This document shows positions 1 to 64,000 of a stretch of 64,000 nt of DNA, piece by piece; position 1 is the stretch's first letter, and every line of letters begins with the position of its first letter. Location: positions 120,255 to 184,254 of the forward strand of contig JAENZA010000001.1 in the NCBI GenBank assembly GCA_016841485.1. Reading direction: 5' to 3'. The translations under genes were made by a program, and so were the position numbers. This stretch comes from Methanobacteriota archaeon. GTDB taxonomy: Archaea; Halobacteriota; Methanomicrobia; Methanomicrobiales; Methanomicrobiaceae. Below the pieces are notes generated by a model. That model worked only from the letters and a program-made list of their open reading frames with translations. It did not search any database and was not told the DNA's origin.

Positions 1-375
1 GCGGATCTCTTCGTCCTCGCCGGATATATGAGACTTCTCAATGACAAAACGGCTGCAAAATTTGCAGGAAAGATGATTAATATTCATCCGTCCCTGCTTC
101 CCAGTTTCACCGGTCTCCACGCCCAGAAACAGGCAATTGATTATGGCGTGAAGGTTGCCGGATGCACAGTACACTTTGTCGACGAAGGTATGGACTCAGG
201 TCCGATCATTCTCCAGAGAGTTGTCGATGTTGAAGAGACCGATGATGAAAATTTACTTGTAAAAAAGATCATGGAACACGAACATCAGGCACTCCCCTAC
301 GCCGTGCAGCTTTTTTGTGAAGACCGGCTCAGTATCAACGGACGCCATGTCCATATTCGTCCAAAAGACGAATAA
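1..375 (+). CDS. purN: Phosphoribosylglycinamide formyltransferase, C-terminal part (truncated by window start)
   Basis: Frame open from base 1 (ADLFVLAGYMRLL...); INIHPSLLPSFTGLHAQKQAIDYGVKVAGCTVHFVDEGMDSGPII is a classic PurN signature. Confidence 0.93.
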   Translation, partial: ADLFVLAGYMRLLNDKTAAKFAGKMINIHPSLLPSFTGLHAQKQAIDYGVKVAGCTVHFVDEGMDSGPIILQRVVDVEETDDENLLVKKIMEHEHQALPYAVQLFCEDRLSINGRHVHIRPKDE

Positions 376-417
376 CTTTCAGGCCTGAAATCAAGAGATA
401 CCAGGAACATACCGGAT

Positions 418-738
418 ATGGGAATACGCAGAAGACGTCCGAAGAAGAATGGCATCGCACTGGAACGTATCGAAATTCTCTTCAGTTGCGCACAGAAGGA
501 ATTTGCCGTTCATCCGGAACTGAGTAAAGACTATGTCGAACGCGCACGCAGAATTGCAATGCGTGAGCGAATCCGCATCCCCAGGACGCTCAAACGTCAA
601 TATTGCAGGAAATGTTCCGCCTATCTCGTTCCCGGCATCAATGCGCGGGTCCGGATTCACAGGGGAAAAATCATCATAACATGCCGTGAATGTGGCAACC
701 AGTGGAGACATCCGGTGGTGAGGAATTATAGGAAATAA
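418..738 (+). CDS. rnp4: Ribonuclease P protein component 4 (Rpp21 family)
   Basis: Zinc-ribbon CRKCSAYLVPG...CRECGNQWRHPV; position in conserved archaeal cluster. Confidence 0.9.
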   Translation: MGIRRRRPKKNGIALERIEILFSCAQKEFAVHPELSKDYVERARRIAMRERIRIPRTLKRQYCRKCSAYLVPGINARVRIHRGKIIITCRECGNQWRHPVVRNYRK

Positions 739-967
739 ACATACTGAACAAAAAGAAGCAAGCCAACTGAAGGCGAGCGTCTGGATTGGAAAAAGCGGCT
801 TATCAGAACATACGATCGATGAAATATGCCGGCAGATACGTGACAACAGGATTGTCAAAGTCAAATGGCTCAGAAGTACTGAAGTGGAACCTGAGGAAGT
901 TGCCCATCTCTGCGCGGCACGCCTGATACAGGTGCGCGGAAGGACCATGGTCCTTGGACGCAGGTAA
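725..967 (+). CDS. YhbY/CRM-domain RNA-binding protein, apparent ATT (725) or ATA (728) start
   Basis: Manual translation: IGNKHTEQKEASQLKASVWIGKSGLSEHTIDEICRQIRDNRIVKVKWLRSTEVEPEEVAHLCAARLIQVRGRTMVLGRR*; absent from the ORF track because no ATG/GTG/TTG start exists; YhbY normally sits between rnp4 and S19e. Confidence 0.82.
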   Translation: MIGNKHTEQKEASQLKASVWIGKSGLSEHTIDEICRQIRDNRIVKVKWLRSTEVEPEEVAHLCAARLIQVRGRTMVLGRR

Positions 968-1073
968 AGGACGATCAGAAAGAGCCGAAGTGGCAAGCTT
1001 CACGAAATATATAAAAGGCACTCCGACCAATATGTAAAGACTGCTACTTGGCATACATGAGAGTGGTTAGTGA

Positions 1074-1523
1074 ATGACAACCGTATACGACATACCCCCT
1101 GAGGTACTCATCCAGAAGGCTGCAGAAGAGCTCAAAGCTATGGAAGCAGTCGAGTCTCCGGACTGGGCACAGTTCGCAAAGACAGGGGTACACAAAGAAG
1201 CACCACCATTTGATGAGGAATGGTGGTACATACGCGCCGCATCTGTACTGCGCCGTATTTACGTTGACGGACCCGTCGGCGTTGAAAGGCTGAGAACATT
1301 CTACGGAGGCAAGAAAAACCGGGGTTCAAACCCGTCTCAGTTCCGTAAAGGAAGCGGCTCTGTACTACGAAAGATAGTACAGCAACTTGAGCAGGAAGGC
1401 CTTATCGGAAACACCCCTAAGGGTCGTGTTATCACTGCAAAAGGCCGTTCATTCCTTGATGGTGTTGCCTTCTCCGTAAAAACGGAGATCGTAGAACAGA
1501 ACGCTGCGCTAGCAAAGTACTGA
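1074..1523 (+). CDS. rps19e: 30S ribosomal protein S19e
   Basis: SVLRRIYVDGPVGVERLRTFYGGKKNRG motif and context. Confidence 0.95.
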   Translation: MTTVYDIPPEVLIQKAAEELKAMEAVESPDWAQFAKTGVHKEAPPFDEEWWYIRAASVLRRIYVDGPVGVERLRTFYGGKKNRGSNPSQFRKGSGSVLRKIVQQLEQEGLIGNTPKGRVITAKGRSFLDGVAFSVKTEIVEQNAALAKY

Positions 1524-1537
1524 TGGGTGTGAGATAG

Positions 1538-1879
1538 ATGGCAGACGACGAGCTTGCGGACCTCCGGCGGAGACGTATGGAGGAACTCCAGCGCCAGCAG
1601 ATGAATCAGGCTGCGGCAGAAGAGGAGATGGCCGCCCGGCAGCAACAGCAGGACGCACAGATCCAGATGATCCTTATGCAGATCCTTGAACCCGAAGCAC
1701 GCGAGCGGTTGAATACCATCAAGCTGACCCGTCCGGATTTTGCACAGGCTGTCGAGCATCAACTCGTCATGCTTGCCCAGAGTGGAAGACTCAGGGGTAA
1801 GATCAATGATGAGATGCTCAAAGGGCTGCTCAAACAGCTGACACCGCAGAAGACCGACTACAAAATTACTCGCAAGTGA
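1538..1879 (+). CDS. DNA-binding protein, PDCD5/TFAR19 family
   Basis: Acidic/Gln-rich N-terminus followed by ILEPEARERLNTIKLTRPDFAQAVE...LLKQL. Confidence 0.93.
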   Translation: MADDELADLRRRRMEELQRQQMNQAAAEEEMAARQQQQDAQIQMILMQILEPEARERLNTIKLTRPDFAQAVEHQLVMLAQSGRLRGKINDEMLKGLLKQLTPQKTDYKITRK

Positions 1880-2469
1880 TGAAGGCCGGAGTGCTCTTTT
1901 CCGGTGGAAAGGACAGTTCCCTTGCTGCCCTCATGCTCTCCCGAGACTATGAAGTCGAACTGAACACATTCGTGTTCAGAGGGGAAACGCCCATCAGGGC
2001 CATTGAGAATGCAGCGCGGGCATTGGAACTTCCATTGAGAAAACGGCTATTTTCAGCTGGACTCCTTGAAACGGTTGTCGATATGATGACATCGAACGGC
2101 TATCCGAACGATGCCATCAATCTCGTGCACAGGAACGCCATCACCTCCCTCGCAAGGGAGAATTACGATGTTATAGGGGATGGAACGCGGATGAATGACC
2201 GCGTTCCTATGCTCAGCCTGCCGGAAGTACAGAGTCTGGAGGCACGGTATGAGTGCACCTACGTGCGTCCTCTGCTTGGATTCGGAAAAGCCGCCGTTGA
2301 CGAACTTGTCGCCCGCCACTTTAATGTGGAATACGGAGAAACAGGTCATATCGAAAACGGGGACTATGAACTCGAAATCCGGGCAGCATTCAATGCACAG
2401 GGTATCGACCCGTACACAGTATTCCCCCCCGGCCACCAGCAGTCTCTGGTGACTGGCAGAAAGGAATAA
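1876..2469 (+). CDS. PP-loop (alpha-hydrolase-like) ATPase, asparagine synthase/DUF71-like
   Basis: N-terminal [12 protein letters not shown]-loop; overlaps PDCD5 stop. Confidence 0.75.
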
Positions 2470-2492
2470 TACCACCACATGGTGAAGGAAAC

Positions 2493-2645
2493 ATGAGCAA
2501 AGTTACAAAGGGCCGCAAGGTCAGGCTCGCAAAGGCATGTGAACAGAATCGTCGCGTGCCTGCATGGGTAATGATCAAAACAAAAAGGAATGTGACATCA
2601 CACCCGCGCCGTCGCAACTGGAGGCGCAGCTCTCTGAAGGTGTAA
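2493..2645 (+). CDS. rpl39e: 50S ribosomal protein L39e
   Basis: Manual translation [50 protein letters not shown]; too short for the ORF track. Confidence 0.95.
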
Positions 2646-2649
2646 GGTT

Positions 2650-2913
2650 ATGGCAGATATCCTCAACGAACAGATCTACATCATTCCTCTCAGGGATGTA
2701 AAAAAAGCCCCTCGCTGGAAGAGGAGTAACCGTGCGATCAAAGAGATCCGTACCTATCTCTCAAAACACATGAAGAGCGAAGATATCAAGCTCGATAAAA
2801 GTATCAATGAGAAGGTCTGGGAACACGGATCCGAAAAACCGCCGCGAAAAATTCGCGTCCGGGCCATGAAGTTCGAGGACGGTCAGGTCCAGGCAGAACT
2901 TGCAGAAGAGTGA
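2650..2913 (+). CDS. rpl31e: 50S ribosomal protein L31e
   Basis: [31 protein letters not shown]. Confidence 0.95.
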
Positions 2914-2914
2914 A

Positions 2915-3577
2915 ATGACAGATACGATCGACTTTGCAGGCAACGAACATATCGGCGTTTACACCCGTGTATTCGACGATGTTGCATTCGTTCCGCCCGA
3001 AGCTCCTGAAGAGTACATCAGTGCCGTAGGGAGAGAACTCCATGTGGAAGTTGCCGAGACGACGATACAGGGAAGCTCGATAATCGGGTCACTCCTGGTA
3101 GGCAATTCCTGCGGGTTCGTTGTTTCCGGACTTGCTTCAGCACAGGAAATTGAATTCCTGAAAGGTTACCGGAAGGTTATGCTCCTTGAGCGGGGAATGA
3201 ACGCAGCAGGGAATGTCATTCTTGTGAATGATGACCTGGCCGTGGTCCATCCCGATATGCCGGAACGGATTGCAGAGGAGATCTCCACTTTTCTCGAAGT
3301 CCCCGTCCTGATGATGCCCATCGGAGGCGTTGCGACAGTCGGGATGGCTGCAGTTGCGACCAATAAGGGATTCCTCCTCCCACCTCGATCTTCCAGACAG
3401 GAGATCGAGGCGATCGAAGAGTACACCGATCTCCCTGTTGGAACGGGTACGATTAACATGGGATCCAATCTTATCGGAACCGGACTGATTGCAAACTCGA
3501 AGGGATACCTTGCGGGAACAGCAACGAGCGGATATGAGCTTGGAAGAATTGAAGAAGTATTAGGTTTTGTGGAGTGA
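2915..3577 (+). CDS. eif6: Translation initiation factor 6
   Basis: FAGNEHIGVYTRVFDD...GSNLIGTGLIANSKGYLAG; ATG 2915 preferred over upstream in-frame start at 2900. Confidence 0.95.
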   Translation: MTDTIDFAGNEHIGVYTRVFDDVAFVPPEAPEEYISAVGRELHVEVAETTIQGSSIIGSLLVGNSCGFVVSGLASAQEIEFLKGYRKVMLLERGMNAAGNVILVNDDLAVVHPDMPERIAEEISTFLEVPVLMMPIGGVATVGMAAVATNKGFLLPPRSSRQEIEAIEEYTDLPVGTGTINMGSNLIGTGLIANSKGYLAGTATSGYELGRIEEVLGFVE

Positions 3578-3582
3578 TTACA

Positions 3583-3774
3583 ATGACAGAACAAACATTT
3601 GAGGTGCAGGGTGAATACCGTGAACGCGATGCATGGAAACCCTTTACGAAAATCGTTTCGGCCGCTAATGAGAAAGGCGCAGAGGAGCGTATTTTCAGCA
3701 TTATCGGCAGTAAACACCACCTTAAAAGGAATTATATCAGGATAAACGGCATTACTCTGGCAAGTGGTGAATAA
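3583..3774 (+). CDS. rpl18a: 50S ribosomal protein L18a (LX)
   Basis: Short protein FEVQGEYRERDAWKPFTKIV...IGSKHHLKRNYIRI; between eIF6 and prefoldin as in other euryarchaea. Confidence 0.9.
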   Translation: MTEQTFEVQGEYRERDAWKPFTKIVSAANEKGAEERIFSIIGSKHHLKRNYIRINGITLASGE

Positions 3775-4216
3775 CGTGAATGATGTGGACCCTCGAGACA
3801 TCCAGATGCTTGAGCAGTACCTCACGCAGTTCACCCAGCAGGTGGAGGCATATTCCAGGCAGCTTGAAATGCTGCAGGGACGCAGGCTTGAAACAGCCAC
3901 TGCGGCTGAAACCCTGAATACCCTTGCAGGTGAAGAGGAGCCTACCGTCCTTCTTCAGATTGGTGGCGGTGCGAGTCTCAGGGTGAAAATTCTTGATGCC
4001 GACTCCGTCCTTCTGAATATCGGTTCGGACGTTGTTGTTGAGCGTACAAATTCAGAATCAACCGAATATCTCAACAATCGTGTAAAGGAGCTTGAAGCGC
4101 TCGAAAAGAAAGTAGCCGAATCAATTGAACAGGTTCAGAAACAGGCAAAAGAAGTCGCTTCAAGAATGGAGACGGCTTACATGCAGGCCCAGTCACAGAT
4201 GAACCGGGGCGCATAA
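3764..4216 (+). CDS. pfdA: Prefoldin subunit alpha
   Basis: Coiled-coil protein with central LLQIGGGASLRVKILDADSVLLNIGSDVVVER; GTG start (3764 or 3776). Confidence 0.9.
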   Translation: MVNNVNDVDPRDIQMLEQYLTQFTQQVEAYSRQLEMLQGRRLETATAAETLNTLAGEEEPTVLLQIGGGASLRVKILDADSVLLNIGSDVVVERTNSESTEYLNNRVKELEALEKKVAESIEQVQKQAKEVASRMETAYMQAQSQMNRGA

Positions 4217-4229
4217 TGCGTGATCCAGC

Positions 4230-5324
4230 ATGTTTGATTCTCTGAAGTCAAAACTCCTAAATGTCCGGGGTAAGCTGTCGAAAAATATCGAGGAGTCCAT
4301 TGAAGAGACCTCTGCAGGTTCGAAAAAGATCAATGATATTGAATCACCTGCAGGATCTTCTCCTGTAGCCAAACAGCAGGCCCAGCCATCAGAACAACCA
4401 TCTTCAAAAATCGCGGCCAGAAACCAGCACTCTTTTTCCGACAGGGTAAAGACCCTCGTCAAAGATCGTGAAGTAGTCATTTCTGAGAAAAAGATTGAAG
4501 GCACACTTCAGGATCTCGAGATTATCCTTCTGGAAAATGATGTTGCTCTTCCTGCTGTTGATGCTATTTCATCGCGGATGAAAGAGAACCTCACCGGTTC
4601 GACAAAAAAGATTACGCAGTCCGTCGATGCAATGGTCGTAGAGGCGCTCAAAGATGCGCTTCTCGACGTGCTTGGGGATGGATTCTCCCTGACAGGGTAT
4701 ATCGAGACCCACGAACGGCCCGTAAAGATCCTGTTTACCGGGGTGAACGGAGCTGGTAAGACCACCACTGTGGCCAAAGTCGCCCACTATCTCAAAAAGA
4801 ACGGGTACAGCGTTGTTATCGGCTCAGGAGATACCTTCAGGGCGGGGGCAAACGAACAGATGCAGACGCATGCCGATCGTATCGGCATTAAGGTCATCAA
4901 ACACCAGGAAGGTGCTGATCCTTCTGCAGTTCTGTTTGATACTGTCGAGTATGCACGCGCACATGGCATAGATGTGGTTCTTGCAGATACGGCAGGACGC
5001 TTCCACAACCGGGCAAATCTGATGAATCAGCTGGAAAAGATCCGGCGCGTCATGAAACCTGATATTGTAACATACATCGATGAAGCGGTTGCAGGGAATG
5101 ATGCCGTCATCCGGGCTGAAGAATTTAACAATGCGGTAGGGACGGATACAGTCATCCTTACCAAGGCAGACATGGACACCAGGGGAGGTGCCGCAATATC
5201 CATTGCCCACACCATTGGAAAGCCAATCATGTTCCTCGGTATCGGCCAGGGATATGATGATATCATTGCGTTCGAACCAGAGAGGATCGTTGAGGAAATT
5301 CTTGGAGGAGACGACAAATGTTAG
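4230..5324 (+). CDS. ftsY: Signal recognition particle receptor FtsY
   Basis: SRP GTPase motifs [36 protein letters not shown]. Confidence 0.97.
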
Positions 5325-6637
5325 ACAGATTCAGCACCGGGCTCAAAGATGCGATGAAGAAGCTTGCCGGTAAAACCGTCGTAGATAAAGCCGCAGTTGA
5401 AGAGCTTGTTCGGGATCTGCAGCGCGTACTCATCCAGGCGGACGTGAACGTAAAGCTGGTGATGGACATTTCAAATTCCATCAAACAGCGTTCGCTCGAA
5501 GAACAGCCCCCGGCAGGTATGAGCGTCCGTGAGCATGTGCTCCGGATAGTATACGAAGAGCTGGTCACCCTTATGGGGCCGGATGCCGATGTCAGGCTTG
5601 AACCCCAGACAATTCTCATGGCAGGTCTGCAGGGAAGCGGAAAGACCACCACAACCGGAAAACTTGCCCGTTATTTCCAGAGAAAAGGTCTTCGCGTTGG
5701 AGTGATCTGTGCTGACGTATTCCGTCCCGGCGCATATCAGCAACTCAAGACCCTCTGCGACAAGATCAATGTACCATGTTACGGCGAACCTGGGAAAACC
5801 GATGCCGAAGGTATTGTCAGGCGGGGTACCGAAAATCTCCATGCCACAGAGGTGCTGATTGTCGATACCCAGGGACGTCACGCCCTCGAAGATGAACTTA
5901 TCGATGAGATCATCGCTCTAAACAGGCTTACCAACGCCACCCACCGCTGGCTCGTAATCGATGCAGCACTCGGCCAGCAGGCACGGGAACAGGCACGCCG
6001 CTTTCATGAAGCCATCGAGATCGATGGTGTCATCATCACCAAGATGGACGGAACGGCAAAAGGTGGCGGTGCACTTTCAGCAGTTGCAGAAACCGGCAGT
6101 GGCATTGTCTTTGTTGGCTCCGGAGAGACCATCGAAGACCTTGAACGGTTTGATCCTGACGGTTTTATCTCGCGCCTTTTGGGTATGGGAGATCTCAGGG
6201 CCCTTGTCGAACGTGCCGAAGAGGCAATAGACACCGATGATATCGATGTCAACGCGATGATGAAGGGCAAATTTACTCTCAGGGACATGTACAAGCAGCT
6301 GGAGGCGCTCAAAAAGATGGGGCCTCTCAAGCAGGTTATGGGCATGCTTCCCATGGGTAATGTCGAGCTTCCCTCAGACGCCTTCGATGTCACCTCTGCC
6401 AAGATGGACCGGTTTAAGGTGATCATGGACTCAATGACCAGCCAGGAACTTGACAACCCGACGGTCATCAGCGGTTCCAGGGTTCAACGCATCGCCCTTG
6501 GTTCCGGAACCTCTCCCGAAGAGGTGCGTGAACTAATCAAATATTACAAGACCATGCAGCGTATGATGAAGGGGATGCGCGGCGGTGCCGGTAAATTCAA
6601 CATGCAGCGCATGATGAAGAAATTCGGCGGGATGTAA
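5318..6637 (+). CDS. srp54: Signal recognition particle 54 kDa protein
   Basis: [32 protein letters not shown], Met-rich M domain. Confidence 0.97.
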
Positions 6638-6643
6638 GGGCAG

Positions 6644-7225
6644 ATGAAACGATTTATTGTGATCGGCCACAAGGCCCTGACATCCGGAGATTTTTCCCTG
6701 AATGATATGCCAGGAAGCGCAGGGAGGATGGATGTCCTCTGTCGCTGCGTTAACTCCTCGCTATTTCTCTCCCACGATCTTCGCAGAGATGTGGAATGCT
6801 ATCTTGTTCTGCTCGGGGAACCGAATCCACCAAAGACCATCCTGTTCAGCGGCGAACGTGTGCGTTACCTGAATCCCGATGAACGAAGTGCAGGGTCGCT
6901 GATAAAAAAGGCCTTGGGTATAACCTGCAGCGATGAGTTTACCGAATCGACCAAAGGAGTCTATATTCGCAGGGGAGGTCTTGAACGGCTTCTCTCGGAA
7001 TTTCAGGTAGCCCTTCTCGATGAACACGGAGTGGACATCCGAACTACTGATGAACTCCCGGAAGCCTATCTTCTCTCTGATCACATGAATTTTTCAGAAG
7101 GGGAAGAGGATCTCATACGGGATGTACAAAAGGTATCGGTCGGCCCGAAAATTCTTCACGCGGACCATACGATCACCATCATGCTGAATGAAATGGACAG
7201 GAGGGAGAAACCATCGGAGTTATAG
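6644..7225 (+). CDS. trmY: tRNA (pseudouridine(54)-N(1))-methyltransferase
   Basis: MKRFIVIGHKALTSGDFSLNDMPGSAGRMDVLCRCVNSS...LSDH. Confidence 0.92.
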   Translation: MKRFIVIGHKALTSGDFSLNDMPGSAGRMDVLCRCVNSSLFLSHDLRRDVECYLVLLGEPNPPKTILFSGERVRYLNPDERSAGSLIKKALGITCSDEFTESTKGVYIRRGGLERLLSEFQVALLDEHGVDIRTTDELPEAYLLSDHMNFSEGEEDLIRDVQKVSVGPKILHADHTITIMLNEMDRREKPSEL

Positions 7226-8511
7226 AAGATGCCAGGAGAGTACTCGAATACGGCCCAATCTGCGATCATTGCCTTGGACGGTTTTTCGGGAAACGCTCCT
7301 TCGGAATTGCCAACAAACAACGGGGTGAGGGTCTTCGCACAGCACTTGCACTTGAAGATGACATCCCATACTCCCCTGAAAAAGGGGACTGCTGGATTTG
7401 CGGGAATATCTTTGACAATGTCGATGCATGGGCAGACAAAATTATCGATGCTCTCGAGGGAATCGAATACCGGACACTGCTTGTCGGATGCAGAGTTCCG
7501 CCGATGATGGCGGAAAGCGAGGAGATGGTTTGGAGCGATATTGGCCTGAAATCCCCCGAGCCCCTGAAGGCACAGTTCAACCGTGAAGTGGGAAAGATTG
7601 TCACTGCCCGCACAGGAACAGAGGTTGATTTCAAGCGACCGGACATTGTCGCAGTATGCAATATCGATGAGGATTCCGTGGAGGTAGAGATTAATCCTGT
7701 GTTCATCTACGGGAGGTATCGCAAGTTCCTCCGGGGAATTCCACAGACTCGCTGGCATTGCCGCGAATGCAGGGGGAAGGGATGTCCACGATGCAACTTC
7801 ACCGGAAAGATGTATGAAACGTCCGTTGAAGAGCTGATAGGCGCGCGTGTTGTGGAGGAATTTCAGGCAGAAGATGCGATACTCCACGGGGCCGGAAGGG
7901 AAGATATCGATGCAAGGATGCTTGGGACCGGAAGGCCCTTTGTACTTGAGGTCATGCATCCTTTGCGGCAGGGTATCTCTCTCGAGTATCTTGAAGAAGA
8001 AGTCAACCGGCACGCAGACGGAAAGGTCGCCGTCACCTTTGACCATCTCAGCAACAAGCGTGAGGTGGAAACCATTAAATCCGGAAAAGCTCATAAGAAA
8101 TACAGCATTCTGGTAGAAGTCGACGGCGAATTCTCCGTTAATGATATCAAATCATCCCTGAATACCCTGAAAGGTGCTCAAATTTCGCAGCGCACGCCTG
8201 AGAGGGTTTCGCATCGAAGGGCTGACAAGATACGCAAACGGTATGTCATCGACGTTGAGCTTGTGGATGTGGTTGACGGCAAATATGTGATCGAAGTTGT
8301 CGGCGATGCTGGCCTCTACATCAAAGAGCTCATCTCTGGTGACAACAAGAGAACAACACCAAGTCTTACGGAATGCCTCGGGGCACCAGCCCGGGTCGCC
8401 GCCCTGGACGTGATCAACGTTGAAGGGGTGGTTCCGGAGAAGAAGACCGAACAAATGGAGGATAAGGAAAATGGCACATCACAACGGCCCGAGAAAGAAG
8501 ACCAGGTATAA
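7213..8511 (+). CDS. pus10: tRNA pseudouridine synthase Pus10 (apparent ATC start)
   Basis: ORF-track protein starting at 7504 is N-truncated; same frame upstream reads IGVIEDARRVLEYGPICDHCLGRFFGKRSFGIANKQRGEGLRTALALEDDIPYSPEKGDCWICGNIFDNVDAW..., the Pus10 zinc/THUMP region; later MLGTGRPFVLEV, KYVIEVVGDAGLYIKELISGD. Confidence 0.92.
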   Translation: MGVIEDARRVLEYGPICDHCLGRFFGKRSFGIANKQRGEGLRTALALEDDIPYSPEKGDCWICGNIFDNVDAWADKIIDALEGIEYRTLLVGCRVPPMMAESEEMVWSDIGLKSPEPLKAQFNREVGKIVTARTGTEVDFKRPDIVAVCNIDEDSVEVEINPVFIYGRYRKFLRGIPQTRWHCRECRGKGCPRCNFTGKMYETSVEELIGARVVEEFQAEDAILHGAGREDIDARMLGTGRPFVLEVMHPLRQGISLEYLEEEVNRHADGKVAVTFDHLSNKREVETIKSGKAHKKYSILVEVDGEFSVNDIKSSLNTLKGAQISQRTPERVSHRRADKIRKRYVIDVELVDVVDGKYVIEVVGDAGLYIKELISGDNKRTTPSLTECLGAPARVAALDVINVEGVVPEKKTEQMEDKENGTSQRPEKEDQV

Positions 8512-8764
8512 GTTTAAAAAAGCGCTCAGGCGCCGCGGTATTGCACCGGTAACGTCAGTCATACAGAAATTTGATGAAGGACAGAAAGTCCATGTCGTCA
8601 TCGACTCCAGCATCCAGAAAGGGATGCCGCACCGCAGGTTCCATGGAAAGACCGGGACGATTGTGGGACGTCAGGGACGTGCATGGGTTCTTCAGGTCAA
8701 CGATGGCAACAGCGTCAAGACTGTCGTTTCCCGACCGCAACATCTAAAACCCCAAAAATTATAA
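8471..8764 (+). CDS. rpl21e: 50S ribosomal protein L21e
   Basis: MAHHNGPRKKTRYKFKK...RRFHGKTGTIVGRQGRAWVL. Confidence 0.95.
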   Translation: MAHHNGPRKKTRYKFKKALRRRGIAPVTSVIQKFDEGQKVHVVIDSSIQKGMPHRRFHGKTGTIVGRQGRAWVLQVNDGNSVKTVVSRPQHLKPQKL

Positions 8765-8781
8765 TTTTTCCTGTGATTGGC

Positions 8782-9132
8782 ATGAAAGTTAAGGGAATAG
8801 TTAGTGAAGAGAGGATTTCGCTCCCCGAAGTACGTGAGACGCTCCTTGCCGTTGAATCGGCTCGGATCGAATCAGGAAGTGAGATGTCTTATGAACTCCG
8901 CAGGAGTATTGAGCATGCCAATCATCTCTCAAAAACCGATGCGGACAATGCCAGGGCACTTCTTGAAGAGCTCTCCAAGGTGGAAAAGATTAAACCTGAC
9001 ATTGCTTACCGGATTGTCAATATTATGCCAAAAACCCGGGACGAACTGCGGGCAATCTATGCCAAAGAGCGGTTCACCCTGACGGGTGATGAACTCGATG
9101 AGATCATCGACCTTGTTTTAGCTCATTATTGA
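8782..9132 (+). CDS. rpoF: DNA-directed RNA polymerase subunit F (Rpb4)
   Basis: MKVKGIVSEERISLPEVRETLL...KIKPDIAYRIVNIMPKTRDELRAIYAKERFTLTGDELDEII; context. Confidence 0.92.
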   Translation: MKVKGIVSEERISLPEVRETLLAVESARIESGSEMSYELRRSIEHANHLSKTDADNARALLEELSKVEKIKPDIAYRIVNIMPKTRDELRAIYAKERFTLTGDELDEIIDLVLAHY

Positions 9133-9704
9133 GGGTGATTATCTTGCGGTCTGATAAAAAAGAGCTTTATGCAGTCGTTATTGACTTTCTCCCACGCGGA
9201 CGGGTCGAAGTGATCCGTCAGCAGTACAAGCCTGAACCACTTGTACAGGGAGTCGGTAAGGATCAGTTCAAACTTCTGGAACTTGTCCCAAAAGTGAATG
9301 ATATACAACTCCATGATGTGGTGTATATAGGAGACAAGGAACGGGATAAAATTGAGCGGGTCAAACGTCGTGTCGGTTATGAGGATCTTACCCAGACCGC
9401 AAAGATGGAGCTTCCTTTCGCAATCGAAGCTATTGTAAAAGAAGAAGAACAGCGATTTGTTGACTTCTACAACAATGCCGTTCCCATCTCAATCAAGCTG
9501 CATATGCTCCATCTTCTTCCGGGGATCGGGAAGAAACTTCTCCAGGAGATCCTCGATGAAAGAACGAAACAGCCGTTTGAAAATTTCGAAGATATCTCCA
9601 CGCGAATCAAGGCCATTCCGCATCCCGAGCAGATGGTCGTGAAACGAATCATGGAAGAGATTGAAGATCCGGAGATCAAATACCGTCTCTTCACGTCGAA
9701 ATGA
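9129..9704 (+). CDS. DUF655 (helix-hairpin-helix) RNA-binding protein
   Basis: DFLPRGRVEVIRQQYKPEPLVQGVGKDQFKLLELVPK; HhH MLHLLPGIGKKLLQEILDER; TTG start. Confidence 0.9.
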   Translation: MRVIILRSDKKELYAVVIDFLPRGRVEVIRQQYKPEPLVQGVGKDQFKLLELVPKVNDIQLHDVVYIGDKERDKIERVKRRVGYEDLTQTAKMELPFAIEAIVKEEEQRFVDFYNNAVPISIKLHMLHLLPGIGKKLLQEILDERTKQPFENFEDISTRIKAIPHPEQMVVKRIMEEIEDPEIKYRLFTSK

Positions 9705-10510
9705 AGGCACCGAGGGACCAGCACTTTCTCATCGACAGGAAAGCAATCGAAAGAATTGCCGAAATGGTCGATGTTGCCGGAAAGCGGGTTCTGGAAATAG
9801 GTCCTGGCGAAGGCCCTCTTACCAAAGCTCTTTTGAACCGTGGCGCGACTGTCATTGCAGTTGAACTAGACAGCGGTCTGGTTGAGAACCTGAAAATCCG
9901 GTTTGCCCGTGAGATCAAAGAGGGAACTCTCATACTGATTCATGGAGATGCCATCAGGTGCGAGATTCCCCCCTTTGAAAAGGTTGTTGCAAACCTCCCC
10001 TATTCAGCCTCATCGAAGATCACCTTTCGCCTCCTTGACATCGGGTTTACTGAGGCGGTGCTGATGTACCAGAAGGAATTCGGCCAACGTATGATCGCCC
10101 CCCCCGGAACACCAGGTGTGGGCAGACTTTCCATTATGGTGCAGACGTACGCAAAAATTAAAACAATGATGCAACTTTCTCCCAAAGCGTTTTCACCACC
10201 GCCGGAGGTCTATTCATGGGTCATGAAAATTACCCCGCGGTCTCCTCCGTACCCGATTGCAGACACGGACCTCTATGCACTGGTTGTTCGCGAACTCTTT
10301 TCCCACCGGAGGAAAACCGTGCGAAAGGGGCTTAAAACATCACGGAGCCTGCTCGGAGGGGAGAGAACCGACCTTATCATTGCCGCTCTCCCGGATGAAG
10401 TTCTCATGAAACGACCGGAAGAACTCTCTCTCAAGGAATTTGCAGATATTGCAAATGCCGGAGTCCTGAAATCAGAAGAGAGTCTTACGGCATCAAAAAA
10501 AGACATTTAA
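9701..10510 (+). CDS. ksgA: 16S rRNA (adenine-N6) dimethyltransferase KsgA/Dim1
   Basis: DQHFLIDRKAIERI...VLEIGPGEGPLT, NLPYSASSKITFRLL. Confidence 0.95.
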   Translation: MKAPRDQHFLIDRKAIERIAEMVDVAGKRVLEIGPGEGPLTKALLNRGATVIAVELDSGLVENLKIRFAREIKEGTLILIHGDAIRCEIPPFEKVVANLPYSASSKITFRLLDIGFTEAVLMYQKEFGQRMIAPPGTPGVGRLSIMVQTYAKIKTMMQLSPKAFSPPPEVYSWVMKITPRSPPYPIADTDLYALVVRELFSHRRKTVRKGLKTSRSLLGGERTDLIIAALPDEVLMKRPEELSLKEFADIANAGVLKSEESLTASKKDI

Positions 10511-12240
10511 TTTTTTTGTATCATTACCCGTGTTCCGTGCACTCCATCGATAAAAACAGACCTCACCGATGTGCCTGATGCGATGGATACCTCATATACC
10601 GGATAGTAAAACCTGTCACAGGTGCGGATTTCAGAAGTAGGTTCGATGACCTTGAGAATTGTCCGGATATCATCGGTGCGTACAGGGCACTCTTCAACGG
10701 TCACCTCCTCAAGGACAACGGGGGACGAGGGCAGAGTGCGCACGGAAGTACCAAGTTTGGGGGTGCCGTGACTGACCAGCGGGACATAGACAGGAACTCC
10801 TCCCGCATAGTCGGCTGCGGTAATTAATTTCCTTGCAAGCAGTTCATCAATCGCTCGTTCGACATCCCCGGGGCCAATTCGTGCTGCCGCCTCAATCTCT
10901 GTGGCGGTTTCCCCTGACATGGAAAATGCTGAGAGAACACGTATCGCTTCTTCCGAAAGCCCGATATAGTCAGAAAAACATGGTCTGAGCCGTAGCCCGC
11001 CCTCGGGTTCAGCACAGTGGCCGTGGATGCCGTCGATAAAAAATGCGGTTTCCTGGGTATTCTTCTTGATGATACCAGCGATATACCTGACATTCACATG
11101 ATAGAGGGGCCAGTACAACAGATCCACCGATGCAAGACGCTCATTTTCGCCAAAAATGAGCATCTTTTTCTTCAGCCTTCCCCCTGCAATATTCAGCGCC
11201 TCATCACGGGTAATATGCACCTGCATCCCCTTCAGAGCCAGAGGGGACGGACTGCGTCTCTTTCGTACCTTTGCACGTGCCGGTTTTGAGGCCTTGGGCG
11301 GTGGTGTATTGCCTGTTGGTTCACCGGATGGTGGCGCTCCCTCGGCAGAAGAAATTTTCCCTGAAAGCTTCGCCGGCTCGAAAGCCTCCTTTCCGGATTC
11401 TTCCGGAGACGCTATTGGAATTTCAGGTTCTTCTTCCTCAGACGGACCCGCTGATAACGGACTGGGATCACGATAGGAGAGGAGGGGGGTGAGCCCCCTG
11501 TGCTTAGTTTCCCGTTTTGCAAACCGCATCTTGGTCTTTTCACGGGTCAGACCGCCCATCACAAAGAAATCACCGGGATTTAAAGTGGAGAGTTCTTCAA
11601 CCTCCCTCTTAGAGCCGAAGAAGAGATCCACCGCCTTGAGATCGTTTTCTATGGAGAGCTTTCCTATGATCTGGTTATTGCACTGTGACAGCACATTTTT
11701 TGTCACGATGGCAGGCCTCTGGGTCGCAACAAGCATACCAAGTCCCCGCTTTCTGCCCCTTCGTGAAATTTCCTCGATTTTCTTGATGGAATCCTTACTC
11801 TGAGGAATGAACTTGTCAGCTTCCTCAACAACCAATAGATACGGCTGTCGTTCCTCTGTTGCAATGTCATAGAGAATATGGGCAAGACGCGCGACCTTGT
11901 CTGTCATTGCCACTTCAGAAACATCGTAAATGACCGGAACACCGGAATGCATCGATTCAATAAGTATCTCCTTCAGGTTTACCTTTTCAATGTCATAGTC
12001 ACATTCTTCATCGGCTCCAATCCAGATCAGGTCAAACTTGTCCTTCAGGGAGAAGTATTCCCCTTCCGTATCGATGAGGCAGAATCCAATCCTGTACCGG
12101 CAGAGCTGTTCACACACAACCGCGATGCTCCAGCTTTTCCCGGCACCAGACTGGGCGATAATGCAGGTCCTCCCCGTAACTAGTTCCTGAGCATCAATGG
12201 CAAAATCCCTGCCTGCTGCTTTTCCTATGACAATCTCCAT
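10507..12240 (-). CDS. HerA-like/DUF87 ATPase with Pro-rich linker and duplicated C-terminal module
   Basis: Walker A IAQSGAGKSWSIAV, Walker B LLVVEEADKF, RRGRKRGLGMLVATQRPA; ATG at 12240 (MEIVIGKAAGRDFAI) preferred over upstream starts. Confidence 0.85.
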   Translation of the reverse strand: MEIVIGKAAGRDFAIDAQELVTGRTCIIAQSGAGKSWSIAVVCEQLCRYRIGFCLIDTEGEYFSLKDKFDLIWIGADEECDYDIEKVNLKEILIESMHSGVPVIYDVSEVAMTDKVARLAHILYDIATEERQPYLLVVEEADKFIPQSKDSIKKIEEISRRGRKRGLGMLVATQRPAIVTKNVLSQCNNQIIGKLSIENDLKAVDLFFGSKREVEELSTLNPGDFFVMGGLTREKTKMRFAKRETKHRGLTPLLSYRDPSPLSAGPSEEEEPEIPIASPEESGKEAFEPAKLSGKISSAEGAPPSGEPTGNTPPPKASKPARAKVRKRRSPSPLALKGMQVHITRDEALNIAGGRLKKKMLIFGENERLASVDLLYWPLYHVNVRYIAGIIKKNTQETAFFIDGIHGHCAEPEGGLRLRPCFSDYIGLSEEAIRVLSAFSMSGETATEIEAAARIGPGDVERAIDELLARKLITAADYAGGVPVYVPLVSHGTPKLGTSVRTLPSSPVVLEEVTVEECPVRTDDIRTILKVIEPTSEIRTCDRFYYPVYEVSIASGTSVRSVFIDGVHGTRVMIQKN

Positions 12241-12316
12241 AAGTCCGTATTTACAATGTAGCATGTACATGGCTTTAAAGGGTAATGCCGCAGGCCGATA
12301 CTGAGAAGGAACATAC

Positions 12317-12943
12317 ATGGAGCCGAAATTCAATAACCGAAAGAATGCGACTGAAGCCATCCCGGCACCATGGCATCCGCAGGTCTATCAGCCCGAAGCA
12401 GACACAATGCTCCTTCTGGAGGCAGCCATGCATGAGGTGCAGCCCGGAGAGACAGTGCTGGAAATTGGAACCGGCAGTGGCTATATTGCGCGGCACGTCT
12501 CGGCGATTACCCGCTGCTATGCAACCGACATCAATCCGCATGCCTGCAGAACCGCACGAACGCAGGGTGTGGAGGTTATCAGGACGGATCTCGCATCGGG
12601 CATCTGCCGCAGGTTTGATGTAGTCCTCTTTAACCCGCCCTATCTTCCGACATCTGAAGGTGAACGTATGGATGACTGGCTGGAATACGCCCTTGACGGC
12701 GGAGAAGATGGCCGTGATGCCATACGAAGATTTGCAGGGATTCTGTCCGGCATTATCGCCCCCTTTGGCAGAGCTCTGCTCCTCATATCTGAATGTACCG
12801 GCATCGACGAGGTGAGGGATATATTCGGCAGGCAGGGATTTCTCACCTTCATTGTTGCACAGACCATCACCGAAGGCGAACGTCTCGTCGTCCTTCGCAT
12901 CATGCATGACCTCTGTCGTATGAGTGCGGGGATGAGGGCATAA
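12317..12943 (+). CDS. HemK-related (HemK2/Mtq2-like) N5-glutamine/class I methyltransferase
   Basis: VLEIGTGSGYIA and NPPYLPT motifs; usual neighbour of ksgA in archaea. Confidence 0.85.
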   Translation: MEPKFNNRKNATEAIPAPWHPQVYQPEADTMLLLEAAMHEVQPGETVLEIGTGSGYIARHVSAITRCYATDINPHACRTARTQGVEVIRTDLASGICRRFDVVLFNPPYLPTSEGERMDDWLEYALDGGEDGRDAIRRFAGILSGIIAPFGRALLLISECTGIDEVRDIFGRQGFLTFIVAQTITEGERLVVLRIMHDLCRMSAGMRA

Positions 12944-12986
12944 TATCAATCCGCCGGAACATCTCTCCCGGGACGACGGGAATTAT

Positions 12987-14789
12987 TCAGGACCGGTGGA
13001 ACAACCGGTCAAGTTGTTGTATGGTATACGAGAGGATGACAGGTCGTCCGTGGGGACAGGTGTATGGCTCACTGGTTCGCGAGAGCTGATCCAGCAGACG
13101 CTCCATCTGTTCATTACTCAGCGTTGTGCCTGCCTTTATGGCACCCCGGCAAGCTACCATACAGGTAATCTGTTCACTTCTTTCATCAGAAGATAGCGAT
13201 TTTTCGGCAATGAGATCCCCTGCAATGTCACTGATGATCTCCGCGCCGAGACGTTTGCCAAGTACCATTGGTACAGACCGGACGGCAATGGTATCACCGC
13301 CAAACTCTTCGACAACAAAGCCCTGGTCCTCAAGGACACGGGAGGCCTCCTTCAGTGCGGCATGTTCTGCCGGTCTCAGGGAGACCACCAGCGGAACCAG
13401 CAAATCCTGGCGCTGGAGACGACCGGTTCTCCCTTCGCAGAGCTGATCATATAAAATACGCTCATGCGCCGCATGCTGATCGATGAGGAACAGTTCGTCA
13501 TCGGCAGCCGAGCCAGCGAGAATGTACCGCTCACACACCTGCCCTATTACCTTCAGGGAGGGGAGGAGACCTTTGGTTTCACCCTGATCACCGGTCTCTG
13601 TCAGTCGTAATTGTTTATCGGTCGTGGAGAATTTCAGGTGGACACTGCCTCCCCCCTTCACCCCCGAAGACGCCCCGGAATATTCCTTACCTCCCTCTTC
13701 ACGCACCCCTGTCTCGGCAGGACGCACCAATGGGCGATCACCATCACCACGGCGAACCTTCTGCTCCCTTTTGCGGAGGATATCGGTTGAATGAAGGATC
13801 TCAGAGACTGCCCGTGTTATCTCCTCCACTATCTCACGTTCCCGGGACAGCCGCACTTCACGTTTGGTTGGATGCACATTTACATCGACAAGCCCCGTGT
13901 CGATGGTCAGATTGAGAAAAACCGAGGGGTAGGATCCCTTTGCCACAAGGGTGCCATAGCCCGCCCGTACCGCCCGCCCGATGTTTTTTGAAAGGACCGG
14001 CCGGTGATTGACTGAGATGAAGGTGTCTGCCTTGTTTGTCCGGCAGTCCGAGGGGTGACTGATATACCCGTCAATACGCATAAAAGGCGAACCAGAGGAG
14101 ATGCCAATGAGTGTATTTGTCCGGTCATACCCGAACAGAAACCCGACGGTATCACTCAACCTCTCAGTTGACTGCGTCCGTATTCGTTCCTGACCATTAT
14201 GAGAGAGCAGAAACCCAACGTGCGGATGAGCCAGTGCCTCGGCCTCGACGACCAGGTAGACCTGAAGCAGTTCGGTCTGCCGTGATCGGAGGAATTTGCG
14301 CCGTGCCGGGGTGTTATAAAAAAGATCCTCAATGGTAACCGAAGTGCCGGCAGGAGCGGCAACCTCTCCAAAGTTGGTCACCTCACCACCGCTTACTGAG
14401 ATGGTTGTACCCGTATCCGCATATGGTGTCCGGGTAATCATGATCACTCTGGCGATGGAGGAAATACTGGCCAGTGCCTCTCCCCTGAATCCCATAGAAA
14501 GAACAGAATGCAGATCCTCGGCACGCCTGACCTTTGAGGTTGCATGCCGGAGAAATGCTTTTTCAACATCCTCAGCAGGGATGCCGCAGCCATCATCGAC
14601 AATTTTTATCCTGATGATCCCCTTCGTATCTGAAGCCAGGTCAATACTGATAGTCGATGCACCAGCATCAAGGGAATTTTCTATCAGTTCTTTGACAACC
14701 GATGCAGGCCGTTCAACTACCTCTCCTGCCGCAATCTGATTGATGGTATCGTCATCAAGGAGCGTAATACGTGTTCCATGTTCCTGCAT
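12987..14789 (-). CDS. mutL: DNA mismatch repair protein MutL
   Basis: IAAGEVVERPASVVKELIENSLDAGA, GFRGEALASI, FYNTPARRKFL, DQHAAHERI, CPHGRP. Confidence 0.97.
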   Translation of the reverse strand: MQEHGTRITLLDDDTINQIAAGEVVERPASVVKELIENSLDAGASTISIDLASDTKGIIRIKIVDDGCGIPAEDVEKAFLRHATSKVRRAEDLHSVLSMGFRGEALASISSIARVIMITRTPYADTGTTISVSGGEVTNFGEVAAPAGTSVTIEDLFYNTPARRKFLRSRQTELLQVYLVVEAEALAHPHVGFLLSHNGQERIRTQSTERLSDTVGFLFGYDRTNTLIGISSGSPFMRIDGYISHPSDCRTNKADTFISVNHRPVLSKNIGRAVRAGYGTLVAKGSYPSVFLNLTIDTGLVDVNVHPTKREVRLSREREIVEEITRAVSEILHSTDILRKREQKVRRGDGDRPLVRPAETGVREEGGKEYSGASSGVKGGGSVHLKFSTTDKQLRLTETGDQGETKGLLPSLKVIGQVCERYILAGSAADDELFLIDQHAAHERILYDQLCEGRTGRLQRQDLLVPLVVSLRPAEHAALKEASRVLEDQGFVVEEFGGDTIAVRSVPMVLGKRLGAEIISDIAGDLIAEKSLSSDERSEQITCMVACRGAIKAGTTLSNEQMERLLDQLSRTSEPYTCPHGRPVILSYTIQQLDRLFHRS

Positions 14790-14801
14790 ACACCGGCACC
14801 T

Positions 14802-17420
14802 CTACTGTGCTTTCTTCTGAAGTTCGTATAGCTTTGCAAGGGCTTCGCGGGGAGTCATCGAATCGGGATCCAGATTTCGAAGCTCAATGAGCACCGGATC
14901 CGTGGTTTCTTTCACTCCTCCGGGTGCATCGATGAGAAGTACTTGGGTATACCGGGGAGTTTTTCCTTTTTGCGGCGTCAGAACACGCGTCCGTTCTGTG
15001 GAAAGAATATCCTCGGCACGTGACGAAACCTGTTTCGGGACGCCGGCAAGCCGTGCGACATGGATACCATAACTGCGGTCGGTGGCACCCGGAATGAGTT
15101 TGCGAAGAAAAATTACATCACTCCCGGTCTCCCTCACTGCAAAATGACAGTTTTTCGCCCTCCTGAGATCACTTTCCACTTCGACGATCTCGTGAAAATG
15201 GGTGGCAAAAAGGGTTCGCGGACCGGATTTTCCCCTCCCATGCAGGTACTCGAGTACAGAGCGTGCGATGGCATATCCGTCCAGGGTTGAAGTCCCCCGC
15301 CCAATTTCATCAAGAATGACGAGGCTTCTGTCCGTCACATTGTTGAGGATGTTTGCCAGTTCGAGCATCTCCACCATGAAGGTCGACTGTCCACTGGCAA
15401 GATCATCAAAGGCACCGACCCGGGTGAATATGCGATCCGTAATGCCGATGACGGCGTGATCTGCTGGGACGAAACTTCCCATCTGGGCCATGATACAGAT
15501 AAGTGCCACTTCACGCATGTAGGTGGACTTTCCTGCCATATTGGCACCGGTGATGATGAGAATCTGTGTTCCGGCGGCATCAAGCTCGGCGTCGTTGGGT
15601 ACGAAACCTGTCGCAAGGCTCCGCTCAACGACCGGATGACGTCCATCCGAAACGAGAAGGCGGCCCGAATCCTCTATGACCGGTCGGATGTAGCCGTACA
15701 GGGCGGAGACTTCGGCAAGAGAGGCAAAAACATCGATCCTGCCGATGTTTCGTGCCGTCTCCTGAAGGGAGGATACGTGGTTCTTCAGCATTCCAATGAT
15801 CTCGCCGAAGATCTCCGTCTCCATCGCGGTGAGCCGTTCCTCTGCATTTGATATCTTCGCCTCCATCTCCTGCAGGACGGGAAGGGTGTACCGCTCACCA
15901 TTGACCATGGTTTGTTTTCTCACATACTCAGGGGGTACGAGTTGCAGGTTCGCCTTCGTTACTTCGATATAATACCCAAAGACTTTGTTATAAGCAATTT
16001 TTAGCGATTTTATACCGGTTCTTTCCCGTTCCTCCTGCTGGAAAGAAGCGATCCAGTCTTTACCACAGTGGGCGATGTCACGAAGCTCATCGAGGCGTGG
16101 ATCATAACCGTCACGGATCACCCCTCCGGTTTTTACGAGGACAGGAGGCTCGTCTGTCAGAGCGGATTCTATGAGCGAGATAATCGTGTCATGGGTGCTC
16201 ATGCCCTCGATGCATGATGCAATGGCACCAGGAAGGACTGCTTCATTTCGTGGAATAACTGCTCCCCGAATCCCGGGAATACGCACCAGCGAATCACGCA
16301 GCGTAACCAGATCACGCGGCCCAGCATTCCCGTATGATATGCGTCCTGCAATCCGTTCTATATCGGAAAATCGATGCAGACTCTCCCTCAGAGATGTCCG
16401 TTGCATCGGTTCATTGAAAAGGTATTCAACCGCATCGAGCCTCTCCTCAATACTGACTCTGTCAATGAGGGGGGCGATAATATCTGATCGTATCTGTCGC
16501 CCTCCCATCGCCGTTCTTGTGCGATCAAGAACTGAGAGCAGTGTTGAATCACTCCCATCCCTAATTCCCCTCACCAGTTCAAGATTTCGGAGAGTGATCG
16601 AATCCAGCACCATAGTCGTTGACGGAACCATGGCAGATAGTGTAAGAATGTGGGAAAGATCGGATTTTTGCGTTTCCTTCGCATACGCGAGGCAGCCCCC
16701 GGCAGCACAAACGCCTTCCTCCATCCCACTGCATCCAAACCCTTCCAGCGAGGCCACTGAAAAATGACGGCATAACAGCTGAAACGCCTTATCATAGCTG
16801 AAATGATACGGGTCGTAGGGGGTGACCAAAACCCCGCGTTCCTTCAGCACTCGTGCTATCCATCCGGGAGATTCCTCCGGGACGACGCATTCGGATGGCA
16901 TATGCCTGTCAATTGCTGATGCGAGTTCTGCACCATCCTCGCCACCACAGGAAGTGATGAAAAATTCACCTGTCGTAATATCAAGGAAAGCGAGGCCCAG
17001 CCGTTTCCCTTTATTTAACAGGGTAAGGCCCATCAGGTAGCTCTGCCCCGCAGTATAGACCATCGCCGAATCAATGACCGTCCCTGGAGTGATGACGCGG
17101 ACAACATCGCGCTTTACCACCCCTTTTGCCTTTTTCGGGTCCTCTACCTGATCACAGACCGCAACGCGGTATCCCTTCTTCACCAGACGTGATATATAGG
17201 ATTCACCGGCGTGGATGGGGACTCCGGCAAGGGGCATTCTCTCCCCATCCATAGTCCTTCCGCGTGAGGTCAGGGTGATGTCAAGTTCACGCGAGACAAG
17301 TTCCGCATCTTCTCCGAATGTTTCATAAAAATCACCCATCTGGAAAAAAAGGACACATCCGGGGTATTGCGCCTTCATGTCGTAAAACTGCCGCATCGCA
17401 GGAGTTGGTCCCTTACTCAT
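14802..17420 (-). CDS. mutS: DNA mismatch repair protein MutS
   Basis: TPAMRQFYDMKAQYPGCVLFFQMGDFYETF; ITGANMAGKSTYMRE; DEIGRGTSTLDGYAIA. Confidence 0.98.
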   Translation of the reverse strand: MSKGPTPAMRQFYDMKAQYPGCVLFFQMGDFYETFGEDAELVSRELDITLTSRGRTMDGERMPLAGVPIHAGESYISRLVKKGYRVAVCDQVEDPKKAKGVVKRDVVRVITPGTVIDSAMVYTAGQSYLMGLTLLNKGKRLGLAFLDITTGEFFITSCGGEDGAELASAIDRHMPSECVVPEESPGWIARVLKERGVLVTPYDPYHFSYDKAFQLLCRHFSVASLEGFGCSGMEEGVCAAGGCLAYAKETQKSDLSHILTLSAMVPSTTMVLDSITLRNLELVRGIRDGSDSTLLSVLDRTRTAMGGRQIRSDIIAPLIDRVSIEERLDAVEYLFNEPMQRTSLRESLHRFSDIERIAGRISYGNAGPRDLVTLRDSLVRIPGIRGAVIPRNEAVLPGAIASCIEGMSTHDTIISLIESALTDEPPVLVKTGGVIRDGYDPRLDELRDIAHCGKDWIASFQQEERERTGIKSLKIAYNKVFGYYIEVTKANLQLVPPEYVRKQTMVNGERYTLPVLQEMEAKISNAEERLTAMETEIFGEIIGMLKNHVSSLQETARNIGRIDVFASLAEVSALYGYIRPVIEDSGRLLVSDGRHPVVERSLATGFVPNDAELDAAGTQILIITGANMAGKSTYMREVALICIMAQMGSFVPADHAVIGITDRIFTRVGAFDDLASGQSTFMVEMLELANILNNVTDRSLVILDEIGRGTSTLDGYAIARSVLEYLHGRGKSGPRTLFATHFHEIVEVESDLRRAKNCHFAVRETGSDVIFLRKLIPGATDRSYGIHVARLAGVPKQVSSRAEDILSTERTRVLTPQKGKTPRYTQVLLIDAPGGVKETTDPVLIELRNLDPDSMTPREALAKLYELQKKAQ

Positions 17421-17591
17421 CTCGCGTCATTGTTATGTTCGGTGCGTGAAGTTATGAGTGTTGTTGAATGTACCGCCTATTCCCATTACGGACCGGGAAG
17501 ATGTCTGCGTGATAGTATTCAATCAACTCTTCATGGCGGGGGTAATCCCGGTATACAATAGTTTCACTTTTTACCTTTTACGGCAATTATT

Positions 17592-17612
17592 ACTCACAAA
17601 TATGAGTGTGAG
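17592..17612. promoter_or_regulatory. Interleaved inverted repeats upstream of the polyamine operon (possible operator)
   Basis: ACTCA-CAAATA-TGAGT overlapping CTCACA-AATATGAG-TGTGAG about 85 bp before the ATG at 17698. Confidence 0.3.
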
Positions 17613-17697
17613 CCATTGTCGATCACGGGTCTGACGTTTCACCGGCCCACACAGTCTCACAACAATACCAACGCAAACAACTGAAAAGGAGAGTGCC

Positions 17698-18912
17698 ATG
17701 AGCAATGTGCTTATCATAGGTGCCGGGGGTGTGGGCAATGTCGTTGTACATAAATGTGCCCAGGACCCGGAAACATTCGGAGAAATTACGCTTGCAAGTA
17801 AAACAAAAACAAAATGCGATGCCATCGCAGCTTCGGTTAAGTCACGTACGGGCATTGATATCTCAACAGCGCAGGTTGATGCCAACAATCCCTCGGAAGT
17901 CGCTTTACTTATTCGTGAAACAGAAGCTGACATCGTTATCAATGTCGCCCTTCCATATCAGGATCTTTCCATTATGGATGCCTGTCTTGCAACCGGAACT
18001 GCCTACCTCGATACCGCCAACTATGAGCCTCCGGAGGAGGCAAAATTTGAATATAGCTGGCAGTGGGCATACCGGGAAGAGTTTGAAAAGGAGGGTATCA
18101 CCGCAATACTCGGGTGCGGATTCGATCCGGGAATTACCAATGCCTATTGTGCGTATGCGCGCGACATGCTCTTCGACAGGATTCATACCATTGATATAGT
18201 CGACTGCAATGACGGAGATCACGGGCTGCCGTTTGCCACGAATTTCAATCCGGAGATCAATATCAGGGAGGTCACCAGCAATGGAAGGTATTGGCAAAAT
18301 GGTCACTGGATTGAGACCCGGCCAATGGAAATTGCACGGTCGATCGATTTTCCCGAAGTGGGCGTGCGTACAGCATACCTGCTCTATCACGAAGAGGAAG
18401 AATCCCTTGTCAACAACATCCCAGGTCTTGAACGTATCCGTTTCTGGATGACATTCAGCGACGAATATCTTACGCATCTGCGAGTCCTGCAGAACGTCGG
18501 AATGACCAGCATCGAACCGGTGATGGTTGAAGGCCATGAGATCGTTCCTCTGCGGTTCCTGAAGGCGGTCCTTCCCGATCCCGGATCCCTCTCTGAAGGA
18601 TACAAAGGAAGGACTTCGATTGGCTGCATCTTTGAAGGGGAATCAGAAGGTTCGATCAGACGCAGGATGATCTATAATATCTGTGACCATGCGCATGCCC
18701 ATGCAGAAGTCGGCGCACAGGCCGTCTCCTATACCACCGGGGTTCCTGCGGCCACCGGCGCAGCCATGTTCCTGAAAGGGATCTGGAAGCGTCCCGGCGT
18801 ATGGAATGTTGAGGAATTCGATCCATGCCCATTCCTGGAGGAGGTGGCACAGCGCGGACTGCCGTGGCATCTGATAGATGTCGATGCAACATGCAGGGGG
18901 GTATGTCCGTGA
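17698..18912 (+). CDS. Saccharopine dehydrogenase-like protein; probable carboxynorspermidine/carboxyspermidine dehydrogenase
   Basis: VLIIGAGGVGNVVVHKCAQDPETFGEITLASKT; NYEPPEEAKFEYSWQWAY; directly followed by nspC-like gene. Confidence 0.88.
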   Translation: MSNVLIIGAGGVGNVVVHKCAQDPETFGEITLASKTKTKCDAIAASVKSRTGIDISTAQVDANNPSEVALLIRETEADIVINVALPYQDLSIMDACLATGTAYLDTANYEPPEEAKFEYSWQWAYREEFEKEGITAILGCGFDPGITNAYCAYARDMLFDRIHTIDIVDCNDGDHGLPFATNFNPEINIREVTSNGRYWQNGHWIETRPMEIARSIDFPEVGVRTAYLLYHEEEESLVNNIPGLERIRFWMTFSDEYLTHLRVLQNVGMTSIEPVMVEGHEIVPLRFLKAVLPDPGSLSEGYKGRTSIGCIFEGESEGSIRRRMIYNICDHAHAHAEVGAQAVSYTTGVPAATGAAMFLKGIWKRPGVWNVEEFDPCPFLEEVAQRGLPWHLIDVDATCRGVCP

Positions 18913-20081
18913 GAGGGAGATGGCATAAGACCGAGCCGGCACGACTCCCTGACTTTTCCCAGGTAGAGACTCCGTGCTATCTTATCGATTGTGAGGCACT
19001 CAGGAGAAATGCCGAGATTATCGAGATGATCTCACAAGAAAGCGGCGCACAGATTCTTCTTGCCCTGAAAGCCTTTGCGGCATGGAAGGTATTCCCTGAG
19101 ATCGAGGAACAGTATGCGGGCACGTGCTGCGCCTCACTGAATGAAGCCCGTCTCGGATATGAGACTTTTAAAGGAGAAGTACATGCATTCTCCCCTGCTT
19201 TCAAAGAAAGTGAATTGGAGGGCTATCTGAACTACTGTTCCCACCTGTCATTTAATTCCCTTTCACAATGGGAACGATTCCGCGACATGATCCTTTCCTC
19301 AGGACATGACGTTTCGTGCGGCATCAGGGTAAATCCAGAGCACAGCGAGGTAACAACGGAAATATATAATCCATGCAAACCCGGGTCACGATTCGGCGTC
19401 CTCTCAAAGGACATGGAAGGGGCGGACCTGACCGGTCTCGAAGGGCTCCATTTTCATAGCCTTTGCGAAAGCGGGGCCGATGCCCTTGAACGGACTCTTG
19501 ATGCTTTCACCGCCCGCTTTGGCCGATGGATTGGAGAGATGGAATGGGTGAACTTCGGTGGCGGCCACCACCTCACGCGCGAGGATTATGACACGGATCT
19601 TCTTATCAGTCTTATACAGGATTTCAGGGACGAGTGGGGAGTCGATGTCTATCTCGAACCGGGTGAAGCCTGTGCACTGAATGCCGGATGGATGGTCTCG
19701 GAAGTCATAGATATCCTCGAGAATCAGGGCATGGTAGCGATCATAGATGCGTCGGCAGTCGCACACATGCCGGATATTCTCGAGATGCCTTATCGTCCTG
19801 AGATCATCGGAGCCGGTGTGCCAGGAGAGAAACCGTACACCTACCGTTTGGGCGGCCCCACCTGCCTTTCCGGAGATGATATCGGCGAATATTCGTTTGA
19901 TGCCCCCCTGGAAGCGGGAGACCGGATTGTTTTTACCGATATGGCCCACTATACGATGGTTAAAAATACCATCTTCAATGGAGTACCTCTGCCATCCATC
20001 GCGACATGGAACTGTTCAGAGGGCGAGCTCATTACCCTGCGCAGATTCGGGTATGAGGACTTCAGAACCCGATTGAGCTAA
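18903..20081 (+). CDS. nspC: Carboxynorspermidine/carboxyspermidine decarboxylase
   Basis: ETPCYLIDCEALRRNAEII...LALKAFAAWKVFP; WVNFGGGHHLTREDYD; EPGEACALNAGWMVSEV (PLP fold III decarboxylase). Confidence 0.9.
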   Translation: MSVRGRWHKTEPARLPDFSQVETPCYLIDCEALRRNAEIIEMISQESGAQILLALKAFAAWKVFPEIEEQYAGTCCASLNEARLGYETFKGEVHAFSPAFKESELEGYLNYCSHLSFNSLSQWERFRDMILSSGHDVSCGIRVNPEHSEVTTEIYNPCKPGSRFGVLSKDMEGADLTGLEGLHFHSLCESGADALERTLDAFTARFGRWIGEMEWVNFGGGHHLTREDYDTDLLISLIQDFRDEWGVDVYLEPGEACALNAGWMVSEVIDILENQGMVAIIDASAVAHMPDILEMPYRPEIIGAGVPGEKPYTYRLGGPTCLSGDDIGEYSFDAPLEAGDRIVFTDMAHYTMVKNTIFNGVPLPSIATWNCSEGELITLRRFGYEDFRTRLS

Positions 20082-20102
20082 TAAAAGTTCACCTCACCAT
20101 TC

Positions 20103-20110
20103 TTTTTTTT
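20103..20110 (+). terminator. T8 tract, probable archaeal intrinsic terminator of the polyamine operon
   Basis: TTTTTTTT 22 bp after the nspC stop. Confidence 0.5.
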
Positions 20111-20407
20111 ACTCGCAGCAGGAGCACATGCTCTGGATGTACATTCACGCAGCAGACATGCAAATTCCGCGCCCATTCATTAAGACAGGGATAACTCATC
20201 CAGATACACCGTATAATGCTTTCAGGGGCCCGTCCTGCCACCATGGAACCGGACAGTTCTGCATCTCCGAACCAAAGCTACGGAAAACCACAAATATATA
20301 GCATCATATAGTTTATTGAAGAATAACGGTGGCCACCATATCCAGCAATAAGCCGAAGAATATCTTAAAAATAGCTGTTCAATCAGGAAAATAGGAGAAA
20401 TAGAGGA

Positions 20408-21340
20408 TTATTTTCCATTGCCGAGAGGGAAATGCTTTCGGTACACATCACGCCGTTCATCCACATCTGTGTGCAGATATATCTCCGTTGTCTGTATGGA
20501 GGAATGCCCGAGATTTTCCTGGACAACCCGAAGATTTTTTGAACGTTTGTAGAGTTCACTGGCATACGAATGTCGGATTTTATGCGGCGTAATCCCTTCA
20601 GGAGCCCATTTTTTGAATATATGCTGTACTGTCCGCGGAGAAAGGGCCCGCCCCTGCTGCCCTAGGAAGAGAGGTCCTGCAATCCGCCCCGCAGAAAATG
20701 TTTGTATCTCTTCAAGGGTATCCTCGTCAACGAAAACTACCCGGTATTTGCCTCCTTTCCCCCGTACACGGATAGTATAATCTTCAAAATCGATATCTCC
20801 GATATCCATCGAGCATAACTCGGAAACCCGAACACCGGTTGCATAAATTAGCCGGATTATCAGCCGATCACGGGATTCCTCTCCGGGAATTGATTCAATA
20901 AGCTTCATCACCTGATTATGCTTGAGATATTTGATCTCCTTTTCCTTAATTCTCGGACGATCTACCGCAGCCAGAGGATTTGCCTCTATTACCCCCTGTG
21001 CATAGAGATACCGGTAAAACGATGAGAGGGACGATATGATTCGATGCAGCGTTGTCGCCTTATAATCACGAATAGACGTCAGGAATGCCAGAAAATCGTC
21101 AATCTGAATCGCAGTGGCGTCGACATCGGTATCCATCCGTCCATGCGCAAGATCCTTCCAGTAAATAACCAGCTTCTCCACTCCCTTGTTCCGCGAGATC
21201 CAGAGATAATAGGCAAATTTGCGGATAACACGCTCATAGCTCGCTATTGTACGTGGCGAATAATTCCTCATCTTCAGGTGATGTGAGAAGCGCGGAAGCC
21301 ACTCCGAGAAATAATCGCCCTCCATGCTTAATTTTTTCAT
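20408..21340 (-). CDS. xerA: Tyrosine recombinase, XerA/XerC/D family
   Basis: N-terminal SAM-like domain plus catalytic ATGVRVSEL (R), K in RVRGKGGKYRVV, HKIRHSYASEL (HxxR), LGHSS, TEIYLHTD (Tyr). Confidence 0.92.
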   Translation of the reverse strand: MKKLSMEGDYFSEWLPRFSHHLKMRNYSPRTIASYERVIRKFAYYLWISRNKGVEKLVIYWKDLAHGRMDTDVDATAIQIDDFLAFLTSIRDYKATTLHRIISSLSSFYRYLYAQGVIEANPLAAVDRPRIKEKEIKYLKHNQVMKLIESIPGEESRDRLIIRLIYATGVRVSELCSMDIGDIDFEDYTIRVRGKGGKYRVVFVDEDTLEEIQTFSAGRIAGPLFLGQQGRALSPRTVQHIFKKWAPEGITPHKIRHSYASELYKRSKNLRVVQENLGHSSIQTTEIYLHTDVDERRDVYRKHFPLGNGK

Positions 21341-21358
21341 TGCTCACCGTATAAACCC

Positions 21359-21386
21359 TTTGCGCAGAATCTCTATTCTGCGCAAA
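21359..21386. other. Perfect 28-bp palindromic dif-like site (11-6-11 architecture) upstream of xerA
   Basis: TTTGCGCAGAA-TCTCTA-TTCTGCGCAAA; arms are exact reverse complements; 18 of 28 positions match E. coli dif GGTGCGCATAATGTATATTATGTTAAAT by hand alignment. Confidence 0.6.
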
Positions 21387-22932
21387 AATAACCACCGCAG
21401 CCAGGGGAAGTTCATCATGTACATCACTCAAAATTTCATCAGACATTTCGTGCATTTTTCCCCAAAAACATCCCCATCGGGCCCCCCAGATCCTTTAAAT
21501 TATCAACACACCAAATATGAGAAATCATCAAATGAAGGCATTTAAAGCCTGGAAAACACCTACAAAGTTAAAAACCCGGTCTCGCCGGTACAGGCTATAT
21601 CTCACGATTGGTGGCCACCCGGAAAGGATGCCATTCATCCACCATTTACCAAAGGAAATTGAATATACTCCCCATATGCCGTGTGCGGGGTGAAAATGAC
21701 GTATTTTTTATTTTCGCGTTCATCTGTATTCAGACAAACAAAACCATCGACACAGAGGCCAAATCACGGCCTGAATTTGATGAAATTAGGGTTGGGGATA
21801 ACAGATTCAAAAAACGCCGTTAAAAAGCTAATATGAAGATCGTTTATATACCCCAAAGCCAAAACCCCCACCAATCACCAGGTAATGATGAATAATTAGA
21901 TCATCCTGCAAAATGCAACCCCTCTCCCCCCCTTCCCTCTTTGAAAGCATGCAGCAATGGATTACGGCACTCTATGGCCCGGCATCCATACATCCATGCT
22001 GAACCGATTCGATTTTATTGCATCAGACACACGCCCTGATACAATCAAAATATCAATATCTAACCACTTTTTGCAGAATTGCCCTTAAAATGCAGTGATT
22101 TCAGGGTCCATACCACATGCCAAAACCAGTCCGCACCGCCCAAAAGTAAAGATGCTACCCCCCCCAACCCTATTCCTCCACCCCTGACAGATTTGTGAAA
22201 TCCCCCGAAATTGGTTCAATTGTGACCCCCATCACCTGCCACCAACCTCAACCCAGAGAATCCAGACGCAATTGCACCACGCAGGAAACAGTCCTCAAGA
22301 ACAAGTCAAAAACGGCTGAAATAGGCCCAATTATTTATCGAAATCCAAATATTGTTTTATTTCATAGCGGACAGTGTTCACAGCTCGTGGCCAATAAACC
22401 ATATGATGCTATACATAACCTGCGCCCTTCAAACCTACTTTCATCAACCGTCTATTCAATCAACTATATCAAAAAACAACCAAATCAGCGATTTATTCAA
22501 TACCCTCCAATCCTAGGAAGATTTCCCGTATCTTACCCTTCCACGACCGGAACGGGCATCATGAAATTGATAATAAATCCCCATATAATCCGTGATTGAC
22601 CAAATGACAAAAATCGAGCCCTTCTTCATTTGAACAAAAATTCCACAGGGAAAAACATCTCCTGCATTCCCAAACCAAGAGCACCCAAAAGGACCGGCTG
22701 GCAACACTACCTGCTCAGCCTGAAATGGGAGGGATATGTACAAGTTAAACGACTGGATTAACACCATCAAATCGTTTTATTCCGGTAAATACCTGAAATG
22801 AGGTACTTTCATTATCAGGGCCAGTCAACGGGCATGCCCCTGCTGTAAACCATATAACGATTTATTCAGACTATGCTACCGACGAGAAATATCCAGTAAG
22901 GTTGATGAACGTCCCCGCCTCATACTTACCTA

Positions 22933-23913
22933 ATGGAGGAAAACAGGACAGACATTGCCAAATCCAATGAAGATATATCCTGCAATCCTGATCACCAGGG
23001 AAACGAGGGCTCTGGTACCGACCCCCTCCCCCTCTCCGCTGCCGGCTCAGACGAACTGCAATCACAGCCATTCACCCCGCTGGTGAATCAGGACTACGAA
23101 ACCAATGCAGAGACGGTGACCACCCACAGGACCACCAGTGAACCATCTTCCTCTCCTCCGTGCGAAACTCGCCCGGGAAAAGAGGCCGCCGAGGAATCGG
23201 ATAATGAACAAATCATCGCTTCATCCCCCGATTCCTTCAAACCCGATGAACATCCTGAAGGGGATGAAATTTCCAATATACCACCGACGAATGTACCTTT
23301 CTCCTCCACCCAGATGATCCTCGGCATTGATCCCACCCAGCCGGTCCTGATGCCGGGGCGCCCGATTCTATCTCCCGAAGACGAGGAACGGATTAACAAA
23401 TACCGCAAGTTTCAGAAGGTGGACGGGGCAGCCTACCGGCGGGTCAACCAGTTCCTGCGAAAGCACACCTATGTCACTGCACGTGAATGGGCAATCGCCA
23501 GACTCTGTGCAGATTTCAGCACACGGGGCGGGGCTGAAATGACATTCATTGGGGAAAACCTTCCTAATCTCGTACCCTTTATGACAGATACGTACTCCCC
23601 GCAGGCGGTAAACCAGGCCCGCTCATCCTTTAAGAAAAAAGTCCGTAAATCCGGGGCCACCTTCTTTTACGGAGCATTGTGTGGGTTTTTTACTGCCGAT
23701 GAACTCGATGACATCCTTTTTGAGGCCAGTGAGGTGGCGCGGTTTCTCCTGGAAGTTGAAGGGACGTCTCTCGATATCGACGATGAAATTGATATCGAAG
23801 ATCGAATTACCGAAGTGATGCGGGGAGTTGCAGAGGCGGCATCGAGAATCAGGAATGAAGAGCCAGACCCGGCAAACGAGGAGATATCCGGACCGGAGGA
23901 TGATGACGAATGA
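22933..23913 (+). CDS. Conserved archaeal protein: low-complexity acidic N-terminus plus conserved C-terminal domain (resembles DUF5806)
   Basis: YRRVNQFLRKHTYVTAREWAIARLCADFSTRGGAEMTFIGENLPNLVPFMTDTYSPQAVNQARSSFKKKVRKSGATFFYGALCGFFTADELDD; family recognised from memory only. Confidence 0.7.
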   Translation: MEENRTDIAKSNEDISCNPDHQGNEGSGTDPLPLSAAGSDELQSQPFTPLVNQDYETNAETVTTHRTTSEPSSSPPCETRPGKEAAEESDNEQIIASSPDSFKPDEHPEGDEISNIPPTNVPFSSTQMILGIDPTQPVLMPGRPILSPEDEERINKYRKFQKVDGAAYRRVNQFLRKHTYVTAREWAIARLCADFSTRGGAEMTFIGENLPNLVPFMTDTYSPQAVNQARSSFKKKVRKSGATFFYGALCGFFTADELDDILFEASEVARFLLEVEGTSLDIDDEIDIEDRITEVMRGVAEAASRIRNEEPDPANEEISGPEDDDE

Positions 23914-24683
23914 AAATCATTCATGTCGTCGGCGGTCACAACAGCGGCAAGACTACCTTTATCCACAAACTGCTCCCCGCCCTCTCCGGACTCGGGACCA
24001 CCGCCGTAATAAAACACCTCCATTCTCATCTATATTCGCTTGAAAAGGGGAAAGACACCACAACGCACTATGAACATGGTGCTGATGTCGTCTCCGGCAT
24101 TGACCCGGAAAAAGCAGTGGTTGCTATACGCAGCGGAGATCTACACGGACAACTGAGGATGCTGTGCGATATGGGAGTTGAGTATGTGATTATCGAGGGA
24201 CACAAGACATACCCCTACCCGAAAATTGTCATCGGCGACCTCGAGATTGAAAACACAGTATTGAGAAACCCGTCAGTGGATGATGTCATTGCATCGATGG
24301 ATTTCTTTCATGACTACTTTTCCATGCAGGGATGCATCCATACACTGCGCCGCAGTGTTCCGATGCCGGAAGCCGGGTGTATCGTCTCATTCAATGGAAT
24401 CGTGCGTGAAATTACCGGTGGCACACGGACGGAATATCTCGATTTTGCCGATGAACCGTCCCTCCATGAACTCTGTGCGGATGTACAGAACCGGATGGCA
24501 GCCACTCCCGGCATACTTGGTGCGGTCGTTCGCCACCAGACCGGCAGGCTCTATCCGGGAGAGGACATTACCTATATAGCTGTCATTGCACAACACCGGG
24601 AAGAGGCGTTCTCAGCTCTTTCAGCCGGAATAAACCAGATAAAGGCCGAACTTCATGAAAAAGGTATGACTATTGACGGGTGA
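23910..24683 (+). CDS. MobB-MoaE fusion (molybdopterin-guanine dinucleotide synthesis protein B / molybdopterin synthase large subunit-like)
   Basis: N-term VVGGHNSGKTTFIHKLLPAL P-loop and VEYVIIEGHK; C-term AGCIVSFNGIVREITGGTRTEYLDFA...HQTGRLYPGEDITYIAVIAQHREEAF is MoaE. Confidence 0.88.
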   Translation: MKIIHVVGGHNSGKTTFIHKLLPALSGLGTTAVIKHLHSHLYSLEKGKDTTTHYEHGADVVSGIDPEKAVVAIRSGDLHGQLRMLCDMGVEYVIIEGHKTYPYPKIVIGDLEIENTVLRNPSVDDVIASMDFFHDYFSMQGCIHTLRRSVPMPEAGCIVSFNGIVREITGGTRTEYLDFADEPSLHELCADVQNRMAATPGILGAVVRHQTGRLYPGEDITYIAVIAQHREEAFSALSAGINQIKAELHEKGMTIDG

Positions 24684-24687
24684 ATCC

Positions 24688-26049
24688 ATGACAGAGAAAA
24701 AGACAAAGCGACTATTCGGAACAAACGGTGTGCGGGGAGTCATCGGCGAGACGATGACCCCTCAGCTCGCGATGAAGATCGGTATGGCACTCGCTTCAGA
24801 ACGCGGCCCGGTCATTGCACTGGGCAGGGACACACGGACATCAGGGCCAGCCATCTCCTGTGCCGTAAGCGCCGGCCTTCTGGCCTGTGGTGCCGATGTG
24901 GTCGATCTTGGAGTCCTTCCGACTCCTGCACTCCAGTTCATCGTGAAGAATCACTTCGATGCCGGAGCAGTGGTCACCGCCTCGCACAATCCTCCGGAAT
25001 ACAACGGGGTCAAGATTATCGAAGGTGACGGGACAGAAATGGATGATGACGGCGTCATCGTTCTTGAGGAACGTATCTTCAATGAGGACTTCTGTATACA
25101 GAACTGGGACGCGGTCGGCAGCTCCTGGAATGCTCCGGAGTTGCTTCGTGAGTATTGTGTCGCCGTTGCGGGGGCATTTCCCTGCCTCCATGCGGGGAAC
25201 ATGACGGTTGCCGTTGATCCAGGCTCAGGCCCGGCATGTGCAACAACGCCAGATATTCTTTCTCACCTCGGTTGCAGGGTCCATACGATAAACGGTACAA
25301 TGGACGGAACCTTCCCGGGAAGGTTACCCGAACCCTCCCCGGAAGGTCTCAGCGGGCTTTCCCAGCTTGTACTGGACACCGGTGCCTCATTCGGTGTGGC
25401 CCATGACGGTGATGCGGATCGTGCGGTTTTCGTCGATGAACAAGGAAATTTCATTGAGGAAAATGAAGAATTCGCCCTTATGCAGCGGTTTGTCTGTGGC
25501 AACCATCCCGGCGGAACCGTTGTTACTCCTGTGAGCACCTCGTTCCTTGCAGAAAAGGTGGCAGCAGAGACAAACTCCCGGGTGGTCTATACCGAGGTGG
25601 GGAGTATCTATGTCGCACGAAAGATGCTCAGTCTTGCCGCAAACGGAGTTGAAGTCACGTTTGGCGGTGAAGGAAACGGCGGCATCATCTTCCCGTTCCA
25701 CCAGCACTGCCGTGACGGCGGTATGACGGCGGCGGCGATGGTGGCACTTCTTGCGGCCGAGAAAAAACCTCTCTCAGAACTGGTCGCATCCCTGCCCCAC
25801 CACTATATGGTCAAGGAGAAACTACATACGAAAAACGCAACGATTATCCTTGAACGGGCTCGAAAAACATTTTCCAGCGACAATATCGACGAGACAGACG
25901 GCATACGGATCAACAGGGAAAATGCCTGGGCACTGCTTCGTCCGTCAGGGACAGAACCGTTCATGCGTCTCTATGTGGAGGCAGACAATGAACCGGCGGC
26001 ACGGGCGTTTGCGGATGAAATAAAGGGTGCCATTTCATCGGTCCTATAA
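24688..26049 (+). CDS. glmM: Phosphoglucosamine mutase/phosphomannomutase
   Basis: LFGTNGVRGVIGE; ASHNPPEYNG active site; DGDADRAVFVDE; RPSGTEPFMRLYVEA. Confidence 0.93.
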   Translation: MTEKKTKRLFGTNGVRGVIGETMTPQLAMKIGMALASERGPVIALGRDTRTSGPAISCAVSAGLLACGADVVDLGVLPTPALQFIVKNHFDAGAVVTASHNPPEYNGVKIIEGDGTEMDDDGVIVLEERIFNEDFCIQNWDAVGSSWNAPELLREYCVAVAGAFPCLHAGNMTVAVDPGSGPACATTPDILSHLGCRVHTINGTMDGTFPGRLPEPSPEGLSGLSQLVLDTGASFGVAHDGDADRAVFVDEQGNFIEENEEFALMQRFVCGNHPGGTVVTPVSTSFLAEKVAAETNSRVVYTEVGSIYVARKMLSLAANGVEVTFGGEGNGGIIFPFHQHCRDGGMTAAAMVALLAAEKKPLSELVASLPHHYMVKEKLHTKNATIILERARKTFSSDNIDETDGIRINRENAWALLRPSGTEPFMRLYVEADNEPAARAFADEIKGAISSVL

Positions 26050-26320
26050 TCCGGGCCTTCATCCGGCAACCGCGGGACATCGTTCCCATTTTTTTTAACC
26101 ATCATGAGTTCTGACACTATCATCGCCAGGCAATGGTGTGGTGCTTGACTACTGTAAGGTAGATTCTTTTCCCTTCCCGGCGAGGGGGGATGGCAGATAG
26201 TCCGCGCGGTTCTGCCCCCCCCAAAAAAAAGGTACCCTCTTCAAAGCTGATTGTCCTCTTTCTGACAAGTTTCATCTCTCAGACTTACCCACCCGGAAAT
26301 AATCGAACCGAAACCGGGAT

Positions 26321-26890
26321 TTATTCGCATCCCCGCACTGCAGCAATAAACCGGCGCACCTTCTCCGGGTCCTTTATTCCCGGGGCGGATTCGACCCCGC
26401 TTGCTACATCAACTGCGAACGGGCGGACCAGACGAATGGCTTCGCAGACATTGTCGGGAGTAAGGCCTCCCGCAAGAATGACCGGGACGGTGGACTTCTG
26501 AGTTACATGCCTGGCATATTCCGCATCAAAGAGCCTACCATGACCCCTGCTGCTGTCGATGATGACAGCATCCACATCATCCGGGATGCTTTGACCCGGT
26601 TCGAGCACACGGACTACACATACATCCCCCGGCACTGTCAGGGGATGTGATACCTGGATTGCGTCCGGATCAATTTTGAGAATGGTGAGGAGATCTTCGT
26701 GTGATGTGGTATGGGTGACACAGACTTTTACCGTCGATGGTTTGAGTGCCTGAAATATTTCCATCGCCTCTTCGGTATCTATCTCTCTCCTGGAATCACT
26801 AAAGAGAATGACACCAATGGCATCCGCACCAGCAGCTTCAGCGGCAAGGGCGTCTTCTTTTTTCGTAATTCCACAAATTTTTATTCGCAT
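26321..26890 (-). CDS. trpF: Phosphoribosylanthranilate isomerase
   Basis: MRIKICGITKKEDALAAEAAGADAIGVI; VILAGGLTPDNV; DVASGVESAPGIKDPEKVRRFI. Confidence 0.95.
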   Translation of the reverse strand: MRIKICGITKKEDALAAEAAGADAIGVILFSDSRREIDTEEAMEIFQALKPSTVKVCVTHTTSHEDLLTILKIDPDAIQVSHPLTVPGDVCVVRVLEPGQSIPDDVDAVIIDSSRGHGRLFDAEYARHVTQKSTVPVILAGGLTPDNVCEAIRLVRPFAVDVASGVESAPGIKDPEKVRRFIAAVRGCE

Positions 26891-27117
26891 ATTCACCACT
26901 GCGTTCCATTTTCGTCACCATGCCATTCAACATTATCATCCTTCAAATGGAAATTCGCCATTTTTTAGCCTTTCTCTGTATATGAACGAGATAAGACCCT
27001 TTTCAAAAGATGGGGTGCTTTTCACGGCAGCGTCACCGGTTCTGTTCTGTTGCTAACCAACACTATTTTTGGTAGACCCCTCATCAGATTTGTCACAGAT
27101 GAAAAAAGAAAGCCGAA

Positions 27118-28308
27118 TCAGGTTTTTGAAACAGCTTCGGCGATACATTCCTCGAGTGTGCCGATACGGGATCTCGCACCGCACATATTCGGGACATAGG
27201 CAAGTGCTTTTCCTGAATTCACCATAATGGCATCGAACCGCTCCATCGCCGGAGAGACCACCATACAGGTGTCGGCCCACACACGTGCTCCGCTCTTTTC
27301 AATGGTCGCCACCGCTGCACGGTTCGCCTCCATCACACCTCTTGCCGCAAAGACAAAGAGGGGTTTTACCACTTTTTTGCCCTTCAGGAGTGATGCAATG
27401 GCGTCGAGTTCATCCTCCGAACAATGCGGGCACCCAATGGCAACGGCATCGACAGGATCCCCCCCATAGAGCGCCTGAACATCAGAAACTGAAATAGCAA
27501 TCGTTTCCAGTGCCGAGAAATCCCCACCTCGTTCGCTGAGTACCCGCGACTCCGGTGTAATGCCCTCCACATGGTACAGCGCCACGGCCCCAGTGGCAGC
27601 CATCGCAGCCCCCAGTGCCTTGAGCTGATCACGGTTCGGACGGATACCGCGGAACAGCGGGATGCGGTTGCCGACCTCTTTTCCGGCAATATAGCCAAGC
27701 GCCCCATACTGGTCAGGGTGGAGAGCGTCTGCACCCTCAACCTCGATGATGACTTGGGGCATCCTGTTTTCCCAGACATGAAGCCCATAATACGGGGTTT
27801 TTCCAATGATCGCGGCTGCAAGTGCAGAGGGTCCGCCTTCACGGTTTGTCCGTGCACCGATGACGGAATTCGCATAGCTGACCGCCGACGATTCGGACCA
27901 GGCGAGATGGTCGCCATAGCGGGTGATATTCAGGTAATACGGGGTACAGGTGCACTCCAGTTTAATCCCGAGACGGCGGTACGCATCGATGACTTCCAGT
28001 TGCTTGGCGGCAAAGTCCTCGTCTATTCCCATCTCACGCCACCCTTCACGGGACATCCCTATCGGATTGAGAACGGTCGGGACCGCAACCCTGGCATCGA
28101 GGCTTCGAATCCACTCGAGCCCCCATTCACCGATGGTCTTGTAGGAGGCGCCTGCCACCTGGGCACTGGTGATCGGCACCATCTTTTCAGCCCCGAACAC
28201 CTTCCCGAGAGCGACGAGAATTTCCATCATCTTCCGGCGCGTCTCACCATATTCGCCGGCGAGAATTTTTTCGTCTTCTGCTTCAAGATACATTTGATTC
28301 AGTCCCAC
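27118..28308 (-). CDS. Aconitase X catalytic (DUF521) protein; probable phosphomevalonate dehydratase large subunit
   Basis: SAQVAGASYKTIGEWGLEW; IGARTNREGGPSALAAAIIGKTPYYG; AIGCPHCSEDEL; beside UbiD/UbiX. Confidence 0.88.
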   Translation of the reverse strand: MGLNQMYLEAEDEKILAGEYGETRRKMMEILVALGKVFGAEKMVPITSAQVAGASYKTIGEWGLEWIRSLDARVAVPTVLNPIGMSREGWREMGIDEDFAAKQLEVIDAYRRLGIKLECTCTPYYLNITRYGDHLAWSESSAVSYANSVIGARTNREGGPSALAAAIIGKTPYYGLHVWENRMPQVIIEVEGADALHPDQYGALGYIAGKEVGNRIPLFRGIRPNRDQLKALGAAMAATGAVALYHVEGITPESRVLSERGGDFSALETIAISVSDVQALYGGDPVDAVAIGCPHCSEDELDAIASLLKGKKVVKPLFVFAARGVMEANRAAVATIEKSGARVWADTCMVVSPAMERFDAIMVNSGKALAYVPNMCGARSRIGTLEECIAEAVSKT

Positions 28309-29570
28309 TGCGCACGAATAAATTTCTCTTCTTCACCCATGACCATTGTGGCATCGATGCCCATCTTGACATTCACCCCGTCACCCGTCCGGCACGGATC
28401 CAGCGAAGATCCGCGGACACCTTCGATGATCATCACATCCCGGTCCGCCCGTACGCGGGTTGCCACGGCATATTCCACATCCTCCATATCAAATGGGTCG
28501 ATATCCTCATCGATAACGACCACGTGCTTGAGAGAGGTGTGCGCTGCAAATGCTGCCATGATCGCATTTTTTGCATCTCCCTGCGTGCTTTTCTTCACCT
28601 GGATAACGGCATGGAGATATCCGGCACCCCCGGTGGTAAGCACCACATTCCTGACTCTGGTGACCCCGGCGACGGCCCGGAAGATCTTCGGTTCATAGGG
28701 CATACCCATCAGGATTTTATGCTCATTGCCGCCAGGAAGAATGCCGTGGAAGATGGGATCCGGTTTGGTATGCATCCCGGTAATCGTGATGACCGGACCC
28801 TGCCGGACGGGGTCATAGGTCCCGGTAATATCGACAAACGGACCCTCATCCGTCGTCTCGCCCCCTATGTACCCCTCAAGAACAATCTCCGCGTCAGGAA
28901 CCCGAATCCCGTTCGGACATTCGTACAGCGGCATCTCCCCACCCAGAAGTTCTGCGGCATACATCATCTCCTTTCCTTCAGGTACCCGGGTGCAGGAGGC
29001 AAAGGTAACCGCAGGATGCGTCCCTATGGTGATCGCCACCGGAAGGGACTCCCCCTCGGAGAGGGCCTGCGAAAGGAGATTGTGGGTATGCCTGCCCTCT
29101 ACAATCCGCGCTGCCAGATGATCGTCATCCAGCACCAGCATCCGGTGAATCGACGCGTTCTCTGTTCCCCCATATGCCGAATAGACCACCGCCGATGTCA
29201 GATATCTGCCGGCATCCAGAGGATAGTGCTTCATCACCGGCAGTTCGGTAAGAGCAGGTGCCTGCATGGAAAGGCTGCCACCGTCGGTCGTCCTGCCGGC
29301 ATAGTTCTTCTCAGCTAGCCGATGGACAACCTCACGCTCAGGAATGCCAAGGGCAAGGGCGAGGGAACTGCGGGATGCGGTTACATTCATGACACCCCTC
29401 CCCATGCCCTCCAGATCATGGAAGAATACCAGGTCATCCGTTGTACTGGCAATCTTCGGGGCTTCATAGACCGTTGAGATTGGTTCTTCGAAGTCAACGA
29501 CCTTTCCGGCCTCCCGCATCGCCTCGATGAACCTACGCATCCTCTCCTCCCCATCGTGAACTGAGATCAT
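28299..29570 (-). CDS. UbiD-family decarboxylase; probable trans-anhydromevalonate 5-phosphate decarboxylase
   Basis: GGSLSMQAPALTELPVMKHYPLDAGRYLTSAVV; EIVLEGYIGGETTDEGPFVDITGTYD (UbiD E-D region). Confidence 0.9.
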   Translation of the reverse strand: MISVHDGEERMRRFIEAMREAGKVVDFEEPISTVYEAPKIASTTDDLVFFHDLEGMGRGVMNVTASRSSLALALGIPEREVVHRLAEKNYAGRTTDGGSLSMQAPALTELPVMKHYPLDAGRYLTSAVVYSAYGGTENASIHRMLVLDDDHLAARIVEGRHTHNLLSQALSEGESLPVAITIGTHPAVTFASCTRVPEGKEMMYAAELLGGEMPLYECPNGIRVPDAEIVLEGYIGGETTDEGPFVDITGTYDPVRQGPVITITGMHTKPDPIFHGILPGGNEHKILMGMPYEPKIFRAVAGVTRVRNVVLTTGGAGYLHAVIQVKKSTQGDAKNAIMAAFAAHTSLKHVVVIDEDIDPFDMEDVEYAVATRVRADRDVMIIEGVRGSSLDPCRTGDGVNVKMGIDATMVMGEEEKFIRAQWD

Positions 29571-30087
29571 GTTCGATACCCAGGTGATCCAGCACCCGGG
29601 CGACCACCATGTCTACCAGGTCATCGATGGTCTTGGGTTTGGTATAAAACGCAGGGGAGATGACCATCACGGTTGCGCCTGCTTCGTCGGCCGCCAGCAT
29701 ATTTCTCAGGTGAATACGCGAGAGCGGCATCTCGCGTGGCATCAGAAGGCAGGTCCGTCCTTCCTTGAGGCAGACATCCGCGGCCCGGGTGATCAGGTTG
29801 TCCGAAACACCGGCCGTGATGGCGGCAAGGGTCTTCATGCTGCAGGGCACGACAACCATCCCGTCATAGCGGAATGACCCGCTTGCAAGTGCGGCAAACA
29901 TATCATCATTTTCTGCATAGACCGCATCAAACCCGGTCAGATCGACATCTTCAAGCTGCGCAATCCTCTCTGCAACATCAGAGATGATGATGTGCACCTC
30001 TGCTGCCGGGGTCAGTATCTCCAGAAGCCGCCGGGCATATATAATCCCTGACGCACCGGTAACTGCGACTACGTATTTTTTCTTCAT
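29533..30087 (-). CDS. ubiX: UbiX flavin prenyltransferase
   Basis: VAVTGASGIIYARRLLEIL; VVVPCSMKTLAAITAGVSDNLITRAADVCLKEGRTCLLMPREMPLSRIHLRNML. Confidence 0.95.
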   Translation of the reverse strand: MKKKYVVAVTGASGIIYARRLLEILTPAAEVHIIISDVAERIAQLEDVDLTGFDAVYAENDDMFAALASGSFRYDGMVVVPCSMKTLAAITAGVSDNLITRAADVCLKEGRTCLLMPREMPLSRIHLRNMLAADEAGATVMVISPAFYTKPKTIDDLVDMVVARVLDHLGIEHDLSSRWGGEDA

Positions 30088-30102
30088 GATCCCCTCCTTA
30101 TC

Positions 30103-31311
30103 CTAATAGATTAGTCTGTACTGCTTAGTGGGCTTTTTGATGGAAAGTACCTCAGAAGCCGCATCCTCCACCATTTTCCTCTGGTCAGGCAGGGTGTACA
30201 CACCCAGACGCCACTGAAGTTTCCGGGTTTCATTGAGTGTCCTCATGAGTGGTGATAGTTCATCAAGACTCGTAAGGTCATGATGATTTTCCACCTGAAC
30301 ACCCATCCGCATATCCGAGGGAAATGCGGGGATGTCCACGAGAACGCTTTCCTCTCTAACACCTGCATGATCTGCGATCTCTGCAGCGATGAGTCTTCCT
30401 TTCCCGGAGGTGACCTCCTGTGCGTATGATGCGGGATTGACCCGGTCATTTCCGACATACAGGGCACGTTTATAGAGACGGCGTGTCTTCAACCTCTCAG
30501 CCATATCTCTGGCTATGGCCGACGAAGAGGCAAGAAGCGTACTGAAAAAGGCATCATCGTCCATTGCAAAGAGCGTTGCTGCATCGGTGGTGCCGCTCTC
30601 TTCAATATGGCACTTCAGTGCAAAGATCGCCATCGCCTCGGCGATGCGGGACACATGGTGGAAATAGACTGCTGGTCGCATCAGCGTGCGTGCAATCAGA
30701 AGGGATTCCGCCGAATTTATTCCACTTTCCCGCAAATGGAGACCAGATTCCTGGTTATACGCAGTACTGTGGATGAGGCGGTCGGGGTCGACCGTGCCGT
30801 ATGGGACGCCCGTATAATGGGCATCCCGCATCAGGTAATCCATACGATCGACATCAAGGTCACCATGAATGATCCCTGCAAGAGGATGGTCGCCATTGAC
30901 GATCTCACATAGTTCCCCGGGTTCGATGCCCGCGCAGTCCAGTGCTTCACCAACTCTCTCCTGTCCCACAATATGCGAGATATCCTGATGACCACGTCCG
31001 CAGTATTCCTGCATCAGAGACTCAGTGGCATGGGAGAAGGGGCTATGCCCCACATCGTGTAAAAGACCGGCAGCTCTGACCAGAAGTCTTTCATCCCCGC
31101 TTAGATCAAGATGTGCTGCCATCGATCCTGCCAGATGCATGGTTCCGAGCGAATGTTCGTACCGGCTATGGTTCGCCCCCGGATAGACCAGATGGGAGAA
31201 ACCAAGCTGACGAATGTAACGCAACCGCTGGACCGGAGGTGCATCGAGAAGGGGAAGAAGCTCATGTTGTACGCGCACATGCCCGTGCACGGGGTCCTTT
31301 ATCGTCTTCAT
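30103..31311 (-). CDS. HD-superfamily phosphohydrolase
   Basis: KDPVHGHVRVQ...RLRYIRQLGFSHLVYPGANHSRYEHSLG; AAGLLHDVGHSPFSHATE HD motif; HGDLDVDRMDYLMRDAHYTGVPYG. Confidence 0.92.
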   Translation of the reverse strand: MKTIKDPVHGHVRVQHELLPLLDAPPVQRLRYIRQLGFSHLVYPGANHSRYEHSLGTMHLAGSMAAHLDLSGDERLLVRAAGLLHDVGHSPFSHATESLMQEYCGRGHQDISHIVGQERVGEALDCAGIEPGELCEIVNGDHPLAGIIHGDLDVDRMDYLMRDAHYTGVPYGTVDPDRLIHSTAYNQESGLHLRESGINSAESLLIARTLMRPAVYFHHVSRIAEAMAIFALKCHIEESGTTDAATLFAMDDDAFFSTLLASSSAIARDMAERLKTRRLYKRALYVGNDRVNPASYAQEVTSGKGRLIAAEIADHAGVREESVLVDIPAFPSDMRMGVQVENHHDLTSLDELSPLMRTLNETRKLQWRLGVYTLPDQRKMVEDAASEVLSIKKPTKQYRLIY

Positions 31312-31329
31312 TCGCGCCCTTTGTTAAGA

Positions 31330-31349
31330 ATCAACATATATTTGTTGAT
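31330..31349. promoter_or_regulatory. 7-6-7 inverted repeat in the divergent HD-hydrolase/cofD promoter region
   Basis: ATCAACA-TATATT-TGTTGAT, lying between divergent genes and containing a TATA-like core. Confidence 0.35.
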
Positions 31350-31365
31350 AAAACTATTGTGTGAC

Positions 31366-32259
31366 ATGTTAACTTTCCTCTCCGGCGGAACAGGCACGCC
31401 CAAACTTATTCGCGGATTTCGCACGTCCTATGCCGACCATGACATGGCGGTGGTCGTAAACACCGCCGAGGATATGTGGTTCTCCGGGAGCCACCTCTCC
31501 CCTGACATCGACACGGTGATGTATCTCTTTGCGGACATGCTGGATACCGTACGGTGGTGGGGAATCGAGGATGACACCACCCACACCTCTGATTTTCTGA
31601 AGAAGATCGGATTTCCCGAAAAAGTCACCCTTGGAGATCTGGACAGGGCGGTCAATATTGCCCGTGCCGAGATGCTGAGATCCGGGAAGACCCTGACCCG
31701 TGCCACACACACACTGTGTATCCATCTTGGGGTGGATGCCACCGTTCTTCCGATGTGCGACACTGAAGTAACCACCTGTATCAGAAGCGGGGAGGAGATC
31801 CTCCATTTTCAGGATTACTGGGTAGGGCGGCGTGGAAAGGTTGAGATTTCCGAGATCATGCGCACATGTGAAGTGCCTCCCGTGGCAACCAGGGAAGTTC
31901 TCATGGCAATACGGGACGCTGATGCCGTAATTATCGGGCCATCAAACCCGGTGACAAGTATTTCCCCCATTCTCGAATGTGAAGGCGTCGTTGAGGCACT
32001 ACGGGATCAGACGGTTGTGGTCGTCAGCCCCTTCATTGGCGATGCCCCTGTCAGTGGACCCGCAGCGGCACTGATGGAGGCATGGGGCATGGCCCCCAAC
32101 TCTGCATCTACCTTTGACCTGTACCGCGAATTTGCGGACATCTACATCCAGGACATACGCGACCCGAATGCGCTCCCGGATGCAATACAGATGGATACCC
32201 TGATGACCGACCTTGAGGCTGCCACTTCCCTTGCGGAAGAAATACAGGCATACCTCTGA
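31366..32259 (+). CDS. cofD: 2-phospho-L-lactate transferase (F420 biosynthesis)
   Basis: MLTFLSGGTGTPKLIRGFR; VVVNTAEDMWFSGSHLSPDIDTVMYLFA; IIGPSNPVTSISPIL. Confidence 0.95.
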   Translation: MLTFLSGGTGTPKLIRGFRTSYADHDMAVVVNTAEDMWFSGSHLSPDIDTVMYLFADMLDTVRWWGIEDDTTHTSDFLKKIGFPEKVTLGDLDRAVNIARAEMLRSGKTLTRATHTLCIHLGVDATVLPMCDTEVTTCIRSGEEILHFQDYWVGRRGKVEISEIMRTCEVPPVATREVLMAIRDADAVIIGPSNPVTSISPILECEGVVEALRDQTVVVVSPFIGDAPVSGPAAALMEAWGMAPNSASTFDLYREFADIYIQDIRDPNALPDAIQMDTLMTDLEAATSLAEEIQAYL

Positions 32260-32286
32260 GAAGATGTCTCCCTGATGTGAACACGG

Positions 32287-33276
32287 ATGAGTGCTGACTA
32301 CTATGCGTTCTGTGCTATCGATCAGGCTGTTGCACGGACGAAAAATATTCTCATCCCCGTTAAGCGGGGAGTGTGGCTGCGTCTTGCTCTGATCGCCTTC
32401 TTTGTTGGCGGCAGCTTCGGCGGAATTGAGACGACCTGGCAGGAAAACCACTCTTTCCCGCAAAATATCCCCGCTATCGACCCGGCAGGTATCGGTCCGG
32501 AATTGCTCACAATTGTTGCGGCAATTATTGCCTTTGGACTTTGTTATGCCCTCATATCAGGCATATTCCAGTTCATATTCTTTGATGCGATACGTGACGA
32601 TAACATTGTCATCAAACAATATTTCAGCAGGGAAATCGGAAACGGCCTCAGGTATTTCTGTTTTATCTTTGCAATATCAGTGATATTCTTTACACTTCTG
32701 GCAATACCCGTCGCGCTCATCCTTTCCGGTGGAGCCCCCGTTGGTACGGGAACGTTCGCACAGCGGGCATCCCTTGTTCTCGGCTATGTTGCCTATGCAA
32801 TGGCACTGGGTATTCCCTATCTGGTTCTGGTCCTCTTTACCACCGATTTTGTCGTTCCAATTATGCGTCTTGACAACTGCGGAATCCTTGCAGGATGGAG
32901 GCGGTGTTTCATGCTCTTCAGGGGACGATGGAGCCAGGCGGTAGTATATACAGGTATGAAAATACTCTTCCTACTTGTCATGGGCATTATCGTTGGAATT
33001 CTGGTCGGCATCGCTGCCGTTCTTCTCGGCATCCCCGTGTTCCTGCTGGTCGCAGCTACCGGATGGGCGCCAATCGGCATCGGGCCGTATACGGTTCTTT
33101 TTGCAGTCTATGTCAGCTCCGTGGTGTTCCTGGGTCTTCTCTTCAGCGTTCCGTTCATCACTTTTTTCCGGTGCTACTCGCTCTATGTTCTGGGAGGCCT
33201 GAACAGGGCATATGCGGTCTTTGACAGTTCCACGAAAACTCCCCGGACCGGTGATAACAACAATGATGCGAATTAA
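32287..33276 (+). CDS. Polytopic membrane protein of unknown function
   Basis: Several long hydrophobic segments (LALIAFFVGGSFGG, LLTIVAAIIAFGLCYALI, YFCFIFAISVIFFTLLAIPVALIL, ILFLLVMGIIVGILVGIAAVLLGIPVFLLVAA). Confidence 0.8.
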   Translation: MSADYYAFCAIDQAVARTKNILIPVKRGVWLRLALIAFFVGGSFGGIETTWQENHSFPQNIPAIDPAGIGPELLTIVAAIIAFGLCYALISGIFQFIFFDAIRDDNIVIKQYFSREIGNGLRYFCFIFAISVIFFTLLAIPVALILSGGAPVGTGTFAQRASLVLGYVAYAMALGIPYLVLVLFTTDFVVPIMRLDNCGILAGWRRCFMLFRGRWSQAVVYTGMKILFLLVMGIIVGILVGIAAVLLGIPVFLLVAATGWAPIGIGPYTVLFAVYVSSVVFLGLLFSVPFITFFRCYSLYVLGGLNRAYAVFDSSTKTPRTGDNNNDAN

Positions 33277-33297
33277 CGGATACAACGGAACCGTGCC

Positions 33298-34203
33298 ATG
33301 ATTACAATACTTGCAGGCGGCCGGGATACCCTGAAAATTCTTTCGGGAATGCGATGCATCCTCGATGATCATCAGGTGACGGTTATCTGCTCCACCGCTG
33401 ACGGGAGGTGGGGCCCTTCGGGGCTTTCCCTGCCAGGCATTGACGGTGTCATCTATCTCTATGCAGGTATCCTCAATGAACGGGCGTGGCAGGGTATTGA
33501 TGGTGACACTTTGGTAACCGCAAATGCCCTTGAACGTATCGGACATCCCGAATATCCTGCATCCGGAGACCGGGCACGGGCACTCCATATTATGCGCTCA
33601 TTACTCCTGGATGAGGGATGTTCCCTTACACAGGTGGTCATAGATGGGGCTGTGGGGTACCATGTTGAGGCCTCGATTCTTCCGGTGGCCGATAGTATCC
33701 CGGAAACCCTGGTCTCCACCGATACGGGGGACAGCCTCACACTACCGGATTACCACGAAGTGTACGGAGCAGAGAGGCAGGCCCATGGATGTTCTCTGAT
33801 CCTGCGTCGTCCCCCCCCGGCGACGGACACTGCACTGCAGGCAGTGCGGGATGCAGACGTGGTCATACTCGGACCGGGAAATCCGGTGACTTCGATAGTA
33901 CCTATTCTGGCCTGCAAAGGAATGCACGATGCACTGAACAGGGCAAAAGTCATCGCCTATGCACCTTATACACGGGAACGGGCAGCGATGTGGAGAGAGA
34001 AAAGGTATGAAAGTCCTGAGCATGTCACCCTCCCTCTCTTGGGAGGGTATGCAGACATCATCATTGCCGATACGAAGGATCCTGCGATTATCGACGGATC
34101 ACTCAGGATGGATACGAGAACGGATACAAAAAGGCAGCGGGAATCCCATGCCTGGGACCTTCTGGCAACAGCACGAAGCCTTACCTGCAAAGGAAGGCTA
34201 TAA
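33298..34203 (+). CDS. Divergent CofD-like protein (paralog of the upstream cofD)
   Basis: MITILAGGRDTLKILSGMR; DGVIYLYAGIL; VVILGPGNPVTSIVPILACKG; same length and core motifs as CofD but altered N-terminal signature. Confidence 0.8.
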   Translation: MITILAGGRDTLKILSGMRCILDDHQVTVICSTADGRWGPSGLSLPGIDGVIYLYAGILNERAWQGIDGDTLVTANALERIGHPEYPASGDRARALHIMRSLLLDEGCSLTQVVIDGAVGYHVEASILPVADSIPETLVSTDTGDSLTLPDYHEVYGAERQAHGCSLILRRPPPATDTALQAVRDADVVILGPGNPVTSIVPILACKGMHDALNRAKVIAYAPYTRERAAMWREKRYESPEHVTLPLLGGYADIIIADTKDPAIIDGSLRMDTRTDTKRQRESHAWDLLATARSLTCKGRL

Positions 34204-35445
34204 TCACCCGATTAAATCATTCACCGCATCTGCAAGCTGATTAACATATTCCACACCGGCGGAGATGCCGCCCCATAACATCCCCAGAAGATTCGTGATG
34301 CCCGAGAGGCCAAAGTCTTCAGAACCAGGTACAGGTGTCATTGCCGGATCGATGATAATGGGTGTTCCGGCAGCAGTAGGTTCCAGATTCGATGAGGGAG
34401 TATGCGAAATCTCTCCGGAAGTGCCGGTTCCCTCTGTCAGGGATGCCAGGTACTCCCGGGAATCCTCAGCTTTCGAACGAGCCTTCTGCGCATATGACAG
34501 GGCAGAGAGATCATCACCGCTGTTTTTCTTCTCCTGAGCCAGTATCATATATGTTCTGGCGCTCTCCAGCCGGGACTGTACCAGCATCGCCCCCTCGCTG
34601 CTATAGCCCGGGGAGTGTCCATATTGCACGAGGAGTTCCTCGGTCCGGGAAATAGCAGTTTCAGCCGACGAAACCGTTTGAAGATACATTCTTTCCGAGA
34701 GACACGAAGTAGCATCGCCAATCAGGTCCCCTGCAGAGGTTATTGCAGCATAAGCATCTGCAGGGGGCAGCGTTGCAGATGCGACAATAAGATCCTGCGC
34801 ATCAGCATACGCTTCCTGCGCCTCGGCGGTATCTGTTCCCTCTGCATAGGCCGTCCGGATGAGGCCTCCCAGATTCTCGAGGTCCGACTCGGCAGTCTCT
34901 CTCAACGCAGTGACATCGGCGGCAGTAAGAACCACGGTTGTGACTTCGACTGTATCCAGGACCGTTATGCCGTCCGCAGCAATATGGTCAATGCTCATCA
35001 GCCTCTGTTCACCAGAGCCATAGAACCCTTCTGAGACGGTCCCGTTCAGGTGCACAATAAGTTTGGTAAATCCGCTGTTGAAAAGCTCGAACCCGGTTAT
35101 TCCGGCGTATCGTCCCGACCTCTGGACCTCACCAACCGTTCGCCCGTCACTCAGAATCTCTACCTCCCACCGGGCATCAGAGAGTCCGGTCGTAAGATCC
35201 ATATATTCACTCATTGAAGATACCGAATAGATCACCTCCACATAGACGGATGCCTCATCTCCAACAATCAGCGTTTTCCCGGGGGAGATCACCGGGTCAC
35301 CGGCAGTCTGGAGGGCTACCGCAGGGAGCACAGCAATGCTGCATATGAAGAGCATGAAGAGGGAAATGAGGGGAATATAACGTACATATCTCCGTGTTTT
35401 ATCCTGGCATCTGGACATCAGAAGAGTATCTTTTCGAATAACCAT
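34204..35445 (-). CDS. Secreted/membrane-anchored protein of unknown function
   Basis: N-terminal hydrophobic signal (YIPLISLFMLFICSIAVLPAVALQ), beta-rich region, Ala/Glu-rich helical region, Pro/Thr linker. Confidence 0.65.
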   Translation of the reverse strand: MVIRKDTLLMSRCQDKTRRYVRYIPLISLFMLFICSIAVLPAVALQTAGDPVISPGKTLIVGDEASVYVEVIYSVSSMSEYMDLTTGLSDARWEVEILSDGRTVGEVQRSGRYAGITGFELFNSGFTKLIVHLNGTVSEGFYGSGEQRLMSIDHIAADGITVLDTVEVTTVVLTAADVTALRETAESDLENLGGLIRTAYAEGTDTAEAQEAYADAQDLIVASATLPPADAYAAITSAGDLIGDATSCLSERMYLQTVSSAETAISRTEELLVQYGHSPGYSSEGAMLVQSRLESARTYMILAQEKKNSGDDLSALSYAQKARSKAEDSREYLASLTEGTGTSGEISHTPSSNLEPTAAGTPIIIDPAMTPVPGSEDFGLSGITNLLGMLWGGISAGVEYVNQLADAVNDLIG

Positions 35446-35534
35446 TTAACTTCATCTTTTTAGACCATTTATGCAGATTCGACGGCATATCCAATCAACG
35501 GAGTTTCGGAGATGTGCGAAAGATTCAGACACTG

Positions 35535-38273
35535 CTATTTTTCAATCGCCCGGATGACATCCCTGATGCTCTCCGCCGATTTTTCATCAGCACCAGATTC
35601 GGCATTTCTCAGGGAGGTGAGGGCCAGAGATCCCAGCTGTACCAGAGCAGCCCCCGCAGCACCCCGCACCACCGGGTCCTGACTGCCAAGGAGCGTGGTC
35701 AGCCCTTCACAGGCCGCATCTCCCCCAATCCTGCGGATCTCATCTATCAGGCGGTTCTGCATCTCGGCTTCCAGCTGTTCAATCAGGTCCAGAGCATAGG
35801 AGATGACCTCATCCCCCCCCTCATGTGCCTTGTCTATATCGCCCTTGCCCATATTGTAGAGAAACATTTCCCGGGCATTCCGGGGGGACCACCCGAGAGA
35901 ATCAACAAGATTTGTGGCTAAATACGCCTGATTGCGGTCACTGCTCCCGAATGCGTGCATGATGTTTTCCAGAAACGGGCTCTCAGATTCGTACATCTGT
36001 ACCAGCAGTTCCTGAGTAAGCTCCGGATCGCCTTGTTCTATTCTGACCAGCATATCTACGAGGGAATCCGCATCAGTACCCCCGGAGAGATGATCACCCG
36101 TCGTCTTTCCAGTACCCATTCCAACATCAGATTGGTCCTCCAGGCCACTCTCACCACTATTCCTCAACCGGCCGGGTTCATATCCCGCTATTGCATCAAA
36201 TGCCGCCGCACCCCGCCGCCCGAGGTCTATCGCGTCCTTCATGGTACCCTCGACAAAGGGAGAAAGGAAAGGAGCAGCAAATTCGGGATCTATTTCATTC
36301 AGTGCGGCAACGGCTGCTTCCCGCGGATCTCCCACGGCGTGTTCTGCAAATTCCGTGAGGGCGGGCACCGCCCGGCCACCATGAAGGGCCAGTGCGTGAG
36401 AGACCGCATCCCTTACATCACAGTTTGAATCATACAGGTGGTTGATAAGGACAGGAACGCTATCGGGTACACGAAGCTCCCCAAGCGCCTGTACAGCAGA
36501 GATCTTTGCACATGGATTATCATCATTCAGGGCCTCAAGCAGGTGAGGGTATGCCGATTTCCCAAAGAGTGCCGCCGTCATTGAGGCCGCATGCCGGACA
36601 TCTGCGTCCCCATCACAAAACAGGCTAAGAACTGCAGTTATCGCCCGTGGATCCTGTAGCGAGCCGAGACTCGTCACCGCAGCTCCCCGTACCTCTGCGC
36701 AATTATCCTTTGCCAGCACTAAAAGCGGTTTGAGCATGGTTGAAGAGCCCAGAAATCCCATCGCTTCAGCAGATGCAGTCCGTACCAGTGGACTTTCATC
36801 ACCGGCTGCCCGGGTAATATACGGGTGTGCCCGCGTTCCCATGATCGAAAGGACATCCACTGCAGAGGCCCGTATTGCAGGATTGTTCGATTCCAGAGCA
36901 AGAACCGCATACTCGAAAGGAACCATTTCCGGTTTCTCTTTCCCTTCGCTGACCTCAGTAATCTTCTTTTCAGCGGTTTTTTTCGCACGGAGCCGCCGGA
37001 ATCCCTTAAGAACCAGAATCTCGCTCTGATGAATCTCAGCCTTTCCGGGATCTAACTCGCTCCCTTTGCGCTGTTGTGCCTCCTGCTCCCGGGTTATTTT
37101 TTCCTGTTCCTCAATCTGCACTCTTCGACGCTTTTCTTCACGTTCACGCCGCTTTTTCATATCTTCCATCGTCTCTTGCGCAGTGTCCCTTGCAGAAACC
37201 TGTTCCGGAGTGGATAACAGGGCAGTCACTGATTCCAGTGCCCGGATACCCGGCTCTCCCATCAGGGTCAGGGCACGGACAGCCCCTTCGGCCTCCGGAT
37301 CACGGGCCCTGATCATCCGGCTGCATTCATGGATGGCATCCACTCCATACCCGGCCACCTTTTCCCATTCCATCCTTGCGATGAGATATCTCAGGTTCTC
37401 CTGTTCCGTCCGGGGGACCCACCCCATATGGTTGAGGCCCCATGCCGCATTGAGCCTTACCTGAGGGTCCGGGTGAGCAAAGGCCTCTTGAAGAATAGAA
37501 CCGGTATATTCCGGACTATACTTCCCAAGGGCATCAACCGCAGCACTTCGAACATTCGCATCGGTGTCGGAAAGGGCACTTTTCAGGGTATGAATCTCCC
37601 GGGGATCCCCGATTTCCCCCAGAGTCCTTATCGCCCGGCAGCGGACGCCGGCATTATCCGACAGGGAAAGGTTTCTCAGAAGAGGCAGGGCAGCAGACCC
37701 CTGTTTCGCGATGCCGTCCCAGTCATTGCATAGGTAAAAAAAGCGTGCAATATCTGCAGGATTTTTTGGTGTCCACCCAAGATCCTTCAGATAACAGGCA
37801 GCACTAAAGCGGTCATCCCCTTTCAGTTCCGGGAGAAGGGATGCCACATAGGGTGCCGCATTTCGCCCCATTGTCATGAGAAGAGAAAGAGCTCCACGCG
37901 CTGCAGGATTTCGTTTCGAAAGAACCGCATTGGTGAGATCTTCATAAGGAAGATCTGATCGCTTTTTGATGCTTCTGACCAAGGATTTTCTAAATACATC
38001 GGTCCCATAGCCAGCCAGAACCAGGACGGCTCCGTGGAACGGTCCGGCAGTATCAATCAGGGTGTCGGCAAGACCATTCATGCGGGTCTCGTTTGTCGCA
38101 AGAAGGCCCTCAGCAGCCCGTTGTGGATCTTCCATCGCCATGCGGAGGAACGCATTCGCTGCCAGTTTCTTCTCCTCATCAGTACCCCCAACCAGGAAGA
38201 CGCAGAGACCTCCGGCATCACCCTCCTGAATATATTGAAGAATGTCGAATCCGGACTTTCTGAAAATACCCAT
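35535..38273 (-). CDS. Large HEAT-repeat protein
   Basis: Many repeats such as VRSAAVDALGKY, VRLNAAWGLNHMG, IRASAVDVLSIMG, VRTASAEAMGFLG, VRGAAVTSLGSLQDPRAI, VRDAVSHALALHG; central KKRREREEKRRRVQIEEQEKITREQEAQ linker. Confidence 0.88.
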   Translation of the reverse strand: MGIFRKSGFDILQYIQEGDAGGLCVFLVGGTDEEKKLAANAFLRMAMEDPQRAAEGLLATNETRMNGLADTLIDTAGPFHGAVLVLAGYGTDVFRKSLVRSIKKRSDLPYEDLTNAVLSKRNPAARGALSLLMTMGRNAAPYVASLLPELKGDDRFSAACYLKDLGWTPKNPADIARFFYLCNDWDGIAKQGSAALPLLRNLSLSDNAGVRCRAIRTLGEIGDPREIHTLKSALSDTDANVRSAAVDALGKYSPEYTGSILQEAFAHPDPQVRLNAAWGLNHMGWVPRTEQENLRYLIARMEWEKVAGYGVDAIHECSRMIRARDPEAEGAVRALTLMGEPGIRALESVTALLSTPEQVSARDTAQETMEDMKKRREREEKRRRVQIEEQEKITREQEAQQRKGSELDPGKAEIHQSEILVLKGFRRLRAKKTAEKKITEVSEGKEKPEMVPFEYAVLALESNNPAIRASAVDVLSIMGTRAHPYITRAAGDESPLVRTASAEAMGFLGSSTMLKPLLVLAKDNCAEVRGAAVTSLGSLQDPRAITAVLSLFCDGDADVRHAASMTAALFGKSAYPHLLEALNDDNPCAKISAVQALGELRVPDSVPVLINHLYDSNCDVRDAVSHALALHGGRAVPALTEFAEHAVGDPREAAVAALNEIDPEFAAPFLSPFVEGTMKDAIDLGRRGAAAFDAIAGYEPGRLRNSGESGLEDQSDVGMGTGKTTGDHLSGGTDADSLVDMLVRIEQGDPELTQELLVQMYESESPFLENIMHAFGSSDRNQAYLATNLVDSLGWSPRNAREMFLYNMGKGDIDKAHEGGDEVISYALDLIEQLEAEMQNRLIDEIRRIGGDAACEGLTTLLGSQDPVVRGAAGAALVQLGSLALTSLRNAESGADEKSAESIRDVIRAIEK

Positions 38274-38283
38274 ATACGACGAC

Positions 38284-38739
38284 CTAATCCCTTCGACGAA
38301 TTATCATTGTTGAGATCTTTGCATGGGTTACCACCGCAGATGAGACACTACCCAGGAGAAGGGCTTCCAGTCCCGTGCGCCCGGTTGAACCGAGCACGAT
38401 GAGGTCTGCTCCGATCTCCTCTGCGGTTGCGATGATGACCCTTCTGGGATCCCCGTATTCCAGATAGAGATGAACAGGAATGCCTGCTTTTTCAGCTGAA
38501 ACGGATGCTGCCTCAAGCACCAGCTTCGCCTCGGTGGTGAGCACGTCGGTGATGATCTGATAATTGACATCAAGAACATCGCTCTGGGGTCCGGCCATCG
38601 TTGACTGCGGAATCGAAGAGTCGACAACACAGAGAACATGGAGGTTCGCCCGGTGAACCGCTGCTTCACCAATCGCTGCATCCACTGCGGCCGACGAGGT
38701 CTCAGAACCGTCGGTCGCAACAAGAATTGTAGATATCAT
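38284..38739 (-). CDS. Universal stress protein (UspA family)
   Basis: STILVATDGSETSSAAVDAAI...GADLIVLGSTGRTGLEALLLGSVSSAVVTHA. Confidence 0.95.
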   Translation of the reverse strand: MISTILVATDGSETSSAAVDAAIGEAAVHRANLHVLCVVDSSIPQSTMAGPQSDVLDVNYQIITDVLTTEAKLVLEAASVSAEKAGIPVHLYLEYGDPRRVIIATAEEIGADLIVLGSTGRTGLEALLLGSVSSAVVTHAKISTMIIRRRD

Positions 38740-38855
38740 TTAGCACCGTTTTTGATTTCTTCACCAGATAAGCAATTAATTGTTTGCATACTTCTCTTCG
38801 GCGCTGTACAAAATAAGATACTGTAGAAGAACAAAATGATACTCAGGAAATATCC

Positions 38856-40145
38856 ATGAGAATTCCGATATCAGCTGTAACAACCGAGACGACCGAGGCA
38901 GAGGTCATTGGATGGATTCACGAAGTCCGTGACCTTGGAGGGCTTGCCTTTTACATCCTCCGCGACCGGACCGGATTTCTGCAGGCAACCATTGTGAAGA
39001 AAAAGGCTCCGGAATCCGTCCTTGCGGCAGCAAAAGATGCATCCCGTGAATCCGTCGTCCGGATCACCGGCGTGGTGAAGGCAACAGAGAAGGCCCCCGG
39101 TGGACGGGAGATTCTCCCGGAAACCTTTGAAGTCATTGCAAAGGCAGATGCCCCGCTTCCCCTGGACGTTGCGGAGAAAGTCCCCGCCGAAATCGATACA
39201 CGACTCGATAACCGGTTCATTGATGCACGGAGACCGAGGGTAGCAGGCATTTTTCAGATCAGAAGCACGGTGCAGAACGCAATTACGGATCTTTTCTTCC
39301 GGGAAGGCTTCATTAATATTACCACATCGAAAATTGTGGCGGCTGCAACCGAAGGCGGCACCGAACTCTTCCCCCTGGCTTACTTTGAAAAAGAGGCATT
39401 TTTAAACCAGAGCCCGCAGCTCTACAAACAGATGATGATGGCTGCCGGGTTTGAAAAGGTCTTTGAAATTGCACCCATATTCCGTGCAGAAGAGCATAAT
39501 ACCACCCGGCACCTCAACGAAGCAACCTCGATTGATGTTGAGATCTCATTTGCAGATCATGAGGATGTCATGGATCTCCTCGAACGGGTCGTTGTCGGAT
39601 GTTACACAAAGGTGGCTGAAGAATGCCCCACGGCCATTGATGCAATGGGCATCGATTTTGCCGTTCCGAATGCCCCATTCCCCCGCATAACGTATGCTGA
39701 AGCCATCGACATTGCCGCAATCTCCATCGAGGAAGACATTACGTACGGCGATGACCTCTCCACAGCAGCAGAGAAGGCAATCGGCGACGAAATGGGTGAA
39801 CACTACTTCATCACGGACTGGCCGACGGCTATCAAACCGTACTATGCGATGCCCTTCGAAGATGACCCGTCCGTATGCAAGGCCTTCGACCTGATGCACC
39901 CGCGGATGGAACTGTCAAGCGGTGCCCAGCGGATCCACCAGCACGACCTGCTTGTTGAACAGATTCAGGCGAAAGGCCTCTCACCCGAGAGTTTTGAATT
40001 TTATCTCAAGCCGTTCAGATATGGCATGCCTCCGCACGCCGGGTGGGGTCTTGGAATGGAACGGCTGGTCATGACCATGCTTGACCTCCCGAATATCCGT
40101 GAAGCGGTACTCTTCCCGCGTGACCGGCATCGTGTGACGCCATGA
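38856..40145 (+). CDS. aspS: Aspartyl-tRNA synthetase (archaeal type)
   Basis: [81 protein letters not shown]. Confidence 0.96.
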
Positions 40146-41035
40146 TCAGCACTAAACCGCTCCCGACAACGGTTGTGGGGAGTTATCCTGCAGTGAAAAA
40201 AGAAGGGCTCAGAGCTCTTCTGAACCCCCTCGCCGGGGCACAGGAGACTGCTGTATCGGATCAGATAAAAGCAGGTGTTGACATCATCTCGGACGGACAG
40301 GTCGGAGGGGACATGATCTCGATCATCGCCGGATACCTTCCGGGCGTGAAGGGCCAGGAGATTACGGGAAAAATATCCCCTTCCCAGAGGCCAATAACCC
40401 TGCAGGGGGTAAAATATGCACTCTCCCGCCATCCGAAAGTCAAAGGAATTGTCACGGGCCCCTCGACAATCGCCCATGGCCTGAAAGTCCGTACGCCATT
40501 GTACCGGGACCGGAATGAGGTGATTCTCGACATTGCAGAAGCAATGGCAGCCGAAGCGATGGCACTGGAAAAAGCAGGCGTGACCATTCTTCAGATTGAT
40601 GAACCAATTCTTTCGACCGGAGCAGCAGACCTTCATATCGCACGCGAGGCAATCGAAACGATCACCTCCGTCGTCAGGACCCCGACCTGTATGCATGTCT
40701 GCGGGGACCTCGGTTCTGTCATCGACGACATACTCACCTTCCCCGTGGACATTCTGGATTTCGAGTTTGCCAACAACCCACAGAATCTTGAGCTGCTTAG
40801 CGCAAAAGACCTGAAAGGAAGAAAACTCGGCTATGGTGTTGTTGACTCAGCCAGCACCGATATCGAGAGTGTTGATTCCATCCAGTCCAGAATTGAGAAG
40901 GGCATTGAGGTATTTGGTACTGAGCCGCTTCTCATCGATCCGGACTGCGGACTTCGAATGCATTCACGTGAAACGGCATATAAAAAACTGGATCATATGG
41001 TCCGGGCGGCAGCCAACTGTCGCACCGAACTCTAA
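40142..41035 (+). CDS. Core (MetE C-terminal-like) methionine synthase
   Basis: TTVVGSYPA; DIISDGQVGGDMI; ILQIDEPILSTG; MHVCGDLG; LLIDPDCGLRMHSRETAYKKLDHMVRAA. Confidence 0.88.
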   Translation: MISTKPLPTTVVGSYPAVKKEGLRALLNPLAGAQETAVSDQIKAGVDIISDGQVGGDMISIIAGYLPGVKGQEITGKISPSQRPITLQGVKYALSRHPKVKGIVTGPSTIAHGLKVRTPLYRDRNEVILDIAEAMAAEAMALEKAGVTILQIDEPILSTGAADLHIAREAIETITSVVRTPTCMHVCGDLGSVIDDILTFPVDILDFEFANNPQNLELLSAKDLKGRKLGYGVVDSASTDIESVDSIQSRIEKGIEVFGTEPLLIDPDCGLRMHSRETAYKKLDHMVRAAANCRTEL

Positions 41036-41039
41036 CTTT

Positions 41040-41657
41040 TCAGACGACCCGGGCAGTCGTTGAAAGGTCAATTCCTTCTGTCTGAATATTATAGGGGTAC
41101 ATCCTGTTGGGAACATCGGCATCCCTGAGTTTGCGAATCATCAGTTTTCTTTCGATCTCGCTCCCGTGCATCTCTTCCAGGCAGGTAACAAACACATCCG
41201 CATGACGTGCAATTCTCATCTCCTCGATTTCCGGATGGACACCGGAGTACAATACAAAAAGGGTATTCCCACCGTGTTCCACAATGGGGCGTGAGGTCTC
41301 CTTCATCAGACGGAGGGCTTCGTCAACCCCCTCCTTCAGAATAACACTTGACAGGGAGTCCACCACCACGCGTTTTGAGGTACTGCAGGCATTAATGGCT
41401 TCTTCAACATCTGATGTCGAGACCTTGACCATCCCATCCTCCACCAGACCATCGATCATGAGGTAATAGTGTGTGCCCTCTCCCGATGCTTTCCAGAACT
41501 GTACCGCCATCTTCTCGATGCCCGAAAGGGGAGAACCATGGAGAACGATTATTGAGCCTGCCGGATAGCCGCCCCCAAGCTGAAAATCAAGACCGGCAAT
41601 TCCGGTCGAGACCTTATTGACTTTTTTAACCTCGATATTCTCTATGCCGGGACTCAT
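41040..41657 (-). CDS. RecA/KaiC/RadA-superfamily protein with degenerate Walker A
   Basis: VSTGIAGLDFQLGGGYPAGSIIVLHGSPLSGIEKMAVQFW; Walker B-like RVVVDSLSSV. Confidence 0.75.
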   Translation of the reverse strand: MSPGIENIEVKKVNKVSTGIAGLDFQLGGGYPAGSIIVLHGSPLSGIEKMAVQFWKASGEGTHYYLMIDGLVEDGMVKVSTSDVEEAINACSTSKRVVVDSLSSVILKEGVDEALRLMKETSRPIVEHGGNTLFVLYSGVHPEIEEMRIARHADVFVTCLEEMHGSEIERKLMIRKLRDADVPNRMYPYNIQTEGIDLSTTARVV

Positions 41658-41744
41658 TCGGCTATATGTATTAAAAGAAAGGGTAAATAGTTTCTCACAT
41701 ATTTTCGGGATTTTTTCACCATTTGGTACGCTTTCATCGAGGAG

Positions 41745-43286
41745 TTATGCTTCCCGGACGAGCGTCCCGTCCATATACCGTTCCCTGAGTTCCCGGCGAA
41801 GAAGTTTCCATCCCCCCACACGCGGTAGTTCGGAAACAATTACCATCTTTCTGGGAACCTTGTATCCTGCAAGCCGGTCCCGGCTGTAGGCCTGAATATC
41901 TTCAAGGGTAATGGACTGCCCCGGCTTTACCACCACCGCAGCAAACGGAATCTCTCCGCGGTGATCATCGGGGATACCAAAGATTGCAATATCATCTACG
42001 GCCGGGTGTTCGATAAGCGTCTTTTCTACTTCGGTCGGATATATTTTCCACCCGGACATTACGATCATATCCTTCTTTCTGTCCGTAATTGAGAGCATCC
42101 CGTTCTCATGCAGATGCCCTATGTCTCCGGTCAAAAACCACCCTTCTTCAAGAAATACCTCGGCACTCTCCTCCGGCATATTCCAGTATCCACAGGCGAC
42201 ACCAGGGCCCCGCAGGGCAATCTCACCGGTGGTGCCGACAGGCATTTCCACGGAGGGGTCTTCGATATCGACGATCTTTACCTCGCTGTACCCCACCGGC
42301 ATTCCAACACTCCGGAATTCAGTGGCACAGGCATAATCCTCAGGACGGATTGCCGTACCGGTCCCCACAACGATGGTCTCCGAGAGCCCGTATGCGTTTA
42401 TGATAGGAATTGCAAACCGCCGGTGAAACTCCTTCCAGATGCTCGGGTGGAGGGGCCCGCCGCCGGATATCATCTCACGTGCAGATGCCATCCTTTCCTC
42501 CGTCCCCTCCGGTGTCCGGGTCAGCGAATGTATCACCGGGGGCATCCCTGCGATGACGGTTGCCCCGTGCATCTCTATCAGGGAGATATACCGATCGAGA
42601 TCAAACCGTTCGAGAATGACCCATGTGGCTCCCGCCTTCAGGGCGGAAATGCCCCACGAAACGCCGACATGTGCCATTGGATAGATACCCAGATAGATAT
42701 CCTCTTCGCGCAGGCCCAGCACATCCACCTCTGCATCCATGGCCGCCATCCAGTTGCCGTGGGTCAGCATCGCCCCTTTCTGCTTTCCCGTCGTCCCCGA
42801 AGTATACTGTAGCTGGCAGAGATGATCGCATGAACAGTGAACGGGCCGCAGGAATGGGGACTGGCGTTCGCATTCGCACTTCCACTCGTCCGAATCGTCA
42901 AGGATGACGTGGACGTGTGGGGAGGAACGTTCAAGGCCTTGTGCTGTTTCGCCATATCCTTCAGCATCCGTTACAAGCATCACCGAGCCCGAATCGTCCA
43001 GCATGCTGACTACCTCGTCTGCCCTCAGCACGTTGTTGAGAGGGACCGCCACCGCACCGATTCTCCAGAGGGCAAAATACCAGATTACATACCGTGCTCC
43101 CGGTTCGAGATACAGGCAGACTCTGTCACCAGGAACAACACCTCGTTGTGTCAGACATCCTGCAATTCTGCAGGTATCTTCAAGAAGTGCCCGGAAACTG
43201 ACTACCTCGCTTCTGGAGGGGAATACCAGCGCCGGTTTGTCACCAAGGCGCGCGTTAACGTCAAGAAAGGCTGTACAGTTGGACAT
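41745..43286 (-). CDS. AMP-forming acyl-CoA synthetase
   Basis: LQYTSGTTGKQKGAMLTHGN; AYGLSET; GWFLTGDIGHLHENGMLSITDRKKDMIVMSGWKIYPTEVE. Confidence 0.93.
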   Translation of the reverse strand: MSNCTAFLDVNARLGDKPALVFPSRSEVVSFRALLEDTCRIAGCLTQRGVVPGDRVCLYLEPGARYVIWYFALWRIGAVAVPLNNVLRADEVVSMLDDSGSVMLVTDAEGYGETAQGLERSSPHVHVILDDSDEWKCECERQSPFLRPVHCSCDHLCQLQYTSGTTGKQKGAMLTHGNWMAAMDAEVDVLGLREEDIYLGIYPMAHVGVSWGISALKAGATWVILERFDLDRYISLIEMHGATVIAGMPPVIHSLTRTPEGTEERMASAREMISGGGPLHPSIWKEFHRRFAIPIINAYGLSETIVVGTGTAIRPEDYACATEFRSVGMPVGYSEVKIVDIEDPSVEMPVGTTGEIALRGPGVACGYWNMPEESAEVFLEEGWFLTGDIGHLHENGMLSITDRKKDMIVMSGWKIYPTEVEKTLIEHPAVDDIAIFGIPDDHRGEIPFAAVVVKPGQSITLEDIQAYSRDRLAGYKVPRKMVIVSELPRVGGWKLLRRELRERYMDGTLVREA

Positions 43287-43362
43287 AAAGGCAGTTAGTC
43301 ACTCCTGGATGTATGTTTGTGAGCAGTAGCGAATAATCATTTGGAAGAGTTGCAAAAAAGAA

Positions 43363-45909
43363 TTACTGGTATTCTGGGAGGTTTACCTGCATCTGTGAAG
43401 GAAGGCCTCCCTTGAAATACTGCTGAATTCGGCGGTACTGTTCGCGGACACGTTCGTTCATCATCGGCCGCACTTTATTGAGCGCCTCTTCAAAATCCGC
43501 CACAGTCACAGAATTTCTACCTGAACGCATCGAAATCATGGCTGCCTCTCGACAGAGCAGATCCAAGTCTGACCCGACATAGGACGATGTACGCGACGCA
43601 ATATCTGAAAGGATACCTTCGCGTACCGGGTCCTCGAGTACAAGTGCATAATTGTCCAGAAGGCTTCTCAGGAGACGACGGCGACGGGTCCTGCTAAGAA
43701 GGTCCCCCGTAATACTCCGGTCATCAACATGGCAGGCGATGAGCGCTTCAACGCTAATTCGGGCTGGCTTCTCCGTCCCGGCTCTCTCCTTTACAAAATG
43801 TTCAAAGAGCGTTTCAAGGCCCGCCTCATCGAAGTCCTTCGTCTCTTCGACGAGGGTTTCCAGGGCCGAACCTTCAAGCGGAATGAACCGGGTATGAATG
43901 GCAAGGATCTCACGACGTGCGGATTCAGACGGTTCACTTATGGCGACAAGGCGGTCAAAGCGGCCGGCACGAAGAAGAGCCGGATCGATGATATCAGGGC
44001 GGTTGGTTGCAGCAACAATCACGACCCCCTTGGTCTCATCAATCCCGTCAAATTCAGTTAAAATCTGGTTGACAACGCTCTCGATGACATGGCTGTCTGA
44101 GCCCCCGCCACGTGCCGGGGCGATGGCATCAAGTTCATCAAAGAAAATAATGGAGGGAGCAACCTGCCGTGCCTTCCTGAATATTTCCCGGACAGCACGC
44201 TCACTCTCACCCACCCATTTTGACAGGAGCTGAGGCCCCCTTACCGGGATGAAATTCGCGCCGCTCTCTGTCGCTACCGCTTTTGCAATCAGGGTTTTTC
44301 CGGTCCCCGGCGGACCATAGAGAAGGACCCCGTGCGGGGGTTCTATACCCAGATTCTCAAATTGTTCCGGCTGGGTCAAGGGGTATTCCACCGCTTCACG
44401 AATCTCTTCCTTCTCCTGCACAAGTCCGCCAATATCGCTCCATTTGATATTCGGCACCTCAATAAGAACTTCACGCATCGCGCTCGGGCTGACATCACGG
44501 AGTGCGTCACGGAAATCACGCGAGGTCACCTCCAAAGACTCCATAATCTCTTCAGGAATCTCATCATTATCGAGGTCAATCTCCGGCAGATATCTCCGCA
44601 GGGACCGCATAGCGGCCTCACGTGCCAGCGCCTGTATATCTGCACCGACAAATCCATGCGTTTTGGAGGCCAGGAATTCAAGCAGCCGTTCCTGGTTGCC
44701 CTTGATCTCTTCTTCGACCGCACTCCGTTTCTGGGAGATTTCTTCCCGCCTCTCCTCTTCAGCCGCTTCCTCTTCCTTTCGTTCCTGTATCAGGCGGACT
44801 TCTCCCTCAAGCGGCATGCCCCGCGTGTGTATCTTCAGGATCTCAAGGCGGTCATGTTCGTCGGGAACACCAATCTCAATCTCACGATCAAAACGGCCGG
44901 GACGCCGGAGTGCCTGGTCTATTGCATCAAGGCGATTCGTGGCGCCAATGACCAGCACCTGACCACGTTCCTCCAGACCGTCCATCATGGTAAGAAGCTG
45001 GGCCACGACCCTGCGTTCAACCTCACCGGTGACATCCTCACGTTTCGGGGTGATCGAGTCGAGTTCGTCGATGAAGATGATCGCAGGTGCATTCTCCTCT
45101 GCTTCCTCGAAGATCTCGCGAAGACGCTGTTCGGATTCACCATAATATTTTGATATGACCTCAGGTCCGGCGATGGAGATGAAATGGGCACCACTTTCGT
45201 TTGCGACGGCCTTTGCGATGAGGGTTTTTCCGGTTCCCGGAGGTCCGAACAGGAGTACGCCCTTGGGAGGTTCAATCCCGAGTTTGCGGAAGAGTTCCGG
45301 GTGACGCATGGGAAGCTCAATCGTCTCCCGTACGTTCTGCAGTTCCCCTTTCAGTCCACCGATATCCTCATAGGATATCTTCCTGACTCCTTCGAATCCT
45401 TCGGCAGGCTTATCGGAGAACTCAATCTCCGTATCGGTGGTGATGATGACCGCTTCGGCGGGCTCGATCTCAACGACCTTGAAGGCAACCAGCTGCTGCT
45501 GCATAAAGGGAAGACCAGCGACAATGGGAATGGTGTCGTTTTTCATGGCAGGAAATCCGATGAGTTTGAGAGACGCCTGATTGTAATTGATTGGCATCTG
45601 CCGCGTCAGGTCCTCCGGGGGGGCAATGAGGACACGCTGCGCCTCCACCTCATCTTCCACCGGCCGAATCTCAATTCTGTCCCCAATGCTCACCCCGGCA
45701 TTGAGCCGGATGAAATTGTCGATCTTGATCTTTTCGTGCCCCCAGTCCCGGGACTGCATCCTCCAGACCTTTGCCACCGTCCTGCGCTGGCCTTCGAGAT
45801 AGACCAGGTCTCCCGGGACCAGCCGTAGTTGCTGCATGGTCGTAAGATCAAGCCTGCACCTTCCCATCCCCTGATCCTCCGGGTACGCACTATCTACTTT
45901 CAGATACAT
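43363..45909 (-). CDS. cdc48: Cdc48/VCP-like AAA+ ATPase (two AAA modules)
   Basis: Two Walker A motifs [18 protein letters not shown] and [18 protein letters not shown]; Walker [11 protein letters not shown] and [10 protein letters not shown]. Confidence 0.96.
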
Positions 45910-45967
45910 TGTCTCGCCATCACCTTACCTTCTTATTAATGCCTTTGATTATATGTACTGGTATTGC

Positions 45968-47149
45968 ATGAAGACTCTTCTTCTTGACCCGTTTTCGGGG
46001 GCTGCGGGCGATATGATTATTGGGGCACTGCTGGGGTGCGGGGCGGACATTCCGGCAGTTACGGCAGCGATGGCTTCGGTAGTCGGACCCCCCGGTATAA
46101 CAACAACCGACCGGTGCGGTATCAAAGCTATACGGGTGGAGACTGGTGCAGGAAACAGGAGAGCCACCCTTGATGAAGTCCTTGAGAGGCTTCGTTTGGC
46201 CGATGCACCACCCGATGCGCTCTCCATGGCAGAACGGGTCTTTCGGAGGATTCATTCTGGCGAGTCAACGGTTCACGGACACCATGTCCATTTCCATGAG
46301 GTTGGTGCAGATGATGCCATTGCCGATGTCGTGGGTGCCTGCACCGCATTCTGTTCACTCGGCATCGACCACGTCATTGTCAGGCCGGTTCGCCTGGGGC
46401 AAGGTACCCTGAAGGGATCTCACGGGAATTATCCGGTTCCTTCTCCGGCAACGGTTGCGATTCTGAGCGAAGGCAGCATTCCGGTCAGGTTCACCGATGT
46501 GGACCGGGAACTCTGCACACCGACCGGTGCGGCTCTTCTTGCGGAATTTGCATCCTTCAAACCAGACAGTGGGGGAGAGGGAACCATAATCGCCGTCGGC
46601 TATGGTGCAGGGAAACGAAACCCGGAAGATACACCGAATGTACTCCGGGCCCTTCTGTGTACTGGCGAACCGGCAGCAGACAATACGATTGACATCCTTG
46701 AAACCAATGTTGATGATGCAACAGGCGAAGTTATTGCCTACACCCTTGAACGCCTCATGCAGGAAGGCGCCCGGGATGCTACGGCCAGCCCCCTGATCAT
46801 GAAGAAAGGGCGGCCGGGAACGATGCTACGTGTCATCTGCCGGCATGGGGAGAGCGACCGCTTCTGCGCCATACTCTCTGAAGAACTGGGCACCCTGGGA
46901 ATACGGTGTATCCCTGGAGTTCACCGGTCTACCATCGAACGGTCCATCACCCATGCCGAGGTCGCAATAGGAGATAAGACATGTACGATACCCGTGAAGA
47001 TAGGCTGGAAAGATGGTGCTGCCATCTCGATGAAAGCAGAATATGAGGATGCCCGCCTCTGTGCGGAGACGACCGGAACAAGATACCGGGATATTGCACG
47101 AATGGCCGAATATGCAGTGTGGCAGAAGATCAAGAGGGAGCGCCTTTGA
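45968..47149 (+). CDS. larC: Nickel-pincer cofactor biosynthesis protein LarC family
   Basis: LLLDPFSGAAGDMIIGALLG; HFHEVGADDAIADVVG; TPTGAALL; ETNVDDATGEVIAYTLERLMQEGARDA. Confidence 0.92.
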   Translation: MKTLLLDPFSGAAGDMIIGALLGCGADIPAVTAAMASVVGPPGITTTDRCGIKAIRVETGAGNRRATLDEVLERLRLADAPPDALSMAERVFRRIHSGESTVHGHHVHFHEVGADDAIADVVGACTAFCSLGIDHVIVRPVRLGQGTLKGSHGNYPVPSPATVAILSEGSIPVRFTDVDRELCTPTGAALLAEFASFKPDSGGEGTIIAVGYGAGKRNPEDTPNVLRALLCTGEPAADNTIDILETNVDDATGEVIAYTLERLMQEGARDATASPLIMKKGRPGTMLRVICRHGESDRFCAILSEELGTLGIRCIPGVHRSTIERSITHAEVAIGDKTCTIPVKIGWKDGAAISMKAEYEDARLCAETTGTRYRDIARMAEYAVWQKIKRERL

Positions 47150-47817
47150 CAGAAGAGTTGGTGTCCACAGGAATATCTCCCCTTGATTCCCTGATAGGAG
47201 GAGGGCTCTCCCCAAAAACCATTACCCAGTTTTATGGCGAACCTGCGGGTGGAAAAAGTACGGCGGCGATTGCATGTGCGGTCGCAGCACTCAAGGCCGG
47301 CGGAGAGGTCATCTATATCGACACGGAAGGGTTTTCCACCGAGCGGTTCCGTCAGATAGCAGGAAACTACACAGATATACTGGCCGCACGGCTGATGATC
47401 TACGAACCCTTCACCTTTGCCGAACAGGAGGCGGATGTGGCAGAATGTGCACGCATTCTGAAACAAAACCCTGACGTCAGGCTTATTGTAGTAGATTCCT
47501 TCACCGGCCTCTACCGGGCCGAAGGAGGACCTGCCGGCGAACCACAGAGGCGGCTCTCACGCCAGATGATACTGCTGCTGGGATACGCGAAACGCTATAA
47601 AATCCCGGTCGTTGTGACAAACCAGGTCTTCATGGATGTTGAGACCCGGACACTTCGCGGACTCGGGGGCACGGTTCTTTCCCATCTGTCCAAAGTAATC
47701 GTTCGCTTTGAAAAAAAAGGACCAACAAGACGTGCAGTTCTCGAAAAACACCGTTCACGCCCCGAAGGATTGTCTTTTTCGTTTCTTCTCACAGAAGACG
47801 GTATGAGAGAGGTCTAA
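47146..47817 (+). CDS. radB: DNA repair and recombination protein RadB (TTG start overlapping larC stop)
   Basis: STGISPLDSLIGGGLSPKTITQFYGEPAGGKSTAAI; VVVTNQVF; GLGGTVLSHLSKVIVRFEK. Confidence 0.93.
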   Translation: MTEELVSTGISPLDSLIGGGLSPKTITQFYGEPAGGKSTAAIACAVAALKAGGEVIYIDTEGFSTERFRQIAGNYTDILAARLMIYEPFTFAEQEADVAECARILKQNPDVRLIVVDSFTGLYRAEGGPAGEPQRRLSRQMILLLGYAKRYKIPVVVTNQVFMDVETRTLRGLGGTVLSHLSKVIVRFEKKGPTRRAVLEKHRSRPEGLSFSFLLTEDGMREV

Positions 47818-48635
47818 AAGACGATCAGTCCCTCAAATACCTTTTCGGCAGGCCCTTCCATGGTTGCATGATCATCCAGATGGATAGTCAGCCGGCCGCC
47901 CTTTGTCTCAACAGTGACTTCATTTCCTGTTTTTCCAAGCTGGTGGGCCACCGCTGCACTCGCAGTCGCCCCTGTACCACATGAAAATGTCTCCTCCTCA
48001 ATGCCTCGTTCATAGGTCCGGATGGCAAGGGCGCCTTCATCCTTAATCTGGACGAAATTGACATTTGCTCCTTCAGGGAAGGATGCATCAAAGCGGATCC
48101 TGGGTGCAATCTCCATCAGGGGTACGGATTGTAAGTCTTCGACAAACACTACGGCATGCGGTACCCCGGTATTGACCGCATATACCGTGTATCCCTCAAT
48201 CTCCTGCCGGTATTCCCCTTCGCATGTTGCCGGGATACCTGCACATTCAAAGAGAATCTCGCCCATATCGATGGCAGCGGTAAAGAGGCCCTCCTCATCA
48301 TATCCCATCGTGACCTCCATCACCCCTGCAAGCGTCTGGATCGTGCAGATATCAGTGACATATTCCATATCAAATGCATATTTTGCAAGGCAGCGTATAC
48401 CGTTCCCGCACATCTCGGCCTCACTTGCATCCGGCTGGAACAGCCGCATCCCGTAATCCGCCTCTTCGGCATTCACCAGGAACAATACCCCATCCCCTCC
48501 AATACCAAACCTGCGGTCGCAAAAAAGACGGGCAAAATCACCCTTCATCTCATCCGGAATGATCACTGAACCGGTCTCATCCACCAGTATGAAATCATTG
48601 CCGTTCCCGTGTAATTTAACAAATGGAATTTCCAT
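47814..48635 (-). CDS. dapF: Diaminopimelate epimerase
   Basis: FVKLHGNGNDFILVDE; MCGNGIRCLAKYA; SCGTGATASAAVA. Confidence 0.96.
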   Translation of the reverse strand: MEIPFVKLHGNGNDFILVDETGSVIIPDEMKGDFARLFCDRRFGIGGDGVLFLVNAEEADYGMRLFQPDASEAEMCGNGIRCLAKYAFDMEYVTDICTIQTLAGVMEVTMGYDEEGLFTAAIDMGEILFECAGIPATCEGEYRQEIEGYTVYAVNTGVPHAVVFVEDLQSVPLMEIAPRIRFDASFPEGANVNFVQIKDEGALAIRTYERGIEEETFSCGTGATASAAVAHQLGKTGNEVTVETKGGRLTIHLDDHATMEGPAEKVFEGLIVF

Positions 48636-48784
48636 ATTCAGCCTCCTCTCAGGCATCCTCCCACAATCCCGGTCCATCTGAACCTGCGGCGGGAGAATCC
48701 CGCAAGTTGGGCAAAGGGAGTAATACATCCATACGACTTATGTTGTTGTGGTAAAAAAGGGGTTCTTTCCCTTTCGGCGGTATG

Positions 48785-49984
48785 TTACTCTGCACCCCAT
48801 AGTGAGATCGCGTGCCGTAATTCAACATGGTCCTCCGCATACTCCTCGGCAGAGACCCCTTCAAGGAACGCATCAACAGCCTGGCGCATCGCCCGGGCCC
48901 CCGCTGCCGTTCCTTCAGGGTGCCCGTGGATGCCACCACCGGCCTGAAGAACAATATCCGTTCCGAGTGTGGCAAGTTCTGCATGCACCTTACCCGGATG
49001 AAGACCGCCGCTTGCAACCGGAAACACCTCCCTGAAACCGAAGTAGGGTTGCGTGAGAACGGCGTTATCGCCAAGGAGTTCCTCGGTATTATGGCCCATT
49101 TTCCCTGACACAGTGCCGGTATGCAACTGGTCCCCCCCCATCATTCTCACCAGGCGGGCAATAGGGCGCATTGCGATTCCGTGTTCGGGGTTGCGTGTCA
49201 TTGCTCCGTGCATGGTCCGGTGAACATGGATGGGCACCGATATCGACGGTGCCTCAGACAGTGCCTGGAGGGCAGAAAAACCGCAGGTGATAACATCGAC
49301 CATAATGGTGTTTGCTCCCCGTTCTATCGCCCGTTCTGCCCGCTCGACGATCCTGTCCGTCCGGTCAGAAACATTTACCGCATACAGGACCATCCTCCCT
49401 GTTTCATCCCGTGCTTCATCCAGACGCCCCATCACCGCCTCGACACGCTCCTCCATGGGACAGAAGGCCTGATCGGTCAGGGTCTCATCGTCCTTGATGA
49501 AGTCAACCCCGCCCGATGCGGCCTGGTAGGCTACCAGAGCGGTGTCATCCGGAGAGAGCCCGACCTTTGGTTTAATTATTGTCCCCACATGAGGCCGGTC
49601 ACGGCTGCCGATGAGGTGCCGCACACCTTCAATGCCAAAATTCGGGCCGCGGAAGTCCGTAAGGGTCTCGGGAAACTCCACATCCAGAAGACGCACCGCA
49701 TCCAGCCGTCCCAGACCGAAGAGATTGCCCGCGACAACAGAGAGATACTGCGGAACGTTTCCGGGCTCAAATATCTCGGCAGGATATCGTATTGTGGTCA
49801 CATACCCGGAACCTGAAGGCTCCACCTCAAGGACTTCTCCGTCCAGTGCCTGGATATAGTCCTGCCGGGTCGTAAGCCGGGTCCATGTTCCAGTCGTTTC
49901 TTCCTCAGCGATTGCCCGAGCCGCTTCCGCAGGCGTGGTATGGGTATCAGGGCGGAAGTAATAGATCGCTTTGACATCTGGCAT
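48785..49984 (-). CDS. rbcL: Form III ribulose-1,5-bisphosphate carboxylase
   Basis: GTIIKPKVGL; GGVDFIKDDETL; VHRTMHGAMTR; GTVSGKMG; VASGGLHPGKV; GGGIHGHPEG. Confidence 0.96.
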   Translation of the reverse strand: MPDVKAIYYFRPDTHTTPAEAARAIAEEETTGTWTRLTTRQDYIQALDGEVLEVEPSGSGYVTTIRYPAEIFEPGNVPQYLSVVAGNLFGLGRLDAVRLLDVEFPETLTDFRGPNFGIEGVRHLIGSRDRPHVGTIIKPKVGLSPDDTALVAYQAASGGVDFIKDDETLTDQAFCPMEERVEAVMGRLDEARDETGRMVLYAVNVSDRTDRIVERAERAIERGANTIMVDVITCGFSALQALSEAPSISVPIHVHRTMHGAMTRNPEHGIAMRPIARLVRMMGGDQLHTGTVSGKMGHNTEELLGDNAVLTQPYFGFREVFPVASGGLHPGKVHAELATLGTDIVLQAGGGIHGHPEGTAAGARAMRQAVDAFLEGVSAEEYAEDHVELRHAISLWGAE

Positions 49985-49987
49985 GGT

Positions 49988-50944
49988 TCATTCTTGGTGA
50001 TCAATCAAAAAATCCTTTTGCCATTCGTCGCGGTTCCATCCGAGATATTCACGGATAATCACATAGGCCATTCCCGGAGGTATTGCACCGGCCTCGGTGA
50101 CGATCATGTCGATATAGTTCGGGGGGGTTACATCAAACGCAGGATTTCTCACCCGGACATTCGGCATCCGGCCAGCAATTTCATCACTCATCACTTCCCC
50201 GGGGGAACGCTCCTCGATGGGGATCCGTTCGCCAAGGAGGGTCGCAGGGGCAAATTTATAGGTCTCGGCGGTCACGAGAAACGGCACTCGTGCTTCATGT
50301 GCCGCAAGAGCAATCTGCGAGGTGCCGATTTTATTGACGACCGCTCCACCTGCCGTAACGGCATCTGCACCGGTAATGACCACATCAATATCCCGCATGA
50401 AATACCGCGCCGCAGAATCTACAATAAAGTTCGTTGGAATTCCGGCATCGCTGAGTGCCTGGGCGGTGATATACCCCTGGTTACGTGGCCTGACCTCGGT
50501 TGCAAAGGCCTCTCTCACCCGTCCCTTCTCCCAGGCCTTTATAGCAGTCGCGACGGCAACTTCCGAATTGCAGTGCGTCATGATGACAGAGTCCTCGGGT
50601 ATTGCCCGCGAACCGAACTCGGCAATCACCTCTACGGCCCGGTGTGAACGTGCAATGAAATCATTGGCACTCTCCACAAGTGCTGCCTGCGCCTCGTCCA
50701 GCGAATCCGATGCATCTATCCTGCTGATGACAAAGCGTACGGCATTTGGCAGGGAAACCGCCGTAGGGCGGGTGTTCGTCAGCACCGTTGCCGCGTGGTG
50801 CATCTCCTGCCGGAATTCATCCAGATTTGTGCACTGGAGTGCCGTCCCGTGATCACGCAGTGCTTCAGCGGCTGTTCGGGCAATCCGTCCGGCACCACGG
50901 ATCTCCATTGTCCGGATTCGCCTGGCCGTTTCTTCGAGTACCAT
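49988..50944 (-). CDS. Ribose-1,5-bisphosphate isomerase (eIF2B-alpha/beta/delta family)
   Basis: IRTMEIRGAGRIAR; IMTHCNSEVAVATAI; ATEVRPRNQGYITAQAL; NKIGTSQIALAAHEARVPFLVTAETYKF; adjacent to rbcL. Confidence 0.92.
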   Translation of the reverse strand: MVLEETARRIRTMEIRGAGRIARTAAEALRDHGTALQCTNLDEFRQEMHHAATVLTNTRPTAVSLPNAVRFVISRIDASDSLDEAQAALVESANDFIARSHRAVEVIAEFGSRAIPEDSVIMTHCNSEVAVATAIKAWEKGRVREAFATEVRPRNQGYITAQALSDAGIPTNFIVDSAARYFMRDIDVVITGADAVTAGGAVVNKIGTSQIALAAHEARVPFLVTAETYKFAPATLLGERIPIEERSPGEVMSDEIAGRMPNVRVRNPAFDVTPPNYIDMIVTEAGAIPPGMAYVIIREYLGWNRDEWQKDFLIDHQE

Positions 50945-51003
50945 AGTATTTCATTACAATAGACAACAACGCTCTATATACGATCTGCCCCGGAGACGAT
51001 ATT

Positions 51004-51810
51004 TTGAGCATCGCCGTTGTATTTGACAGTGCAGGAACACTGCTCCGGACGTTCCGGGTTACCAAGGACGTCACCCATGGCACCGTCGAGGAAGGAGTAG
51101 AGACAATTACCCTCACCTTTTCGTGTGAGGAACGGGCTCTCGTAGTCCTTTATCTGCATTCTATGGAGATTATCAGGGAAGAACCCGAAAAACTTCTCTC
51201 CGATTTCCTGCGCGAACACATGACCGGCTTTGGCATTGCCTGCGCATGTAAAGCGGTCACGGCACAGGAAATCCAGGACCTTCTGCACAATGACCGGCGG
51301 GCGACCGTCGGCGACCTGCAGATCTGCATCAGAAAGGTCTGGGAATCATGTAAAAAGGAGTCGATTGTCGCCCTCAACTCTGGTGTTGTCGTAAACAGGG
51401 ATGTCGGGGGAATTGAATTTGTTGTAACCTCCGGGGGCAGACCGTTTACCGGCGCACGTTCGACCATACGTGACCTCCAGAAGATGGGGGCAGCCACATA
51501 TATTGCCTCCGGTGACCGGACGAATAAACTCCTGAAGATGGCCGATTATCTCGGCGTCCCGCAGGACAACGTCTATGGCCTTGCGACACCCGCCATAAAA
51601 GAGCAGGTTGTAGATGAATTGCGACGCCAGTTTGACACAGTGGTCATGGTCGGTGACGGGATTAATGACCTACGCGCCATGAAGCGCGCGGACTTTGCGG
51701 TCCTTTCGCTCCAACAGACACGTGATAAACCGGCTCCCCTTTTCAAAACTGCCGATTATGTGATAGAATCCGTGCGCGATGTGGTCGACATTATCCGGTC
51801 GCTCAGTTGA
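51004..51810 (+). CDS. HAD-superfamily hydrolase (soluble P-type ATPase-like), methanogen type
   Basis: VVFDSAGTLL motif I; TYIASGDRTNKLLKMADYLG; VVMVGDGINDLRAMKRADFAV motif IV. Confidence 0.85.
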   Translation: MSIAVVFDSAGTLLRTFRVTKDVTHGTVEEGVETITLTFSCEERALVVLYLHSMEIIREEPEKLLSDFLREHMTGFGIACACKAVTAQEIQDLLHNDRRATVGDLQICIRKVWESCKKESIVALNSGVVVNRDVGGIEFVVTSGGRPFTGARSTIRDLQKMGAATYIASGDRTNKLLKMADYLGVPQDNVYGLATPAIKEQVVDELRRQFDTVVMVGDGINDLRAMKRADFAVLSLQQTRDKPAPLFKTADYVIESVRDVVDIIRSLS

Positions 51811-51889
51811 TTATTACCCATAAGCGCAATTTTATGATCGAATAATAAGCTTTAAACTACCACAGAATGAAAAGCTAATCGGAATAAAG

Positions 51890-53500
51890 ATGGCACCTCT
51901 ACTGACTGTTGAAAAACTTTCCATGGAATTTAGTGGAAATGTAGTTCTCAACAATATCAATTTTGAAATAGCAGAGGGAGAGATCCTAGGCATCATTGGG
52001 CGGAGTGGTGCCGGAAAGACGGTGCTTATGCACCTTCTCCGTGGAGTGGACCAGCCTCCAACCAGCGGTAAGATCATCTACCATATCTCTGCATGCGATG
52101 GGTGCGGCTATGTCGACCTCCCAAGCAAATCAGGAGAAGCATGTCCGAAATGCGGCAAAAATCTCGTTTCAGAGGATGTCGATTTCTGGGCAGAAGAAAA
52201 TGCGCATAAGAAACGTCAGATCATGGTCAGATCTGCAATCATGTTCCAGCGGACTTTTGCATTGTATGGTGATGACCGGGTTATCGAGAATGTTCTTCAT
52301 GCCCTCGCAGATATCGGATATCCGGGTGAAAAGGCAATCAACAGGGCGGCGGATCTTCTCGACGAAGTGCGCCTCTCTCACCGGATGATGCATATCGCAC
52401 GCGACCTCTCCGGCGGTGAGAAACAACGTGTGGTGCTGGCACGACAGCTTGCAAAGGAGCCGTTCCTCCTCTGTGCCGATGAACCGACCGGGACACTGGA
52501 CCCCCGCACCGCAGCGATTGTCCACGAAATGCTCTACGAAGCCGCAAAGAATAACAATATGGCAATGGTCATCTCCTCACACTTTCCTGAGGTCATCACT
52601 GATACCTGCAACCGTGCCATCCTTCTTGTTGACGGGACCATTGAGGCAATCGGCGATCCTCGTAAGATCATTGATACGTTCATGGCCAACGGAAAGGATG
52701 AAATGGCCTATGGGCAGCGGGAAGCCAAACTTGGTGATCAGATCCTGAGGGCGCGTGATGTGGCAAAGCGGTACATATCCGTCGACCGCGGCATGATTAA
52801 AGCGGTTGACAAAGTCTCATTTTCCGTGGCTGAACGGGAGATCTTTGGCATAATCGGAACATCCGGTGCCGGCAAAACGACGCTTTCCAAGATGATTGCC
52901 GGAATCATCGAGCCAACGGACGGTGAACTGAACGTTCGCATCGGCGAAGACTGCGTGGATATGACAAAACCGGGCATCAACCAGCGCGGACGGGCGAAAA
53001 AGTATATAGGGCTTTTACATCAGGAGTATGATCTCTACCCCCACCGGAATATTCTGGACAACCTGACCGACTCAATCGGGCTGGAATTTCCAAAAGAACT
53101 GGCGATGAGAAAGGCGATCATCACCCTGAAAATGGCAGGGTTTACCGAGGAAAAAGCAAATAAAATCCTCAATAGACGGCCAGACCAGCTCTCGGAGGGC
53201 GAAAAGCACCGTGTGGCCCTTGCCCAGGTACTGATCAAGGAACCGAGAATCGTTCTTCTCGACGAGCCAACGGGTACGATGGACCCAATCACGAAGATCG
53301 ACGTGAAACACTCGATTATGACGGCCCGTGAAGATATAGATGAAACATTTATTGTAGTTTCCCACGACATGGAATTTGTGCGCGACATCTGTGACCGCTG
53401 TATCCTGATGAGGGGCGGAAAAATTGTAAAGATGGGCCCCACAGCGGAAGTTCTCAAAGAACTCTCAGATCAAGAGCGCCATATAATGACGAATGTCTAG
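51890..53500 (+). CDS. atwA: Methyl-coenzyme M reductase activation component A2 (duplicated ABC ATPase)
   Basis: Two Walker A ([30 protein letters not shown]) and two ABC signatures ([38 protein letters not shown]); zinc-ribbon-like [21 protein letters not shown] insert. Confidence 0.95.
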
Positions 53501-53515
53501 TGGGGTAATCAAAAT

Positions 53516-55072
53516 ATGTTGGAAATCCGCCTCGATGGAACGAGGCTGGAGATAGACGATAGTGCAACCCTTGGGGATATTCTCCCCGGGCACCCTTCTT
53601 CCTGTAGTGTTGCAGTCATCCCTCCGGCAGAGGCAGAGGCAGCACTGACACGCAATATCAGACTCCTTACAAGTGCCGGCGAGGTTGTCATCGAGATCCC
53701 TGAAGATGCAACCGCATTCTTTTCAGAGGGCTATTTTGCCGAGTATGTGAACACCGGGAGTGAACCTGAAGAACTCTCAGTCAAATGGACCGACCGACAG
53801 TCTGTAGCATTTGGGCCTTTTTCAACAGACATCAATCCTGACCGTCGCCAGCATCGCTATGCGCGGGGGGATGTCATCCTTGGGTGTGGAGGTTATGATC
53901 CCAAGGCATCATTCCTCGTCTTTTCACGGATCCCCCATATTGCCGATCATGGTGGGCCGGATGACGGGGGCATAGTCGCCCGTGTTGTCTCCGGTATGGC
54001 AATCCTGGAGGAATGGAGCAAGGGCGACAGGATCCTGCGTATGGAACGGCTTATGAGCCGTGCCGATACTTCCACCGCCTTCACCACGACGGATATGATC
54101 ACCCCCCTTACGGACGGGATGCAGATCTTCAGCCATGTGCTCGCCTCGGCAGCCGGGTACCGGAAAGAGGCGATTGATACGACACGGGCAGCAAGTGTCG
54201 AACATCTTCTCCGAACCATGTCCGGGGAACGAATGACCGTCAGCCTGGCATCCAGTACCCATGTCAGGGACGACCGGATGAAGGAGAGCATTGTCGAATA
54301 CGAAGGAGAACCTCATTCACGTTTTGAAGGGACCATTACCACCCGTGTTCAGGGACGAAACCGCGGATCGGTGTACATCTATACCGAAGACATCCCCGGA
54401 AGCGTCAATCATACGGCTGTAGGTCAGGTCGAACAGGGGATTCAACTTCCCATTCTTGCCCGGGACAACGAGACGTTCATCATACGAGTCGAGCCAAAGC
54501 AGCTCGATTTTCGCGGTATGGAGCTCAAGCAAGCAATACAGCTTGCCGTAGAACGCGGTGTTTCTCCTGAACCGGACACCGATGAAAAGAAGAGCGTCGT
54601 CTTTGCCCAAAAACCGTCAACAACACTTGAAATCCTTGCCGAGGGGAAGGTGGCGTTTACCACCGTCCCGCTAAGTCAGGTCATAACCATCGAACTCTTC
54701 GACGATGAGGCACCCAAAACCTGCCATATCTTCAGGTCGGTAACGGGCCTCAGGTGGCACGATATCGGTGAAATGCCACTCCTGATGAAATTTGAAGATG
54801 TCTATCTCTTCCAGCCCGAAGTGTCGAAAAAGACCAATATTCACCGGGAGAACCTTCCGGAAGGTGAGGTCCCGGCCTACCTGCTTGCAATGACCAATGA
54901 TTCACGCAAGGCGGCAGGTCTTGTGGGTGTTCGTACGGTCCCGTCCTCTGAATTCGGTCCGACTTCAGAACCGCTGGAAAGCACCAATATCATCGGAAGG
55001 GTCCTTGAACCGGAGAAACTTGAAGGCTTAAAGGATGGAAAACCAGTATATCTCAGGGAGGTGAAGCGGTGA
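53516..55072 (+). CDS. mmp3: Methanogenesis marker protein 3
   Basis: Size, DIVFTDMxx-free fold with RFEGTITTRVQGRNRGSVYIYTEDIPGSVNHTAVGQVEQGIQL; located between atwA and mmp6. Confidence 0.87.
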   Translation: MLEIRLDGTRLEIDDSATLGDILPGHPSSCSVAVIPPAEAEAALTRNIRLLTSAGEVVIEIPEDATAFFSEGYFAEYVNTGSEPEELSVKWTDRQSVAFGPFSTDINPDRRQHRYARGDVILGCGGYDPKASFLVFSRIPHIADHGGPDDGGIVARVVSGMAILEEWSKGDRILRMERLMSRADTSTAFTTTDMITPLTDGMQIFSHVLASAAGYRKEAIDTTRAASVEHLLRTMSGERMTVSLASSTHVRDDRMKESIVEYEGEPHSRFEGTITTRVQGRNRGSVYIYTEDIPGSVNHTAVGQVEQGIQLPILARDNETFIIRVEPKQLDFRGMELKQAIQLAVERGVSPEPDTDEKKSVVFAQKPSTTLEILAEGKVAFTTVPLSQVITIELFDDEAPKTCHIFRSVTGLRWHDIGEMPLLMKFEDVYLFQPEVSKKTNIHRENLPEGEVPAYLLAMTNDSRKAAGLVGVRTVPSSEFGPTSEPLESTNIIGRVLEPEKLEGLKDGKPVYLREVKR

Positions 55073-55536
55073 CAAATAAGATGGCCCCACCTCCTTTATA
55101 TTCGGGGACGGTGACCAAATATGTCTTCATTGATTCCCCCAATGTCAATCCCCAGACACTTGCCATCCGTGCCTATGAGATCTCAAAAGGGATCATGATC
55201 AAGGAGACCTGTTTCGGCCTCCAGGTCACCGGGAAGCCCGATGAGGTAAAGGAGCTAATTCGCGAACTCCGCAAGGTGGATCCTGCACATATTTTTGTCA
55301 AGGACCGTGGATTTCCTCCCGGCGACCCGCGCCGATGCCGCGCCAACCTTGGCGGAGCCCGTCCCGGGTATTACGGGCATGAATTTGAAAGCAGGATTCT
55401 TCGGTACATCTCGCGTGGTCTTGAAGAAACCGCTTCGCGAACTGTTACCGTAAATAAATTTGAGAAGACCAAAATGGATGAAGGGAAGCTCCCGCTGGAA
55501 AAGCTCCTGGAAATCATCGAAAATGAGGAAGACTGA
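55069..55536 (+). CDS. mmp6: Methanogenesis marker protein 6
   Basis: YVFIDSPNVNPQTLAIRAYEISKGIMIKETCFGLQVTG...HIFVKDRGFPPGDPRRCRANLGGARPGYYGHEFES. Confidence 0.88.
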   Translation: MTNKMAPPPLYSGTVTKYVFIDSPNVNPQTLAIRAYEISKGIMIKETCFGLQVTGKPDEVKELIRELRKVDPAHIFVKDRGFPPGDPRRCRANLGGARPGYYGHEFESRILRYISRGLEETASRTVTVNKFEKTKMDEGKLPLEKLLEIIENEED

Positions 55537-55542
55537 TTCATT

Positions 55543-55998
55543 ATGGCAAAAGTGTTCATATATCCTGCCACGAGCCTCGTGCTCTCCGATCTGGTAGAGC
55601 GCTGGGGTCACGAACCCCTGGGTGCCGCATTAGCCATCAGGGAACGTATTCAGACGGCAAGCCTTGATTCCCCGCCCCTGCAGATGACCCCGGAAGAACC
55701 GAAGAAAGGACTGAAATGGGCAGCAGTGGAAGTTCCCGCCGGCGTTCGGGGCAGAATGGCCCTCTACGGGCCGATGATTGAAGAAGCGGATGCGGCAATC
55801 ATCATCAACGACGCCGACCTCGCCTTTGGGTGCATGGGATGTTCACGCACCAATGAACTGGTGATGTACCTGCTCAGAAAACGTACGGACATTCCTCTCC
55901 TCGATATCAAATATCCCTCCAGTGAAGAGGAAGGGATTGCATTTGTTGCATCGATCAAGGAATTTTTAGCCGCACTCGGAGGGGGTGAGGACGCATGA
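55543..55998 (+). CDS. mmp5: Methanogenesis marker protein 5
   Basis: [34 protein letters not shown]...[31 protein letters not shown]. Confidence 0.88.
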
Positions 55999-57236
55999 AA
56001 GAACAGCCGGTACGGATTGCCCAACTCTCATGCGGCCCAGAACACAGTGGCGTCCAGAAGGAGATCTACGACGCAGCCGCGATGGTCAATGCGGAGATGT
56101 TCTTCCCGGATGTGACACTTGCGGATATCCGCCGTTCCTATGATGAATTCGGTCTGGAAGCCCGCTCAGGAGACCTGAAACTTGCCATCGCGCGTGCAAT
56201 GGCACTGGTGGAAGGATCCGTTGAAGCGGATGCGGTTTTTATTGCCACCTGCTTCAGGTGCTCGGAGGCTGCAATCGTACGTAATGAGCTGCGCCGGTAT
56301 ATCCATGAGAATTCCGACCTCCCCGTGGTGAGCTACTCCTTTACCGAACGCACCACGTCAGGCACACTGCTTACGCGAATGGAGGCCCTGACCACCATCG
56401 CACGGAGGCGAGCACTCCTTGCCCGTGAGAAGCAGGTGGGAACAACGCTCGGCGTTGATTCGGGGTCGTCCACGACAAAGGCTGTCGTCATGCAGGATAA
56501 CGAGATCATCGGTACGGGGTGGACACCGACGATTGAGGTCATAAAAAGTGCAGAGACAGCCATGGAGAGCGCTTTTTCAGAGGCAGGCCTGAAAATTGGA
56601 GACATGGAAGCCATTGGCACCACAGGGTACGGCAGATTCCTTGTCGGAAAAAATATCGGTGCCGATCTTATCCAGGAAGAGCTCACTGTCAATTCTAAGG
56701 GGGCAGTCTATCTCGCAGACAGGCAGCATGGTGAGGCAACCGTCATCGACATAGGCGGCATGGATAACAAGGCGATATCCGTTCAGGATGGTATTCCGGG
56801 GACATTTACGATGGGTGGCATCTGTGCCGGTGCATCCGGACGATTCCTGGAGATGACAGCCAAGCGTATCGGAGTTGACATCACCGAACTCGGAGCGATT
56901 GCCATGAAGGGCAACTCCAAAGAAGTACCGATGAATTCATACTGCATCGTCTTCGGGACACAGAGTCTGGTCAATGCTCTTGCGGAAGGGCACAGCAAAG
57001 AGGATGTCGCAGCTGCGGCATGCCGCAGCGTTGCAGAACAGGTCTTTGAGCAGCAGTTGCAGGAGGTTGACATCAAAGAACCGGTCATCATGGTCGGAGG
57101 AACATCTCTGATCGAAGGTCTCGTTAAGGAGATGGGCATGCTTCTCCAGACCGACATAGTAGTACCGCACCATTCCCAGTACATCGGATCCGTCGGATCG
57201 GCACTTCTGTCATCCGGCTTCATCAGGGGAGAGTGA
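55995..57236 (+). CDS. mmp15: Methanogenesis marker protein 15 (ASKHA-type ATPase)
   Basis: [90 protein letters not shown]. Confidence 0.92.
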
Positions 57237-57239
57237 AGC

Positions 57240-57824
57240 ATGGAGGCACTTGAGTACTTCGAGGTAGAATGCGTCGAAGAGGTCGGACGGCAGACCTATC
57301 AACAGATTGCCGACAATATCCTGAAGGACCTTGACCTGAGCCAGTCTATAGGAAGGCTTCATATCTATATCGATCCCGAGACCCCGCTCTTTCTGGCCGT
57401 CGGCCTGATAAAGCAGATACCGGGCACGATAAGGATCGGGGATTTCTCGAGTGCCATCGAAAAAGAGGACGGCATTGTGCTCGATATCGGCGAAGAGACT
57501 TATCTCTCGCAGATGCTCACCGTGCTCTGGGATAGGTTCGGGAGGGACCTGATCGACCAGCCGGACAGGTTTACGGTATATATCCGAATCCCCGGTCTTA
57601 ATCCCCGTGACATCGAGAACATCGAAGTCGTGGATCCTTCTGCAGGTCTGTATAGGGATATTATCTATGCCCTCCAGTGGATCGCCCCCGAGGGATTCAA
57701 GGTACGAAGGGAATCGATCAGCAAGGGGCGGTTTTTCTATCTTGCATCGGAAAATACCCTTGAAGAGGATCTTGTCGATACGCTGGTTGCCGAAAAATTC
57801 AGACGTATGGAGGAAGCGGAATGA
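57240..57824 (+). CDS. mmp17: Methanogenesis marker protein 17
   Basis: Size and position between mmp15 and mmp7; ECVEEVGRQTYQQIADNILKDLDLSQSIGRLHIYIDPETPLFLAVG. Confidence 0.85.
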   Translation: MEALEYFEVECVEEVGRQTYQQIADNILKDLDLSQSIGRLHIYIDPETPLFLAVGLIKQIPGTIRIGDFSSAIEKEDGIVLDIGEETYLSQMLTVLWDRFGRDLIDQPDRFTVYIRIPGLNPRDIENIEVVDPSAGLYRDIIYALQWIAPEGFKVRRESISKGRFFYLASENTLEEDLVDTLVAEKFRRMEEAE

Positions 57825-58765
57825 CCACGCTCGTACCCATCACCTACAAAGGGGGCGTATTCAAGCACGACATTATCATCGACCTGATCGATGACCTAGG
57901 TGGATACATCGTTCAAAAACACCTGATCGCTCAGGATATCGTTCTCCAGTCACTGGTACCGAAGGACGACATCGAACTCATTCGAAGGATCAGCAGACCC
58001 CTCGGGGGAGAAGTTATCGAATCGCCCCTTGTGGGAACGGAGATCGCCGTCGTATCTCCCAGCCTGGAGATTCATCACCTCCCACACTCCTCCTGTGATG
58101 TGGCAGAGTATCTGCGCCAGGCAGGGGCGAAGACAAACATGGTAGGACTTGCCCGCGGATTCGGAAAGCGCATCGCCAATCTCAACATCGAAGAACGTGA
58201 CATCATCAATGAGCATGATTGTGCCGTTATCCTTCTGGGAAATTTCGAATCCTGTATCGAATACAAGATGCCGGCTCTCAGGAGGGGGATTAAGGTGCCG
58301 ATTATCCTGACAGGACGCCCGGACACCGAGGCATTGAGGAGGATCATTGACCCGCCGGTCGAGGGATATGTGGGAGGCATCGGCAGAATCGGCCACCGCA
58401 TGCGACAGCAGGTGGGAGAGATCGACCGCCTTGACGCCATGGTGGAGGAAATTTCACGAGTGCTCAATGTGCGCCGTGAAGAGGTGGCAAAAGATCCTCT
58501 CTCCGTAAGTCCCGCCCGCCTGATGACGGTCATCGATGATGCAATGGACATCATCGCCGGTTCGACACACCCTGCCCCCATAACGGCACAGATTGCCGGC
58601 CTCCGGGTGAAAGTCCCCTACGATCCTTATGCAGCACTCATGAAGGAGATCGAGATTGAAAACGGGGTACGGATAGGAGATGTAGCAGAACTTCTTCCCT
58701 CGCGTATGCGCAATTATATCCTGGTACGTATCAGACCGTTCTCAGAAACCAGGATTATGGTGTGA
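57821..58765 (+). CDS. mmp7: Methanogenesis marker protein 7
   Basis: TYKGGVFKHDIIIDLIDDLGGYIVQKHLIAQDIVLQSLVPKDDIE; context. Confidence 0.88.
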   Translation: MTTLVPITYKGGVFKHDIIIDLIDDLGGYIVQKHLIAQDIVLQSLVPKDDIELIRRISRPLGGEVIESPLVGTEIAVVSPSLEIHHLPHSSCDVAEYLRQAGAKTNMVGLARGFGKRIANLNIEERDIINEHDCAVILLGNFESCIEYKMPALRRGIKVPIILTGRPDTEALRRIIDPPVEGYVGGIGRIGHRMRQQVGEIDRLDAMVEEISRVLNVRREEVAKDPLSVSPARLMTVIDDAMDIIAGSTHPAPITAQIAGLRVKVPYDPYAALMKEIEIENGVRIGDVAELLPSRMRNYILVRIRPFSETRIMV

Positions 58766-58826
58766 TGAATAAGCAGTTATTTTACCGATTACAAAAAACC
58801 TTTTTTTACGACTGGAATGGTGCATA

Positions 58827-59297
58827 TTGAACTACGAAGAAACTTTACAGGAAATTATCGACCGTGGAACTGCCGGTGCGTCTGCAGAGTGGCTTGATGT
58901 CATCAAGGAGGAATACGGTGCAGTTCCCCTCATTTATAAGAAGATGGCGAAAAAACCGGAAGTCCTTCTTTCGCATCTCCTCTTTAAAGAGGCAATTGCA
59001 AAAACCTCCAGTCTCGAACCGAAGATGGTCGAACTGATCTCCCTTGCGGTCGGTGCCGCACTCAATTGCCGCCACTGTGTTGAATATCACATGAACGGAG
59101 CCCTAAAGAAGGGTGCAACCAAGGAAGAGATCCTTGAAGTAGTCCTTATTGCCGGGTCACTGGCCCAGGCGGCTGTCCTCGCCGATGCCTACAGGGTCAT
59201 CGATGCTGGTAATGGCAATGGGAACGGGAATGGCAGCGAGGCCCCTTGTGAAGCTTCCTGCGACTTGAAAGGTGTCAGCCTTAAAAAATCTGAATAA
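58827..59297 (+). CDS. Carboxymuconolactone decarboxylase/AhpD-like protein
   Basis: ELISLAVGAALNCRHCVEYHMNGALKKGATKEEILEVVLIAG (CxxCxxxH); TTG start. Confidence 0.92.
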   Translation: MNYEETLQEIIDRGTAGASAEWLDVIKEEYGAVPLIYKKMAKKPEVLLSHLLFKEAIAKTSSLEPKMVELISLAVGAALNCRHCVEYHMNGALKKGATKEEILEVVLIAGSLAQAAVLADAYRVIDAGNGNGNGNGSEAPCEASCDLKGVSLKKSE

Positions 59298-59298
59298 A

Positions 59299-60123
59299 TT
59301 ATTTTTGCTTATTTTTACTCCTGATACCAGCCCTGGCGAGTGAGAGCACGATCCCGGCGACCACCCCATACCGGGGCGCGGACGTGCGTGCCGGTTCGGT
59401 GGATGGTACCGGTGAAGATGATTCCGTCGGTGATTCTGTGGGAGTGACCGTCTCCGTCGGCAACGCCTCCGGCGTGAGCGCGACGTCCAGAACGGCCAGG
59501 GTTCCCGTCCTAATCAACACCTCTTCCTCATGGGGTTCATATCCTTCTTTTTCAACTCTGACCACGACAGGCCCTCCGGCCAGATCCTCGATCATACGAG
59601 GTGTAGTCCCATACTGCACCGAATTCACCGACACCTCTGCACCGGCAGGGTTACTGGTTACCCTCAGCGAACCCACAGGGATTGTGGTAATCCCGGCGCT
59701 GAGTGTGGGTTTGTTCAGGGCAACGCCGATTGTTGCATAGTTTTCCCCGGACACGGCAAGGTCATAGCGTCCCAGCGGAACCGGCGTTGCCCAAACCAGA
59801 TAGGTACCCGCATCCAGACTGCCTCCGCCAGATTGAGTCTCCCATGAGTATTCCCACCGGCCGTCATCGACGATCGCCCGGGTGAATGTCGAGGGTTCTC
59901 CCGACACGACGGGGGACGACACGCTGTCCAACCGTACCCCTCCCGGCGCTAGGTTGGGACCCGTGAGAAAGAGGTACATCGTATCATAGCCTCCGCCGCC
60001 TCCGGAGAGAACGACGGTCTCGCCAATCGCGGCGGCTACCAGGGATGAGGCGGGTGCTGCCATGCAGGCGATGAGGAGGGGAATGGACAGCACCATCAGC
60101 GCCTGCTGTATAGTTCTCTTCAT
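59299..60123 (-). CDS. Secreted PEGA-domain protein with Thr/Ser/Pro-rich stalk
   Basis: Signal peptide LMVLSIPLLIACMAAPASS; PEGA GSLRVTSNPAGAEVSVNSVQYGTTPRMIEDLAGGPVVVRVEKEGYEPHEEEV; PTETVTPTESPTESSSPVPSTEP stalk plus basic C-terminus. Confidence 0.85.
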   Translation of the reverse strand: MKRTIQQALMVLSIPLLIACMAAPASSLVAAAIGETVVLSGGGGGYDTMYLFLTGPNLAPGGVRLDSVSSPVVSGEPSTFTRAIVDDGRWEYSWETQSGGGSLDAGTYLVWATPVPLGRYDLAVSGENYATIGVALNKPTLSAGITTIPVGSLRVTSNPAGAEVSVNSVQYGTTPRMIEDLAGGPVVVRVEKEGYEPHEEEVLIRTGTLAVLDVALTPEALPTETVTPTESPTESSSPVPSTEPARTSAPRYGVVAGIVLSLARAGIRSKNKQK

Positions 60124-60393
60124 GGGATCATCTTACAGTACGGCCTTTTGGACGTGGTTCGATAAGTGTGTTTCCTGGCTGGTAATAGGATGACTCAATC
60201 ATGTTGTCTTTTCTAACCTCCCGCTCCGAATCCTCTACAGCAAGTATTGGCAGATGCATAGATGACTCATACCCGGTTAACCACAGGCGTTCCCGGATAC
60301 CGGCAAAGAGCCATACAAGCCAAATCCTGACAAACCCCCCACTGAGGATTCACACATTCCACAACGTTTAACACATTTTAACAGGATACCGGG

Positions 60394-60909
60394 ATGCATA
60401 TGTGTGCCAGAAAGGTTCTCGTCACCTACGCCACCAAATACGGAACAACCCGGGAAATCGCAGAAGAGATTGCTGCTGCCCTCACCGGTGCAGGACTTGA
60501 TACGGATATCATCCCCGTAATGGAAGTCGGAATAATCGATGCATACGATGCGGTTGTCATCGGAAGCCCTCTCTACATGGGCAAAATCCTCGTTGAGGCA
60601 CGGGAGTTCTGTGAACAATACAAACCTTATCTGGAAGGAAAATGGATTGCCTTCTTTGTATCCGGCATTGCAGTGTGCAAAGAGGAGAATAACAATAATG
60701 AAACCATGCTCGCAGCGATAGATGCAATGTCAGAGTATGTCAAAATAGAGGAAAAAGGCACCTTCGGCGGAAGGCTCTCTCTGGACAGGCTCAGCGAATC
60801 CGACATGCAGCTTGCTAGCATAGCCGGGGCATCCGAAGGGGATTTCCTGGATATGGAAGACGTCAGAGCGTGGGCAAAAGAGATTGGACGAAAGATTGCA
60901 GATCTCTGA
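60394..60909 (+). CDS. Flavodoxin-domain protein (protoporphyrinogen IX dehydrogenase/HemG-like)
   Basis: RKVLVTYATKYGTTREIAEEI FMN loop; AVVIGSPLYMGKIL. Confidence 0.9.
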   Translation: MHMCARKVLVTYATKYGTTREIAEEIAAALTGAGLDTDIIPVMEVGIIDAYDAVVIGSPLYMGKILVEAREFCEQYKPYLEGKWIAFFVSGIAVCKEENNNNETMLAAIDAMSEYVKIEEKGTFGGRLSLDRLSESDMQLASIAGASEGDFLDMEDVRAWAKEIGRKIADL

Positions 60910-61063
60910 TCTCCACGGTTCTCGCCAGATCAGCAGAATAATATAAAACCCCAATAACAGAAGCATTCATAAATTTATACGTCACAATTTATTTATACGG
61001 ATTTATTTATTGATAATAAGATATATCCGGATAAATGAACACAATCAGGGGATATGAGATCGC

Positions 61064-61575
61064 ATGAAGGGAAAAAATTCTGGTGGCATATGCAATAAAG
61101 TCCGGATAAACCAGCGACATTGCCGGGACAGTTGAAAAAACCCTAAGGGAAAACGGGAAAGATGCCGAAGCACGAGAAATATCGGATATTTTCGACATCT
61201 CGCCCTACACAACGACCATTATCGGAAGCCCCCTGTATTAACATAAAGTCCTTCCCGATATCGTGGTATTTGTCAGGGATCACCAGAATATGCTGCGTGA
61301 AATACCGGTTCTTGCATTTTTAACCGGCTATACCCTCGTCGACCTATCACCGGAACGAAAAAAAAGCCGCATCCCATGCCCTTGATGAGGTCCGAAACTA
61401 CATTGAAATTCGGGAAACCGGATATTTTGCACGAAAAGTCCCGGATGACGGTTTTAGCCTGCGCGAAAAGGCTGCAAAGAAGATGGAGGGCATAAAGCCT
61501 GGAGATTTCAGTAATATGCAGACCGTCCGCGCCTGGACACACGGTTTGATCGACCTCCGGCTGCTCCAGATGTAA
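61064..61575 (+). pseudogene. Degenerate flavodoxin/HemG-like gene, decayed paralog of the gene at 60394
   Basis: Conceptual translation KILVAYAIKSG*TSDIAGTVEKTLRENGKDAEAREISDIFDISPYTTTIIGSPLY*HKVLPDIVVFVRDHQNMLREIPVLAFLTGYTLVDLSPER/KKAASHALDEVRNYIEIRETGYFARKVPDDGFSLREKAAKKMEGIKPGDFSNMQTVRAWTHGLIDLRLLQM*; in-frame TAA at 61107 and 61239 plus frameshifts. Confidence 0.88.
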
Positions 61576-62282
61576 GGGATGTCATACCTACCCTTACCAT
61601 GGCGGCGAGGGTAATCCGGAACCCCGCCATCCCCTATAAATCACCATAGTTCATTGAACAAAATATATATAATATCGCAAATATTATATGCATCTCTTCT
61701 GACCTCACATACAGAAGCAGAGGAGGTGAAACCCGGAAAGAAAAGAAACCAGGCAGGAAATCCATGATACTACCCACGTTCGAGACAGGCCAGACAGGGA
61801 ACACCATAGTCACACATCCGCCCAACGCCTCCCTTAAGGCACAACCACACAAACGGCCTGTTCCCGAACTCCAACGATAGCTCTCCTTTCCCCGCATACC
61901 GCAGTGGCCCATGGATTTACCAGGATGTTCTGGACCATGAGAAACGGCCCATAATCACCATAGCATGCCCCGGACGTATGTACGAACCCGATTCATACTA
62001 TTACTATTCTCATCTTTAACCAGAAGACAAGACACAGTTCACTTCCATTGCCCTCCTGAACCCGGCACTATTATCCAAAACCCTGGCCTCAATACAAAAA
62101 GGGTAGCATGGGCTGCGCCGTCTCACTGCTGATCTATTTCACAAAAGGCCCTGAATTCCTCATTTGCGTGATGAAACAACCATTTCAATTCCAGCAGTAC
62201 CAGAGATTTCAAAGCAAAAAATGGATATGACAGAAATGGCGGAAGGGTTTTTCCGATTCTGATCCCGAATCGGGCCCTACCT

Positions 62283-64000
62283 TTAAAAGAAGTCGGAAAG
62301 AGTGGTATGCGAAGGGTCCATTTCCGACCATGTCCAGCCCACCGCTTCAATAATGCGGCTTATCGGCTGCTGAATCGCCCGTTCAAGCATACGGGTAAGA
62401 TCCACTTCAAATTCAGGGGGTACCTGATCGGCATACTCAAAGCAGAGGACATCCGTCTGCGGGTACTTTGCCTTCACATTACGGATATAGACGCGCTTCG
62501 GCTTGCTCCCCGACTTAAAATCCGTTCCCAGATTGGTATTCGAGTATATGGCTCCCCGAATCTGGGCATCCTTGGTCTTATAGCTCTCCAGGGACTTGCT
62601 GATGCCCCCGGGAATACCAATATCATCGAGTGAATACCTGCCGGCCCGAAAGTTGATAATGATCCCGCCGAGGTAGTCCTTCACCTCCGTTTTTCCGGCC
62701 CCCATGAGAATCAGCTCCATCACATGTTTCTGGACTTCCTTGGTGATATGGGGGGAATCACTCCGTTTCATCTCGAAACCCACGATATCGATCTGATCCA
62801 CATCCTTCCCCTCTTTCCAGACCAGATGACCTGCATAACGCTTTTTTTTCCCTGCCTGAAAGAAGCGTTGGTAGACCTTCTCGAATTTGATGGAGAAATA
62901 ATGGGTATCGGCACCCAGGATGTCACGGGCAAAGGTTGCATAACTCTCGTTCACCTGTGCCTCGATCGCCCGTGCGCCGACAATCGTTGCATCGAGGGGC
63001 GCCTCCGGCAGCTGAACCATGCATGAATCCGTATCGCCATACAGGACGGAGTACCCCATCCCGGTGATGACGTCACGGGTGTGGGCGATAATCGCACGCC
63101 CAACGGATGTGACTGCAGAACCGATTTCACGGTCATAGAGGCGGAAGCGTGCATACCCGGACACGCCGTAATAGGTGTTCATGATGACCTTCAGGACATT
63201 CTGCTGGATGTCATAGAGCTGGTAATCCGGCGATCCGTATGAATAGCTGTCGCGCAGGGCCTTCTTCTCATCACGCTCATTCAGGAGATCGGCGATAATG
63301 CTCCGGGTAAGACCGTCGGGAGATTTCCTGAAGCGGACGCCGTTCGGGGCCCGAAGTTCACCTTTCGGATCCTTCGTCTCCATGGAGGCGTTTATGGTCA
63401 TCATGCACATGGGATAGAGGGATTTTAAATCCAGCACCACCACGTTCTCACGGACCCCGAGAGACGGTTCGAAGACCGTCGCCCCCTCAAACTCATCACC
63501 CTCGGAAAACCCCTTCGAAGGAAGGACATATCTGCCGAAGGCCTTCCTGAGGACGAAGATATCAATCACGTTGGATGAATTAAGTGTCCTGTCAAGCGGA
63601 CAGCCGACATATCGGGCGATTTCCCGATAGAATCCGATGATTTTGTTCTTGGTGTCAATGCCGACACAGAGCTCGACGTCTTTCAGATTATACTCGACGA
63701 GGAGTCCTGGATCACTTCTCCAGAGGTCGCTCAGGGTCCCGGTATAGCGCACCTTTCCCTCGCCAAGTTCATCCTCGGCAATGGCATCGAGACGATAGGA
63801 CTCCTTTCTGGCCCCCTGCATCTTTTTATAGCCGGTTAGAAGATCAAACAGCGCCCGGCCCCGAAGTGCGTTTCTGGCACCGAATCCCGGAATCCGTGAG
63901 AGGGCATCCGGGGCAAGGCCGAGTACCTCCATACGCCGGATGGTATACGTGATATCGAAGTCGACGAAGTTCCAGCCGGACAGGATGTCGGGATCCCGGT
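62283..64000 (-). CDS. polB: Family B DNA polymerase, C-terminal part (N-terminus lies beyond window end)
   Basis: Frame continues to base 64000 with RDPDILSGWNFVDFDITYTIRRM (exonuclease motif); DLKSLYPMCMM; VLKVIMNTYYGVSGY; YGDTDSCMV. Confidence 0.95.
   Translation of the reverse strand, partial: RDPDILSGWNFVDFDITYTIRRMEVLGLAPDALSRIPGFGARNALRGRALFDLLTGYKKMQGARKESYRLDAIAEDELGEGKVRYTGTLSDLWRSDPGLLVEYNLKDVELCVGIDTKNKIIGFYREIARYVGCPLDRTLNSSNVIDIFVLRKAFGRYVLPSKGFSEGDEFEGATVFEPSLGVRENVVVLDLKSLYPMCMMTINASMETKDPKGELRAPNGVRFRKSPDGLTRSIIADLLNERDEKKALRDSYSYGSPDYQLYDIQQNVLKVIMNTYYGVSGYARFRLYDREIGSAVTSVGRAIIAHTRDVITGMGYSVLYGDTDSCMVQLPEAPLDATIVGARAIEAQVNESYATFARDILGADTHYFSIKFEKVYQRFFQAGKKKRYAGHLVWKEGKDVDQIDIVGFEMKRSDSPHITKEVQKHVMELILMGAGKTEVKDYLGGIIINFRAGRYSLDDIGIPGGISKSLESYKTKDAQIRGAIYSNTNLGTDFKSGSKPKRVYIRNVKAKYPQTDVLCFEYADQVPPEFEVDLTRMLERAIQQPISRIIEAVGWTWSEMDPSHTTLSDFF

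Follow-up and report, generated by a model that had tools for sequence, protein, structure and literature searches.

The bacterial gene infC, which codes for IF3, starts at AUU, and this start codon is kept across relatives. More generally, AUU, AUC and AUA starts are known in bacteria and are discriminated against by IF3, for which its isolated C-terminal domain is sufficient (PMC4611024). For archaea, AUG, GUG and UUG are the sole start codons named in the consulted passages of a 2020 review of initiation (PMC7531240), and archaeal aIF1 has been reported to select against non-AUG codons (PMC6237735). A survey of 61,358 ancestral AUG starts counted a single change from AUG to AUU, a figure which depends on annotation (PMC5622118); a switch this rare indicates that AUH codons (AUA, AUC or AUU) are normally strongly disfavoured as starts. 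At overlapping genes of Haloferax, termination-reinitiation has been demonstrated, and it often depends on a Shine-Dalgarno (SD) sequence (PMC6728339). No report of an archaeal gene with recurrent AUH starts was found in the literature searched, most subscription journals being outside it.

The gene considered here, yhbY, lies in a window of 64,000 nucleotides (the whole stretch of DNA that was analysed, within which all coordinates are given) from a member of the Methanomicrobiaceae. Its reading frame is open from 722 to 967 on the forward strand, closed upstream by a TGA at 719–721 and ended by a TAA at 965–967. The codons following the TGA are GGA ATT ATA GGA AAT AAA CAT ACT GAA CAA AAA GAA GCA AGC CAA CTG AAG GCG AGC GTC TGG ATT GGA. 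No ATG, GTG or TTG (hereafter NTG) occurs upstream of the conserved core, the earliest being 54 codons in, and the list of open reading frames holds no NTG-started ORF of at least 40 amino acids in this frame. Reading the frame in this way bore out the original prediction, both on the missing canonical start and on the TGA before which the frame is not open. Translated from the start proposed below, the product is a CRM-domain (CRS1_YhbY) RNA-binding protein of 79 amino acids (728–967, forward strand; PF01985, E 5.1e-12). It scores 46.4 bits against Pfam PF01985, above the gathering score of 27, and 38.7 bits against NCBIfam TIGR00253 (the YhbY equivalog), below the curated cut-off of 78.5; it is a member of the CRM/YhbY-domain family and a relative of TIGR00253, not an equivalog. 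The best PDB matches of its AlphaFold model (pLDDT 91) are 1JO0 (E 1e-5, TM 0.81) and 1LN4 (TM 0.76), both YhbY. PF01985 is present in 214 of the 232 genomes of the order Methanomicrobiales. Two matches, on contigs C13 and C44, were seen in one incomplete genome (G061), and none in the 10 sampled genomes of a family of the same phylum (f13), an apparent loss. A TATA-box-like stretch, atatataaaagg, is located at about 1007–1020, between yhbY and rpS19e, and yhbY may therefore be the last gene of a formyltransferase-rnp4-yhbY transcript.

Upstream, yhbY overlaps rnp4 (418–738, forward strand), which codes for RNase P protein component 4 of the Rpr2/Rpp21 family (PF04032, E 1.1e-19; NF003045 match). 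The SD sequence, GGTGA (717–721, forward strand), is found inside the rnp4 coding region, 6 nt before an ATA codon at 728–730, and its TGA doubles as the in-frame stop which closes the yhbY frame. This motif agrees with the SD consensus GGAGGTGATC and is complementary to the 16S 3′ end CACCTCC; GGATCACCTCCT was found in the source genome and, in the same-genus genome G002, was shown to lie at the 16S rRNA 3′ end. The rnp4 stop (736–738) is downstream of the proposed yhbY start, with an overlap of 11 nt (728–738). The SD sequence directly upstream and the overlap with the rnp4 stop had both been predicted, and both hold up. As for the start itself, ATT 725, ATA 728 and a CTG further in had been put forward, and only the ATA stands. 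Where the window reads GGA ATT ATA GGA, G002 reads GGA ACT ATA GGA; because G002 has ACT at 725 (a change which is synonymous in rnp4, AAT to AAC) and yet keeps the ATA, the start is placed at ATA 728 and ATT 725 is ruled out. ATA is also present in a further genome (G003), while other relatives have ATG, ATC, ATT or ATA at this codon, which is also where the frame of coding constraint switches.

The rnp4/yhbY junction was read in 132 genomes of the order, each start being assigned by inspecting the position of the codon and its SD sequence, and 10 ambiguous junctions were set aside. Aligned with these relatives, as the original prediction had proposed, the non-AUG codon proves to be conserved: the start is AUH in 35 genomes, from 10 genera (g1, g2, g4, g6, g11, g16, g17, g22, g23 and g25) and all 6 families, and NTG in 87. 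The AUH codon occupies the position of the ATG of relatives, and in 22 genomes (10 genera, 6 families) the stretch which begins at the in-frame stop and runs until four codons short of the core is devoid of NTG. An in-frame GGTGA is present in 52 relatives, and the codon at +3 from it is ATG in 17, ATC in 16, ATA in 10, and ATT, GTG and TTG in one each; it is another codon in 6, several of which have an ATG one codon on. AUH is thus found at codon +3 in 27/52 cases, compared to 11/468 over nine adjacent columns (p about 3e-22 by Fisher's test, genomes being taken as independent). Chance is excluded as the source of AUH behind GGTGA. An SD match of 5–6 nt precedes all 35 AUH starts, versus 49 of the 87 NTG starts (relatedness ignored), and the 6-nt spacing of GGTGA is kept in both AUH and ATG relatives. 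Of the genus g16 genomes, five have ATG and three have ATA, with identical SD sequence and spacing, the codon differing at its third base only. The position of the codon, its SD sequence and its AUN identity are conserved and its third base is free, which points to the AUH codon of yhbY as a real, long-kept start signal.

Outside the order, ATG is the codon in each of the 18 genomes read, and AUH is therefore likely to have arisen inside the order. A tree of rnp4 and yhbY has at least seven changes between AUH and NTG, a rough count given the poor resolution of the tree (54 of 128 inner branches open), and the direction of gain or loss rests on the outgroups. Canonical starts at the matching codon of relatives, together with clear decay in the window, had been considered as a sign against a non-AUG start; the former are indeed found, but the latter is not, since intact, constrained genes alternate between ATG and ATA/ATC/ATT. 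A few junctions are ambiguous because of a nearby ATG. At locus L072 (genome G196), GGTGA is followed by ATA ATA, and an ATG lying 8 codons ahead of the core has no strong SD sequence; at L015, L021 and L109 (genus g3), ATA or ATC is followed at once by ATG (ATA ATG), which looks like a start shift of one codon. In genus g6, a TTG that precedes GGAGG was also considered as a start and rejected, as it is TCG in G012 and TAG in G010.

If the AUH codon is the true start, differences between related genomes should follow the rnp4 frame upstream of it and the yhbY frame downstream. Among the 11 genomes of f5g23, the pairwise differences at positions 1/2/3 of the yhbY frame are 0.073/0.256/0.085 over the 12 codons before AUH, which is the wobble of rnp4; they are 0 at the AUH codon itself, and 0.045/0.045/0.314 in the codons that immediately follow, still near the rnp4 overlap, which is the wobble of yhbY. 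A comparable shift occurs in g1 and g16 and, less clearly, in g6 and g17. Since the wobble moves from one frame to the other across the AUH codon, this codon marks a translation start.

The possibility that other genes behave in the same way was addressed by a census, in which stop-to-stop frames were compared between related genome pairs and those pairs dominated by third-position differences were kept (codon-position filter). This covered five clades and about 610 gene pairs (g1 183, g6 178, f5g23 69, g17 92 and f4g19 91). The only constrained genes without NTG were yhbY, in four AUH clades, and pus10, in g1 and g6; yhbY was one-sided in the g6 pair due to an unrelated upstream TTG in one of the two genomes. 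In f4g19, where yhbY has ATG, no AUH gene was accepted, and the listed candidates look like shadow frames. A LarC-like candidate (window position 45875) was set aside because it has an ATG at its likely N-terminus. The census gives a lower bound, since it would miss any AUH gene that has an NTG no more than about 12 codons away; genome-wide relaxed initiation by itself is rejected, as AUH appeared in yhbY and pus10 only across the five clades. The pus10 gene codes for a tRNA pseudouridine(54/55) synthase, of 432 amino acids if read from ATC (7213–8511, forward strand; TIGR01213, E 1e-161; PF21238, PF22023). It overlaps an open reading frame for a trmY-like, putative SAM-dependent RNA methyltransferase (6644–7225, forward strand; PF04013, E 2e-55). 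An SD sequence, AGGAGG (7199–7204, forward strand), precedes the candidate start codon ATC (7213–7215), and the first NTG is ATG 7504, 104 codons into the open frame. Among 29 genomes, ATC is found in 4/4 of g1 and g6, and elsewhere there is an ATG at this place or within a few codons; constraint likewise switches frame at the ATC codon. As far as can be read from sequence, pus10 independently repeats the AUH pattern of yhbY. TrmY methylates the pseudouridine made by Pus10, and the overlap of the two genes may link two steps in a single tRNA modification.

The reading which we prefer, and to which we give a probability of about 80% as a whole, is that yhbY is a live gene translated from AUA 728 by Met-tRNAi with the aid of a strong SD sequence and of coupling to rnp4, AUH being retained for a low, coupled output. 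The Met-tRNAi (anticodon CAU) would pair with the first two bases of AUA, and the mismatch in third position would be tolerated as the GGTGA, at its 6-nt spacing, anchors the 30S subunit. Ribosomes finishing rnp4 would be delivered to the AUA through the 11-nt overlap, by termination-reinitiation. AUU/AUA initiation, or coupled re-initiation from rnp4, had been suggested in the original prediction, and both fit the comparative data, from which we infer them. Two features accompany AUH, a strong SD sequence and the location of the start within the final part of the upstream gene. Given the discrimination of aIF1 against non-AUG codons, AUH should be weak, and coupling together with the SD sequence would compensate for it. 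AUH is kept in 11/11 f5g23 and 7/7 g6 genomes, one base change short of ATG, and this persistence across whole genera suggests that an output which is low or regulated is tolerated or favoured. Within the order AUH has repeatedly been kept or regained, most likely because a low, rnp4-coupled output of YhbY is sufficient or preferred.

A possible, if doubtful, alternative to retention for low output is neutral: strong SD sequences and coupling would let any AUN codon work, its third base drifting or being fixed by the codon of rnp4 that shares it. This shared base is indeed the first of an rnp4 codon (AGG for Arg in the window), and AUH and ATG alternate inside genus g16, both of which speak for this reading. 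However, the overlapping Rnp4 residue varies (Arg, Asn, Ser or Gln, as read from the junctions of relatives) and G is freely present in relatives, which makes overlap constraint alone the weaker reading. In addition, switches from AUG to AUU number 1 in 61,358 in bacteria and archaea together (PMC5622118), yet at least seven state changes are counted here, on a rough tree.

An autoregulatory circuit like that of infC, in which YhbY (with its likeness to the IF3 C-terminal domain) or another initiation factor would reject AUH, abundant YhbY repressing its own synthesis, seems to us unlikely. It is suggested by the next-best PDB matches of the YhbY model, which include the IF3 C-terminal domain (1TIG, among the best of those other than YhbY), and by a published similarity between YhbY, the IF3 C-terminal domain and Alba (PMC11621453); isolated, this IF3 domain rejects non-canonical initiation complexes in bacteria (PMC4611024). 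That yhbY is the recurrent AUH gene among the census pairs, and that its AUH persists in f5g23 and g6 with ATG one base away, would also suit such a circuit. On the other hand, the match to 1TIG is weak (E 0.02, TM 0.49), many close relatives use ATG for yhbY, and pus10, whose product has no such fold, uses AUC too. Members of the YhbY family are, moreover, associated with the large ribosomal subunit rather than with start selection. The parallel with infC, drawn from the predicted resemblance in fold alone, is attractive but unproven. Quite improbable is the further proposal that archaeal YhbY is a start-codon fidelity factor whose IF3-C-like domain, on the initiating ribosome, selects against AUH. 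Were it true, the AUH start of yhbY itself would complete a loop of negative feedback, and archaea would have an independent equivalent of the AUU circuit of IF3 and infC.

Production of YhbY as a fusion with Rnp4, by frameshift or by readthrough of TGA 719, is brought to mind by the overlapping frames and the in-frame TGA just upstream, but is rejected as highly improbable. No shared slippery site was found by eye, variation upstream of AUH tracks the rnp4 frame only, relatives have independent ATG ORFs beginning at this codon, and other clades have either different stop codons closing the frame upstream or an open frame that holds no NTG. Just as improbable is initiation at the in-frame CTG adjoining the core (767–769): CUG is known as a minor start codon, with two AUG-to-CUG switches in the above survey (PMC5622118), but AUH relatives show CTG, CTA, TTA, CTC or ATC at this position and coding constraint reaches upstream of 767, and this codon was rejected as it is unconserved. 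A sequencing error, which had been named as the alternative, or a pseudogene might be suspected in a draft of 288 contigs, but is excluded by the recurrence of the pattern in independent assemblies, among them the single-contig G012, G115, G116 and G051, and by the 89% identity of yhbY to the G002 copy, with differences mostly in third position.

With an AUA start at 728, yhbY would be one gene alternating between AUG and AUA, AUC or AUU across an order, some genomes of which are single-contig, and would offer a natural substrate for studying start-codon discrimination in archaea, with natural AUG controls. Gene finders limited to NTG would miss yhbY, and would begin pus10 at ATG 7504 with a loss of about 97 residues. 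Compared to the described systems, the product shares its domain and fold with the CRM-domain proteins YhbY of E. coli and HI1333 of H. influenzae, but is a short archaeal form, under the cut-off of TIGR00253. As in described archaeal and bacterial termination-reinitiation pairs, the downstream start and its SD sequence are contained in the 3′ part of the upstream gene, the start lying close to the upstream stop, and translation of yhbY would depend on that of rnp4; the described pairs have mainly overlaps of 1 or 4 nt and ordinary starts (PMC6728339), whereas rnp4/yhbY has an 11-nt overlap and an AUH start. With AUN-start genes such as infC, yhbY shares the absence of NTG, an AUN codon at SD distance that is kept across relatives, and a product whose predicted fold resembles the IF3 C-terminal domain. 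It differs from infC in being archaeal, in coding for a CRM protein instead of IF3, in alternating between AUA, AUC, AUU and AUG, and in that the likeness is known from sequence and predicted fold.
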